50,159 nt of DNA from an uncultured Mycoplasmatota bacterium (lineage in GTDB: Bacteria > Bacillota_I > Bacilli_A > RF39 > UBA660): positions 1-50,159 of the forward strand of contig CAMMJA010000005.1 in NCBI GenBank assembly GCA_946497145.1, read 5' to 3'. The translations under genes were made by a program, and so were the position numbers. The notes under the pieces were generated by a model. The model worked only from the letters and a program-made list of their open reading frames with translations, was not told where the DNA came from and made no database searches. Shown one piece after another: positions 1 to 50,159 of this stretch (positions within the stretch are counted from its first letter, which is position 1; the number at the start of each line of letters is the position of its first letter).

Positions 1-347
1 ACAAAGAAGAAGATAAGAAGAAAAAACACGAAGAAGAGCTTAAGAACGAAGCACAACAGATGATCTTCCAAACTGAAAAATCATTAAAAGATTTAGGAGA
101 TAAAGTTGATAAGAAAGAAAAAGAAGAAGCCGAAAAGTTAATCAAAGAATTAAAAGAAGCACTAGATAAGAACGATATTGATGATATCAAGAAGAAAAAG
201 GATAGTTTAACAGAAAAAGCCATGGCTCTTGCAACAAAAGTATACGAAAACATTCAAAAGGAGCAAGCCGCAAATCAAGCTGAAGAAGGAAAAGACGAAG
301 AGAAAAAAGACGATAATGTCAAAGATGCAGAATACGAAGAAAAATAA
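1..347 (+). CDS. dnaK: Chaperone DnaK (Hsp70), C-terminal fragment
   Basis: The reading frame is open from base 3 and ends with TAA at 345-347; the start lies upstream of the window. About 114 residues remain. They match the alpha-helical lid end of the DnaK substrate-binding domain (KHEEELKNEAQQMIFQTEKSL, then a highly charged Lys/Glu segment) and end in an acidic low-complexity tail rich in E, D and K. The ATPase and most of the peptide-binding domain are outside the window. DnaK folds proteins in the cytoplasm with DnaJ and GrpE; dnaJ follows here after one inserted gene. Identification rests on the lid sequence and the dnaJ context and is quite secure. Confidence 0.9.
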   Translation, partial: KEEDKKKKHEEELKNEAQQMIFQTEKSLKDLGDKVDKKEKEEAEKLIKELKEALDKNDIDDIKKKKDSLTEKAMALATKVYENIQKEQAANQAEEGKDEEKKDDNVKDAEYEEK

Positions 348-358
348 AAAGACCATGT

Positions 359-382
359 AAAGTTCTAGGAAACTAGAACTTT
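359..382 (+). other. Intergenic hairpin with GNRA-type loop between dnaK and pepF
   Basis: A perfect 10-bp inverted repeat (AAAGTTCTAG / CTAGAACTTT) closes a GAAA tetraloop just after the dnaK stop. No T-run follows, so it does not look like an intrinsic terminator. It could separate or stabilise the dnaK and pepF parts of one transcript, or act as a weak attenuator. Confidence 0.5.
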
Positions 383-405
383 GCTGGTATCTATGAGGAG
401 AAATT

Positions 406-2208
406 ATGGGGAATGAATTAAAAACGCGAGATATGATTGACGAAAAAGATAAGTGGGATTTAAAAAGTATGATTGCAAGTGAAGAAGAGTTTTCTCATCT
501 TTCGAAGCAAACAGAAAATTTACTAAAACAACTATGCAAGATGAAAGGACATATTTTAGATAATGAAGAAACACTTGCTACTTATTTGAAAATAAGTGAA
601 CAGTACGATCGAATGATTTCTAAACTTTATGTATACGCACAGATGAATTGTGATACCAATACGAAGGATGTAAAAAAACAAGAAATGAAATTAAAAGCCG
701 TTAAACTTTATGAAACGGGTATTGATCAACTATCATTCGTAGTGCCTGAAATTTTAAAATCTGATTACCAACGTATTGAAATGTTGTTAAAGAAAGCAAA
801 TTTAGAAAAGTATCAATTTTATTTTGAGAAACTTTTTCGCAATCAGTCACATACATTAAGCGAGCAAGAAGAGCAGGTAATCAGTCAAGCGTCGATTGCA
901 TTTGGTGTTGGGAACGATGTCTTTTATAATTTAGAAAATGCAGATGCAAAGTTTGGAAGTATTTTAGATGAAAACAATCAAGAAGTAGAACTTACTTCTA
1001 GCAATTATCTTCGATTTATGCAAAGTAGCAATCGAAGAGTAAGAAAAGATTGTTTTCAAAAGTTTTATCAATTTTTTGAAGGACATAAAAATACTTTAGC
1101 GGCCTCACTTAAGGGAACCATCAAAGAAAATTTCTTTTTTAGCAATGTTAGACATTTTCATAATCCCTTACAGATGCATTTGTTTGCTGATAAAATAGAT
1201 GGTCGTGTTTATGATGAATTGATCGAGAAGGTACATCATTATTTGCCTTCGCTTCATGATTATTTAAGCATTCGTAAAAAGATGTTACAAATAGATGAAC
1301 TTCACATGTATGATTTGTATTGTGATGTTGTGAAGCCGAAAGAAACTAAAATTTCTTTTGATGCAGGCAAGAAGATGGTAAAAGAGGCGTTGCGACCATT
1401 GGGAGAACAATATTTGAAAGATCTAGAGTTGGCCTTTACGCAACGTTGGATTGATAAATATCCAAATGTTGGGAAAAAATCTGGTGGGTATAAATGGGGT
1501 TGTTATGATTCGTTTCCTTATATTTTATTAAACTATGACGAAACGATCGATTCAGTTAGTACTTTGGCTCACGAACTAGGTCATGCAATGCATTCTTACT
1601 ATTCTAATTTACATCAAGATTACGTGTATCATGATTATCCCATTTTTCTAGCCGAGATTGCATCTACGGTAAATGAAGTGTTACTAGATGATTATCTTTA
1701 TCAACGTGCTAAGAGCAAAGAGGAAAAGATATTGTACTTGTCGCATTTTTTAGATAAAGTACGTACGACCATTTATCGTCAAACGATGTTTGCAGAATTT
1801 GAAAAATTGATGCACGATAAAGAAGCAGATGGAGTTCCTCTTACGGAAGATGCGTTCAGCAATACGTATTATCAATTAAATCAAATGTACTATGGAAAAG
1901 ATGTCGTAAGCGACGAAGAGATTCGTTACGAATGGTCACGTATTCCCCATTTTTATACTTCATTTTATGTTTATCAATATGCGACAGGTCTTGTAAGTGC
2001 TTTGTCACTTGCTAGTGATATCATTCACAATGTTCCTTTGGCCAAAGAAAAATATTTAGAATTTTTAAGTAGTGGTGCTAGCGACTATCCACTCGAAATT
2101 TTGAAGAAGGCCGGTGTCGATATTACGGGAGAAGATGCATATAGAAAAGCATTTGAAATGTTCGAACAAAAACTAAATGAATTAAAACAATTGGTTGAGA
2201 GTAGGTGA
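406..2208 (+). CDS. pepF: Oligoendopeptidase F (M3 family zinc metallopeptidase)
   Basis: This 600-residue protein has the length and layout of PepF. An all-helical N-terminal half leads to the zinc site HELGH at residues 389-393, with the downstream glutamate in AEIASTVNE as third ligand. The family cleaves oligopeptides of roughly 7-17 residues in the cytoplasm. GAGGAG at 395-400 is the ribosome site for the ATG at 406. The last codons carry the AGGTGAG ribosome site of dnaJ, whose ATG is only 4 bases after the pepF stop, so the two are translationally linked. A peptidase between dnaK and dnaJ is unusual, since these are normally adjacent, and suggests co-expression of peptide clearance with the Hsp70 system. 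The symbol is by family; the substrate range is not known. Confidence 0.93.
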
Positions 2209-2212
2209 GAAG

Positions 2213-3328
2213 ATGAACAAAAAAGATTATTATGAGATTCTTGGTGTCGATAAATCGGCTAGTCAAGACGAGATTAAAAGTGCGTTTCGAAAACTAGCCA
2301 AGAAATATCATCCTGATATCTCTAAAGAACCAGATGCGGAAGCAAAGTTTAAAGAAGCCCAAGAGGCCTATGCAGTGTTGTCTGATGAAAGTAAAAGAAA
2401 ACAGTATGATCAATTTGGGCATGCGGCCTTTGAACAAGGTGGTTCCGGTGGCTTTAGTGGTTTTGATGCATCAGGGTTTGATTTTGGTGACATTTTTGAT
2501 AATTTATTTGGTGGAAGTGGCTTTGGTTTTGGAACGCGCAGTTCTAGCAATCGTGCTAGTCGTGGTTCAGATCAGATTATGCGTATCAAACTTTCTTTTG
2601 AAGAAGCCGTGTTTGGAACGACAAAAGATATTCAATTAGATGTGGTCGATACTTGTCCAGAGTGTTCTGGAAAAGGTGGTTTTGACGAGCAAACTTGTGA
2701 ACGTTGTCATGGAAGTGGTACCATTACGAGCGAACAACATACAATTTTTGGTTCGTTTTTAAGCAAGACGACTTGCCCAGAATGTGCTGGAAAAGGAAAA
2801 ACATATCGAAGAACTTGTAGTAACTGTCGAGGAAAGGGCAGAATTAAGCAAAATAAAACTTTGTCCGTTACCATACCAAGTGGAGTCGATAATGGAGATC
2901 GCTTGCGTTTGCCAGGAAAAGGAAATGCTGGTATGAATGGCGGATCAAATGGGGATTTGTATTTAGAGTTTCAAGTAGCAAGTCATGATTATTTTGAGCG
3001 CGATGAAGATGATATTTATATAGAAGTACCTATTACGATTACAGAAGCCATATTGGGGTGTAAGAAAGAAGTTCCTACTTTGAATGGCAACATTAAATTG
3101 ACGATTCCAGCAGGAGTCGATCATGGTGATAAGCAACGCATCAAAGGAAAAGGAATTAACAATACTTCTAGTCGTCACAAGGGAGATTTATATTATGTAA
3201 TGAAAATTGTAACTCCAAAAAAATTATCAAGAGAGCAAAAACAATTATTTGAAAAATTAAGTAAGACAGATTTAGAAGATACTGAGATTAGCAAATTTCA
3301 AAAATTTGTCAAACAAAATGATAAGTAA
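2213..3328 (+). CDS. dnaJ: Chaperone DnaJ (Hsp40)
   Basis: This 371-residue class I DnaJ has the full domain order: J domain (residues about 3-68) with HPD, a Gly/Phe-rich linker (about 75-115), four CxxCxGxG-type zinc repeats ([32 protein letters not shown]), then the two beta-rich substrate-binding domains. It delivers clients to DnaK and stimulates its ATPase. An in-frame start 18 bases earlier exists, but AGGTGAG at 2203-2209 fits the ATG at 2213 and the protein then begins [12 protein letters not shown] as in other DnaJ proteins. A terminator follows directly. Confidence 0.97.
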
Positions 3329-3360
3329 AAAACGTTACTAACGATTAGTAACGTTTTTCT
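3327..3360. terminator. Bidirectional terminator between dnaJ and the J-like gene
   Basis: A run of A, then AACGTTACTAA, loop CGA, TTAGTAACGTT and a run of T form a near-perfect hairpin usable on both strands. The TAA stop of the minus-strand gene (3345-3347) lies inside its right arm. Confidence 0.9.
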
Positions 3361-3773
3361 TTTACATGACACTTCCTTTTTATTTTTACTTTAACAGGTG
3401 GAGTGAAGTAGTTATGATGTTCTTTTGGAATATGGTATCCGGTAACAATTACTTGTCCATTTTGATTACAAATGCGAAAAGGTGGTGGGTTGTACATCAT
3501 GATGTACAGTTGTATTTTTTGACTGAATTGTTGGGAATGTAATTGTTCTTTTTGGGCTAGTTTTCGAATGGATAGGCATTGATCATATTCTTTTTTTGTT
3601 TTCTGATTTCTTAAGATGTTGTAACTATCTAGTAAATCATCAATTTGTTTTAGCATGATGCTAGAATTGTTTTCGTATTTTTGTTTGACTTCTTCAATTT
3701 TATTTTTTAAGCCAGCCAATAGTGTGGATGGATCGGCATTCTTTTGGACACCAAGTTTTTGATAGTGCGTCAT
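3345..3773 (-). CDS. J-domain-like protein lacking the HPD motif
   Basis: This 142-residue protein of unknown function has a first ~70 residues that follow a J domain: HYQKLGV at 3-9 corresponds to the DnaJ start YYEILGV, and DDLLDSYNILRNQKTKKEYDQ corresponds to helix III plus the KRKQYD ending. The HPD motif needed to stimulate DnaK is absent; the region reads KQKYENNSS. The C-terminal half (PPPFRICNQNGQVIVTGY..., then a basic tail) matches nothing I recognise. GGGGGAAA upstream supports the ATG at 3773. It starts 13 bases after rnhC, so the two are probably co-transcribed, and it converges on dnaJ. It may be a degenerate co-chaperone or an adaptor that binds DnaK without activating it; this is inference. 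Confidence 0.75.
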   Translation of the reverse strand: MTHYQKLGVQKNADPSTLLAGLKNKIEEVKQKYENNSSIMLKQIDDLLDSYNILRNQKTKKEYDQCLSIRKLAQKEQLHSQQFSQKIQLYIMMYNPPPFRICNQNGQVIVTGYHIPKEHHNYFTPPVKVKIKRKCHVKEKRY

Positions 3774-3786
3774 AATAAATTTCCCC

Positions 3787-4689
3787 CTAAAATATCATTG
3801 TTTTTAAAATGCGTTCGGTATTCTTAAAATTGAGTTTGGCAATTTCAGTTAGTTTTTCCTTACCATATTTTTCAACAACTTCTTCACCGATTTTATCTAC
3901 TTCTTTTCCAGCACCTTTGGGTAATGGAATGTGTAATGCATCGCTCAATTTATCAAACTCTTTTAAAAATAAATAGCGACTAATGATAGAACCGCAGGCG
4001 ACTGCTAAATTTTTATCTTCTGCCTTAGTTAAAAAGGTAATGTTTCTTTGAACGTTGGGAATGTCTTTTAAATAATCGTAATACCGGTTTTCTCTAGCAA
4101 ATTCATCGACGATAATGTAGTCGTAATCTGGATGTTCTTCTTGTATTAATTGATAAAGTACTTTGTTGTGTAAGATGGCTTTAATTTTGTTCATATTGAT
4201 TTCTTTGGTATATTTTTGATTGTATTCGGTATTCGATAAGATGACACTGCGATATTTGATTTTTTTCGCAATTTGTGGTGCGATTTTCAAAATTTGTTCA
4301 TCGTTCATTTTTTTAGAATCACGTATTTGAAAACTCTCAAGAAAAGGAATGTCTTCTTTGGACACAAAGGTTGCGGTTACGACGATTGGACCAAAATAAT
4401 CTCCAGTTCCTACTTCGTCACTTCCCACAGCCGATGCGTCGTAGTATTTTGTTTCTTTTTTTGGTTCATTGGTTGTTGTTTGCCCATCGATTTCTTTCCA
4501 CATCGTAGCATCGACATCGGCACTTACTCCTTGAAACATTACTTTTCCCGACTCATATAGTGTAATGACGGTATCTTCTTCTTCGGCTTGAAAAACGGCA
4601 TAAGGAATTTGTTTGTCTCTTTTTTTATCTTTGTAATAATCGATTAATTTTTTCTTAGTTTCATCACTTACTTTGATTACAACATTCAT
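3787..4689 (-). CDS. rnhC: Ribonuclease HIII
   Basis: This 300-residue protein has an N-terminal TBP-like substrate-binding domain (about 1-80) and an RNase H fold beginning at GSDEVGTGDYFGPIVV, with the catalytic D91 and E92. Later acidic motifs (RDSKKMND, VDEFA) complete the type 2 RNase H active site. It removes RNA from RNA-DNA hybrids in the cytoplasm. The N-terminal domain and length favour HIII over HII. GAGGTG lies 5 bases before the ATG at 4689, and an extended -10 (TGCTATAAT on the minus strand) lies upstream. Confidence 0.95.
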   Translation of the reverse strand: MNVVIKVSDETKKKLIDYYKDKKRDKQIPYAVFQAEEEDTVITLYESGKVMFQGVSADVDATMWKEIDGQTTTNEPKKETKYYDASAVGSDEVGTGDYFGPIVVTATFVSKEDIPFLESFQIRDSKKMNDEQILKIAPQIAKKIKYRSVILSNTEYNQKYTKEINMNKIKAILHNKVLYQLIQEEHPDYDYIIVDEFARENRYYDYLKDIPNVQRNITFLTKAEDKNLAVACGSIISRYLFLKEFDKLSDALHIPLPKGAGKEVDKIGEEVVEKYGKEKLTEIAKLNFKNTERILKTMIF

Positions 4690-4706
4690 GTCAACACCTC
4701 AAATTA

Positions 4707-4715
4707 ATTATAGCA
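4707..4715 (-). promoter_or_regulatory. Extended -10 promoter element of rnhC
   Basis: On the minus strand the sequence reads TGCTATAAT, a TGn-extended -10, about 18 bases before the rnhC start. No convincing -35 is visible 17 bases upstream. Confidence 0.5.
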
Positions 4716-4764
4716 TAAATTGTCATAATAGGTTATACTATAATTATAGATAGGAAGTGAAAAT

Positions 4765-5478
4765 ATGAATATTATTGATGTTGTTATTGTGTTACTCATT
4801 GCTTTAGCAGGTGTAGTAGGGTTAAAACGTGGATTTTTCAAACAAGTTGTCATGACAGTTGGAACAGTTTTGGTGTTTATCTTGGCTTTTTATCTTAAAA
4901 ATCCCCTTGCTGACTTCTTTTGTTCTGTATTGCCATTTTTTGATTTCTTTGGAAGTTTTCAAGGAATTGTCGTCCTCAATGTTATTTTGTATCAATTACT
5001 TGCCTTTTTGATCGTGATTGCTTTGTTGATGGCTGTGTTAAATATCATTGTGTCTATTACTGGTCTGTTTGAAAAAGTATTGAAGTTTACGATTATTCTA
5101 GGAATTCCTTCTAAAATACTCGGTTTTATTGTAGGACTTATCGAAGGATATATCGTAATGTTTGTCATCTTGTTCTTTTTAAATCAACCAGCAGTCAATA
5201 TTGATATTATCAATCAATCGAAGTTAATGCCCAAGATTTTGAATCATACACCTGGTTTAACCAACATTGTCAGTGATATGAACGAAACGATTACGGATAT
5301 TTATCATTTGAAAGATCAATTTGGCGATGGCAAAGATCCTAATCAATTTAATTTAGAGACATTAGATGTCATGTTGGAACATGGTATCATCAAACCATCT
5401 TCTGTGGAAAAATTGATTGAAAATGGAAAATTAGATGGTGTTTCTGGCATAGAGAGTGTATTAAATAAATATCGATAG
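4765..5478 (+). CDS. CvpA family membrane protein
   Basis: This 237-residue protein has about four hydrophobic segments in its first 150 residues and begins MNIIDVVIVLLIALAGVVGLKRGFFKQ, the typical opening of CvpA/colicin V production proteins (short helix, then a G-x-K-R-G-F-F turn). The C-terminal ~80 residues are soluble and carry charged segments. The molecular function of the family is not settled; roles in envelope stress and cell division have been proposed elsewhere. TAGGAAGTG precedes the ATG. Thioredoxin follows after 10 bases and is probably co-transcribed. A -10-like TATAAT at 4739-4744 may be its promoter, without a clean -35. Confidence 0.85.
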   Translation: MNIIDVVIVLLIALAGVVGLKRGFFKQVVMTVGTVLVFILAFYLKNPLADFFCSVLPFFDFFGSFQGIVVLNVILYQLLAFLIVIALLMAVLNIIVSITGLFEKVLKFTIILGIPSKILGFIVGLIEGYIVMFVILFFLNQPAVNIDIINQSKLMPKILNHTPGLTNIVSDMNETITDIYHLKDQFGDGKDPNQFNLETLDVMLEHGIIKPSSVEKLIENGKLDGVSGIESVLNKYR

Positions 5479-5488
5479 GAGGAAAATT

Positions 5489-5788
5489 ATGTTATTACAT
5501 TTAAAAAATGAAAATTTTAAGGAAGAAATTCAAACAGGAACGGTTCTTGTTGACTTTTATGCAGATTGGTGTGGACCATGTAAAATGTTAGGTCCTGTAA
5601 TTGAAGAATTAAGTAAGGAAAATCCTGGGCTTTCCATTATTAAAGTTAATGTGGATGAGCATGAAGATTTGGCAAGAGAGTATGCAGTGATGTCGATTCC
5701 TACTTTGTTGTTAATTCAGGATGGACAAGTCGTAAAAAAACAAGTCGGTTTTGTTCCCAAAGAAGTACTTTCTTCTTGGATCCAATAA
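5489..5788 (+). CDS. trxA: Thioredoxin
   Basis: At 99 residues it has the full thioredoxin fold length. The redox motif WCGPC lies at 27-31 (Cys28, Cys31), preceded by VDFYAD and followed by the cis-proline motif SIPTLLLI. It reduces cytoplasmic disulfides, normally recharged by thioredoxin reductase, which is not in this window. AGGAGG lies 7 bases before the ATG. It is the second gene of a cvpA-trxA unit ending at the following hairpin. Other trx genes may exist elsewhere in the genome. Confidence 0.96.
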   Translation: MLLHLKNENFKEEIQTGTVLVDFYADWCGPCKMLGPVIEELSKENPGLSIIKVNVDEHEDLAREYAVMSIPTLLLIQDGQVVKKQVGFVPKEVLSSWIQ

Positions 5789-5815
5789 AAGAATCCTAGA
5801 TGGATTCTTTTTCTA
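5787..5815. terminator. Bidirectional terminator between trxA and the YigZ-family gene
   Basis: AAAAGAATCC, loop TAGAT, GGATTCTTTT, followed by T-rich sequence, forms a perfect hairpin. The stop region of the convergent minus-strand gene overlaps it. Confidence 0.9.
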
Positions 5816-6383
5816 TTAGAACTTCTTTTTCGATCAAGATATTTTTTGTTTGATTTTGTAATTTTTTGAATGCTTCTTGTGAGATAAGAAACGTAATAGT
5901 AATTTTATCCGTAAATGTTTTGTTTACAATGGTTGCGTTTTTCAATATTTGTGTAAAGTGTTTTTCTTGTTCGTAGGGAAAGTGCATCGTGATTTGGTAT
6001 CCTTTTTCTAGTTTTACCAGTTGAGCATGTTGAATACAGGTGGCAACACTTTTTTGGTAGGCACGAACAAGCCCACCGGCTCCTAATTTGATGCCTCCAA
6101 AATATCTCACGACAACACATAACACATCATTTAACTGGTTCTTTTCTAACACAGATAGTATTGGAATTCCTGCCGTACCACTTGGTTCGTGGTCGTCACT
6201 TGCTTTCTTTTTATTATCAAGACAATACGCATAGCAGTAATGAGTCGCCTTGGGATAATCTTTTTTTATGCTTGTTAGTGCCTTGCTTATTTCATCTTGG
6301 TTTTTAATTTTTACGAGAAAAGCGATAAATTTTGAATTTTTGATGACGATTTCTTCTTTTATATTCTCTTTAATTGTATACAT
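5796..6383 (-). CDS. yigZ: YigZ/IMPACT family protein
   Basis: From the ATG at 6383 the protein has 195 residues. It carries the UPF0029 signature of the family (HYCYAYCLDN, DDHEPSGTAGIPIL, VVVRYFGGIKLGAGGLVRAY) followed by the smaller C-terminal ferredoxin-like domain. IMPACT-family proteins are linked to translation control; the bacterial role is unclear. A GTG nine bases earlier is in frame, but GGGTGA sits correctly for the ATG at 6383. A clean promoter (TTGTAA, 17 bases, TATAAT) lies upstream on the minus strand. Confidence 0.93.
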   Translation of the reverse strand: MYTIKENIKEEIVIKNSKFIAFLVKIKNQDEISKALTSIKKDYPKATHYCYAYCLDNKKKASDDHEPSGTAGIPILSVLEKNQLNDVLCVVVRYFGGIKLGAGGLVRAYQKSVATCIQHAQLVKLEKGYQITMHFPYEQEKHFTQILKNATIVNKTFTDKITITFLISQEAFKKLQNQTKNILIEKEVLIEKESI

Positions 6384-6400
6384 TTGCTTCACCCAATATC

Positions 6401-6429
6401 ATTATAAAGTAGAGTGTACAAATTTACAA
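6401..6429 (-). promoter_or_regulatory. Sigma-A type promoter of the YigZ-family gene
   Basis: On the minus strand TTGTAA (6424-6429) is separated by 17 bases from TATAAT (6401-6406). It is divergent from the promoter of the next plus-strand gene. Confidence 0.75.
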
Positions 6430-6439
6430 TGTTTTCAAA

Positions 6440-6468
6440 TTTACTTTTTCTTGTTCTTTTGGTATAAT
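6440..6468 (+). promoter_or_regulatory. Sigma-A type promoter of the AI-2E-family gene
   Basis: TTTACT at 6440-6445, a 17-base spacer and TATAAT at 6463-6468 with TGG in front (extended -10). The downstream gene starts at 6494. Confidence 0.75.
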
Positions 6469-6493
6469 ATCCCAAGAAAGAAGGTGTTCGGTT

Positions 6494-7669
6494 TTGTTTT
6501 TTAAACGTAAAAATGATAAATTAGACATCGATCGTTTAAACGATGTTATAAAAGTTTCTCATCATGTTTTAAAAATATTGTTTGTCCTTGCTATTTTGGC
6601 TTTGATTGTCTTAGGAACTTATTTGATTAAAAGTTGGAATGTTTTAGATGTCATTAAGACTATTTTAGTTGTGATTTCTCCTGTATTTATCGGTTTGATC
6701 GTCGCTTGGTTGTTTGATCCGATCGTTACGAAGTTACGTAACAAAGGAGTTCCTCGAATTGTTGGGGCTTTGATTGTTTATTTGTGTTTTTTTGGTTTTG
6801 TCTATCTTTTGATTTGGCTGATGATTCCAACATTATCTGATCAAATTAACGATTTTGTTGCAAGTATTCCAGAAATACTCAATTATTTAAAAGATTTTGT
6901 CAGTGATTTACTTTCTAAAATTTCTGATGCAAGTAACTATGATTTAAGTAGTGCGCAACAACAAATTTTTGCTTCCATTGAAGATTTTGGCGTATCGCTT
7001 GCTGTTAACTTGCCTGCTACTTTAATGAATGGAATTAAAGCCATTTTCAGTGGTGGCGTTACATTAGTCTTGGGCTTTATGTTCGGTTTTTATATGTTGA
7101 TTGATTTTAACAATGTAGGACGGCATTTGCTCGAAATATTGCCTGAAAAATGGCATGAAGATGCGAAAGATTTAACGACTAAATTAAATCGTTCGTTGCG
7201 TAGTTTTGTCCAAGGAACTTTATTCATTATGTTTTTAGTGTTTATTGCGCAATCGATTGGATTGACGCTCGCTGGGTTAAAAGCACCATTGTTGTTTGGA
7301 ATTTTCTGCGCGATTACAAATGTCATTCCTTATTTGGGACCTTATATTGGAGGAGCACCTGCAGTTATTGTTGGCTTTTCGATGAGTCCTCTTACTGGTG
7401 TTTTTTCCTTGATTTCTATCGTTGCCGTTCAAATGATTGAAAGTTACTTTTTGCAACCTGTTGTCATGGGAAAAGCCATGCAACTACATCCTGTAACTAT
7501 TATGATTGGTTTGCTGATCTTTCAATATTTCTTTGGCATCATCGGTATGATTGTAGCAACACCTGTCATTGCTTCTTTAAAGATTATCATAACTTTTATC
7601 GATTCCAAGTTGCATTTTATGAAAATGATTCATAAAGAGAAGGAAGATAATCTTCAATTGAATGAGTAA
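6494..7669 (+). CDS. AI-2E family transporter (YtvI/PerM-like permease)
   Basis: This 391-residue polytopic membrane protein has about eight hydrophobic segments. The pattern is that of PF01594: two N-terminal helices, a segment with DPIVTKLRNKG, a soluble stretch about residues 115-165, and C-terminal membrane motifs (ITNVIPYLGPYIGGAPAVIVG, GLLIFQYFFGIIGMIVATPVIA). Members include AI-2 exporters and Na+/H+ antiporters, so the substrate cannot be assigned. The start is a TTG at 6494, supported by AAGAAGGTG just upstream; no ATG fits. It has its own promoter and terminator and is probably monocistronic. Confidence 0.92.
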   Translation: MFFKRKNDKLDIDRLNDVIKVSHHVLKILFVLAILALIVLGTYLIKSWNVLDVIKTILVVISPVFIGLIVAWLFDPIVTKLRNKGVPRIVGALIVYLCFFGFVYLLIWLMIPTLSDQINDFVASIPEILNYLKDFVSDLLSKISDASNYDLSSAQQQIFASIEDFGVSLAVNLPATLMNGIKAIFSGGVTLVLGFMFGFYMLIDFNNVGRHLLEILPEKWHEDAKDLTTKLNRSLRSFVQGTLFIMFLVFIAQSIGLTLAGLKAPLLFGIFCAITNVIPYLGPYIGGAPAVIVGFSMSPLTGVFSLISIVAVQMIESYFLQPVVMGKAMQLHPVTIMIGLLIFQYFFGIIGMIVATPVIASLKIIITFIDSKLHFMKMIHKEKEDNLQLNE

Positions 7670-7678
7670 AATATGATT

Positions 7679-7706
7679 AGAAAGAAATTATTATCTTTCT
7701 TTTTTT
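7679..7706 (+). terminator. Terminator of the AI-2E-family gene
   Basis: AGAAAGA, an 8-base loop, and TCTTTCT are followed by a T-run, ten bases after the stop codon. Confidence 0.8.
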
Positions 7707-7718
7707 ATATCAGAACTC

Positions 7719-7750
7719 TTGACATATATTAACCTTTAAGTTAATATATA
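7719..7750 (+). promoter_or_regulatory. Promoter with embedded palindromic operator upstream of the toxin-antitoxin pair
   Basis: TTGACA at 7719-7724, a 17-base spacer and TAATAT at 7742-7747 form a strong promoter. The spacer and -10 are covered by a perfect inverted repeat, ATATATTAAC (7724-7733), six bases, GTTAATATAT (7740-7749). An operator in this position would block RNA polymerase, which is typical of autorepressed toxin-antitoxin operons; the XRE protein two genes downstream is the likely ligand (inference). Confidence 0.75.
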
Positions 7751-7811
7751 TTTGTAGATTGAAGGAGGGAGTCAATAAGGAAAATAACCAGGTGTTTTGG
7801 GAGGTTGCGGA

Positions 7812-8131
7812 ATGTATTTAAATCGAACATATTTTAAAAACCAAGAAAAAAATTAAAAAGATATCCAGAAGAACAAAGAAGATTACAAAAAATCTTACTT
7901 TTTATGAAACAGTGTGAAACTTATCAAGAATTAAAACATCATTCATTGGCTGCTTTGTATGGTTTTGAAGAACTACGTCATACTATGTCAGGATACTGCG
8001 GTTTTAGTTTATGTAGAGCGAACAGTGGTATGATTCGTTTGATTTTTAGAGTTGATATTAAAACCAACGTAATTGATTTGATCTATATCAGTATGGATCA
8101 TTATATAGATTTTAAGCGATCTATTTCATAA
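7812..8131 (+). CDS. RelE/HigB-like toxin, coding region interrupted by a frame change
   Basis: The frame with good translation signals starts at ATG 7812, seven bases after GGGAGG (7799-7804), and reads MYLNRTYFKNQEKN before TAA at 7854-7856. The -1 frame continues without a stop as LKRYPEEQRRLQKILLF into a 75-residue segment (from an internal ATG at 7904) that ends at 8131. Joined, they give about 106 residues with the pattern of RelE/ParE/HigB toxins: basic helix start, a KILLFMKQC helix, LKHHSLAALYGFEELRH, then beta strands IRLIFRVD and VIDLIYIS and a HYIDF ending. The joint is A_AAA_AAT followed by TAA, a possible -1 slip site, or else a one-base indel in a run of seven A. The internal ATG has no ribosome site. 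Expected role: mRNA interferase held in check by the next gene. Confidence 0.65.
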
Positions 8132-8156
8132 ACTATTATAAGTTAGGGGTGAGAAC

Positions 8157-9191
8157 ATGGAAGGAATACGATTTAAAGATTATCTTTTAGATTATTTGGA
8201 GTTTAATCATATTTCAAATAAAGATTTTGCCAATCGTATTGGTGTGTCTCAAAAACATCTTATTGATATTTTATCTGGTAAAAAGGATTTGTCAGATCAA
8301 GTCATACGAAACATTTCTTTTGTTACGAATATTTCGGTCGATTACATTTATAAAATAGAATCGAATTATAAGTTTGAGATGCAAATAAAAGAATATTTAG
8401 TAAAAGAAAACTTAACACAGATACAGTATTTAAATAAGTTTAATTATAATTATTTAAAAAAAGTAAATTATATTCCATTTGTTGATAAAGAAGATTCATT
8501 AGAAGCGATCAAAGATATTTTGAAATTTTTAAGAGTCACTAGTCCTGAGCAAGTATATGAAATTGATCAAGTGACATACTTTAAAAGTAAAAATGAAAAG
8601 CCGGAGTTATTATTTTTATGGTTAGAGAAATGTTATAGAGAGACATTAAAACAAAAAGTTGAAAAATATGCGAAAGAAAATATTGTAGATTTAGTTAATT
8701 ATATTGTAGAATGTGCAAAACAAGGAAAATTTAACGAAGAAGAATTGATTCGTGTTTTTAATCAGAAGGGCGTTTATTTAGTAATACAAGATGATATTCC
8801 TGGATCCAAAATTCGCGGGGCTTTTCGCGTACATCGCCATACACCGTCTATTTATTTAACACACAAACATAAACGAATTGCTGACGTTTATTTTGCGTTG
8901 TTACATGAACTTGCTCATTGTAAAACCGATTTTAACAAAGCAAAGGCCACAAATTTGATATCTTTTGATACATCAAAAGAGGAAATAGAAAATAAAGCAG
9001 ATTTACAGGCCTATGATTGGATGGTTCCAAATGATTACTATCAAAATGTTTGTACGAAACCAGATTATGACATTGCTAGTGAGAAAAATTATCCAAAATC
9101 ATTTATACTATATCGTTTGGCAGCAGATCATTATATTGATTATAGAAATAAAAAATATCAAACTTATAATTGCTTATTAGAGAAAATATAA
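8157..9191 (+). CDS. XRE helix-turn-helix / ImmA-IrrE metallopeptidase fusion protein (probable antitoxin-repressor)
   Basis: This 344-residue protein has an N-terminal XRE helix-turn-helix (about residues 14-65: NKDFANRIGVSQKHLIDILSG), a helical middle, and a C-terminal ImmA/IrrE (COG2856) zinc peptidase domain with HELAH at 250-254 and a downstream acidic helix EIENKADLQAYDWMVP. AGGGGTGAG precedes the ATG by a few bases. It follows the toxin-like gene by 25 bases and both lie behind one promoter with a palindromic operator. Family precedent: such fusions act as antitoxins of RelE/HigB-type toxins or as phage/ICE derepression proteases that cut their partner repressor. Here the toxin neighbour favours antitoxin and autorepressor. 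Codon use here looks more AT-rich than in the flanking housekeeping genes, in keeping with a mobile module. Confidence 0.88.
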   Translation: MEGIRFKDYLLDYLEFNHISNKDFANRIGVSQKHLIDILSGKKDLSDQVIRNISFVTNISVDYIYKIESNYKFEMQIKEYLVKENLTQIQYLNKFNYNYLKKVNYIPFVDKEDSLEAIKDILKFLRVTSPEQVYEIDQVTYFKSKNEKPELLFLWLEKCYRETLKQKVEKYAKENIVDLVNYIVECAKQGKFNEEELIRVFNQKGVYLVIQDDIPGSKIRGAFRVHRHTPSIYLTHKHKRIADVYFALLHELAHCKTDFNKAKATNLISFDTSKEEIENKADLQAYDWMVPNDYYQNVCTKPDYDIASEKNYPKSFILYRLAADHYIDYRNKKYQTYNCLLEKI

Positions 9192-9213
9192 TATGCTTTA
9201 TAGAAACCAAAAT

Positions 9214-9240
9214 AAAGGGTTGTCAGCCAACCTTTTTTTT
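9214..9240 (+). terminator. Terminator of the toxin-antitoxin operon
   Basis: AAAGGGTTG, loop TCAGC, CAACCTTT and a run of eight T lie 22 bases after the stop. Confidence 0.85.
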
Positions 9241-9267
9241 GATATGATAAATATAATTAAATATAAG
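9239..9267 (+). promoter_or_regulatory. Promoter of the T-box / alaS transcript
   Basis: TTGATA at 9239-9244, 17 bases, TATAAG at 9262-9267. The T-box leader begins about a dozen bases downstream. An alternative -10 (TATAAT, 9252-9257) has no -35 at the right distance. Confidence 0.55.
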
Positions 9268-9279
9268 AAACGTAGAAAA

Positions 9280-9450
9280 AGAAAAGTATAGATCGTTTGA
9301 CTATTAAGAGAGTCGAGGAGGGTGGAAACTTGACAAGAGGCGATCTAGAAAGCTACTTTGGAGTTTCTTCGGGTTGACCGTTATCAAAATTAAGACCTTA
9401 TTAGGATGGTACCGTGTTTTTTGCACTCCTAATTTAGAGGTCTTTTCTTA
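9280..9450 (+). promoter_or_regulatory. Alanine T-box leader (tRNA-sensing riboswitch)
   Basis: The conserved T-box AGGATGGTACCG lies at 9403-9414, inside an antiterminator made of TTAGGA/TCCTAA and GTG/CAC with the TGGTACC bulge that binds the tRNA acceptor end. Stem I pairs AAGT (9284-9287) with ACTT (9355-9358) and AGATCG (9290-9295) with CGATCT (9341-9346). The 3' side of the internal loop reads AGAAAGCT, which puts the specifier GCU (alanine) at 9352-9354, in agreement with alaS downstream. AAGACCT (9392-9398) can pair with AGGTCTT (9438-9444) ahead of a T-rich tract and is the candidate terminator stem; I did not fold the competing structures. Uncharged tRNA-Ala should raise expression of the kinase, alaS and perhaps holA. 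Confidence 0.9.
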
Positions 9451-9465
9451 ATATGAGGAGGAATT

Positions 9466-10005
9466 ATGAAACTATATTTGGTTTGTGGAAAAGCAAGACA
9501 TGGAAAGGATACGACGGCTGGTTTTATTCAAGATTACTATGCTAAAAATGGGAAAAAGGCCTGCATTATGCATATTGGAAACTATATCAAACACTTTGCA
9601 AAAGATTATTTTGGTTGGGATGGGAAAGAAGAGACCAAGCCAAGAGAATTATTGCAGCAACTAGGAACTAATATTATACGTGAACAGATGAACAAACCGT
9701 ATTTTTTTACGAATCGCCTGTTAGAAGACATGGAAGTGCTTGCAAGATTTTACGATGTTTGTGTGGTTGCTGACGTGAGGTTGCCGCTTGAAATAGAAGA
9801 GGTAAAGAAGCATTATCCAGATGTCACTATCATTCATGTAGAGCGCCCTAATTTTGAAAACGAACTTACTGAAAAACAGCGCAATCACGTTACAGAAACA
9901 GGACTAGATCATTACGATGATTATGACTATCGATTAGAAAATACTACTTTGGAATATTTACAACAACAAGTAGAAGAATTGGTTAGAAAAGAGGAAGTAA
10001 AATGA
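9466..10005 (+). CDS. P-loop kinase, deoxynucleoside monophosphate kinase-like
   Basis: This 179-residue protein starts with a P-loop, LVCGKARHGKDTTAGFI (about residues 4-20). Later features are KPRELLQQLGTNIIRE and VVADVRLPLEIEEVKKHYP, the arrangement seen in phage T4-type dNMP kinases and related nucleotide kinases. It probably phosphorylates a (deoxy)nucleoside monophosphate, but the substrate is unproven. GAGGAGG lies five bases before the ATG. Its TGA overlaps the alaS ATG in ATGA (10002-10005), so the two are translationally coupled and both lie behind the alanine T-box. No direct link between a nucleotide kinase and tRNA charging is known to me. Confidence 0.75.
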   Translation: MKLYLVCGKARHGKDTTAGFIQDYYAKNGKKACIMHIGNYIKHFAKDYFGWDGKEETKPRELLQQLGTNIIREQMNKPYFFTNRLLEDMEVLARFYDVCVVADVRLPLEIEEVKKHYPDVTIIHVERPNFENELTEKQRNHVTETGLDHYDDYDYRLENTTLEYLQQQVEELVRKEEVK

Positions 10006-12686
10006 GAAAAATGACAAGCAACGAAATTCGTAATATGTGGATTACGTATTTTACAAGTAAAGACCATAGTTATATCGAAAGTGCACCTCTTGTTCCGATC
10101 AACGATAATAGTTTGCTTTGGATCAATGCTGGTGTTACGCCGTTAAAAAAGTATTTTGATGGAAGTATTGTTCCAGAAAATACGAAATTAGTCAGCATTC
10201 AAAAGTGTATTCGTACGAACGACATTGAGAATGTAGGAGTGACGAAGCGACATTTAACTTTTTTTGAAATGATGGGGAATTTTTCAATTGGTGATTATTT
10301 CAAAGAAGAGGCCATTTCGTATGCCTATGAATTGTTGACGAGTGAAAAATGGTTTGCGATTCCTAAAGAAAAACTTTATGTAACGGTTTATCAACATGAT
10401 GAGGAAGCATATCAAAAATGGATTTCTTTGGGGTTTAAAGAGGATCATTTAATTAAGTTAGAAGGTAACTTTTGGGAAATAGGTGAGGGCCCATGTGGAC
10501 CTGATAGTGAAATTTTCTATGATCGTGGAGAACGATTTGATCCGGATCACAATGCATTAGAAAAATTACGTAATGACGAAGACCAAGAACGTTATATTGA
10601 GATTTGGAACAATGTTTTTAGTCAATTTAATGCACAAAATATTGTTCCAAGAGAAAAATACAAAGAACTTCCTCACAAAAATATCGATACAGGAGCAGGT
10701 CTTGAGAGATGGTGTTGTATTTTTCAAGATGTGGATAGTAACTTTGATACTGACTTGTTCCAGCCAATTATTCATCGTATCGAAGATTTGAGTGATATGC
10801 TTTATAATGGTGAAATGGCTTTCAAAGTAATAGCAGATCATATTCGGGCGATTACTTTTGCACTAGGTGATGGGGCTCATTTTGAAAACGTGGGACGTGG
10901 TTATGTTCTTCGTAGATTGTTAAGACGCAGTGTTCGTTTTGGTAAAAAATTGGGTTTAAATGAACCGTTCATGTATAAATTGGTTGATGCTGTTGTAGAT
11001 ACAATGCAGGAAGCATATCCTGATTTAGTTTCTAAGCAAGGTCAAATACAAGCGTTGGTGTTTGAAGAAGAAAAATTGTTCCTTACCACTTTGGCTGCTG
11101 GAGAAAGACGACTTATGGAACTTATGGAACAAGCAAAAGATCATCGTATTGGTGGATATGATGCATTTAAACTCTACGATACTTATGGTTTTCCATTTGA
11201 ATTAACTTTAGAATATTTAGAAGAAAAGGGATATACGGTATCGAAGGAAGAATTTGATCAGTATATGGAAAAACAAAGAACGTTGGCTAAGAGCAAACAA
11301 AAGAAAGATAGCGCAATGGCAACGCAAAAAGAAGTGCTTTTAAACTTTAAAAAAGATTCTGAATTCGTCTATGGGGTGTACGAGTTAAAAAGTAGTGTGA
11401 TTGGGATCATTGATCAAGATCAATTGGTAAAAGAATTGGATCATGATGGTTACTTGGTTTTAAAAAGAACATGTTTTTATGCAGAATCTGGTGGTCAAGT
11501 AAGCGATACAGGTATGATCATTGGAAAACATTTTAAAGCGCGTGTCTTCGACGTTATGAAAGGTCCAAATGGACAACATATTCATAAAATTAAATTATTG
11601 GATGGCAAAATTTCTATTAAAGATGATTGTGACTTGGTTTTAGATAGTGAACGTAGAAAAAATATTGAACATAATCATAGTAGTGTTCATATGCTTCAGT
11701 ATGCGTTACGGGAACAAATATCAGATACCATTAAACAAGCCGGCTCTTTTGTCGACGAGAATCGCTTGCGGTTTGATTTTACTTATTCTGGCAAGATTTT
11801 AGATGAAGATTTGGTAAAAGTAGAAGATAGAATGAACGAAATGATTGGTGCATCACTTACGACAATTACAGAAGAGATGAGTTTGAAGGAAGCCAAAGAA
11901 TTGGGGGCAATGGCATTATTTGGTGAGAAATACAAGGATAAAGTTAGAGTTGTTCGAATTGGAGATTCTTTAGAACTTTGTGGTGGAACGCACACGAAAA
12001 ATACGAAAGACATCAAGAAAGTGGCTATTCTATCATGTGAATCAAAAGGAAGCAATGTTTATCGTATCGATGCTGTAACAGGCGATCGGGTAGAAGTTGC
12101 TTTATTTGAGGCCATTAAGCCGTATAATGATGAGATGATCAAATTGTTGATGAAAGCCAAGACCATTATTAACAAAGCAAAACAAGAAGGTATTGTCTTA
12201 ACTTTCGATGTTGAAATTGATAATAGTAAACCAACATCTTACAAAGATATTATGTTTAATCGTAACGAATTAGAATATGTTCAAACAGAAGTGAAAAACT
12301 TAGAACGTCAATATTTAAAAGAAAAACAGAAAATGGCTCTTAACGATTTAAGTGCTTTCGAAGAAAATATTCAAGAAATCAATCAGAAGAAGGTAATTAT
12401 TATGAAAGTTACCAACTATGATTTGGATATTTTAAAAGATATTGCAGACGCTTTGTTGAATCATTTGAAAGAAGGACTTGTTTTCTTTGCAAACGTAAAA
12501 GATGATCATTCTTTGAATTTCATTTGCCGAAGTAATATCAACACCAATGCTGGTTTCCTTGTCAAGACAGTTTCTGTTATGGCTTTAGGAAATGGTGGAG
12601 GAAGTGCTACGTTCGCGCAAGGTGGCGGAAAAAGTGATGAGAAGTTAGAAGAAATTTTAGATATAGTTCGAAAAGAAGTGCAATAA
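10002..12686 (+). CDS. alaS: Alanine--tRNA ligase
   Basis: This 894-residue protein has the normal length for AlaRS. The N-terminal class II aminoacylation domain has motifs such as KCIRTNDIENVG, FEMMGNFSIGDYF and GAGLERW; the editing domain has HNHSSVHML and CGGTHT (zinc/editing site); the C-terminal C-Ala domain ends with the glycine-rich GNGGGSATFAQGGG. It charges tRNA-Ala and clears Ser/Gly mischarging. The ATG at 10002 overlaps the upstream stop, and AGAGGAAG lies at the right distance; a second ATG nine bases later is less well placed. Regulated by the alanine T-box. Confidence 0.98.
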   Translation: MRKMTSNEIRNMWITYFTSKDHSYIESAPLVPINDNSLLWINAGVTPLKKYFDGSIVPENTKLVSIQKCIRTNDIENVGVTKRHLTFFEMMGNFSIGDYFKEEAISYAYELLTSEKWFAIPKEKLYVTVYQHDEEAYQKWISLGFKEDHLIKLEGNFWEIGEGPCGPDSEIFYDRGERFDPDHNALEKLRNDEDQERYIEIWNNVFSQFNAQNIVPREKYKELPHKNIDTGAGLERWCCIFQDVDSNFDTDLFQPIIHRIEDLSDMLYNGEMAFKVIADHIRAITFALGDGAHFENVGRGYVLRRLLRRSVRFGKKLGLNEPFMYKLVDAVVDTMQEAYPDLVSKQGQIQALVFEEEKLFLTTLAAGERRLMELMEQAKDHRIGGYDAFKLYDTYGFPFELTLEYLEEKGYTVSKEEFDQYMEKQRTLAKSKQKKDSAMATQKEVLLNFKKDSEFVYGVYELKSSVIGIIDQDQLVKELDHDGYLVLKRTCFYAESGGQVSDTGMIIGKHFKARVFDVMKGPNGQHIHKIKLLDGKISIKDDCDLVLDSERRKNIEHNHSSVHMLQYALREQISDTIKQAGSFVDENRLRFDFTYSGKILDEDLVKVEDRMNEMIGASLTTITEEMSLKEAKELGAMALFGEKYKDKVRVVRIGDSLELCGGTHTKNTKDIKKVAILSCESKGSNVYRIDAVTGDRVEVALFEAIKPYNDEMIKLLMKAKTIINKAKQEGIVLTFDVEIDNSKPTSYKDIMFNRNELEYVQTEVKNLERQYLKEKQKMALNDLSAFEENIQEINQKKVIIMKVTNYDLDILKDIADALLNHLKEGLVFFANVKDDHSLNFICRSNINTNAGFLVKTVSVMALGNGGGSATFAQGGGKSDEKLEEILDIVRKEVQ

Positions 12687-12698
12687 GGTTGTGAATAT

Positions 12699-13634
12699 AT
12701 GATTTATGTAATAGAATCTAGTGAGTTTTTCCTTGTGCAGCAAAAGATTGAAGAAATCAAAAAAAAATATCAAATAGAAGAAGATATTCATCAATACGAT
12801 CTAGAAGAACATACATTAGATCAAGTATTAGAGGATTTAGATACCTATTCATTTTTTGGTACTAAGAAATGTATTGTCGTATTAAATCCATCATTTTTGA
12901 CTACTGATGCTACTAAGGTAGTAGAAAAAAATTTACTTCATTTAGAAAAGTATATTCAAAATCCCAATTCAGATTATGTTCTAATTTTTGTGGTATCGAA
13001 GTTAGATGAGCGCAAAAAATTAGTTAAAATGCTTCTCAAGCAGGCCAAAGTATTAAAGTTAACAAACGATTCTGCTACTTTGGCTAAACAATGGTTAGGC
13101 GGTTATCAATTGGAGTTTGGTGCTTTAGCATTACTTTTAGAGTACTGTAAGGAAGATAACAATAAATTATATCAAGAATGTGAAAAATTAAAGCAATTCT
13201 GTTTTCAAAAGAAAAAAATAGAAAAGCAAGATATTGTAGATCTTGTTGATCCCATTCATGGAGAAGATGATCAAGAATTATTTGCTTTTATCAATTCGTT
13301 GGTTCAAAAAAAGAAAAAGGAAAGTTTGGAGATTTATCAAAATTTACAAATTCAGGGAATCGATGCGATAGCACTTTTGGGTATGCTTGCTAATCAATAT
13401 CGTTTTATCTACCAAGTAAAAGTATTTTCTTCCTGGAATATGTCCAAAGAAGAAATTAGAAAAGAGTTAAATTGTCATCCTTATAGAATAGATAAGGCAA
13501 AAGAAAGTGGATATTATTATAGTCAAGATGATTTATTACAAACGATAGAGAAGCTTGCTTTTCTAGATTATCAAATCAAAAGTGGAGTATTAAATGCAGA
13601 TGATGCTTTAAAGAATTTTATTTTACAAATATAA
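12699..13634 (+). CDS. holA: DNA polymerase III delta subunit (clamp loader)
   Basis: This 311-residue protein follows HolA/YqeN: an N-terminal segment with FFLVQQKIEEIKKKY, then the DLDTYSFFGTKKCIVVLNPSFL strand typical of the delta ATPase-like domain, and a C-terminal helical collar (DQELFAFINSLV, LGMLANQYRFIYQVK, HPYRIDKAKESGYYYSQDDLL). It opens the beta clamp within the clamp loader. No Walker A is visible, as expected for delta. AAGGTTGTG precedes the ATG, 12 bases after alaS, so it is probably the last gene of the T-box transcript. Sequence divergence is high, as usual for this family. Confidence 0.92.
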   Translation: MIYVIESSEFFLVQQKIEEIKKKYQIEEDIHQYDLEEHTLDQVLEDLDTYSFFGTKKCIVVLNPSFLTTDATKVVEKNLLHLEKYIQNPNSDYVLIFVVSKLDERKKLVKMLLKQAKVLKLTNDSATLAKQWLGGYQLEFGALALLLEYCKEDNNKLYQECEKLKQFCFQKKKIEKQDIVDLVDPIHGEDDQELFAFINSLVQKKKKESLEIYQNLQIQGIDAIALLGMLANQYRFIYQVKVFSSWNMSKEEIRKELNCHPYRIDKAKESGYYYSQDDLLQTIEKLAFLDYQIKSGVLNADDALKNFILQI

Positions 13635-13658
13635 AAAGAGTTCTTAGGACTCTTTTTT
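13634..13658. terminator. Bidirectional terminator between holA and rarA
   Basis: AAAAAGAGTTC, loop TTA, GGACTCTTTTT with flanking A and T runs. The rarA stop lies in the hairpin. Confidence 0.88.
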
Positions 13659-14861
13659 TAGTTTTTCTAGTTTGTTATAAATTTCTTTTAATGTTGCTTC
13701 ATACCCAATCGATTTTGGGTGATAGTACTTTTTGTGCTTAATGTTATCTGGTAAGTATTGTTGTGGAACATATGCATTTGGATAATCGTGAGGATATTTA
13801 TATGTTTTGGAAGTAGTTTTAATGTGATCAGGTACATTGCCGCAGTTTCCTGTTTCAATATCTTCTAATGCTTTATCTAGTGCTAGATGTGCGGTATTGG
13901 ATTTAGGGGAAAGAGCAAGTTCACATACGACCGTTCCAAGAGGAATTCTGGCTTCTGGTAAGCCAACTAGTTCGCTTGCTTCAATTGCTGCCATTACTTT
14001 TAGTCCCATTGAGGGATTAGCTAAGCCAATATCTTCGTAAGCAATGACGCTCATTCGACGATAAATGCTATCTAAATCTCCTGCTTCGATCAATCTTGCC
14101 AGGTAGTGCATAGCAGCATCGACGTCACTTCCACGAATCGACTTTTGAAATGCTGATAGAACATCATAGTATCCATCTTCGTTTTTATCATGAAAAAATA
14201 CGGGCTTGGTATTGATACTTTTAATGAGGGAAATGGTAATTTTTTTATCATTAGTTCCATAAAAAGCAAGTTCTAATAAATTATAAGCATAACGTAGATC
14301 GTTTCCTGCAAGATTTGCAATGTACTTTAACGTTTCCTCATCAATTTTTATTCCTTCTAAATCGGGATGTTTGATTGCTCGATGTAATCCTTCTAAAATA
14401 TCTTCAGTAGTAAGTTCATGTAGTTCAAATAAATGACAACGACTACGAATGGCTGGGTTAATACGATGATAAGGGTTGCTTGTTGTCATACCAATTAATG
14501 TGATCAAGCCACTTTCTAGTTGTGGGAGTAACAAATCTTGTTTATCTTTGTTTAAACGATGAATTTCATCCATAATTAACACGATTCCACCATACATTTT
14601 GGCTTCTTCTATCACAATATCAAAATCTTTTTTATTGTTAATTACAGCATTTAAAAAACGGTAGCGAACATCTAAATCTTTGACGATTGCGTTGGCAATC
14701 GAAGTTTTTCCAATGCCTGGCTTGCCATATAAAATCATCGAAAATAACTTTTTGTTTTTTATCAAATTAGCCAAAATTTTTCTTTCACCTAACAAATGTT
14801 TTTGTCCAATTACTTCGCGAATAGAATTGGGTGCTAATTTTAATGCCAATGGTTTATCCAT
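13644..14861 (-). CDS. rarA: Replication-associated recombination protein RarA (MgsA)
   Basis: This 405-residue AAA+ ATPase has Walker A GKPGIGKT at 46-53 and Walker B LIMDEIHR around 95-102, a sensor region MTTSNPYHRINPAIRSRC, and the long C-terminal helical tetramerisation part with RGSDVDAAMHYLARLIEAGD and YAHDYPNAYV-like sequence (YPHDYPNAYVPQQYLP). RarA acts at stalled replication forks. It is convergent with holA and shares its terminator, and is divergent from xerD. The N-terminus lacks much preceding sequence but begins directly with the family LAxxxRPxxxxEVIGQxHL pattern (here LALKLAPNSIREVIGQKHLLG). Confidence 0.94.
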   Translation of the reverse strand: MDKPLALKLAPNSIREVIGQKHLLGERKILANLIKNKKLFSMILYGKPGIGKTSIANAIVKDLDVRYRFLNAVINNKKDFDIVIEEAKMYGGIVLIMDEIHRLNKDKQDLLLPQLESGLITLIGMTTSNPYHRINPAIRSRCHLFELHELTTEDILEGLHRAIKHPDLEGIKIDEETLKYIANLAGNDLRYAYNLLELAFYGTNDKKITISLIKSINTKPVFFHDKNEDGYYDVLSAFQKSIRGSDVDAAMHYLARLIEAGDLDSIYRRMSVIAYEDIGLANPSMGLKVMAAIEASELVGLPEARIPLGTVVCELALSPKSNTAHLALDKALEDIETGNCGNVPDHIKTTSKTYKYPHDYPNAYVPQQYLPDNIKHKKYYHPKSIGYEATLKEIYNKLEKLKKES

Positions 14862-14926
14862 AATGTATCACCTAATTTTATTTTATCAAAAAAAGATTAA
14901 ATAATCGAGAGTTATTGGGTGTTTGC

Positions 14927-14955
14927 TTGAAATTATAACAATTTTTTTATATAAT
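14927..14955 (+). promoter_or_regulatory. Sigma-A promoter of xerD-deoB
   Basis: TTGAAA at 14927-14932, 17 bases, TATAAT at 14950-14955. Its expected transcription start near 14962 lies after the first in-frame ATG (14960), which argues for translation from the ATG at 14972. Confidence 0.8.
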
Positions 14956-14971
14956 AAAGATGGTGAAGAAA

Positions 14972-15874
14972 ATGAAGATAAAAGATGCCATTGATGATTA
15001 TATGAATTATTGTATATTTGAGCAACGTTTATCTTCTAATACGCAAAAATCATATTCCTATGAGTTGAATAATTATGCGATGTTCTTGAAAGAAATTGGG
15101 ATTAGTAGAATAGAAAACGTTACGTCGAGCGATATACAGAGTTATATAAAAAAACAAACAGATCACAATCAAAAAGCGTCTTCTATCGCACACAAATTGA
15201 CGGCTATTAAAAATCTTCATAAGTATTTATATCGACAAAAGATAGTCAAATCGAATGTTGCTGAATTTATTGATCGACCTAAATTACAAAAGAAATTACC
15301 TCATACATTGAGTACAATAGAAGTAGATCGTCTTTTAGATATTGTGCTCGAAACGCCATTTGACTATCGAAATAAAGCCATGTTAGAATTGATGTATGGG
15401 GCTGGACTGCGTGTATCAGAACTTATTCATTTATCGATTCGCGATATTGATATGGAAAACTGTGTCATTACCGTTTTAGGAAAAGGAAGTAAAGAACGGC
15501 TCGTTCCATTGGGCGAATATGCGATGGATACTTTACGATCTTACTTAGATAAGCGTAATTTACTTTGTAAAGGTGTTCATACAGATGCTTTGTTTTTAAA
15601 CAATCATGGGAAAGCGATTACTAGACAAGGTTTCTTTAAAATTTTGAAAAAATTATTGCGAGAAAAAGAATTAGATACTCATCTGTCACCACATACACTG
15701 CGTCATAGTTTTGCTACCCACCTTTTGGATAGTGGTGCTGATTTAAGAAGTATTCAAGAAATGCTAGGACATGCCGATATTTCTACTACTAAAATTTACA
15801 CGCATATTAGTGATAAAAAGATGAAGGAAGATTATCAGAAATATCATCCTAGAAGTAAGAAAGAAGGAGAGTAA
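14972..15874 (+). CDS. xerD: Site-specific tyrosine recombinase XerD-like
   Basis: This 300-residue protein has an N-terminal SAM-like core-binding domain (about 1-90) and a catalytic domain with the complete tyrosine recombinase set: R147 (GLRVSEL), K171 (GKGSKER), H241 and R244 (HTLRH), H267 (LGHADI) and Y276 (KIYTH). It resolves chromosome dimers at dif, normally with XerC. GGTGA is well spaced for the ATG at 14972; an ATG at 14960 is in frame but lies at or before the probable transcription start. The order xerD then deoB, one base apart, matches ripX-drm of Bacillus subtilis and argues against a phage integrase. Confidence 0.93.
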   Translation: MKIKDAIDDYMNYCIFEQRLSSNTQKSYSYELNNYAMFLKEIGISRIENVTSSDIQSYIKKQTDHNQKASSIAHKLTAIKNLHKYLYRQKIVKSNVAEFIDRPKLQKKLPHTLSTIEVDRLLDIVLETPFDYRNKAMLELMYGAGLRVSELIHLSIRDIDMENCVITVLGKGSKERLVPLGEYAMDTLRSYLDKRNLLCKGVHTDALFLNNHGKAITRQGFFKILKKLLREKELDTHLSPHTLRHSFATHLLDSGADLRSIQEMLGHADISTTKIYTHISDKKMKEDYQKYHPRSKKEGE

Positions 15875-15875
15875 C

Positions 15876-17045
15876 ATGAAATTTAAACGTATATTTTTAA
15901 TGGTATTAGATTCCTTAGGAGTAGGGGAAACGTTGGATGCTGATCGTTATGGAGATAAAGGTGCAAATACTCTTGGACACATTAAAGAACAACGTGATTT
16001 GTTCGTTCCTAATCTTAAAAAGATGGGCTTTTTAAATACTATCAATATGGATGAAAATAACGAAGTAGAAGCATATTATACGATTGCAAGACCTACTAAT
16101 GTAGGGAAAGATACTTTGGCGGGTCACTATGAAATGATGGGAATTGAATGTAAGATTCCTTTTAAAACATTTAATGAAAAAGGATTTCCAAGAGAATTGA
16201 TCGATGCGATTGAACAAGTTACATCAAGAAGGGTGATCGGAAACAAATATAGTGAGACAGATGAAATTATTCAAGAATTGGGAGAAAGACAATTAAACTA
16301 TGGTTCGTTGATTGTTTATACTTCTTCAGATTCTGATTTGCAAGTAGCAGCACACGAAGATGTGATTCCTGTCGCCCAACTTTATCAATATTGTGAGAGA
16401 ATTAGACAAATTACTAAACGAGAAGAATGGCAAGTTGGAAGAATTATCGCACGACCGTTTACTGGAAAACCTAGGAAATTTAAAAAAATTGCCAGTGAAC
16501 GTAAAGATTATGCGATCAAACCACCACATAGATCTGTTTTAGATTCCTTAAAAGAAAATGGTATGAGCGTGATTGCTATTGGTAAAATCAACGATATTTT
16601 TGATGGAGAAGGGATCACGAAAATCATCAAAGCATCTAGTAATATTGATACGATTAACAAACTAACAGATATTATGGATAAGAATTTTACAGGACTTTGT
16701 TTTGCAAACTTAAGTGAATTTGATAGTAATTATGGTCATAAAAGAGATGTAAATGGCTATGCAAAAGCAATAGAAGAATTGGATGTCGAAATACCTATTA
16801 TGTTAAATAAACTTGGTACAGATGATTTATTGATTATTACTGCAGATCATGGAAATGATCCAACTTTTCCTGGAAATGATCATACGCGCGAAAATGTTCC
16901 GGTAATATTGTTTAGTCGTAATTTTAAGGAACCAAAGCGGCTTGATATTTTAAATTCACTTGCAGATATTGGTGCGACGATTGCGGATAATTTCAATGTC
17001 TCACAACCATTAATCGGAAGTAGTATTTTAGAAAAATTAAAATGA
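15876..17045 (+). CDS. deoB: Phosphopentomutase
   Basis: This 389-residue alkaline-phosphatase-superfamily protein begins KRIFLMVLDSLGVGE (metal-binding Asp) and has GKDTLAGHYEMMG with the catalytic Thr region, IAVGKINDIFDGEGI-like sequence, and the C-terminal metal site TADHGNDPTFPGNDHTRE. It interconverts ribose/deoxyribose 1- and 5-phosphates in nucleoside salvage. AAGGAGAG lies upstream, and the ATG is one base after the xerD stop. The purine nucleoside phosphorylase that often follows deoB is absent here, since the operon ends at a terminator. Confidence 0.97.
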   Translation: MKFKRIFLMVLDSLGVGETLDADRYGDKGANTLGHIKEQRDLFVPNLKKMGFLNTINMDENNEVEAYYTIARPTNVGKDTLAGHYEMMGIECKIPFKTFNEKGFPRELIDAIEQVTSRRVIGNKYSETDEIIQELGERQLNYGSLIVYTSSDSDLQVAAHEDVIPVAQLYQYCERIRQITKREEWQVGRIIARPFTGKPRKFKKIASERKDYAIKPPHRSVLDSLKENGMSVIAIGKINDIFDGEGITKIIKASSNIDTINKLTDIMDKNFTGLCFANLSEFDSNYGHKRDVNGYAKAIEELDVEIPIMLNKLGTDDLLIITADHGNDPTFPGNDHTRENVPVILFSRNFKEPKRLDILNSLADIGATIADNFNVSQPLIGSSILEKLK

Positions 17046-17049
17046 AAAT

Positions 17050-17073
17050 GAAGCCATTATTCGGCTTCTTTTT
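17050..17073. terminator. Bidirectional terminator after deoB
   Basis: GAAGCC, loop ATTATTC, GGCTTC, then a run of T. The stop of the convergent DUF1540 gene (17057) falls in the loop. Confidence 0.85.
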
Positions 17074-17242
17074 CATGATCACATTCAAAACTATCGCACA
17101 TTGTTGCATCTTTATGTGTTGCATCATCGCAATGACAATTGCTTACTTTAATTTCATCTAATGTACAGTTTTCATTTTCGCAATCGTTGTATTTGCATGA
17201 ATTTACATCACATTTAATATTAGAATTTTGTTTCTTTTTCAT
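17057..17242 (-). CDS. DUF1540 domain cysteine-rich small protein
   Basis: This 61-residue protein has eight cysteines (IKCDVNSCKYNDCENENC near residues 9-26, then SNCHCDD, MCDSFECDHEK). The C-D-V-N-S-C-x-Y-N pattern is that of DUF1540, usually found in clostridia and bacilli and often with a second partial repeat; it probably binds a metal. The function is unknown. GGAGG lies seven bases before the ATG at 17242; another ATG directly upstream (17245) is closer than ideal. It ends with an acidic EKEAE tail. Confidence 0.85.
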   Translation of the reverse strand: MKKKQNSNIKCDVNSCKYNDCENENCTLDEIKVSNCHCDDATHKDATMCDSFECDHEKEAE

Positions 17243-17295
17243 CATCGTACCTCCATTTATAGTATGGTTACTTTGTATTTAATTATACAAAAATA

Positions 17296-17324
17296 TTGTT
17301 TCTTACTTTATAATTGGTTATAAT
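17296..17324 (+). promoter_or_regulatory. Promoter of the lipoprotein gene
   Basis: TTGTTT at 17296-17301, 17 bases, TATAAT at 17319-17324. A second TATAAT (17309-17314) has no matching -35. Confidence 0.6.
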
Positions 17325-17341
17325 AAGAGTAGGTGAGTATG

Positions 17342-17794
17342 ATGAAGAAAATAATATGTTTATTGACTATTTGTTTGCTATGTTTTTTTTCTATTGCGTG
17401 TAATGATTTAAGTTTAAATGAGAATGTTAAAACAGAATTTAAAATACATGAACAAGCCAATATAGATCATTATCGTATTATATTAAGTAAACAGGAAACA
17501 TTTACAACATATCAAAATACACCATCAAGCAATGGGCAATACTTATTATTAACTTTTAATATTCAAAATAACAGTAATTCTACTGCTACCATACAAGAAG
17601 ATAGTTTTTATTTAGAAGTTGATGGTCATACTTATAATCCTATAGATTTTCAGCAAGTTACTATCGCATCTAATGAAGATGAGCAAATTACGATAATATA
17701 CGATGTACCAGATAATGACCATTTTTCATTGCTCTTCTATTCTGGTGTAGTGAGCAATAATATCGCTTTTGATATTGATTTAAATACGAAATAA
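17342..17794 (+). CDS. Putative lipoprotein with DUF4352-like domain
   Basis: A 150-residue protein. The start MKKIICLLTICLLCFFSIAC is a lipoprotein signal peptide (two lysines, hydrophobic core, SIAC lipobox with Cys20). The mature part is a beta-rich domain: GQYLLLTFNIQNNSNSTATIQEDSFYLEVDGHTYNP resembles DUF4352/TRF2-fold extracellular domains, in which a conserved N-N strand is followed by a surface-exposed loop. Function unknown; expected to be anchored on the outer face of the membrane. AGGTG is best spaced for the ATG at 17342; GTG 17333 and ATG 17339 are in frame but too close to it. Confidence 0.8.
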   Translation: MKKIICLLTICLLCFFSIACNDLSLNENVKTEFKIHEQANIDHYRIILSKQETFTTYQNTPSSNGQYLLLTFNIQNNSNSTATIQEDSFYLEVDGHTYNPIDFQQVTIASNEDEQITIIYDVPDNDHFSLLFYSGVVSNNIAFDIDLNTK

Positions 17795-18253
17795 TTATAA
17801 CTTAATCTAAAAAATATGATTAGTTCCCCTACCTTTATATTTAACAAAAGGGTAGATAGAAGAATTATTCTTGTATCTTATTATGATCTAATTTGAGCAT
17901 GTCTATACTTATTTTAATTATATTTTATATATAACGATATAAGTATAAGCATAAATTTTATTTAAGGCGTTCATAATAAGATTCTACTGATTAATTAAAA
18001 TAATTTATAATTATAAAATAAGACAAGAATCATGATGATATCATGATTCATAGTATTTTAATAGGAAAGTGTTCTATAGAAGAGATATTATAAGAAGGGT
18101 GTTATATTGTGAATATATAAAACATTTGTTTTAAGAAGTTAACATAATATCAATTATAGGAAGTTAAAAACTTTCTAAAAAACTATATGAACAAGGACAT
18201 ATAATCGTTGTTTAGCACCTTCAATAAAAGAATAACAATTCCAATGACAATTG
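17795..18253. other. Gene-poor AT-rich stretch
   Basis: I find no credible gene in these 459 bases: open frames are very short and none has a ribosome site with a start. It holds an imperfect repeat CTACCTTT ... AAAGGGTAG (17831-17856) after the lipoprotein gene, which has no T-run, and a perfect inverted repeat at 18027-18049. It may be a decayed gene or the 3' regulatory region of the flanking genes. Confidence 0.5.
18027..18049. repeat. Perfect inverted repeat in the gene-poor stretch
   Basis: GAATCATGAT, centre GAT, ATCATGATTC. There is no T-run on either side, so a protein-binding site or RNA hairpin is as likely as a terminator. Confidence 0.6.
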
Positions 18254-18418
18254 TCAATACTTTTTTCCTTTATCAATTCTTTTACAAATACCAAAAACTA
18301 AAAAAATACCGAAAACAATACATAAAACAAAAACTCCAATCAAGATAATATTAGGATTTAATGTCGAAACCTCGGTCATCGGAGCGTCAGTTCCTGTATG
18401 TCCTATACCGTCTACCAT
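18254..18418 (-). CDS. Small membrane protein, 54 residues
   Basis: On the minus strand AGAGGTG lies eight bases before ATG 18418. The frame encodes 54 residues: a polar Asp/Thr-rich N-terminus (MVDGIGHTGTDAPMTEV), one long hydrophobic helix about residues 24-45 (IILIGVFVLCIVFGIFLVFGI), and a basic tail KRIDKGKKY. This fits a single-span protein with the C-terminus inside. The stop lies within a TGACAATTGTCA palindrome (18245-18256). It follows the 78-residue membrane protein by 47 bases and is probably in the same transcript. I recognise no family. Confidence 0.65.
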   Translation of the reverse strand: MVDGIGHTGTDAPMTEVSTLNPNIILIGVFVLCIVFGIFLVFGICKRIDKGKKY

Positions 18419-18465
18419 AATAATTCACCTCTAAAATTATAGGGATTTTTGTTATAGATAAAAAA

Positions 18466-18702
18466 TTAATTCTTTTCTTGCATTAATTTTTTATATTCTT
18501 TCTCGACATCATGTATAAATCTAGCTTTGCTTTTCACTTTAATACGATAGATTAATGCAAATAATGGAAAAAATAATAAATAAAAAAAATATATACAAAA
18601 TAAACTAACAGTCAACGCATAATTTGTTGGTAAAACTATAAAAAATAATATGCACATAATAACAATGACTAATGTTCCTTTAAAATAAACACTTCTAATC
18701 AT
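18466..18702 (-). CDS. Small membrane protein, 78 residues
   Basis: GGTGAG lies four bases before the ATG at 18702, giving MIRSVYFKGTLVIVIM...; a longer form from 18723 lacks a ribosome site. Two hydrophobic helices (about residues 9-25 and 30-52) are followed by a basic-acidic cytoplasmic tail (YRIKVKSKARFIHDVEKEYKKLMQEKN) with helical, possibly coiled-coil character. The helical hairpin plus charged tail recalls small holin-like or secretion-accessory proteins, but I cannot assign a family. It is probably the first gene of a two-gene unit with the 54-residue protein. Confidence 0.65.
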   Translation of the reverse strand: MIRSVYFKGTLVIVIMCILFFIVLPTNYALTVSLFCIYFFYLLFFPLFALIYRIKVKSKARFIHDVEKEYKKLMQEKN

Positions 18703-18894
18703 AATTCTCACCAAAACAATCATATCATAAAATTAATGTTGATAGTTCATTTCTAATCTGAGTAATATTAAATTTACAAATAATTTACATCAAACTTCCA
18801 TTACTCTACCCTCTTATTTTGTGATTATCGTATGTATTGGCAAGAATTAAACATGAAATATTTTCATCAATACATTACGTAATTTGAGCCATAA

Positions 18895-18920
18895 AAAAAG
18901 CTATTATGATAATAGCTTTT
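18895..18920 (-). terminator. Terminator of the beta-helix surface protein gene
   Basis: AAAAAGCTATTA, loop TGA, TAATAGCTTTTT with A and T runs on both sides; it lies directly after the stop of the minus-strand gene and could also work on the plus strand. Confidence 0.85.
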
Positions 18921-21094
18921 TAGTTTGAATAATTTTGATCACAGTTGTTGAAAATATTATTATTTGAGATTTGGACGTTTCCAGCATCGGTATTATATAG
19001 CAAAATTCCATATGATTCTGCTACTTGCGTATCATGATATTGGAAATTAGAAAAGACGCTGTTGCTAATAGAACCACTTGCTCCATCCATGTATACTACT
19101 CCATTTTGAGCAGCCGCATTTTCATTGATTCCAGAACCAATAAAGGTAGAATTGCTAATGTTTGCTGTTACACCAGTTCCAACAAAATGTGCACCATTTT
19201 TGTTAAAATTATTTACGTGTGTATTAGCGATGTTGACATTGGATATTCCATATGCTGTAATTGCCCTACCGTACTGCATACCATTGTATCCTTCGCTGTT
19301 TTTTATATTGGTAATAATCACTTGATCTAAGGTTAAATTTCCATTGTTTACTGTAATACCGTCAATTGCATTATATTGGCTAATATTACTTGTTACAGTG
19401 ATATTAGAAAGTGATAAACTTCCATTTTCAATATAAATGACAGGATTTGCTCCATATTGATTAGGAACTGTTCTCATCACTGGTGCTGTTGTCGTGGTAA
19501 TGATAGTATTCTCTTTATCTAAACCATAGATAGTAAGATTTTTATTGATTGTTAAGATACCATCATACACACCTGGTAATACTAAAATACTACTTTGGTC
19601 TTGTGCGTTGTTAATCGCTTCTACTAAATTAGTATAATTACCATAATTAGGACCAACTAAGATATCATAATCATAGAAATTTCCTTCCCAGAAAACATTT
19701 GGTTCAATTAAGTGATCATTTGTGATAGTATGTACTTCTCCATTTGATTTGGTTACTTCAAATACTACTTTGGTTGGTTTCATAGAAACACTATAAGCAC
19801 TATTTTGTACTGTTGTCCAATATTCTTCTACGTATGTTCCATCTTTTACAATAAATGGCGTAGAAAGTTCAATACTACCATCAATTAAAGCAAGATCATA
19901 AATTTTATCAGTACTTGTATTGGTTGCTAGCAATGTATCATTACTATATAGTTTTACAACAACAGATGTAATATCTGTGATACTTTCTAGTTGATTGATC
20001 TTAATACCAGCATTTACTCCACTATAAGTTTGATCGCTATGTAAGTTAAAGTTCGTTACTTGCATTAACGTATCATCTTTTTGGAACAAATTACTTGTAA
20101 ACGTACTTTCGTTTCCAAGATCATCTACTGCTTTTAATAACAAGTAATAATCTCCATTATTTTCTAGTTGTAATAAAGTATTGTTATCAACGTTAATCCA
20201 ATTTGGTTCTTCCTCTAATGATGTAACCCAGGCATATGCAAAATTTGACACATTGGTATAATCGTCTACAGCGGAAACTGTTACGCTTGGATTTAACATT
20301 GGATAACTAGTGCCATTCATTGATACTGTAATATTTGGCCCTTTAGTATCTGTTACCAAATATTCTACTACTAAAGTATCGTCAGAACGGTTACCAGATT
20401 CATCAATTGCTACATAGTGTACTTGATAATATCCTAGTTTCCCAAGATCCATAGAATCTACTAATTGATATTCATCATTTTCTTGTGCCTTATAATAATA
20501 GATCATTTCTAAAGTCACATTGCCTTTAGAATTGTCTGTCGCTGTTACTGCATGGTTATGAAAACTAGCATTACGATTGGCATCAACATTTACAATCATT
20601 CCTTCTTCAAAATCATTTTGATAAGTTAAGATTGGTGCAGTCGTATCTTGTACAATTACTGTTCTAGTTACACTTGCTGTTTCTTCATCTTCATTCGTAA
20701 TGGTATAAGTTATGACATAGGTTCCTAATTTAGAAACATCTACTGGGTTGTCAATCATAATTTTTTCGGTTAAATCACCGTATTTTTCATCTTGAGCCGT
20801 TGCTCCAGCATCTTGATATAGTGAATTGATTTCTACATATATAAGATCGCTTCCATTCAATTGAATGGTTGGTTTTGAAGTTTCCTCATTTACCGTAGGC
20901 ACAACTTCGGTAATTGTTTCTTCATCACCAATATTTTCTTCTTCATCGTCATTGCTTTCATCATCTGTATCTACGATTGGGGTATCCGTTAATGGTTCAT
21001 CTTCTTTTTCACATTGGCGAATACCAAGTAAACAAATCAGTAATACAAGAATGAGTAAACCAACAATGACAATTACTTTTTTGTTGTCCTTCAT
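18920..21094 (-). CDS. Surface protein with Ig-like domains and a right-handed beta-helix
   Basis: This 724-residue protein begins MKDNKKVIVIVGLLILVLLICLLG, a membrane anchor or signal peptide, followed by an acidic Asp/Glu/Thr linker to about residue 70. Next come DUF5011/HYR-like Ig domains, recognised by IYVEINSLYQDAGATAQDEKYGDL and VDVSKLGTYVITYTITNEDE, with more Ig-like repeats to about 330. A unique middle domain leads to a C-terminal parallel beta-helix (about 480-724): LVEAINNAQDQSSILVLPGVYDG, then repeated coils such as GNLTLDQVIITNI, SNVNIANTHVNNF, TANISNSTFIGSG, GSISNSVFSNF. Such helices often bind or cleave polysaccharides; no catalytic residue can be named. No LPxTG is present, so anchoring is probably by the N-terminal helix. 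Confidence 0.85.
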   Translation of the reverse strand: MKDNKKVIVIVGLLILVLLICLLGIRQCEKEDEPLTDTPIVDTDDESNDDEEENIGDEETITEVVPTVNEETSKPTIQLNGSDLIYVEINSLYQDAGATAQDEKYGDLTEKIMIDNPVDVSKLGTYVITYTITNEDEETASVTRTVIVQDTTAPILTYQNDFEEGMIVNVDANRNASFHNHAVTATDNSKGNVTLEMIYYYKAQENDEYQLVDSMDLGKLGYYQVHYVAIDESGNRSDDTLVVEYLVTDTKGPNITVSMNGTSYPMLNPSVTVSAVDDYTNVSNFAYAWVTSLEEEPNWINVDNNTLLQLENNGDYYLLLKAVDDLGNESTFTSNLFQKDDTLMQVTNFNLHSDQTYSGVNAGIKINQLESITDITSVVVKLYSNDTLLATNTSTDKIYDLALIDGSIELSTPFIVKDGTYVEEYWTTVQNSAYSVSMKPTKVVFEVTKSNGEVHTITNDHLIEPNVFWEGNFYDYDILVGPNYGNYTNLVEAINNAQDQSSILVLPGVYDGILTINKNLTIYGLDKENTIITTTTAPVMRTVPNQYGANPVIYIENGSLSLSNITVTSNISQYNAIDGITVNNGNLTLDQVIITNIKNSEGYNGMQYGRAITAYGISNVNIANTHVNNFNKNGAHFVGTGVTANISNSTFIGSGINENAAAQNGVVYMDGASGSISNSVFSNFQYHDTQVAESYGILLYNTDAGNVQISNNNIFNNCDQNYSN

Positions 21095-21121
21095 ACAAAC
21101 CTCCCTATCCTATGTTCTTAT

Positions 21122-21151
21122 ATTATAACGGACCTTATAATACAATTTCAG
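21122..21151 (-). promoter_or_regulatory. Promoter of the beta-helix surface protein gene
   Basis: On the minus strand CTGAAA (21146-21151), 18 bases, TATAAT (21122-21127), then a GGGAGG ribosome site before the start at 21094. Confidence 0.55.
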
Positions 21152-21200
21152 TATATCATCGAAAAGAAAGCACCGGCAATACTATTGACACTTTTTTGAC

Positions 21201-21234
21201 ACAAAAATAAAAGAATAACAGCAAAGTTATTCTT
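21201..21234 (-). terminator. Terminator of the regulator gene at 21235-22002
   Basis: On the minus strand AAGAATAAC, loop TTTGCT, GTTATTCTT is followed by TTATTTTTG, directly after the stop codon. Confidence 0.85.
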
Positions 21235-22002
21235 CTATACTTTTCTTGATTGAATTTCCGCAATCTTTTCTAGTACTTCTTTGGCATTGTCTTCATTGAT
21301 TTCTGTATAGCCCAACTCTTTTAGTGCTTGAACTTTAGCCGTATTTAACTCTTGTGTTCTACTTAATTTTTCTTCATTTTTATGTTCGATATCTTGAACG
21401 AATCTGCGATGTGATTCTGCCAGTTTATTTCTGCTTGCTCCACCGTTATGATATAGTGTCATTGCGGAAAACAAAATACTTTCAAAGATAAACTGTTGAT
21501 CAGGATGAAAGGCAAATTCCATCGGCTCTGTAAATCCCAATGCTTTGGACATATAAGCCAAAATATATGAAAGTTCTTTGGTTGTTTCCATTGATTGTAG
21601 AAAATGATATAAATAACGATATGCATTATAAGTATCTTTGCTTTTATCCTCTGCCAATTTTTCTTTCAATAAATTAATAATATCCGTTAATAATTCTTGT
21701 TCTTTTTTATTAAAACCCTTTAAATCAGATAAAACTTCTTTGTTTGATGTATCTTTGACTCCTTCGTTCAATCTTCCTTCTACGGCAATAATATATTCAC
21801 CATCAACTTTAAGGGAAAGGAGTTCTTCTTCATTTTTGATATCTAATAAACTAAACAATCTTACTGCCTTTTCTTTTGGCCATTCAGAAAGTGAATTGGT
21901 AGCCAAATAATTATAAAGCATTTGTCTTGAAACTCCTAAATATTTTGCTAACCTTACTTTCGAAATCCCAAGTTCCGCCAGTATATTATTTAATTCTTTC
22001 AT
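21235..22002 (-). CDS. Helix-turn-helix DNA-binding regulator of unknown target
   Basis: This 255-residue protein has an N-terminal helix-turn-helix: NNILAELGISKVRLAKYLGVSRQMLYNYL (about 5-33) shows the A-x3-G-V-S-x2-x2-Y recognition pattern of XRE/Cro-like domains. The rest is helical and charged, with HRRFVQDIEHKNEEKLSRTQELNTAKVQALKELGY near the end suggesting a coiled coil. No known effector domain is recognised. AGGAGG lies seven bases before the ATG. A TTGAC-N7-GTCAA palindrome (22035-22051) lies just upstream and further TTGACA copies lie beyond its 3' end, so it may regulate itself and the surface protein gene (inference). Confidence 0.75.
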   Translation of the reverse strand: MKELNNILAELGISKVRLAKYLGVSRQMLYNYLATNSLSEWPKEKAVRLFSLLDIKNEEELLSLKVDGEYIIAVEGRLNEGVKDTSNKEVLSDLKGFNKKEQELLTDIINLLKEKLAEDKSKDTYNAYRYLYHFLQSMETTKELSYILAYMSKALGFTEPMEFAFHPDQQFIFESILFSAMTLYHNGGASRNKLAESHRRFVQDIEHKNEEKLSRTQELNTAKVQALKELGYTEINEDNAKEVLEKIAEIQSRKV

Positions 22003-22034
22003 GTCAAAACCTCCTAAGGTAATTTTAACTCAAT

Positions 22035-22051
22035 TTGACGTAAATAGTCAA
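22035..22051. promoter_or_regulatory. Palindromic operator candidate upstream of the regulator gene
   Basis: TTGAC, seven bases, GTCAA; a further TGTCAA half-site lies at 22062-22067. It is 33 bases from the regulator start and overlaps the likely -35 (TTGACT on the minus strand). Confidence 0.55.
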
Positions 22052-22071
22052 GGGAAAATTCTGTCAATTTC

Positions 22072-23178
22072 TCAAAGCAAATACCACAATTTATGCCCGT
22101 CTTTACATACTTCTTTAATGATACCCCCTCCAATACACTTATCATCTTGATAAAGCACACATGCTTGTCCTGGAGTTACAGATTTTACGTGGTCATAATG
22201 TACACGGATGGTGTGATCATTAAGATATTCTAAAGTAACTGGTTGATCTGCTTGGCGATAACGAAATTTTGCTGTACATGTGGTCGGTCTTAAGTTACAA
22301 TTAAAATTTACTTCTTCTATTATGCAACTATCCGAATAAAGATATGGATTGTTCTCTCCTTCTGCTACGTATAGAATATTCTTTTCTAAATTCTTCCCTA
22401 CGACAAATAGTTTCTCTTTGGTTCCACCTATATCTAGACCCTTTCTCTGTCCGATCGTGTAATACATAAGTCCTATATGTTCACCTAATTCTTCATTGGT
22501 TTCAATATTGATAATTTTTCCTTTTTGGTTAGGTAAATAGTTACTTAAAAATTTGCGAAAATTTCGTTCACCGATAAAGCAAATACCCGTAGAATCTTTT
22601 TTCTTTGCTGTAACTAAATCATATTTGTCAGCGATTTCGCGTACTTCTGTTTTCTCTAAATTGCCAATAGGAAATAATACATTAGAAAGTTGATCTTGCG
22701 TCAATTGGGACAAGAAATAAGTTTGATCCTTGTTTTGATCGATAGCCCGAAGCAAATATCCATCTTCCATCCTAGCATAGTGACCGGTTGCAATATAATC
22801 TGCACCTAATCGTTTGGCTTCTTTAACAAAATAATCAAACTTGATGTACTTGTTGCACATCACATCTGGATTTGGCGTTCTTCCTTTTTTTAATTCATCT
22901 AAAAAATAAGTAAATACATAGTCCCAATACTCTTTCACAAAGTCAATTCTATGTAATGGAATGCCAATTTTTTCACATACTGCCAATGCATCGTTGTAAT
23001 CTTGTTCTTGAGGGCAAATATTTTGGTTTAAATCAGGATTCCCCAGGATATCGTTGTTAATAGAACTGTCCCAGTTACGCATAAACAAACCGATTACATC
23101 ATACCCTTGTTGTTTTAATAGAATGGCCGCTACAGAAGAATCTACTCCCCCGCTCATCCCTATTACCACTTTCTTCAT
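22072..23178 (-). CDS. mnmA: tRNA-specific 2-thiouridylase MnmA
   Basis: This 368-residue protein has the PP-loop SGGVDSS at 9-15 for ATP binding, the catalytic C108 in [12 protein letters not shown] and C200 in [10 protein letters not shown], and the C-terminal beta-barrel with [10 protein letters not shown]. It makes the 2-thio group on wobble U34 of tRNA-Lys/Glu/Gln, taking sulfur through a cysteine desulfurase. GGTGA is placed for ATG 23178; a GTG nine bases earlier is in frame but within the ribosome site. A promoter (TTGTAC, 17 bases, TATAAT) lies upstream; no terminator is evident after it. Confidence 0.97.
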
Positions 23179-23195
23179 ACACTTCACCAGTTATC

Positions 23196-23224
23196 ATTAT
23201 ACGTTAGTATTTTAAAAAGTACAA
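23196..23224 (-). promoter_or_regulatory. Sigma-A promoter of mnmA
   Basis: On the minus strand TTGTAC (23219-23224), 17 bases, TATAAT (23196-23201). Confidence 0.75.
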
Positions 23225-23250
23225 GTAGCAAATTTTTTAAGATAAAATTG

Positions 23251-24027
23251 TTAAATACGAGTAACATACACATAAATTCCTTTATGATCTGTAATTTGTT
23301 CAATAGCCGGATCAATATCGCAAATTAAACCACATTTTACTATTTTCCAAGTTCGAGGTAAAAAAATATGATCGATGGCCGATTTTGATTGATTGTGTGT
23401 TGCCCGATTAATTTCTACTCTTTTTAACCCTACTCCTTCCATTTCTTTGATAAATGTTTGAAACGGTTGAAATGATGATTGCATATTAAAATCTCCCATT
23501 AAAATCACAGGATACCTTTTTTGATACTCTTGAACAATGTTTTTCAATCGTTGCAATTGAGAAATCTGTATATTTGCAATTTGATGATTTAAATGTGTAT
23601 TGATAATACAAATCGTACCTACTTTTTGGTTTTTGCAGATGATTACGGTTACAATACGAGGTAAAAATGGCTTTTTAGATAACCAATCTTGTGTTGTTTT
23701 AGGAAACCATGGAAGATAAAAAGTTTTACTTTTTTCTATTACGAAATCTTTTGTTAGAATGCTGTTATTTTCGTTGTAAGATTTGATAATAGGTAAATGT
23801 TGTAAAAAAGAAAATCGTTTAAAACGGTACTCTCCATACATATGATAATGAGAAAGTGAAGATTGTAATTGTATGAATAGTGGCTGTGTTAATTCTTGTG
23901 TTCCTAAAATATCATATTGAAAATTTTTCACATGTTTTGCCAAAATGGATCCAACTTCTTTTTTGTTTTGTCGATTTTTTTTATTATTTTGACAATTTAA
24001 ACATCCAATCATGATCGTGTTGTCCAT
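23251..24027 (-). CDS. Endonuclease/exonuclease/phosphatase family protein
   Basis: This 258-residue protein shows the EEP fold motifs in order: MIGCLNCQNN at the start, ILGTQEL (metal-binding Glu about 44), INTHLNHQ (catalytic His), ILMGDFNMQ (Asp/Asn), AIDHIF, and the terminal TDHKGIYV. The family includes DNases, sphingomyelinases and phosphatases, and the substrate cannot be told from sequence. There is no signal peptide, so it is probably cytoplasmic. AGGAGG lies five bases before the ATG. It is 72 bases upstream of mnmA on the same strand. Confidence 0.88.
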   Translation of the reverse strand: MDNTIMIGCLNCQNNKKNRQNKKEVGSILAKHVKNFQYDILGTQELTQPLFIQLQSSLSHYHMYGEYRFKRFSFLQHLPIIKSYNENNSILTKDFVIEKSKTFYLPWFPKTTQDWLSKKPFLPRIVTVIICKNQKVGTICIINTHLNHQIANIQISQLQRLKNIVQEYQKRYPVILMGDFNMQSSFQPFQTFIKEMEGVGLKRVEINRATHNQSKSAIDHIFLPRTWKIVKCGLICDIDPAIEQITDHKGIYVYVTRI

Positions 24028-24064
24028 AATATCCTCCTATTGATAACTGGTTTTATTTTAGCAA

Positions 24065-24096
24065 AAAAAGAAAAGAAAAACAAGCAAGCGTTTTTC
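24065..24096 (-). terminator. Terminator of spoIIM
   Basis: On the minus strand GAAAAAC, loop GCTTGCTT, GTTTTTC is followed by a T-rich tract (TTTTCTTTTTTT) just after the stop. Confidence 0.8.
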
Positions 24097-24099
24097 TTC

Positions 24100-24726
24100 T
24101 TAAATCATGTGCGTAAATAGTTTAATGAGAAATGGTGACAAATAGATTTCTAAAATGGAACAAATCAGAAAACCAATTAGACAGATGATGAATATTTTAA
24201 TGTATCGATGCATGGCTTCCTTAAAATTAATTTCTTTTTTTAAAAACAAAGAAGAGAAAATTTTACTGGAAAACGAAATGGCATAGAATGATAGTAAAAT
24301 ACTTAGTAATAATGAAATAATATGGTGCGGAAAAATATAAGTAATGGCTCCGACAATGCCCTTCCAATGATAAATGGACACGATAGAGCCGATGGAAAAG
24401 CCAGTAATAAATCCTTTCATGAACAACAAGAATACAATAACAGGTAATCCGATAATCGAAATTCCTAATAACCAAATGCCAATGCAATATAGTAGATTAG
24501 AAGTCATACTATTTATAATGCCACTGGTATAATTTACGTTGCTTGTTTTGATTTGTTCAAAGAAATTCGTCAATTGATCTTTTACTAAATTTTGATCAAT
24601 CTGAGATAACACGGTTGTGAAAATTCCTCCTGCGATCAGTCCGATAATTACTAGTAAGATTAAAATTAAATACATCTTTTTTTGTTTGATAATAGAATGT
24701 TTTGCTTTGTCTAATGCTTTGTTCAT
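24100..24726 (-). CDS. spoIIM: Stage II sporulation protein M-like membrane protein
   Basis: This 208-residue protein with five or so membrane helices has the DUF95/SpoIIM pattern: a first helix about 18-40, an extracellular loop with a Lys/Asn-rich region, then NLLYCIGIWLLGISIIGLPVIVFLLFMKGFITGFSIG, the histidine pair FPHHIISL, and the ending ILEIYLSPFLIKLF typical of SpoIIM. In Bacillus it is part of the SpoIID-M-P peptidoglycan machine of engulfment. SpoIIM-like proteins also occur in non-sporulating bacteria, so the role here is uncertain. GGGTGAAAG precedes the ATG, and a CTAATAC-ATC-GTATTAG palindrome (24738-24754) lies upstream. Confidence 0.85.
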   Translation of the reverse strand: MNKALDKAKHSIIKQKKMYLILILLVIIGLIAGGIFTTVLSQIDQNLVKDQLTNFFEQIKTSNVNYTSGIINSMTSNLLYCIGIWLLGISIIGLPVIVFLLFMKGFITGFSIGSIVSIYHWKGIVGAITYIFPHHIISLLLSILLSFYAISFSSKIFSSLFLKKEINFKEAMHRYIKIFIICLIGFLICSILEIYLSPFLIKLFTHMI

Positions 24727-24783
24727 TTTCTTTCACCCTAATACATCGTATTAGTGGTTTCATAAAATAATGCTACATTTTAT

Positions 24784-24812
24784 TTTACTTTTTTTGCGTT
24801 TTTTATTATAAT
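24784..24812 (+). promoter_or_regulatory. Promoter of the 30-residue peptide gene
   Basis: TTTACT (24784-24789), 17 bases, TATAAT (24807-24812); the same -35 variant as the AI-2E-family gene. Confidence 0.7.
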
Positions 24813-24830
24813 GGTATCGAGGTGGATAAA

Positions 24831-24923
24831 ATGAATAAAAAAGTTGTTAAAGGAGTCGCTGTTTTCTTGACTTTGATCATGGTGGCATCATTTGTTGTTT
24901 CGATCGCTGCTTATTTTATGTAA
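24831..24923 (+). CDS. Very small membrane protein, 30 residues
   Basis: GAGGTGG lies five bases before the ATG. The peptide is MNKKVVKGVAVFLTLIMV, then ASFVVSIAAYFM: a basic start and one hydrophobic helix reaching the C-terminus. A sigma-A promoter lies upstream and a strong terminator begins at the stop codon, so this is a complete single-gene unit of about 130 bases. Size and layout recall the tiny hydrophobic DUF4044-type proteins of lactic acid bacteria, or type I toxin peptides; neither can be proven from sequence. Confidence 0.7.
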   Translation: MNKKVVKGVAVFLTLIMVASFVVSIAAYFM

Positions 24924-24950
24924 AAGTAACCAAATGGTTGCTTTTTCTTT
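24922..24950 (+). terminator. Terminator of the 30-residue peptide gene
   Basis: AAAAGTAACCA, loop AA, TGGTTGCTTTT, then T-rich sequence. Confidence 0.85.
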
Positions 24951-24967
24951 TGAAATAAAGATCTCAA

Positions 24968-25002
24968 ACAAAAAAAGCAACAGTTTATCAAAAACAATTG
25001 CT
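24968..25002 (-). terminator. Terminator of the PF00882-like gene
   Basis: On the minus strand AGCAATTGTTT, a five-base loop, AAACTGTTGCT is followed by a run of seven T; one internal mismatch. Confidence 0.75.
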
Positions 25003-25007
25003 AAAAA

Positions 25008-25604
25008 TCATTCTTGAATTTGCAAAACAAATTCTTTAATTTTGTTGCTAATTGGTTCAATAAAATTTTTTATTTTCTCCATTGCTAATATATTTATGGG
25101 GTTATTTTTAGAATTTTCGAGCATGATGCTCATGTTGTTAACTAAAATATTCATTTTTTCGATTGGAAATTCGGTGATCTTCGTGTCTATTTTCGGTATT
25201 GTTTCATAAAAAATATTTAATTTAAGTTCATATTCGTCAATTAATCGAATATTTAGATTCATATAATCTTGATAAAGATAACGTGAAAAAGTAGTTTTAC
25301 TAATGTTATGTTGTTTTAAATAGTGCGGAACGAACTCTTGAAACCAATATTTATCTGTCAATAAATGAATGAGATATCCCATTGTAAACGGATGATTTAA
25401 ATCATTTTGATACTTTTGTAAAAAGAAATCAATATCAGGAATATTGAAATAATTTTCGTCAAAAAAATGACTTGTGTTTTTATCTTTTCCAATCTGTTTG
25501 TTAATATCTGGAGCAATTGCTCCTAAACACAATAAATTTTCTGGCATTTTTAATATCTCATTTACTCTTTTTGCTACACAAATATGGATGATGGCTAATG
25601 CCAT
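25008..25604 (-). CDS. Zinc-dependent phospholipase C-like family protein
   Basis: This 198-residue protein begins MALAIIHICVAKRVNEIL and has LGAIAPDINK, THSFFDE-like HFFDE (about 46-50) and GYLIHLLTDKYWF, the histidine/aspartate pattern of PF00882 (zinc-dependent PLC, S1/P1-like fold). A true role as phospholipase is doubtful for such cytoplasmic members, which lack a signal peptide. The C-terminal part is helical and less conserved. It starts three bases after the stop of the upstream membrane protein, so the two are co-transcribed. The ribosome site (GGAG, 12 bases away) is poorly spaced and translation is probably coupled. Confidence 0.75.
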   Translation of the reverse strand: MALAIIHICVAKRVNEILKMPENLLCLGAIAPDINKQIGKDKNTSHFFDENYFNIPDIDFFLQKYQNDLNHPFTMGYLIHLLTDKYWFQEFVPHYLKQHNISKTTFSRYLYQDYMNLNIRLIDEYELKLNIFYETIPKIDTKITEFPIEKMNILVNNMSIMLENSKNNPINILAMEKIKNFIEPISNKIKEFVLQIQE

Positions 25605-25607
25605 GTA

Positions 25608-25934
25608 TTATTGAAACTCCGATTCATCATCAAAGAACCATGGTTTGAGTGATGTTGTTGTCTTATTTTCTGTATCTGTTTTCACTACTTTGTATACACC
25701 AAAATCATAAACTTTTCTTATGCTTTCCTCTTGTTGGTATTCTTTTTCAGAAAGTAATAAATATGGTTCTTTATCTTGGTGAATCTGTTGTAAATTAATA
25801 TAACCTAAAACAATTTGCGATAGTACAAAAATAAAAAATAAAAAAATGAGAATTTTAACAATTAGCCAAACTTTTGATTTTTTCTCTTGCCCTACTTCCT
25901 TTGGATCAATAATTTGTTCCATCTCTTCTTTCAT
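25608..25934 (-). CDS. Hypothetical single-span membrane protein
   Basis: A 108-residue protein with an acidic N-terminus (MKEEMEQIIDPKEVGQEKK), one membrane helix about residues 22-45 (VWLIVKILIFLFFIFVLSQIVLGYI) and an extracytoplasmic tail with KVYDFGVYKVVKTDTENKTTTSL. The charge pattern puts the N-terminus inside. No family is recognised. AAGGAGG lies well placed before the ATG. It is first in a two-gene unit with the PF00882-like protein. Confidence 0.75.
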   Translation of the reverse strand: MKEEMEQIIDPKEVGQEKKSKVWLIVKILIFLFFIFVLSQIVLGYINLQQIHQDKEPYLLLSEKEYQQEESIRKVYDFGVYKVVKTDTENKTTTSLKPWFFDDESEFQ

Positions 25935-26078
25935 AATTTTCCTCCTTTTTATGATACATTTTTATTATATCAAAAAAATCGACAAAAAAATTATTTTTTA
26001 TCAAAAAAATTACATACTAAAAAAAGATACTTTTTTAAAATTTTACCGTAATTTAGAAATTATGGAAAATATTATAGA

Positions 26079-26107
26079 CCATAATTTTTATTTTAGAAAC
26101 CATAATA
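26079..26107 (+). promoter_or_regulatory. Possible sigma-G-like promoter of spoIVB
   Basis: CCATA (26079-26083), 17 bases, CATAATA (26101-26107) resembles the forespore sigma-G consensus (GHATR, N17-18, CATWHTA) in all but one base. No good sigma-A promoter is seen in the 206-base gap. In this AT-rich region the match may be chance. Confidence 0.3.
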
Positions 26108-26140
26108 ATAATGTAGTCTGGATTTAAAAGGAGATGAATT

Positions 26141-27127
26141 ATGAATTTTAAAAACAAACTACTCACTTTCTTCTTTACATTACTCTTTATCTTACCACTA
26201 AACGTCTTTGCTTATTCAGAATACGTTATTCCTGGAGGTGAAAATATCGGAATTCAAGTGAATTCCAAAGGTGTGTTAATCGTTGGTTTTTATGAGGTAA
26301 ACGATCAGTACATCGGAAAAGATGCCGGTTTTGCCATCGGTGATAAAATCATTTCGATCAATGATCAAGAAGTAGAAACAATTAACGAAATGGTAAATGC
26401 CATCAATGAAAAAAAAGAAGCAACAACTATTTCTGTTGGTTTTTTACGCGATGAGAAAGAACAATCTTTAGATTTATCTCTTGTTAAAGATGAAAATAAC
26501 GTATATAAAACCGGCCTTTATGTAAAAGATCAGATCAATGGAATTGGTACTTTAACCTATATTGATCCCAACACTAAGATTTATGGCGCTTTAGGACACG
26601 AAATTACAGAAAAATCAACGGCATCTAAATTTGAAATTAAAGATGGAAAAATTTTTAAGGCCAACGTTACGGGAATTCAAAAAAGTACCGATGGATCTCC
26701 GGGAGAAAAAAATGCTCGTTTTTATAAAGACGAAGTATATGGTACGATAACGGAAAACGAAAAATCTGGCATTTTTGGTACTTATACAGATTCACTACCT
26801 GATAAAGAACTACAAAAGGTAGGAACAGCAGATGAAATTAAACTAGGGAAAGCAGTTATTCAAACTGTGTTAAAAAATGACGAGGTAGAAACATTTGATA
26901 TCAATATTTTAAAAGTTGATAAAAAAATTGATGTTAAAAACATCTTGTTTGAAATTACAGATGAAGATTTGCTTAATCAAACTGGTGGTGTTGTGCAAGG
27001 GATGAGTGGTAGTCCCATACTACAAGATAACAAACTAATTGGAGCAGTTACGCATGTTATCGTAAACGATAGTAAAAAAGGATATGGAATTTTTATTACG
27101 ACGATGTTAGAAGAAGGAGAAAGATAA
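26141..27127 (+). CDS. spoIVB: SpoIVB-like serine peptidase with PDZ domain
   Basis: This 328-residue protein has a signal peptide or anchor (NKLLTFFFTLLFILPLNVFA), a PDZ domain (about 30-110, ending DKIISINDQEVETINEMVNAIN) and a SpoIVB peptidase domain. The catalytic regions are GALGHEIT (His) and VVQGMSGSPILQDNKLIGAVTHV (serine at about 289), followed by KKGYGIFI. In Bacillus the protease is secreted from the forespore and triggers pro-sigma-K processing. This copy is shorter (B. subtilis 426 residues). AAAAGGAG lies before the ATG. It converges on xseB-xseA-nusB, genes that neighbour recN-spoIVB in Bacillus. Confidence 0.88.
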   Translation: MNFKNKLLTFFFTLLFILPLNVFAYSEYVIPGGENIGIQVNSKGVLIVGFYEVNDQYIGKDAGFAIGDKIISINDQEVETINEMVNAINEKKEATTISVGFLRDEKEQSLDLSLVKDENNVYKTGLYVKDQINGIGTLTYIDPNTKIYGALGHEITEKSTASKFEIKDGKIFKANVTGIQKSTDGSPGEKNARFYKDEVYGTITENEKSGIFGTYTDSLPDKELQKVGTADEIKLGKAVIQTVLKNDEVETFDINILKVDKKIDVKNILFEITDEDLLNQTGGVVQGMSGSPILQDNKLIGAVTHVIVNDSKKGYGIFITTMLEEGER

Positions 27128-27150
27128 AAAGTGGGGTTATCCCACTTTTT
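27126..27150. terminator. Bidirectional terminator between spoIVB and xseB
   Basis: AAAAAGTGGG, loop GTTAT, CCCACTTTTT: a perfect hairpin with A and T runs, starting at the spoIVB stop. Confidence 0.92.
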
Positions 27151-27376
27151 ATTCTTCTACTTGAAACTCTTGTAAAGTATCATCTTCTTTTAAAATCTGA
27201 TTTACTGACTCTTCGGCTTTCTTTAATTTATCGTCACAAACTTTGGCAAGCTTCATCGCCTCATTAAATTTCTTGATCGCATCATCTAACGGAATATTTC
27301 CATTTTCTAATTCTTTTACGATATTTTCTAACTGATTTAAATTTTCTTCAAAACTCATCTCTTTTTCTTGATTCAT
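27149..27376 (-). CDS. xseB: Exodeoxyribonuclease VII small subunit
   Basis: This 75-residue protein has the XseB signature SFEENLNQLENIVKELENGNIPLDDAIKKFNEAMKLAKVCDDKLKKAE, a helical hairpin. It binds the long coiled-coil arm of XseA and is needed for ssDNA exonuclease activity. AGGAGG lies before the ATG, nine bases after the xseA stop; both belong to a nusB-xseA-xseB operon. Confidence 0.96.
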   Translation of the reverse strand: MNQEKEMSFEENLNQLENIVKELENGNIPLDDAIKKFNEAMKLAKVCDDKLKKAEESVNQILKEDDTLQEFQVEE

Positions 27377-27385
27377 AACTTCCTC

Positions 27386-28642
27386 CTATATTATTTCTGC
27401 TTGAATATTGCCATCTTGTAAAGTAATTTCTATTTTATCTTTTGATTTTAATTTTTTTACACTCGTTACAATTTTTTCGCCTTTTTTGGTAATAGTATAT
27501 CCACGTTTTAGAGTTAAAAGTGGATTCAAGGCCTCTAGTTTTCCAATCGATTGTAAATATTGATTTTTCTTTTGTTCTAGTAGAAATTGATTTGGTTGTT
27601 GAAAGAGTGGTTGGTTCTTGATCATGAGTAATTTTGTTTTGCTATGGTCTATCAACAACATAATGTGATGTTGTAATAGGTCTAGTAAATGATCAAATTT
27701 TTGCTCTTTTACTTGATACATACTCATTGGATTCGTAAGAATGTAACTTTTTAATAACTGATCTAATTTTTGTCTATCAATGGTAAGTTTTTTTGAAATA
27801 ATTTGATGTAAGCGGATCTGTAACTGCTTTAAATAGTTGATGACATCTTGTTGGTTGGGTACGGCCATTTCAGCAGCACCAGTAGGGGTTGGCGCCCTTA
27901 AATCAGCAACAAAATCAGCAATTGTAAAATCTACTTCATGACCTACAGCACTAATGATTGGAATCGGACAGTCAAAAATGGCTCTAGCCACTATTTCTTC
28001 GTTAAACGACCACAAATCTTCAATGCTTCCTCCACCACGGCCGACAATTAAAACATCAAGTGGATATTGTTCTGCTTTTTTGATTTGTGTAACGATAGAA
28101 GTTGCTGCTTCACTTCCTTGTACCAAACTAGGAAACAAAATCGTATGAGCAATCGGCCAACGTCTTTTAATCGTCGACAAAATATCTCGAATTGCTGCTC
28201 CTGTTGGAGCCGTTACAATACCAATCGTTTTTGGAATACGAGGAATTTTCTTTTTATGATCTGAAGCGAACAATCCTTCTTTTTCCAACTTAGCTTTTAA
28301 CTGTTCAAAAGCCACGTAAAGATTTCCTATTCCATCTTCGATCATGTCGTTCACGTAGATTTGGTAACCACCATTTGCTTCGTAGACACTTACCTTACCC
28401 GTTACCAGCACTTTCATACCTTCCTGTGGCAAAAATTTTAATTTGCTTGCATTCCCTTGAAACATAACAGCATTAATACGTGCATTTTCATCCTTTAATG
28501 TAAAATAATAATGTCCCCTACTATGTGCTTTAAAATTGGAAATTTCACCTTTTAAAAATATTTGATTTAAGTTTTCATCTTGATCGATTTTGTATTTAAT
28601 ATACCGCGTCAGTTGCGTTACCGTAATATACTTGTCATTCAT
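27386..28642 (-). CDS. xseA: Exodeoxyribonuclease VII large subunit
   Basis: This 418-residue protein has an N-terminal OB-fold (about 8-100: YITVTQLTRYIKYKID, IFLKGEISNFKAHSRGHYYFTLKDE), then the catalytic domain with GIVTAPTGAAIRDI and VLIVGRGGGSIEDLWSFNEE and GHEVDFTIADFVADLRAPTPTGAAE, and a coiled-coil C-terminus. It degrades ssDNA from both ends. GGTGA fits the ATG at 28642, which overlaps the nusB stop as ATGAATGA; a start 12 bases earlier is in frame but lies before the ribosome site. Confidence 0.97.
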   Translation of the reverse strand: MNDKYITVTQLTRYIKYKIDQDENLNQIFLKGEISNFKAHSRGHYYFTLKDENARINAVMFQGNASKLKFLPQEGMKVLVTGKVSVYEANGGYQIYVNDMIEDGIGNLYVAFEQLKAKLEKEGLFASDHKKKIPRIPKTIGIVTAPTGAAIRDILSTIKRRWPIAHTILFPSLVQGSEAATSIVTQIKKAEQYPLDVLIVGRGGGSIEDLWSFNEEIVARAIFDCPIPIISAVGHEVDFTIADFVADLRAPTPTGAAEMAVPNQQDVINYLKQLQIRLHQIISKKLTIDRQKLDQLLKSYILTNPMSMYQVKEQKFDHLLDLLQHHIMLLIDHSKTKLLMIKNQPLFQQPNQFLLEQKKNQYLQSIGKLEALNPLLTLKRGYTITKKGEKIVTSVKKLKSKDKIEITLQDGNIQAEII

Positions 28643-29039
28643 GACTTTCACCATGATAAACGTGATCTAATACACCATTGATCATTTTCGTTACGGCTTC
28701 ATCACTATATTTTTTAGATAGTTCAATTGCCTCATTAATCGCTACAATGCTTGGAGTATCGGTATATAATAGTTCGTAAATACCAATCCCTAAAATGGCT
28801 TGATCTACTTTGTTTAAGCGTGATAAATCCCAATCGATCAAGTACGAATTAGCAATGTTGATAATTTCTTTTTGGTGTTTTAAAATGCCATGTACCAAAT
28901 CTAAAACAAAGTCGTTTTCGACTTCTAATTGGTCTTTCACCAATTCGTCTACATCGTAATCTAATTTTGTATCTTTTAAAATAGCGACTTGATAGAGAAT
29001 TTTCATGGCAATTTCTCTTAATTCACTACGATTTTTCAT
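28635..29039 (-). CDS. nusB: Transcription antitermination protein NusB
   Basis: This 134-residue all-helical protein has the NusB pattern: REIAMKILYQVAI at the start, DLVHGILKHQKEI, the central LSRLNKVDQAILGIGIYELLY and PSIVAINEAIELSKKYSDEAVTKMINGVLDHV near the end. It binds boxA RNA with S10 (NusE) in rRNA antitermination. AGGTGA fits the ATG at 29039; a GTG nine bases earlier lies within the ribosome site. It leads the nusB-xseA-xseB operon. Confidence 0.96.
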   Translation of the reverse strand: MKNRSELREIAMKILYQVAILKDTKLDYDVDELVKDQLEVENDFVLDLVHGILKHQKEIINIANSYLIDWDLSRLNKVDQAILGIGIYELLYTDTPSIVAINEAIELSKKYSDEAVTKMINGVLDHVYHGESHE

Positions 29040-29072
29040 AAACTTCACCTATTTAAAATTTTATCATATATC

Positions 29073-29101
29073 TAAAAAAAAGTCACCGGAATTGTGACTT
29101 T
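29073..29101 (-). terminator. Terminator of the mutS operon
   Basis: On the minus strand AAAGTCAC, a seven-base loop, GTGACTTT is followed by TTTTT. It starts at the stop of the metallopeptidase gene. Confidence 0.88.
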
Positions 29102-29876
29102 AATAAAATTTCTTCAAAACTTTATGATAAGATGATGTCGTTTTTTTATTTTCTAATGATACTTTATAATCAGTAAGTAAATTTTCTAGGGTGTCATGCC
29201 CTTTTAATATGGTATTGATATCTTTCTTTAAGGGTTCTGGATGTTCTTGATACAAATCGAATAATGCTGTCGCATAAATATCTGATAGTAAATATTTCTC
29301 CATTCCACAATCAAATAAATAGGAATCTTGTAAATTGATCAATCGTTCTTTTAAAGAACGCATGTATAAATTAGGGTCTAATTTTTTCTTTTCAAAGTGG
29401 TGCGATGCTAGTTTTTCAAAGACCATACTTAGTAATTCACTGTAATAAAGATTGCCGATTACTTGATAATGTTCAAATAGTAAAGCATGAATATACTCAT
29501 GGACTCCAATTAACAAGTGAAGTGAATTATCATTTCCTTCTAGTACTATTTCTTCTACGTTTGCTTTTCTTTTTTCGTGATCCAGAGAAATCACTACCTC
29601 TGACTCACAATCTGGTTTGATCGTTGTCTTTTGATAATATATGGGAAGTGTTTCATAAAGAGAAGGATCTAGCATAGTTTGAAAGAATTGATCTAGCAAA
29701 GAAAAATAGTGTTTGGAAGAATAGTTTGTATAAGTATCATCATATTTTTCCTCAATGTTATATAATTCTTCTAAAAGCATATAAAAATTACGATATCCTC
29801 GACTGTTTCTTTTAAAAGGAAATGTTGAATCTAATTGGTAGTATTCTTTTAATAATAATAGTTCTTCATCTTCCAT
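29100..29876 (-). CDS. Small putative zinc metallopeptidase related to the M3 family
   Basis: This 258-residue protein has LLIGVHEYIHALLF with an HExxH at 126-130, followed by YYSELLSMVFEKLA, in which E147 aligns with the third zinc ligand of M3 peptidases. Compared with PepF in this window ([12 protein letters not shown]), the spacing pattern of the second motif is the same but the loop between motifs is seven residues shorter. At 258 residues it lacks most of the M3 N-terminal domain. No signal peptide, so probably cytoplasmic. GGGG precedes the ATG; it starts 17 bases after mutS and shares its transcript. It occupies a place where mutL often lies. Substrate unknown; the activity is inferred only from the motifs. 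Confidence 0.7.
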   Translation of the reverse strand: MEDEELLLLKEYYQLDSTFPFKRNSRGYRNFYMLLEELYNIEEKYDDTYTNYSSKHYFSLLDQFFQTMLDPSLYETLPIYYQKTTIKPDCESEVVISLDHEKRKANVEEIVLEGNDNSLHLLIGVHEYIHALLFEHYQVIGNLYYSELLSMVFEKLASHHFEKKKLDPNLYMRSLKERLINLQDSYLFDCGMEKYLLSDIYATALFDLYQEHPEPLKKDINTILKGHDTLENLLTDYKVSLENKKTTSSYHKVLKKFY

Positions 29877-29893
29877 AAAAAACCCCTATTGTT

Positions 29894-32443
29894 TTATTTA
29901 CGGTGATGTTTCATATCTTCTTTGAGTTGATAAAGAAAGTTTAGTGCTGCAATTGGTGTCATTTCTAAAGGATTGATGTCATTTATCTTATCTTCTAGTA
30001 TACTAGTTGGCTCTTTTTCTGGTGGATCTAGAAACAAAGAAGTTTGGGTAAATATCTGTTCTTTGGTAACACTATTTTCGTATACATTTAAAATTTCTTT
30101 GGCTCGTTCGATCAAACTATCCGGTAATTTAGCAAGAGAAGCCACATGTATTCCATAACTTTTGTCAATTGCACCATTTTTGATCTTATGTAAAAAAGTA
30201 ATTTTTCCATCTTCTTCGATGGCTGATACATGAACGTTGCGTAAATGTGGCAGATCGTTCGCAAGTGTTGTAAGTTCATGATAATGGGTAGAAAACAACG
30301 TTTTGGCTTTAATTTTATCATGAATGTATTCTAAAATGGCTTGAGCCAAACTAATTCCATCGTATGTAGCCGTTCCTCTACCCAATTCATCGAATAAAAT
30401 CAAACTATGTTCGGTTGCTTCCATGATTGCCCTGTTGGCTTCTTTCATCTCTACCATAAACGTAGAATCGCCACTTACTAAGTCATCACTTGCCCCAATT
30501 CTTGTAAAAATTTGATCAAAAATCGGTATGATACAACTTTTACAAGGAACAAAGCAACCCATTTGAGCCATGATTACAATAATAGCAAGCTGTCTCATGT
30601 AAGTAGATTTTCCAGCCATATTAGGTCCTGTAATCAATAAAATATTGGTATCCTTTCCCATTAAAATGTCATTTGGGACATAATCATCTTTCATTACTTT
30701 TTCAATAACGGGATGTCTACTATCGATAATTTTAATTACATTGTCATTCGTTATAATTGGTCTTACATAGTTGTTTTCTTCTGATACCGTAGCAAAAGAT
30801 TGTAACAAATCAATTTCAGCAATTACTTTTGAAATATGTTGTAATTTTCCAATATATCGTTTTACGACTTCACGTATTTCCATAAACAACTTGTATTCTA
30901 ATTGAATAATTTTTTCTTCGGCTCCCAAAATAATATTTTCTTTTTCTTTTAATAAAGGTGTAATAAAACGTTCACAGTTAGCAAGGGTCTGTTTTCTTTC
31001 GTAGCCAAACTCATCTTTGATGAGTGGAATATTCCCTTTACTTACTTCAATATAATATCCAAATACCTTGTTGAAGCTAACTTTTAAGTTTTTAATTCCC
31101 GTTCTTTGTTTTTCTTCGTTTTCTAGTTGTAAGATAAATTCTTTCGATCCACTTCTAAGAGTTTTTAAATCATCTAATTCTTGATTGTATCCAGATTTGA
31201 TCAAAGACCCTTCTTTTAACCCTAATGGTGGCTCCTCATAGATTGATTTTTCTAACAGTTCATATAGTTCTTCTAGGGTATCTATTTTTTTAGGGAAAGC
31301 AAGTTGCTCTAAAATTTCTTTTATTTGTGGAAGTACTTTTAAAGATTGTTTTAACTGTAATAGATCTCGAGCATTTAAATTACCATAACTAATTCTTCCC
31401 GCCAAACGCTCCAAATCGTAAACTGCATCTAATTGTTCCTTTAATTCTTCTTTTAAAATGAACTCAGTTCGTAATTTATCGATCATATCGTAACGGGCTT
31501 CTATTTCCTCTTTATCTGTCATTGGATTTTCTATGTTAAATTTGAGTAAGCGACTTCCCATAGCCGTTTTATTTTTATCCAATAACCATAGTAAAGAGTA
31601 TGTTTTTTCTCGCATGCGCATCGTTTCTACTAGTTCTAGGTTCTTTTTGGTATAAATATCAAACAACAAATATTGTTTGGTAGAGACGATTTCAACTGGT
31701 TGAAGATGAGATAAACTACCCTTTTTGGTATCGATTAGATAGTAAAGTAAGTGTTTGATCGTCGTAACCATTCTAGCGTCTGAGATGTTCTGATACAAAC
31801 ATTGATAATCTTCTTCTTCATAAAGTTGTTCTTGAATGGTTACTAAGATGTGATACGTTTGCCGCAAGGTATTGATAAATAGACGATCCATTTTATTGTT
31901 TACAATTACCTCAGCAATTCCTCTTTTCAATATTTCGCGTAACAGTTTCTCTTCTTCGTACTCTAATATCATTACATAAAAATAACCAGTGGAAATATCA
32001 GTAAAACTCATTCCATAGCAATATTCAAAATCATAAATATTACAAATATAATTATTATCTTTGGCATCTAATGAGTCATCTAAACGTGTTCCTTTTGTTA
32101 CTACCTGAATTACTTCTCGCTCAACCATGCCCTTGGTTAATTTCGGATCACTCATTTGCTCACAAATGGCTACTTTGTAACCTTTTTCAATCAATTTATC
32201 CAAGTAAGCATGATATGCATGATGTGGTATTCCACACATTGGAACTCTTTCTTCTAGACCTGCCATTTTGCCGGTTAATGTCAATTCCAGTTCTCTGCTA
32301 CACGTAATCGCATCCTCAAAAAACATCTCATAAAAGTCCCCTAGTCGAAAAAAGATGATACTATCTTCATATTTATCTTTTATATCCATGTATTGTCTCA
32401 TCATGGGACTTAATTTATTACGATCTACTTCACTACGCTTCAT
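29894..32443 (-). CDS. mutS: DNA mismatch repair protein MutS
   Basis: This 849-residue protein has the N-terminal mismatch-recognition motif FFRLGDFYEMF (Phe-x-Glu), the connector and lever domains, and a C-terminal ABC-type ATPase with Walker A GPNMAGKSTYMRQ, the signature segment GDSTFMVEMKEANRAI, Walker B LILFDELGRGTATYDG and the STHYHEL switch. It recognises mismatches and recruits MutL, which is not in this window. GGATGG is better spaced for the ATG at 32443 than for the one at 32452. An extended -10 (TGGTATAAT, minus strand) lies upstream. Confidence 0.98.
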   Translation of the reverse strand: MKRSEVDRNKLSPMMRQYMDIKDKYEDSIIFFRLGDFYEMFFEDAITCSRELELTLTGKMAGLEERVPMCGIPHHAYHAYLDKLIEKGYKVAICEQMSDPKLTKGMVEREVIQVVTKGTRLDDSLDAKDNNYICNIYDFEYCYGMSFTDISTGYFYVMILEYEEEKLLREILKRGIAEVIVNNKMDRLFINTLRQTYHILVTIQEQLYEEEDYQCLYQNISDARMVTTIKHLLYYLIDTKKGSLSHLQPVEIVSTKQYLLFDIYTKKNLELVETMRMREKTYSLLWLLDKNKTAMGSRLLKFNIENPMTDKEEIEARYDMIDKLRTEFILKEELKEQLDAVYDLERLAGRISYGNLNARDLLQLKQSLKVLPQIKEILEQLAFPKKIDTLEELYELLEKSIYEEPPLGLKEGSLIKSGYNQELDDLKTLRSGSKEFILQLENEEKQRTGIKNLKVSFNKVFGYYIEVSKGNIPLIKDEFGYERKQTLANCERFITPLLKEKENIILGAEEKIIQLEYKLFMEIREVVKRYIGKLQHISKVIAEIDLLQSFATVSEENNYVRPIITNDNVIKIIDSRHPVIEKVMKDDYVPNDILMGKDTNILLITGPNMAGKSTYMRQLAIIVIMAQMGCFVPCKSCIIPIFDQIFTRIGASDDLVSGDSTFMVEMKEANRAIMEATEHSLILFDELGRGTATYDGISLAQAILEYIHDKIKAKTLFSTHYHELTTLANDLPHLRNVHVSAIEEDGKITFLHKIKNGAIDKSYGIHVASLAKLPDSLIERAKEILNVYENSVTKEQIFTQTSLFLDPPEKEPTSILEDKINDINPLEMTPIAALNFLYQLKEDMKHHRK

Positions 32444-32470
32444 ACTTTCCATCCGTCCATTTCTTTGTCT

Positions 32471-32479
32471 ATTATACCA
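32471..32479 (-). promoter_or_regulatory. Extended -10 promoter element of mutS
   Basis: On the minus strand TGGTATAAT, with a weak TTTTCA 17 bases upstream. Confidence 0.55.
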
Positions 32480-32545
32480 ATAACTTCCAAAAATGAAAAG
32501 TGTTCTCCATCAATATTTCTATTTCGCCAAGAAAAAGTCACTTTA

Positions 32546-32578
32546 TAGATAAAATAAGCAAAAAATACGATTTATCTA
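32546..32578. repeat. Inverted repeat between mutS and the XRE gene
   Basis: TAGATAAA (32546-32553) and TTTATCTA (32571-32578) form perfect 8-bp arms with a 17-base spacer. A second short repeat TCCTA ... TAGGA lies at 32602-32621 in the promoter of the plus-strand gene. Both are candidate operators for the XRE regulator. Confidence 0.45.
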
Positions 32579-32644
32579 GCATTTTTCGTTCTAAAACGCG
32601 GTCCTATAAATTACACTAGGATAAAATGTAAGTGGTGATGAAGT

Positions 32645-32887
32645 ATGGAAAAGGATTATTTGATACGGCTCAAAAGTTTACGAGAAGAGAACAATATTTC
32701 GCAACAAGAAATTGCAAATATTCTAAATGTTTCCCAACGAACTTATTCCTACTACGAAAATGGTCGAACAATACCACCAAGGTTGTTGATTCAATTGGCC
32801 AAGTACTATAACGTTAGTATGGATTATATGCTCGGTATTAGTAATAAAAGAGAAATTGATGAAACTAAAAAAGAGGTGTCACATTGA
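32645..32887 (+). CDS. Small XRE family transcriptional regulator
   Basis: This 80-residue protein is almost entirely one XRE helix-turn-helix (residues about 7-62): RLKSLREENNISQQEIANILNVSQRTYSYYENGRTIPP, then LIQLAKYYNVSMDYMLGI. It probably acts as a dimeric repressor. GGTGATG lies before the ATG. It is transcribed divergently from mutS, with palindromes in the shared region, and ends in a terminator that contains its stop. The target is unknown; itself and mutS are the nearest candidates. Confidence 0.88.
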   Translation: MEKDYLIRLKSLREENNISQQEIANILNVSQRTYSYYENGRTIPPRLLIQLAKYYNVSMDYMLGISNKREIDETKKEVSH

Positions 32888-32899
32888 CACTTCTTTTTA
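32867..32899. terminator. Bidirectional terminator between the XRE gene and the CmpB-like gene
   Basis: AAAAAGAGGTGTCA, loop CAT, TGACACTTCTTTTT with one G-T pair. It contains the stop of both flanking genes. Confidence 0.85.
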
Positions 32900-33616
32900 T
32901 TGCTGATTTTTTCGCTGTTTTCTTTTGGCTTCCAACATTTTTTTCATTTCTGGAATCGGATCATGTGGAAGAAGCGATTTGGCTTTCGGGAAAGCACCAA
33001 TCAAGCGACCAGTAAAAATTCTGTTTTTGGCAAGTGCTTCTCTTACTTTTTTACTAATTTCCTCTGTCGCATCTTTTCTTCCCATCAAATTCGTATTAAT
33101 TTTTAATTGAAACATGATGATCAAAGATAATACAACATCGCTTAGAAAGATAATGAAACAAGTAAGGGTGATCACCATGAATAAAACGTTAGGGATTTTT
33201 GATAACAATCCTGCATAGAAAGGATTGAGTAAATACATAAGAACGAGTCCTAAAACACCAAACATACAAGAATTAAAAAGGCAAACGCGACCATTCAAAT
33301 TAAACTTCTTTTCAGAATAATCCCACCAACGAACTTTAAAGATCTTTTCCATCACGTAACTGGTCACATATTCCATGATCGTACAAACTAGCGTCGCCAT
33401 GATAAACAACACGATGGGATCGTATAAATATCGTTCTAAAAATAATAACATCAATAGTGCACTCGTACCGTAAATTGGACAATATGGTCCAATTAAAAAG
33501 CCGCGATTGATGACTAATTTTTTTTGAAGAATGCTGCAGGAGATGACTTCAAAAGTCCAACCGACGATGGAATAAGTTAAAAACAGCATAAAATAAAAAC
33601 AAAAATTATATAACAT
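32897..33616 (-). CDS. Putative ABC transporter permease, CmpB-like (PF06541)
   Basis: A 239-residue protein with about five membrane helices and the PF06541 motifs YSIVGWTFEVISCSI and NRGFLIGPYCPIYG at the start, EYVTSYVMEKIFKVRWWDYS in the middle, and NLNGRVCLFNSCMFG. The C-terminal 60 residues are soluble and basic (EMKKMLEAKRKQRKNQQ). The family is named after a putative ABC permease, but transport is not proven. AGGAGG lies before the ATG. It is the last gene of an envelope operon, eight bases after the amidase. Confidence 0.85.
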   Translation of the reverse strand: MLYNFCFYFMLFLTYSIVGWTFEVISCSILQKKLVINRGFLIGPYCPIYGTSALLMLLFLERYLYDPIVLFIMATLVCTIMEYVTSYVMEKIFKVRWWDYSEKKFNLNGRVCLFNSCMFGVLGLVLMYLLNPFYAGLLSKIPNVLFMVITLTCFIIFLSDVVLSLIIMFQLKINTNLMGRKDATEEISKKVREALAKNRIFTGRLIGAFPKAKSLLPHDPIPEMKKMLEAKRKQRKNQQ

Positions 33617-33624
33617 AGTACCTC

Positions 33625-34794
33625 CTACTGATAATAATCTATAATCGTATCTGCAATCGTTAAGCCAATTTTTTCAATATTTTGAACCATCCATATCGCG
33701 TCGTTCCAATTGTCGTGAAAAGCAAGTTCCATCAAGATTCCGTTGGTTACTTTATTGGGATCGGTTTCCCCTAATCCGCCTATATCGACACTGTATAAAA
33801 CACCCCGATCTCCATAACGATTGTAATAAATATTCATTATTGCTTCTTGTAATTTTTGAGCAATTTTTTCGGCTTCTATACATGTTTCATCATATATCCA
33901 AGTTTCTACCCCACTGTGGCGTCCTTTGTTGCTGTTTGGACTTGCATTAGAGTGAATAGCCAAATGCAAATCTACATCATATTTATTAGAATCGTAAATA
34001 GATCCCTTAGAGGTCATTGTTGGTTTGTTTCGATACACCGTAACATGATTTTTTTTGAGTTGTTTTTCTACTACATCAGTGATTTTGTTCATAACTTCTT
34101 CCTCATTGGTATATCCACTACCTCTAATTCCCTTGTTGTGTTCTTGCGTCGAAGGAGACAAATAAACGATCGGATCCGTAGAAGTTACCTCATAAGCAAA
34201 CGATTGAATGCTACTATCTTCATAACCATCTTTTTTTGCAATCGCATGAAGAACGATACTTTCTTTTAAGGGAATGGCTTCTTCGTACAATTTTCCATTT
34301 AAAGCAGGATCACTTCCATCTATGGTATAGTAAATATCGGCACCTGGAGTTATGGTAGTTAGTATAATACTTTTTCTTCCTGCTACTTCTCCACTTTCTC
34401 TATTACTTTTTACAGGTGCTACTTTTTTCACTTCTTCTTTCCAAATGGTACTATAAAGATCTGACTTTACTTGAATTCCACTTTTCTTTTTTGCAATCAC
34501 TTCTATCATCAACCGTTCATTTAGATCAAATACCACTTCGTCCAAATTGATCTTTGTATCGTCAGTCGTTTCTTCAAAAGCAATATTCTGATCTTTATCG
34601 TACACAATTACTTGATATTCATCGGCTTTTTTATCAGATTCCCAAGTTAATAAATTCACTACATGATTTCCATTGTCATAACGATCAAACGATAGAATAC
34701 GAACAAAAGAAAGTCGATTAACAAAACCATAAGTAATCAACCCAGATACCAACAATAAAACAGTTACGGCAACCCAACACAATTTCTTTTTCAT
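33625..34794 (-). CDS. N-acetylmuramoyl-L-alanine amidase family protein, membrane-anchored
   Basis: This 389-residue protein has an N-terminal membrane anchor (LCWVAVTVLLLVSGLITYGFV), a fibronectin-like beta domain (about 35-125), a segment TITPGADIYYTIDGSDPALNGKLYEEAIPL typical of chitobiase/beta-hexosaminidase C-terminal-like (CHB_HEX_C) domains, and an amidase_3-type domain (about 210-389). In the last, VDLHLAIHSNASPNSNKG and GILMELAFHDNWNDAIWM carry the zinc His and catalytic Glu. The usual first ligand motif (DAGHGG) is replaced by LSPSTQEHNKG, as in a clostridial subgroup with an S-P-S-x-Q motif. It should act on peptidoglycan outside the membrane. Confidence 0.82.
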   Translation of the reverse strand: MKKKLCWVAVTVLLLVSGLITYGFVNRLSFVRILSFDRYDNGNHVVNLLTWESDKKADEYQVIVYDKDQNIAFEETTDDTKINLDEVVFDLNERLMIEVIAKKKSGIQVKSDLYSTIWKEEVKKVAPVKSNRESGEVAGRKSIILTTITPGADIYYTIDGSDPALNGKLYEEAIPLKESIVLHAIAKKDGYEDSSIQSFAYEVTSTDPIVYLSPSTQEHNKGIRGSGYTNEEEVMNKITDVVEKQLKKNHVTVYRNKPTMTSKGSIYDSNKYDVDLHLAIHSNASPNSNKGRHSGVETWIYDETCIEAEKIAQKLQEAIMNIYYNRYGDRGVLYSVDIGGLGETDPNKVTNGILMELAFHDNWNDAIWMVQNIEKIGLTIADTIIDYYQ

Positions 34795-34838
34795 ATAGAC
34801 AACCCCATAGTAATTTTATGGAGTGAGTAAAAGAAATA

Positions 34839-35585
34839 TTATTGTTTTAACAACACTGTTATCATCATCAAACCAATTCCACATACAATACCTAAGCGTG
34901 ATTGCTTTTGATATTTACTATGTAAAACATGAGGCAACAACTCACAAAAACTAATATAACATAACATTCCTAAAGTGATCGCCAACAAAATACCTAACAA
35001 AAATTCGTTGATCGCATTTCCTCCTAGTAAGAAGAGGATAATACCACCTAAAAAGGTTGATAAAGATAGAAGGAGTACCAACCACAATGTTTTTCCCTTT
35101 TTTTGATTATGTTGATAGATAGAAGATGCGATCACCATACCTAAAGGAATGTTGTGTAAACCGACACCAATACTTACCATCATTCCTAAGGAAAAAGAAG
35201 AAAGAACAGTAGAATAGATTGCCATTCCTTCTATAATGTTGTGTAACACAAGGGCAATACTCGAAACCAAACCAATGTGCACCAAATGATTGTGATCATC
35301 TTTATTTGTCGTTGGGTCATCTTCGTGATTGGGAATAAAACGGTCTAAAATATACAGTAAGAAGAATCCTAAAACCACAAATAAGATTAACCAAATAATG
35401 TTTTTCATGGTAAATATTTCATAAGATTCAGGAATTAAATCGGTCAACATGATCATCAAAATGACTCCTAGTGCCAAAGATAAAGAAAAATCGATAAATT
35501 TGGCATTATTATTCGTCAAAAACACGATCATTGCACCAATTAAAATAAAGATTCCTAACCCAAAGGTCATAATTAACCCAGTCAT
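34839..35585 (-). CDS. ZIP family metal transporter
   Basis: This 248-residue protein has eight hydrophobic segments, a histidine/aspartate-rich loop (NHEDDPTTNKDDHNHLVHIG) between helices three and four, and ZIP helix motifs SSIALVLHNIIEGMAIY and GVGLHNIPLGMVIA, which line the metal path (HNIxE and HNIPLG). It imports zinc, iron or manganese; the ion is not decidable. AGGTGAG is well placed for ATG 35585. An in-frame extension to 35654 overlaps uppP and has no ribosome site. It follows uppP by 14 bases. Confidence 0.92.
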   Translation of the reverse strand: MTGLIMTFGLGIFILIGAMIVFLTNNNAKFIDFSLSLALGVILMIMLTDLIPESYEIFTMKNIIWLILFVVLGFFLLYILDRFIPNHEDDPTTNKDDHNHLVHIGLVSSIALVLHNIIEGMAIYSTVLSSFSLGMMVSIGVGLHNIPLGMVIASSIYQHNQKKGKTLWLVLLLSLSTFLGGIILFLLGGNAINEFLLGILLAITLGMLCYISFCELLPHVLHSKYQKQSRLGIVCGIGLMMITVLLKQ

Positions 35586-35599
35586 ATTCTCACCTACTT

Positions 35600-36415
35600 T
35601 TAACGAATCAATACCCACGTAATGACAACGATGGCTAGTGCGATGCGATACCACATAAAGATTTTAAAATCATGGCTCTTTAAGTATTTTAATAAAAATT
35701 TAATACAAAGTAAACCAATTAAGAACGATACAGTAATTCCTACTATAAAAATAGCAAGATTGTTTGCGATGATATCGATGGTACCATCTTTTAACAATTG
35801 AAATACTACTGCTCCAAAGACAACTGGTGCGGAAAGATAAAAAGAGAACTTAGCAGCGTCTTCTTTTTTCACTCCGCATGCTCTTCCTGCAGCAATGGTC
35901 GTTCCACTTCTAGAAAATCCAGGAATGAGTGCCAAGCATTGACTACAGCCAATTATGATGGCATCTTTGATTCCCATTTTTGAAATGGTCTTCGTCTCTG
36001 GCATTTTTTTATCGATCCAATAGATTAAAATTCCTACCAAAGCAAGTGCTACTGCAATTAAAATAAAATTGGTGCGAATCATTTCTTCTATGGGTTCTTC
36101 GAACAATGTCCCAAAAATCGCTGCAGGGATCGTTGCCAAAACCAAATACCATAAAATTTTTCCCTGTTTATCTTTTACCCCTTTGGTAAAACCCTTGATC
36201 AGCATGTTCCAAAAATCAAAGAAGAAGAAAACAACAATGGCGAGCAATGTTCCCAAATGTAGTGCAATATCAAAGCAAAGTGCCATATTGGGACTCATTC
36301 CTGCTCCTATTCCAAATACATCGCGAAAAATAATCAAGTGCGCACTTGATGAAATTGGCAAAAATTCAGCAATTCCCTGAATGATTCCTAAAATAATACT
36401 CGATAACAAATCCAT
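35600..36415 (-). CDS. uppP: Undecaprenyl-diphosphatase UppP (BacA)
   Basis: This 271-residue membrane protein has the BacA motifs GIAEFLPISSSAHLI (catalytic Glu and Ser) and LIPGFSRSGTTIAAG (arginine). It removes a phosphate from undecaprenyl pyrophosphate on the outer face of the membrane, and this also gives bacitracin tolerance. GGAG is nine bases from the ATG at 36415, one base after the popT stop; the ATG at 36424 directly touches the ribosome site. The pairing with the undecaprenyl-phosphate translocase is functional. Confidence 0.96.
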   Translation of the reverse strand: MDLLSSIILGIIQGIAEFLPISSSAHLIIFRDVFGIGAGMSPNMALCFDIALHLGTLLAIVVFFFFDFWNMLIKGFTKGVKDKQGKILWYLVLATIPAAIFGTLFEEPIEEMIRTNFILIAVALALVGILIYWIDKKMPETKTISKMGIKDAIIIGCSQCLALIPGFSRSGTTIAAGRACGVKKEDAAKFSFYLSAPVVFGAVVFQLLKDGTIDIIANNLAIFIVGITVSFLIGLLCIKFLLKYLKSHDFKIFMWYRIALAIVVITWVLIR

Positions 36416-36416
36416 G

Positions 36417-37256
36417 TTATTCATCTCCTAACTTATATGCAATAAAACCGCCTATGAAAAACAAAATAACTCCAATCACGACTTGTAAAAAAGATACCGA
36501 AGATGCAAAAAGTGGTTTTACTAAAGTAATGATCGAAGCAAATACAAAGCCCAAAATACCGTAGTACGTTTTTACTTTATATTTCTTAAGTAAGTATTCG
36601 ATCAATTTGGCTACTGCTACAATACCAACTAAAACACCTATTCCAAAGGGAAGTAACAACAAACAATTCGGTACAATATTATCTAACTTCGTCAAATTGC
36701 TGATGGTATTGATAATCGGTTTGTAAAAACCCAACAACATTAAAACAAACGAACCACTAACTCCCGGAATGATCATCGTTCCAGCCGCAACCATGCCGAC
36801 TAAAAACAACAACGGATAAATAAAGATTCCTGCTCGATTAAAATCGACAACATTAGTAGACCCCTGAACAATTGCCAGTACCAAAACGATTCCAAAGGTG
36901 ATCAAAAAAACTGTCATGTTGGACATTGATTTTGGTGTTTTTTTTATTTTGCGATAAAGCAAAGGAATACCACCCATAATGAGTCCAATAAAAAACAAAA
37001 AAGTCGGAATTGGATACGCATCCAAACTATAACTAATTACTTTACTAAAAACTAAAACAGAAATAATTGCTCCTATACCAAGTGGTAATATAAACTGTAT
37101 ATTCTTCTTAAAATTTCTAAAAAAATGACTAATTACTTCAATGAGTTCTTCGTAAATACCTAGTGTAATTGCTAAAGTTCCTCCACTTACTCCTGGAATA
37201 ATATTGGCAATGCCAATTACAGCCCCTTTGATGGCTAACATTATTTTTTCTCTCAT
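36417..37256 (-). CDS. popT: DUF368 protein, undecaprenyl phosphate translocase PopT
   Basis: This 279-residue membrane protein has the duplicated DUF368 motif: NIIPGVSGGTLAITLGIYEEL near the start and GTMIIPGVSGSFVLMLLGFY in the middle, with about eight helices. Members of DUF368 (PopT) and DedA families were shown to return undecaprenyl phosphate to the inner face of the membrane. Together with UppP directly downstream this forms a lipid-carrier recycling unit. GAGG is six bases before the ATG at 37256; a start 12 bases earlier lies before the ribosome site. An extended -10 TGATATAAT lies about 35 bases upstream. Confidence 0.92.
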   Translation of the reverse strand: MREKIMLAIKGAVIGIANIIPGVSGGTLAITLGIYEELIEVISHFFRNFKKNIQFILPLGIGAIISVLVFSKVISYSLDAYPIPTFLFFIGLIMGGIPLLYRKIKKTPKSMSNMTVFLITFGIVLVLAIVQGSTNVVDFNRAGIFIYPLLFLVGMVAAGTMIIPGVSGSFVLMLLGFYKPIINTISNLTKLDNIVPNCLLLLPFGIGVLVGIVAVAKLIEYLLKKYKVKTYYGILGFVFASIITLVKPLFASSVSFLQVVIGVILFFIGGFIAYKLGDE

Positions 37257-37287
37257 CGTATGCCTCATTTCTATATTTATTGTATTT

Positions 37288-37296
37288 ATTATATCA
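37288..37296 (-). promoter_or_regulatory. Extended -10 promoter element of the popT operon
   Basis: On the minus strand TGATATAAT, about 35 bases before the popT start; no clear -35. The same nonamer precedes the pyrophosphatase gene (40912-40920). Confidence 0.5.
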
Positions 37297-37305
37297 TCAA
37301 TCTAG

Positions 37306-37342
37306 AAAAAGAAAAATAGTTTGTAATCTTACAAACTATTTT
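37306..37342 (-). terminator. Terminator of the lectin-fold surface protein gene
   Basis: On the minus strand AAAATAGTTTGTAA, loop GA, TTACAAACTATTTT is followed by TTCTTTTTC. Perfect 14-bp arms just after the stop. Confidence 0.92.
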
Positions 37343-37347
37343 CACTG

Positions 37348-39156
37348 TCAACTTTGTGGTGCAATCACCATTCGAGTCGTTTTACCAGATGATCCATTTC
37401 CAACTCCATAATTGAAGATACCACCAGATTGTCCTCTTACTAACCACGGATTCGTACTTGTAGGTGCAAAAGCGAAGCTGACAACGTTGTACCAGCCATT
37501 ATCTGTTTCTGATAATGCGTGTCCATAACAGATTCCTCCACAAGCACTATCGACTGTAGATGATGAAAAGTAATCATATAAGTATGGATAATCAGTAAAC
37601 CAAGTATTAGAAACGTAATTAACATCCATCGAGCCCAAATAATGATAATAATTACCCATGACGTATTGACCAGTTTGAGTCAACATATCATAAATGCCAG
37701 AAATATTTCCTGTCGTACTAGCACCGGTTCCTACACTTGATGCTGTGGTTGTACTGGTTGAATTACAAGTAGCAGAAGAACAAGCAGTTCCAAGATAATT
37801 ATAACTTCCATAAGTAGACGTCGCAGTAGTGACGCTTCCAGCACTACGTCCTGTATAAATCGTAGTACTATTATTACGGTAAATTTGTTTATTTGAACCA
37901 GAAAAGTTACTATTTCCATATTTTCCATAAACGCTTTGTGCAAGATAGGCAACAGCGCCCCACTCACTAGATTTCATAACATGTACACCATCGTCATTCG
38001 CCAATCCCATACTAGCCCAACTAATATTATGAGCAAGTGACACCATAGTTCCTAAATTTTGATTGGTAACGGCTGCGACATCCGGTTTTATCATCACCCC
38101 TGTCAAAGTACATGATAAACTATCGGTACAAGTGCTTGGCATAGTTCCACCTGTTACAAATTTTGCCACCCAAATTCCTGCTAATTCTTCCCCATTGTAA
38201 GTAAAGGCCGGATGAATACGATATCCTTCGTGTGGCGTCGTTACATCTTTACCAATAAAATTAATATCAATGGCACCTGGATTGCTAGCCGTTCCAGCAG
38301 TACCATCGGTATGTCTTCCAAAGTTTCCGTCAATTTTATATTCGTATCGTGGAATCCATACCCACATTGTTCTTATATAATTCATATTGATATTACTAAA
38401 GGGAGTAGTTGAAACAAAATCCATAGATGAAAATGTTGCTGCATTAGCCCAAATTTGTTCTTCGTAATCATACCAATATCGTGCATCGTAATCTAAATTA
38501 ATATCAATAGACGGATCATTCGTACGCATTTCCCATGTTCCATCATCATTTCCTAAAATTGCATACATATTATCAAGTAATTCTGGTTTGTTCGGAAGGC
38601 AGCTCATACCAGTAGATATAGAATATTCACCATCTGACGCATTAATTGAAGGTTCCTCAATTCCTACCTTTAGTCCTATTTCTACTGTTACACCAACATA
38701 ATAATAATTCTTTGCAACAATTGTAACTGTTTTCTTATCATTAGAAGATCCATACTTAGAAATCAAATTATTTGTTTGTTTCATCTGACTAAAATCGCAG
38801 TCTCCTATCCCTACACTCACATCAGTTTGTGGAACAGAACTAGTAGAAGTTGCTTTATAATATAATTGAAAATAGGCATCGATACTGTTGATATTTTCAA
38901 TGGTTACCTCAAATTGTTTATTTTCTCCTGGTGCTAATGTAATCTGATTGTTTTCATCTAGTGCGTCACTTGATAACGATGGATATAAGTTAGCAGCAGC
39001 AATATTTAAAACTCCTTTTTTCTCCACGCTAACGGTAAAAAGCGCATAAGAAAAATAAATTGCAGCCAAGCCCAAACTAAGCACGATAAGTAATAGTAAA
39101 TATGTTTTTCTAAAATTAATAGACCGAAATAAAAATTTTTTTACTTTTTCTTTCAT
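37348..39156 (-). CDS. Surface protein with SUMF1/FGE-like (C-type-lectin fold) C-terminal domain
   Basis: This 602-residue protein begins with a basic start and a signal anchor (about 15-40, ending AIYFSYALF). A TasA-like beta domain follows (about 45-180: LAPGENKQFEVTIENINSIDAYFQLYY). From about residue 265 a domain begins with MWVWIPRYEYKIDGNFGRHTDG and contains GYRIHPAFTYNGEELAGIWVAKF, MKSSEWGAVAYLAQSVYGKYG, TGNISGIYDMLTQTGQYVMGNYYHYLG and the end WLVRGQSGGIFNYGVGNGSSGKTTRMVIAPQS. This order is that of formylglycine-generating-enzyme-like lectin folds common in gut Bacilli surface proteins. The catalytic cysteine pair is not evident, so binding rather than catalysis is likely. Rich in Ser/Thr/Asn, low in Lys. 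Confidence 0.75.
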   Translation of the reverse strand: MKEKVKKFLFRSINFRKTYLLLLIVLSLGLAAIYFSYALFTVSVEKKGVLNIAAANLYPSLSSDALDENNQITLAPGENKQFEVTIENINSIDAYFQLYYKATSTSSVPQTDVSVGIGDCDFSQMKQTNNLISKYGSSNDKKTVTIVAKNYYYVGVTVEIGLKVGIEEPSINASDGEYSISTGMSCLPNKPELLDNMYAILGNDDGTWEMRTNDPSIDINLDYDARYWYDYEEQIWANAATFSSMDFVSTTPFSNINMNYIRTMWVWIPRYEYKIDGNFGRHTDGTAGTASNPGAIDINFIGKDVTTPHEGYRIHPAFTYNGEELAGIWVAKFVTGGTMPSTCTDSLSCTLTGVMIKPDVAAVTNQNLGTMVSLAHNISWASMGLANDDGVHVMKSSEWGAVAYLAQSVYGKYGNSNFSGSNKQIYRNNSTTIYTGRSAGSVTTATSTYGSYNYLGTACSSATCNSTSTTTASSVGTGASTTGNISGIYDMLTQTGQYVMGNYYHYLGSMDVNYVSNTWFTDYPYLYDYFSSSTVDSACGGICYGHALSETDNGWYNVVSFAFAPTSTNPWLVRGQSGGIFNYGVGNGSSGKTTRMVIAPQS

Positions 39157-39242
39157 ATTCTTTCACATCCTACACTTTATTTAAACAGCAGATGTCAACT
39201 ATTATACAAATATAATATATCACAGTTCTATTTTAAAAACAA

Positions 39243-39271
39243 TGAAAAAACAGTAAATTTATTTTACTGTT
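39243..39271 (-). terminator. Terminator of the pyrophosphatase gene
   Basis: On the minus strand AACAGTAAA, five-base loop, TTTACTGTT is followed by a run of T; it begins at the stop codon. Confidence 0.85.
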
Positions 39272-40889
39272 ATCTCGTCAAAGCGTCCATAATATAAGGA
39301 ATGATTTGTTTTTTACGCGATACAATATTTTCAAAATAATGTCCCTGTTCTATGTTTTCTAACATATATGCTCTTTCTAGCACTGATTTCGCACGATCAC
39401 TATAGATGACATAGGATCCATTTTTAATAACGTCAGTCACAAATAGTGTTACAAAATAATAATCGTTCGCTACAGCTACTTGGTTTAGCAAATCCACATA
39501 ACTATTTAAATCTTTGCGAATTTCTTCAAAATTCATGGTAAATATTTGTCCTACTCCAATATTTTTATCCTCGACACTAAAGATTTTAAAATCATTGTAC
39601 AAGATTTCTTCTTTCGTTTTACCTTTTAGGGAAGTACCGGCTTTCAACATTTCCATACCATAATCATAAATAGAAACAGAAGCAATATTTGCTAATTCTT
39701 TTGCTGTTTGTCGATCTAGTTCTGTTGTCGTTGGAGATTGAAAAATCAAGGTATCGGATAATATTCCAGATAACATTAAACCGGCAATTTCTTTTGGAAT
39801 TTTAATTTGATTTTCTACATAAAGTCGATACAAGATGGTATTGGTACTTCCTACTGCCATATTTCGAAAGTTAATCGGATTGTTGGTCGTCAAACTTCCT
39901 AAGTTATGGTGATCGATAATTTCTAAGATTTCGGCTTCTTCAATACCATCGACACTTTGATTTTTTTCATTATGATCTACTAAAATCACTTGTTTGCGAT
40001 CTTTTTCATGAATATCAGAATTACGAAGAAGCCCTAAACATTCTTTATTTTTATTTAAGACCGGATAGTTGGTATGGCGCAATTTTTGACTCACTTCGAT
40101 AAAATCGTCCAGGTAATCGTTTTGATCAAAACTAATGGGCCTTGATTTTGGTAGGATCGTTCTAATGTAGTTACTCAAAGAAAGCAACTTGACGGTATAG
40201 AGAGTATCGTGTGCAGTTTGAATGATATTGACATGATTTTCTTGCGCCATCTGCAAGTGTTCTGGCTTTATTTTTCCTTCTCCTACCAAAATAATCAACT
40301 TTACACCCGATTTGACCGCATATTCGATGATACTATGACGATCTCCTACGATTAAAATCATGTTAGAGTTCAAGATAATATTATCTAAAAAAGTGGTACT
40401 TCGATAGGATGCTACCAATAACTCCCCTTTTATTTCCGAATCAAACTTTAACACTTCTTGTCCTTCCAACACATTTAAAATATTTTGATAAGAAGTATCT
40501 AACGAAGTAAAATCTCCCTTAATAAATTCATTGGCTAAATGTTTAATTGTAATCAAGCCACAAAACTTTCGATTTTCTTTTACAATTGGTAACCCCGTAA
40601 TTCCTTTTTCACTCATGTAAAGATAACTATCGTAAATAGAATTGGTATCTTTTAAGAAGTATCCTTTGTGATAATGAATGTCTTTTAATTGTAATTTTAC
40701 ATCGTTTAAATAACCTGGTTCCTTAACTTTAAAATAAGATAAAACGAACTTCGTTTCTGGATTGATTTGTCCTAAAACTCTTGGTTCTGTATGCATACCC
40801 AATTGATTTTTTAAATAAGATAAGGCAATGGATGCAGTAACAGAATCGGTATCTGGTTTTTTGTGTCCAAAAATATAAATATTTTTCAT
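39270..40889 (-). CDS. ppaC: Manganese-dependent inorganic pyrophosphatase with CBS and DRTGG domains
   Basis: This 539-residue protein is a family II pyrophosphatase with regulatory insert. The N-terminal DHH part starts MKNIYIFGHKKPDTDSV (H9, D13, D15). A CBS pair with a DRTGG-type domain occupies about 65-300. The catalytic part resumes with ILVDHNEKNQ and EIIDHHNLG and ends with the DHHA2 domain (residues about 400-539). Adenine nucleotides usually regulate such enzymes through the CBS pair. AGGTGAG lies before ATG 40889; a 43-codon upstream extension in frame overlaps addA and has no ribosome site. Confidence 0.94.
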   Translation of the reverse strand: MKNIYIFGHKKPDTDSVTASIALSYLKNQLGMHTEPRVLGQINPETKFVLSYFKVKEPGYLNDVKLQLKDIHYHKGYFLKDTNSIYDSYLYMSEKGITGLPIVKENRKFCGLITIKHLANEFIKGDFTSLDTSYQNILNVLEGQEVLKFDSEIKGELLVASYRSTTFLDNIILNSNMILIVGDRHSIIEYAVKSGVKLIILVGEGKIKPEHLQMAQENHVNIIQTAHDTLYTVKLLSLSNYIRTILPKSRPISFDQNDYLDDFIEVSQKLRHTNYPVLNKNKECLGLLRNSDIHEKDRKQVILVDHNEKNQSVDGIEEAEILEIIDHHNLGSLTTNNPINFRNMAVGSTNTILYRLYVENQIKIPKEIAGLMLSGILSDTLIFQSPTTTELDRQTAKELANIASVSIYDYGMEMLKAGTSLKGKTKEEILYNDFKIFSVEDKNIGVGQIFTMNFEEIRKDLNSYVDLLNQVAVANDYYFVTLFVTDVIKNGSYVIYSDRAKSVLERAYMLENIEQGHYFENIVSRKKQIIPYIMDALTR

Positions 40890-40911
40890 GTTCTCACCTT
40901 TTTCGCTAGTC

Positions 40912-40920
40912 ATTATATCA
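40912..40920 (-). promoter_or_regulatory. Extended -10 promoter element of the pyrophosphatase gene
   Basis: On the minus strand TGATATAAT, 23 bases before the start and after addA; no clear -35. Confidence 0.5.
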
Positions 40921-40963
40921 TAAAACAATAAAAAAAGAAAGAGTCCATCCAACAATCTTCCTT

Positions 40964-43900
40964 TTATACTATTTTTTCCATCGTACCATTCAAAATAGAA
41001 TATAGATACAAAGTACATGTCTTGCCAAATCTTGTTTCTATGATTCTTTGATACCCCTTTAATTGTTGTTTGTAGTTTTCATCTTGTGTATTTTGTAACT
41101 TATAATCAACTAAGTAAATTTTTTCTTCCGTCTCGATCAGTAAGTCGATCACACCGTGGTAGAAATTATTCCCTTCTTGATCCATAAATTCATATTCTCG
41201 ATAAATGCGATCATTTTTATGGCTTTTGATCAATTCTTGGTTTAAAAAACTTTGTAGTTTTTCTTTAATAAAATCATCGATGGGCAACTGATCTAACCGT
41301 GGGTTTTTCCAATCTAGTATTTCTAACAAATAGTGCATTTGCTTACCAAAAGCCAGTTCTTCTTGCACTTTTTGGGTATAGAAATGATTAGTGGTCTTCG
41401 AAAAAGTTTTTTGTGTCATGTTTTCTGTTGTTTTTGTATATTCTACGACATCAATTGGTATTTGCTTTTCTAAATCAAATGTTGTTTTTCTTTTTTCTTT
41501 TTGGTACTGATACTTTTTGCTAAGCGAAATATTTTCTACTTCTATATTTTTTATAAATGGAATTAACAAGTCCTGAATACTATTTAAAATATCTAAAAAT
41601 GAACGATACTTCATACGTTTTTCTAAAAGAACCATTTGATCGATTTCTTCTGCTTCTTCCTCATTGATACTAGCCACCATGATCATTTTTTCTTTACATC
41701 TTGTCAAAGCAACATAAAATAATCTTATTTTTTCACTGATTTCTTCTCGTAAATACTCTTCTTTTAACATGGTTTTATAGATTGTCGAAGATGTTCCTTC
41801 ATCATAATAAGGAATAATAAGACCATATTTTTGATCGTAAAGAAATTTTTCATTTAAATCTTTGATATTAAAACTGTTAGATAATCCTGCATAATAACAA
41901 ATATGATACTCTAAACCCTTTGATTTATGGATGGTCATGATTTTACAACTGTTGTTTACCTCTTTGTTTCTCGATATTTTTAATTCTAGTCCCTCTTGAT
42001 AAATCAGTTCTACATAGTTTAAAAACTCTTCGATCCCATATCCTAAGTTACTAACTGTTTTACTTAAATTACGAAAGTATTCCATTCGAATGATCGCTTC
42101 TTCTACATTTCCTACTGTGATTAGTTTATTATCATAATCAAACACTTCTAAAATACGTTCTAGCAGACTGACACAAGTTAAATGATCCAGTTCTTCAACA
42201 ATTCCTTTGATTTTTTGATAGAGTGTACTTTCTGTAAAATTGTTGTTTACAAAATAGGAAAACAATTCTTGATCTGAATAACGAAATAGAAAACTTCTCC
42301 CTACACTCATGAAGCAGTGACGAAAATCAACATCAAATCGATTCTCTTTTACTTCGATGATCAATCTTAACAAATTTTTTAACATGCTGATATCTTGAGA
42401 AGAAGTAATGTTTTCATCTTGATAGACGGTAAGAGGAATATTTAAGTATTCAAATATTTTTTTATACAAACCAAATTGAGTGGTCCGATCAATCAAAATG
42501 ACAAAATCATCGTAACGTATGGGCCGAATGATACCTTCATCTTTATCGAAGATCAAATACTGATTTGCTATTTTCTCTTGAATATCTTGTGCAATACAAA
42601 AAATTTCAATTTCCTCTTTAGAATAAGGAAAATTCTTATCTCGATGATAATTATAAATTTCTAGATTGTGGTTTTGATTCGTATTCCCTTGTTCTACATA
42701 AGATAGATTGCCAAAAATCATCTGATGGGTACTCTGATAATCAGCCCCTCCTAAAAAATCGTCCATTATGGCTTTAAAAATTAAATTGATGTTGTCTAGT
42801 GGCTCCTTTCTGGAACGAAAATTCTTGTTCAAGTCAATCTTAATACCATCAAGTCCTTTGCTATATAGATCGTATTTTTGTTTAAAAATATATGGATTGG
42901 CATTGCGAAACCGATAAATAGATTGTTTGATATCTCCTACCATGTAAACATTATGATTAGCAATCAGTGAAATAAAATGTTCTTGTAAATCGTTGGTATC
43001 TTGATATTCATCGATTAAAATCTCTTGAAAAGCATCACGCATCTCTTCCCTAATTTCCTTGTTTTCTTCTAATAATGTAATGGCAATTTTTGCAATATCG
43101 TGAAATTCATACAAATCAAACTTTTGCTTGTATTCTTTCATTTGTTGATTCAACTTGATTAAAATATCAACTAAAACACTTACGTCTTCTTTCGTAGATA
43201 AAATGCTTTGGACTATGTCATTTCGATCTTCATAAATGGCTAAACTTTTTAATTCTTTAAGTAGCAAATTTATTTCTTCTTTTTCTCTTTTTGCCTCTTG
43301 TTCAGACCCTTTTGGTAACATTGGAAGTTTTAGATCTAAATGCTTTTTTATTTCATCATATGACTTACTTTTTAAAAGAGGAATCAATATTTCTTCTATG
43401 GACGAAAAATAATCCCCCTCGACATAACTACTTATATTCTTCATATGTTCTTCTATCTGATTGATTTTTTTTAATAATAAAATAGTAAACGCATCGATGT
43501 CCTTTTCGATTTTATTAAAGTCAAAAAAAGAAGAAATATAGTTAGCCAGATAATCATCTTTGTCATAGCGCATATCTAATTGATTATCAATCGTAAGAAG
43601 TGCTTCTACGATGCCTTGATCATCCTTTTTAAAAAAGTGGCTAATGAAGCGTTCCCATCTTACATCGTGTTCTTGATAAAAAGTATCAATGATTTCATTT
43701 AATGTTTTCTTTTTTTCTAACAATAAAATCGTTGGCTCTGATATTTGTACATGTGGCGTAATATTTTTTAAAGTATGATATTTTTTGACAATCGATAAAG
43801 CAAAACTATCAAACGTTGTAATGTAGGCACCATCTAACAAATCCAGTTCTTCTTTTAATGATGGTTCTTTTTTGATGGCTTTTCGAATTCTTTCTTTCAT

Positions 43901-44089
43901 TTCAAATGCGGCATTTTTGGTAAACGTTAATACCAACAATTGATTAATGTGTATTCCTTGTTTTAATTTTCTTAACACTCGTTCCGTCAAGACGGCAGTT
44001 TTTCCACTTCCGGCACCAGCACTGACGATGATGTTGGTTCCTTCCGTATCGATTGCTTCTTGTTGTTCTTTTGTCCAAACTCTAGCCAT
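40964..44089 (-). CDS. addA: Helicase-exonuclease AddA
   Basis: This 1041-residue UvrD-type helicase has the Q motif WTKEQQEAI, Walker A SAGAGSGKT (about 23-31), ITTFDSFAL (Ia), LIDEYQDTND (motif II), VGDIKQSIYRFR (III), MTIHKSKGLEY (V) and FYVALTRCKEKM (VI). The C-terminal RecB-like nuclease has GVIDLLIETEEKIYLVDYKLQ. With AddB it resects double-strand breaks for RecA. It is about 190 residues shorter than the B. subtilis protein. AGGAGG precedes the ATG, which overlaps the addB stop by eight bases. Confidence 0.96.
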   Translation of the reverse strand: MARVWTKEQQEAIDTEGTNIIVSAGAGSGKTAVLTERVLRKLKQGIHINQLLVLTFTKNAAFEMKERIRKAIKKEPSLKEELDLLDGAYITTFDSFALSIVKKYHTLKNITPHVQISEPTILLLEKKKTLNEIIDTFYQEHDVRWERFISHFFKKDDQGIVEALLTIDNQLDMRYDKDDYLANYISSFFDFNKIEKDIDAFTILLLKKINQIEEHMKNISSYVEGDYFSSIEEILIPLLKSKSYDEIKKHLDLKLPMLPKGSEQEAKREKEEINLLLKELKSLAIYEDRNDIVQSILSTKEDVSVLVDILIKLNQQMKEYKQKFDLYEFHDIAKIAITLLEENKEIREEMRDAFQEILIDEYQDTNDLQEHFISLIANHNVYMVGDIKQSIYRFRNANPYIFKQKYDLYSKGLDGIKIDLNKNFRSRKEPLDNINLIFKAIMDDFLGGADYQSTHQMIFGNLSYVEQGNTNQNHNLEIYNYHRDKNFPYSKEEIEIFCIAQDIQEKIANQYLIFDKDEGIIRPIRYDDFVILIDRTTQFGLYKKIFEYLNIPLTVYQDENITSSQDISMLKNLLRLIIEVKENRFDVDFRHCFMSVGRSFLFRYSDQELFSYFVNNNFTESTLYQKIKGIVEELDHLTCVSLLERILEVFDYDNKLITVGNVEEAIIRMEYFRNLSKTVSNLGYGIEEFLNYVELIYQEGLELKISRNKEVNNSCKIMTIHKSKGLEYHICYYAGLSNSFNIKDLNEKFLYDQKYGLIIPYYDEGTSSTIYKTMLKEEYLREEISEKIRLFYVALTRCKEKMIMVASINEEEAEEIDQMVLLEKRMKYRSFLDILNSIQDLLIPFIKNIEVENISLSKKYQYQKEKRKTTFDLEKQIPIDVVEYTKTTENMTQKTFSKTTNHFYTQKVQEELAFGKQMHYLLEILDWKNPRLDQLPIDDFIKEKLQSFLNQELIKSHKNDRIYREYEFMDQEGNNFYHGVIDLLIETEEKIYLVDYKLQNTQDENYKQQLKGYQRIIETRFGKTCTLYLYSILNGTMEKIV

Positions 44090-46481
44090 TTTCTTCTCCT
44101 CCTGTCTTTAAAAATGATAAATCGTGCTGTTCTTCTAACAAAACAGTGTCTTCTTCCTGATGATAACAAATATCCGAAAAAGGACAATAAGAACAACTTA
44201 CGTTTTCTTTGCCAATTTTCTTAGGATTAATTACAAAATTAGCACTTACGATTTTTGAGACGGTTTCTTCAATCTTTTTTTCCGTTAACAAAATAATTTG
44301 CTCGATTTCTTCGTCGCTTACGATCTTGGTATAATGTGCAAAACCCTTGCTCGTTATTTTCATGCCTTTGATCCATTCACTATTTTGATATGTCACATCA
44401 AATTTTTCCAATCTTTCTAAAGAAGATGTAGAATATCCAACTAATTTCATTTCTTCTTTCTTTTGCTCTATTTGTGTAAGCCCTTCTTTTTTACTTTTAA
44501 CATTAGATAGTATTTTCTGCAGATAAAAGCCCGTAAAATTGACACTAGAAAACAAGTGACTATGCTTTACCAAATACAAATAAACAGGCAACTGCATGTT
44601 TAGTCCGTGAACGATTTGAAAAAGATCTAAAGAGGCATTTCCTGTCTTATAATCGATAACGCTAACGAATGTCGTATATCCTTCTTCTAAATACATGATC
44701 TTATCAATCGTCCCTTTAAACCATACTTTGATTTTACTTTGAATTGGTAACAAAATTTCTTGTTCATATAACTCTTGCTTAAATTTTGTTAATTCTTTCT
44801 GTCCTTGGATGATTGCAATCGTATTCCGTAATTCTTCTTTGAGCATTTTTAAAAAAAATGCCTCTTTGACCGTAAAAGATCTTGTTTTTTGATAATTGTT
44901 AAATTCTTTTTCAAAATCAAAATTGGAAAGAAAAGCAATCGATAATAACTTGTGAAATAAGTTCCCGACGAACGTGTGAAATGTATCTTGATAAGGATCT
45001 AGTTTTAATACATAATTTAAATAATAATGAAATGCGCACTCTTGATATTGGTTCATACTAGTATATGAGAGCAATAATTTATGTTGGATATATTGTAAAT
45101 ATTGTTCTTGATCAATTCCTGTAAATTGGTTTTGGTAAGTTAGATAATTTAAATTTGGATAACTAGTTTGTAAGCTAGCAAGATCACTTTCTTTTTCTTG
45201 AAATTTACGATAACGATCTAATTTTTTTGCCAACTTCAATTTGTTGAATAAATGCGAATAACGATATTTCGAATAATTAGGATCTTTTTGAATCTCAATC
45301 GATAATTCTTCCAAAATACTAGATGGATAATAACTTTCAAAAGGGCTTTTCAATTTATAAGTCAAAGTAATATTTCTAGTATTTTGTATCATATTTTTGG
45401 CTTTCTTTTTCGTAATTTGATTTTTTTCTTTTGTCGTGTCTAGTACGATTTCTTCTTTTAGATAATCAGAAATATAATCTTCATCTTTATATAACTTAGG
45501 AAAAACGTTTTGATTCACTCCCAATAAGAATAAATATTCATCTTCTCTTATTTCTTTCTCTAATGGAACAACTTCGATTGCTTCCTTTGGTTTAACATGA
45601 GGAACTTTCGTTTGTCGCAACAAATTTTCTGTTATTTGATATTTGGTAGAAAAAGAGCAATTTAACAAATTCACTTGATTACAAATGGACAACAATGCTT
45701 GCGCTAGTTCGCTTTCATGTGGATATTTTTCTGTTACAAACAAAAAACTTTCTTCTAGCGATTCACTCTTTTTGTAATGTTCTAAAAAATCTTTTCCATA
45801 TTCAGTTGCGTAAATTACTTCTTCATTTAAATCAATTGGCAAATGATAGTAAGAAAAGATTCGTTTTAACGTATGATGATATTCCTCCGTTATATTGGTT
45901 AGTTTCATTTGATGCAAAGATTTTCCTTGCATGATAAGATCTAAAATGGAACAGGCGACAAAGTCAACTTCTTCTTCTAATGTATTAAATTCATAAGCAA
46001 CGAGTTTTTTCTGATCTTTATCGTGATGTTCTATTACTGATATATCTGTCCATTGGGAAATCATTTCCTTCATCTTATTTTGAAAACGATTTAAAGGAGC
46101 ATAACCAGCAATGATAAAATGATACTTTGAAGCAAAATATGGAAAATATGGATCATTTTTCAACAAATGATGAGAGGTAAGTTCTTTTTTCATTTGTAAC
46201 AATTGTCTTAACTTGGTACTTTTATATTCTTTGTCTTCGATATAGTACATATTTTCTAGATATTCTTTACCAATTTCGGTTTTTACTTTATAATGGTCCA
46301 TCAAATAAGCAACGGCTTGGAGATCATAATCAAAAAAAAGATGTTTTTTAAGGGTGGAAAAAGTCATAAATTTCAATTGTATGAATTTGTTTTTTTGTCT
46401 TAATTCTAATAGCAATTGTTCTTTCAAAGAATCAGGAACAATCAAACAGGTATTTTCTTGAATATTTTCTAATAAATTCAT
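44082..46481 (-). CDS. addB: Helicase-exonuclease AddB/RexB
   Basis: A 799-residue protein. The N-terminal half follows the AddB helicase-like fold but has no Walker A (the start reads NTCLIVPDSLKEQ), as in RexB-type proteins. The C-terminal nuclease has SVIDYKTGNASLD (PD-(D/E)xK) and the four-cysteine iron-sulfur motif: C in ECAFHYYLN and C-x2-C-x5-C in VSCSYCPFSDIC. It works with AddA as a heterodimer. It is short (about 1160 in B. subtilis). A weak ribosome site favours ATG 46481 over a GTG nine bases earlier. A promoter (TTGCCA, 18 bases, TATAAT) lies upstream. Confidence 0.9.
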   Translation of the reverse strand: MNLLENIQENTCLIVPDSLKEQLLLELRQKNKFIQLKFMTFSTLKKHLFFDYDLQAVAYLMDHYKVKTEIGKEYLENMYYIEDKEYKSTKLRQLLQMKKELTSHHLLKNDPYFPYFASKYHFIIAGYAPLNRFQNKMKEMISQWTDISVIEHHDKDQKKLVAYEFNTLEEEVDFVACSILDLIMQGKSLHQMKLTNITEEYHHTLKRIFSYYHLPIDLNEEVIYATEYGKDFLEHYKKSESLEESFLFVTEKYPHESELAQALLSICNQVNLLNCSFSTKYQITENLLRQTKVPHVKPKEAIEVVPLEKEIREDEYLFLLGVNQNVFPKLYKDEDYISDYLKEEIVLDTTKEKNQITKKKAKNMIQNTRNITLTYKLKSPFESYYPSSILEELSIEIQKDPNYSKYRYSHLFNKLKLAKKLDRYRKFQEKESDLASLQTSYPNLNYLTYQNQFTGIDQEQYLQYIQHKLLLSYTSMNQYQECAFHYYLNYVLKLDPYQDTFHTFVGNLFHKLLSIAFLSNFDFEKEFNNYQKTRSFTVKEAFFLKMLKEELRNTIAIIQGQKELTKFKQELYEQEILLPIQSKIKVWFKGTIDKIMYLEEGYTTFVSVIDYKTGNASLDLFQIVHGLNMQLPVYLYLVKHSHLFSSVNFTGFYLQKILSNVKSKKEGLTQIEQKKEEMKLVGYSTSSLERLEKFDVTYQNSEWIKGMKITSKGFAHYTKIVSDEEIEQIILLTEKKIEETVSKIVSANFVINPKKIGKENVSCSYCPFSDICYHQEEDTVLLEEQHDLSFLKTGGEENG

Positions 46482-46508
46482 GTCTATCACTTCACTATTC
46501 CTACTAAA

Positions 46509-46538
46509 ATTATACTATGAAAAAAACTTCTTTGGCAA
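46509..46538 (-). promoter_or_regulatory. Sigma-A promoter of addB-addA
   Basis: On the minus strand TTGCCA (46533-46538), 18 bases, TATAAT (46509-46514), next to the rpmF terminator. Confidence 0.65.
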
Positions 46539-46562
46539 ACAAAAAAAATGCTTATTCAGCAT
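46538..46562 (-). terminator. Terminator of rpmF
   Basis: On the minus strand ATGCT, four bases, AGCAT followed by a run of eight T. The rpmF TAA lies inside the hairpin. Confidence 0.7.
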
Positions 46563-46761
46563 CTTTTGTTTCCATAACTTCTTTTCCTTTATAGAATCCA
46601 CATTTTGTACAAACACGATGTGGTTTGATTACTTCACCACAGTTTGGACATTTTGTCATTCCGGGCATTTCCATTGCATTATGACTTCTTCTTAGTTTTT
46701 TTCTAGTTTTTGAAACTCTGTGAAATGGTACTGCGAACAATTGAATGTCTAGTTTTAGCAT
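46552..46761 (-). CDS. rpmF: Ribosomal protein L32 with an L27-type cleavable leader
   Basis: This 69-residue protein has L32 from [20 protein letters not shown] on, with the zinc cysteines [20 protein letters not shown] (C-x2-C, C-x2-C). It starts MLKLDIQLF, nine residues placed exactly before the AVP that begins mature L32 elsewhere. That leader matches the MLKLNLQFF-A leader of Firmicutes L27, which the cysteine protease Prp removes. Translation must begin here: AAGGAG is well spaced before ATG 46761 and no start exists at AVP. An earlier ATG at 46770 lies before the ribosome site. It follows ylbN by five bases, as in Bacillus. Confidence 0.95.
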
Positions 46762-46766
46762 TTTAT

Positions 46767-47234
46767 TCACTCCTTTCCAAATTCATCTAATAAATCACTG
46801 AATGGATTATTTTCATTTTTTCTTTCTTCTTCACTGATCAATTTCCATCCATCCCCGTGAAATTTACTGAGATCCTGAACCTTAGTAAATTTTAAGGGAA
46901 TCTCTAATATAATATTTTCCCATAAAATCGGTAGAAGATCAAGAGTATTTTCATCTTTTTTATCAATTTCGTCCAATACCCTTTCCATATCAAAGGAAAA
47001 AGGATAAAAAACATCTTCTAAAGAGATAGAATCTTCTAGTAACATCTTACCAGTTACTTTTAATGTCAGTACATCTTCTAATAACGTGTTTTGTATGATT
47101 TTTCCCGTTATTTTTACATGGTCTAATTGTTTGATCCCACTTTCTTTTATCATTTCATAAGGGAAGGAAACTTCTTGGTCAATCATAATTTCATCTACTG
47201 TATTACTATGCAAAGAACTTAAATCTAATAACAT
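46767..47234 (-). CDS. DUF177/YceD family protein (YlbN)
   Basis: A 155-residue protein with the YceD pattern: an N-terminal beta-rich part with a basic-to-acidic switch ([28 protein letters not shown]), then the acidic linker [30 protein letters not shown], and an acidic tail [17 protein letters not shown]. The family is linked to 23S rRNA maturation and precedes rpmF in most bacteria. The usual cysteines of some members are absent. Promoter TTGCAG, 17 bases, TATAAT upstream; AAGGAGTG is the ribosome site. It is co-transcribed with rpmF. Confidence 0.9.
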
Positions 47235-47255
47235 CTTATCACTCCTTGTACGAAA

Positions 47256-47284
47256 ATTATACGCTATCTTTTAAAAAACTGCAA
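47256..47284 (-). promoter_or_regulatory. Sigma-A promoter of the ylbN-rpmF unit
   Basis: On the minus strand TTGCAG (47279-47284), 17 bases, TATAAT (47256-47261). Confidence 0.75.
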
Positions 47285-47290
47285 CCAATA

Positions 47291-47319
47291 TCGACAGATT
47301 TTCATTTATCGATTATAAT
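47291..47319 (+). promoter_or_regulatory. Sigma-A promoter of tmcAL
   Basis: TCGACA (47291-47296), 17 bases, TATAAT (47314-47319), divergent from the ylbN promoter. Confidence 0.7.
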
Positions 47320-47339
47320 AAAATTCAAGAGGTGAAAAC

Positions 47340-48494
47340 ATGAAGTCAGTCGGAATTATTGCAGAATATAACCCTTTTCACAATGGACATTTGTATCAAC
47401 TAAACAAAGTAAAAGAAATGTTTCCTGATGCGGTTATCGTTTTAATTTTAGGTGGTAACTTTTTACAAAGAGGTGAACCATCTTTAATCGATAAATGGAC
47501 GAAATCTGAAATCGCTATACAAAGTGGAATTGACATTGTGGTAGAACTTCCTTTTCCTTTCGCTAGTCAAAGTGCTGATATCTTTGCTCACGGCGCAATC
47601 TCACTTCTTCAAGAACTGCAAGTAGACAAATTGGTCTTTGGCAGTGAAAGCAATGATATCGAAACGTTACAATTATTAGTAGACACACAATTAGAGCACC
47701 CTGAATACAACACTTTAGTCAGTATCTATTTAAAAGCAGGTTACAATTATCCAACTGCTTTATCGATGGCATTATTCGATCTAACTGGAGAAAAGCGCAA
47801 CACACCAAACGATTTACTTGGTATTAGTTATATTAAAGAAATAAAAAGACAACACAGTAAAATTATTCCGGTAGCAATTCAAAGAACCAATCAGTACCAT
47901 AACCCTAATTTAGAGAATGATATCAGTAGTGCCACTAGTATTCGAAGAGCCGTAGTGAGCAATCAAGACGTAAGCAACGTAGTTCCTAATATTACCCTTT
48001 CACATTTGAAACACGATAAATTACATTTTTTAGATGATTATTTTCCTTTTTTAAAATATAAAATTATGACCTGTAAAGATTTATCCGTTTATCAGACAGT
48101 AGATGAAGGAATCGAACATCGGATCCAGCAAAAAATTCAAAACGCTACTTGTTTTGAAGAACTCGTTCAAAACATCAAAACCAAACGATATACTTATAAT
48201 AAAATTCAACGTATGCTGATTCATATCTTGTGTGATTTTACCAAAGAAGAAGCAAAAAAAATGCAGGAAATCCCTTATATTCGCATTCTGGATTTTTCTA
48301 AACGTGGAAGACAATATTTGAACAACATCAAAAAACAAGTACACTTGCCACTTATCACGAATTTTTCCAAATTCAAACACGAGATGTTAGATTTAGAATA
48401 CCGCGTCACTTCTGTGTACGCCTCTACTTTACCAGAACTAGATAAAATAACTTTAATAGAAGAAGAATACAAACATCATCCAGATGTTTCTTAA
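47340..48494 (+). CDS. tmcAL: tRNA(Met) cytidine acetate ligase TmcAL (YlbM)
   Basis: This 384-residue protein starts with a nucleotidyltransferase HIGH-type motif GIIAEYNPFHNGHLYQL, followed by ILGGNFLQRGEPSLIDKW and VVELPFPFASQSADIFAHGAI, all typical of YlbM. It uses ATP and acetate to make N4-acetylcytidine at C34 of elongator tRNA-Met. GAGGTG lies before the ATG. It is divergent from ylbN-rpmF, preserving the ylbM-ylbN-rpmF neighbourhood of Bacillus. Confidence 0.95.
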   Translation: MKSVGIIAEYNPFHNGHLYQLNKVKEMFPDAVIVLILGGNFLQRGEPSLIDKWTKSEIAIQSGIDIVVELPFPFASQSADIFAHGAISLLQELQVDKLVFGSESNDIETLQLLVDTQLEHPEYNTLVSIYLKAGYNYPTALSMALFDLTGEKRNTPNDLLGISYIKEIKRQHSKIIPVAIQRTNQYHNPNLENDISSATSIRRAVVSNQDVSNVVPNITLSHLKHDKLHFLDDYFPFLKYKIMTCKDLSVYQTVDEGIEHRIQQKIQNATCFEELVQNIKTKRYTYNKIQRMLIHILCDFTKEEAKKMQEIPYIRILDFSKRGRQYLNNIKKQVHLPLITNFSKFKHEMLDLEYRVTSVYASTLPELDKITLIEEEYKHHPDVS

Positions 48495-48505
48495 CTTCTT
48501 TTTTT

Positions 48506-48541
48506 ATTAAAAAATAGAAGAAATTAAATTTCTTCTATTTT
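48506..48541. terminator. Shared terminator between tmcAL and pyk
   Basis: AAAATAGAAGAAATT, one base, AATTTCTTCTATTTT: a perfect 15-bp inverted repeat containing the pyk stop. T-rich sequence follows on the minus strand. Confidence 0.9.
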
Positions 48542-49933
48542 CATAAAGTTCGTTACTTTTACTTTCGTATTATTTGGAAAACCACCCGTTACGACGATCA
48601 CATCTTTTTCTTTTAAGTTCATAAATTCTTTGGCTTTTCTTTTAGCATCGGTCACCACTTCATCGGTACTATTGTATACTGGTACAATCGTTGGATAAAC
48701 ACCCCAATTAAGAGCAAGTGAATAAGCAACTTTCTCTGTTGGGCAAGCGGCTAAAATTAAACTTCTTGGTTTTAAATTGCTGATAGTTCTTGCTGAATAA
48801 CCACTCATGGTCGCTGCGACAATTAACTTAACATCCAACATGTCAGAAGCATCTACAACACTTCTTGCAATCGTTTCTGTAATCGTTACTGGACGATCTG
48901 ATCGAAATTCATAATCGTAATCATAATACTCTTCTGCTTGTTCGCAAATTTCAGCCATGTATTTTACAACGCTTTCAGGTGATTTTCCCACTGTCGTTTC
49001 ACCAGATAACATCACGGCATCTGTTCCGTCTAATACAGCGTTGGCAACATCACTAACTTCCGCACGAGTAGGTCTTGCGTTTTTCTTCATAGATTCTAGC
49101 ATTTCTGTCGCTACAATACAGAATTTTCCTTTTTCACGACATCTTTGAATAATCATTTTTTGATAAAGTGGCAAAGTTTGAAGCGGAATCTCTACCCCAA
49201 GGTCACCACGGGCTACCATAATACCATCCGATACTTCGATAATTTCATCTAAATTTTCTATACCCTTGGCACTTTCAATTTTAGAAATTACTTTCATGTC
49301 ACTTCTATTATGTTCTTCGAACAATTTTCTCGCTTCCAAAACATCTTCTTTACAATTGACAAAAGATAAAGCAACAAAGTCGTCATCATGCTCACAAGCA
49401 TAAATTAAATCGTTGCGATCTTCTTCTCCAATAAATGGAATATCCAAAGCAACCCCAGGTGCACTTAAACTTTTCTTATTTCCTAATACTCCACCATCGA
49501 TAATGCGGCAAGTAACACCATCTTCTTCTTTCGAAATCACTTGAATTTTCATAAGACCATTTTCTAACAAAATGACATCGTTTACTTGTAAAGAATCAAT
49601 GGCCTGTGGATGATTGACACTGAAACGTTCTTCGTTACCTAATACCTCTTCTTTTACAACACGAATCGTTTTACCCTCTACTAAATTGATGGAATCGTTT
49701 TCTAACATGCCATTTCTAAATTCTGGACCCTTCGTATCATAAAGAATCGCAATGTGTGCTCCAGTTCTTTTTCTTACTTCTTTTACGGAAGCAACGACAC
49801 CTTCTTTTTCTTCTAACGTAGCATGCGAAAAATTAATTCTTGCCACGTTCATTCCGGCTTTTACCATATTTTCCATCGTATCTGGTGCACAGCTTGCTGG
49901 ACCGATACTACAAATTATTTTTGTTTTCTTCAC
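48524..49933 (-). CDS. pyk: Pyruvate kinase
   Basis: This 469-residue protein has the TIM-barrel of pyruvate kinase: KTKIICSIGPAS, MNVARINFSHA, YDTKGPEFR, a B-domain about 70-170, SKIESAKGIENLDEII (catalytic Lys), DGIMVARGDLGVEIP and the C-terminal allosteric domain ending TNFMKIEEI. It converts phosphoenolpyruvate to pyruvate with ATP formation. It lacks the extra PEP-utiliser-like C-terminal domain of some Bacillus enzymes. The start is a GTG at 49933, since AGGAG precedes it by six bases. A promoter lies upstream. Confidence 0.97.
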   Translation of the reverse strand: MKKTKIICSIGPASCAPDTMENMVKAGMNVARINFSHATLEEKEGVVASVKEVRKRTGAHIAILYDTKGPEFRNGMLENDSINLVEGKTIRVVKEEVLGNEERFSVNHPQAIDSLQVNDVILLENGLMKIQVISKEEDGVTCRIIDGGVLGNKKSLSAPGVALDIPFIGEEDRNDLIYACEHDDDFVALSFVNCKEDVLEARKLFEEHNRSDMKVISKIESAKGIENLDEIIEVSDGIMVARGDLGVEIPLQTLPLYQKMIIQRCREKGKFCIVATEMLESMKKNARPTRAEVSDVANAVLDGTDAVMLSGETTVGKSPESVVKYMAEICEQAEEYYDYDYEFRSDRPVTITETIARSVVDASDMLDVKLIVAATMSGYSARTISNLKPRSLILAACPTEKVAYSLALNWGVYPTIVPVYNSTDEVVTDAKRKAKEFMNLKEKDVIVVTGGFPNNTKVKVTNFMKIEEI

Positions 49934-49968
49934 TTCTTACTCCTTCTTTCTTCCAAAAAAACACTATG

Positions 49969-49997
49969 ATTTTATCATATTTTCTTATCAATTGCAA
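49969..49997 (-). promoter_or_regulatory. Sigma-A promoter of pyk
   Basis: On the minus strand TTGCAA (49992-49997), 17 bases, TAAAAT (49969-49974). Confidence 0.65.
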
Positions 49998-50012
49998 ATC
50001 AAACAGTCAACA

Positions 50013-50035
50013 AAAAAGAGATTATTTCTCTTTTT
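50013..50035 (-). terminator. Terminator of mutM
   Basis: On the minus strand AAAAAGAGA, five bases, TCTCTTTTT followed by G; the mutM stop lies in the loop. Confidence 0.8.
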
Positions 50036-50159
50036 GACAGTTCGGGCAATAGTATGTTCCTCTTCCGTTTACTTTCATTTTCTGAATTTTAGTATGACAA
50101 ATAGAACAAAGTTCATCTTTTTTTCCATGAACCAACAATTCGTTTTGAAATCTGCCATG
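50022..50159 (-). CDS. mutM: Formamidopyrimidine-DNA glycosylase MutM (Fpg), C-terminal fragment
   Basis: Only the last 45 residues are in the window; the gene continues past the end. They carry the Fpg zinc finger in the form C-x2-C-x16-C-x2-C (CSICHTKIQKMKV, then NGRGTYYCPNCQK) and the conserved H-G-R-F-Q start of that region. Fpg removes oxidised purines such as 8-oxoguanine. The zinc finger is very typical and the call is secure despite truncation. The terminator overlaps the stop. Confidence 0.92.
   Translation of the reverse strand, partial: HGRFQNELLVHGKKDELCSICHTKIQKMKVNGRGTYYCPNCQKEK

Follow-up and report, generated by a model that had tools for sequence, protein, structure and literature searches.

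Toxin-antitoxin (TA) modules of type II whose toxin belongs to the RelE superfamily are represented in Escherichia coli by HigBA (PDB 5ifg, 6kml), in which the toxin gene precedes the gene of an XRE antitoxin and an inverted-repeat operator lies inside the promoter. The PD-lambda-2 anti-phage system of the same bacterium also begins with a HigB-like gene, followed by a gene for an XRE-peptidase fusion, and in this system it was the second component that was toxic when alone and the first that rescued it (PMC9519451). Genes interrupted at a run of A can be read through in two ways. For programmed -1 ribosomal frameshifting in E. coli, A_AAA_AAG is an efficient shift site, far ahead of A_AAA_AAC and A_AAA_AAA, and in dnaX of some bacteria a stop codon follows directly after the shift site (PMC5009743). 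For slippage of RNA polymerase, an A11 run rescues the interrupted tssM1 of Citrobacter rodentium at about 20% (PMC4256274), and with the E. coli enzyme no reporter rescue was detected on runs of fewer than eight A (PMC6260861).

The window, that is, the whole stretch of DNA analysed here (50,159 nucleotides), contains a HigB-like toxin gene with a broken reading frame upstream of an intact HigA-like antitoxin gene. This toxin locus occurs in a single copy in the source genome, a 976-kb MAG of 36 contigs. Its features are as follows.

7719-7749, plus strand: promoter TTGACA-N17-TAATAT (sigma-70-like match) with an embedded operator, the perfect inverted repeat ATATATTAAC-CTTTAA-GTTAATATAT
7799-7804, plus strand: Shine-Dalgarno-like GGGAGG of the toxin gene
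7812-7856, plus strand: 5' part of the toxin gene, 0 frame, 14 codons to TAA, matching the N-terminus of intact homologues (e.g., MHINRENFKNEEKK in L003)
7846-7852, plus strand: run of seven A (A7)
7853-8131, plus strand: remainder of the toxin, HigB/RelE fold, -1 frame, free of internal stops (from the sequence and homologue comparison)
8157-9191, plus strand: HigA-like antitoxin, intact, 344 aa, with an XRE helix-turn-helix and an IrrE/M78-type domain bearing a HELAH motif (matches to HTH_3 and PADLOC PD-Lambda-2_B)

The anatomy given in the preliminary description was confirmed. The ATG at 7812 stands behind the good ribosome site GGGAGG and opens a frame of 14 codons (MYLNRTYFKNQEKN) that ends at TAA 7854-7856; the toxin continues in the -1 frame, open from 7838 to 8131 (97 codons), where no ATG, GTG or TTG occurs before ATG 7904; and the heptamer A_AAA_AAT (7847-7853), of the slippery pattern X_XXY_YYZ, is placed immediately 5' of the stop. 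Initiation at ATG 7904 was considered and rejected, as it would cost the first ~31 residues, which correspond to strand 1, helix 1 and the greater part of helix 2 in the AlphaFold model of G197, the most closely related complete homologue. With its frame broken at 7846-7856, the gene as it stands would not be expected to express a full-length toxin.

The assignment of this gene to the RelE/HigB-like toxins, also made in the preliminary description, is supported by the model of G197 (pLDDT 92.6), which matches E. coli HigB with a TM score of 0.67-0.70 as well as YoeB and YafQ (Foldseek probability 1.00). Searched on its own against Pfam and NCBIfam, the -1 frame product of the window gave no match; 7 of 12 members of the family match the PHROG RelE-like toxin at weak to moderate levels (best 7.6e-06). 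On the modelled fold, the gene is predicted to encode a RelE/HigB-fold toxin, and the invariant residues of the family are kept in the window copy. Further genomes of the same family contain homologues; among the named records, MAGs with the labels Bacilli, Mollicutes or Clostridiales predominate, and Traorella massiliensis is also represented. Scanning of genome contigs with the window protein alone returned no loci and with the alignment A3 returned 14, and the comparisons below comprise 27 distinct homologues. No close relatives of the toxin were found among plasmids, phages and viral contigs.

The antitoxin matches HTH_3 (1.1e-05), Peptidase_M78 (0.0016, under the cut-off of that model) and PADLOC PD-Lambda-2_B (5.7e-22), and its plasmid relatives carry the annotation HigA family antitoxin. 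The toxin gene is thus accompanied, as in HigB/RelE modules, by an adjacent, co-directional antitoxin with its own DNA-binding domain and by an operator. With 0 mismatches allowed, the window contains the operator pattern TTGACATATATTAACNNNNANGTTAATATAT a single time and none of 100 shuffles contains it, and the promoter-operator element recurs 5' of nearly all homologous operons; based on this recurrence and on the inverted repeat embedded in the promoter, the operon is probably autoregulated. Both congeners carry the same flanking genes but no toxin or antitoxin gene in the interval, where about 69 and 130 bp separate the matching stretches, and this empty site suggests that the module was probably acquired by horizontal transfer. 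A T-box leader is located at 9264-9433 (plus strand; Rfam RF00230, 78.4 bits, E 1.3e-17, under the gathering score of 93), 5' of a nucleoside-monophosphate-kinase-like gene (9466) and of alaS (10002).

The toxin is encoded in a single continuous frame from the equivalent start in 22 of the 27 homologues. The preliminary description had proposed that related strains with one continuous frame would speak against recoding, and such frames were indeed found, at the level of species. At the junction, close homologues encode Glu-Lys-Lys-Leu/Ile, and loss of one base from these A-rich codons produces A_AAA_AAT plus TAA automatically, so that the junction carries no independent information. In L007 (G098) the intact toxin has GAA AAA AAT ATA at the same codons; the same heptamer is read there in the unshifted frame and hence does not mark a shift. 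The split arrangement is found in two of the 27 homologues, on separate branches, the second being L073 from another assembly, with the identical lesion GAA AAA AAT TAA (MKIQRKNFKNEEKN*) followed by an open -1 frame. The nearest relatives of L073 (L072 and L077) have GAA AAG AAA TTA at the site and lack the lesion, and the antitoxin tree cannot be reconciled with fewer than two origins, which indicates that the same lesion arose at least twice independently. A stop at the same codon in L008 was considered as a third case of recoding and rejected, since frame 0 resumes after the stop and the antitoxin has a nonsense codon too.

The sequence GAA AAA AAA occurs at the site in none of the homologues listed, and in intact copies the Glu-Lys-Lys codons (toxin codons 12-14, compared from L003 to L077) are always interrupted by G (GAG AAA AAA, GAA AAG AAA or GAA AAA AAG). 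This small sample suggests that A8 is avoided at these codons, consistent with instability of A8. The interrupted runs would be more in keeping with a mutational hot spot than with a conserved device.

Based on the available evidence, it is likely, and with considerable confidence, that a HigB-like toxin was recently inactivated by slippage in an A run within a horizontally acquired HigB/HigA-like type II module. A single base would have been lost from the run encoding Glu-Lys-Lys, an event that spared the promoter and the antitoxin gene, and the slippery heptamer and the TAA would be by-products of that loss. Translation from ATG 7812 would now yield a peptide of 14 residues that breaks off within helix 1 of the toxin fold. 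The antitoxin would be translated from a separate ribosome site of its own and presumably continues to repress the operon. Of the two readings offered in the preliminary description, a simple indel that silences the toxin appears better than a programmed frameshift, given the relatives with continuous frames and the automatic origin of heptamer and stop. Two observations stand against inactivation: the remaining toxin frame is fully open with its conserved residues kept, as would also be expected of a gene that is still expressed, and the occurrence of the same heptamer and stop in two independent copies might be a sign of selection for recoding.

Under neutrality, the absence of stops in the -1 frame bounds the age of the lesion at about 0.15 substitutions per site, and the open frame together with the conserved residues implies either that the lesion is recent or that some product is still made. 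Values of dN/dS for L073 versus L072 (toxin 0.25, antitoxin 0.23) were dropped as a test of continued function because the plainly dead toxin copy of L077 scores about 0.32 too.

Toxins are broken in five of the 27 homologues, two of them (the window and L073) by the same A-run event, and in four of these five the antitoxin is intact (window, L073, L076 and L077). The frame of L076 is broken in its second half, L077 has a TAG and an internal deletion, and L008 (G312) has an in-frame TAA in the toxin in addition to its antitoxin nonsense codon. In the same genome, on a contig shared with L074, the module L032 (about 1500-1827 for the toxin and about 1797-2858 for the antitoxin) has both genes interrupted by in-frame TAA codons with the frames otherwise conserved, which may reflect a decaying module or else a peculiarity of the assembly or of the use of stop codons there. 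A remnant module is also seen at L063 (G137:C53:500-2600), where the antitoxin homologue contains three in-frame TAA codons and the toxin is reduced to a short toxin-like fragment. As the second gene is tolerated once the first is lost, the conventional polarity, with the first gene as toxin and the second as antitoxin, seems more likely than the inverted behaviour of PD-lambda-2.

Homopolymers are prone to error in some sequencing technologies. As the window is MAG sequence, the break might be an error of sequencing or assembly that conceals a continuous toxin gene, although the large open reading frames of the window seem to be of full length even with 46 A-runs of at least 7 in its intact genes, the identical lesion is present in a second, independent assembly (the contig of L073 has a SPAdes-style name and coverage of about 16.6), and toxin decay occurs elsewhere in the homologue family. 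We consider such an error unlikely. An equally small likelihood is given to the idea that the A run is a weak point favoured by selection, where a split toxin is kept in some lineages and is either read at trace level by slippage or switched by changes in run length. If true, a trace-dosage or phase-variable toxin would reside beside a constant antitoxin, and the origin of the split on two occasions would be explained.

The proposal that programmed -1 frameshifting at A_AAA_AAT limits the dosage of the toxin, put forward in the preliminary description, was not borne out and is judged very unlikely. The heptamer does lie directly before the 0-frame stop, a -1 shift would restore the normal length of the toxin, L073 acquired the arrangement independently and the stop placement has a precedent in dnaX (PMC5009743). 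Against this, intact homologues do without a shift in 22 of 27 cases, L007 reads the heptamer in frame and the closest relatives of L073 lack the arrangement, so the split is not a conserved trait of the family. In the intact genes of the window the heptamer is no more frequent than expected by chance: A_AAA_AAT occurs in frame 19 times (codon-shuffle mean 14.4, sd 3.6), X_XXY_YYZ in frame 206 times (mean 183) and A-runs of at least 7 at a mean expectation of 45.7 for the 46 observed. Stimulators were likewise absent around the heptamer, with no Shine-Dalgarno at stimulatory distance (the nearest similar sequence is about 40 nt upstream) and unremarkable downstream RNA folding (z = +0.19 and +1.04 versus shuffles). 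The site also differs from A_AAA_AAG, the efficient one in E. coli (PMC5009743); no test of A_AAA_AAT as a shift site was found.

Transcriptional slippage on the A run could add a base to some mRNAs and so yield a little toxin, a leaky, unprogrammed rescue like that of tssM1 on A11 in C. rodentium (PMC4256274). The run consists of A7 only, within the range below eight A where no reporter rescue was detected with E. coli RNA polymerase (PMC6260861), and strong slippage would be costly genome-wide with as many A-runs as the intact genes of the window contain; this route is held to be highly improbable. Scarcely any weight is likewise given to a phase-variable contingency tract, in which changes in run length would turn the toxin on and off, since two lesions that arose independently in this run and A-rich codons at this position in most members would suit such a switch but the tract is short, unconserved and interrupted by G in most relatives, contrary to the requirements of a switch that is maintained.

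Read as the inactivation of a toxin, the locus is an ordinary one, of modest interest as a recurrent case of toxin-first decay in a TA module, of which it would be a clear example. It also illustrates a trap for recoding predictions, as the loss of one base in Lys-rich codons of AT-rich genomes can generate a perfect-looking slippery heptamer with its stop. A literature search of limited scope found no papers on frameshifting in toxin-antitoxin systems, and recoding here, if real, would to our knowledge be the first such dosage control in a HigB-like toxin.

Compared with tssM1 and dnaX, where slippage or frameshifting rescues the product, the locus likewise has an A-run 5' of a premature stop and a remainder open in another frame. 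Unlike them it has A7 rather than A11, A_AAA_AAT rather than A_AAA_AAG and no stimulators, and it is known from sequence alone. With PD-lambda-2 (PMC9519451) it shares the HigB-like first gene and the XRE-peptidase fusion as the second, which is matched by the PADLOC model given above. It differs in that relatives here retain the second gene after loss of the first; in place of the three genes of that system, including component C, the next open reading frame is the kinase-like one at 9466 behind the T-box, and PADLOC detected no PD-Lambda-2 component among relatives of the toxin. HigBA is distinguished by the absence of the extra C-terminal ImmA/IrrE (M78) domain found in the antitoxin here, by the very weak sequence similarity of this toxin to HigB families and by an unbroken toxin frame, and is matched by the window locus in gene order, toxin fold, XRE antitoxin and the position of the inverted-repeat operator inside the promoter.
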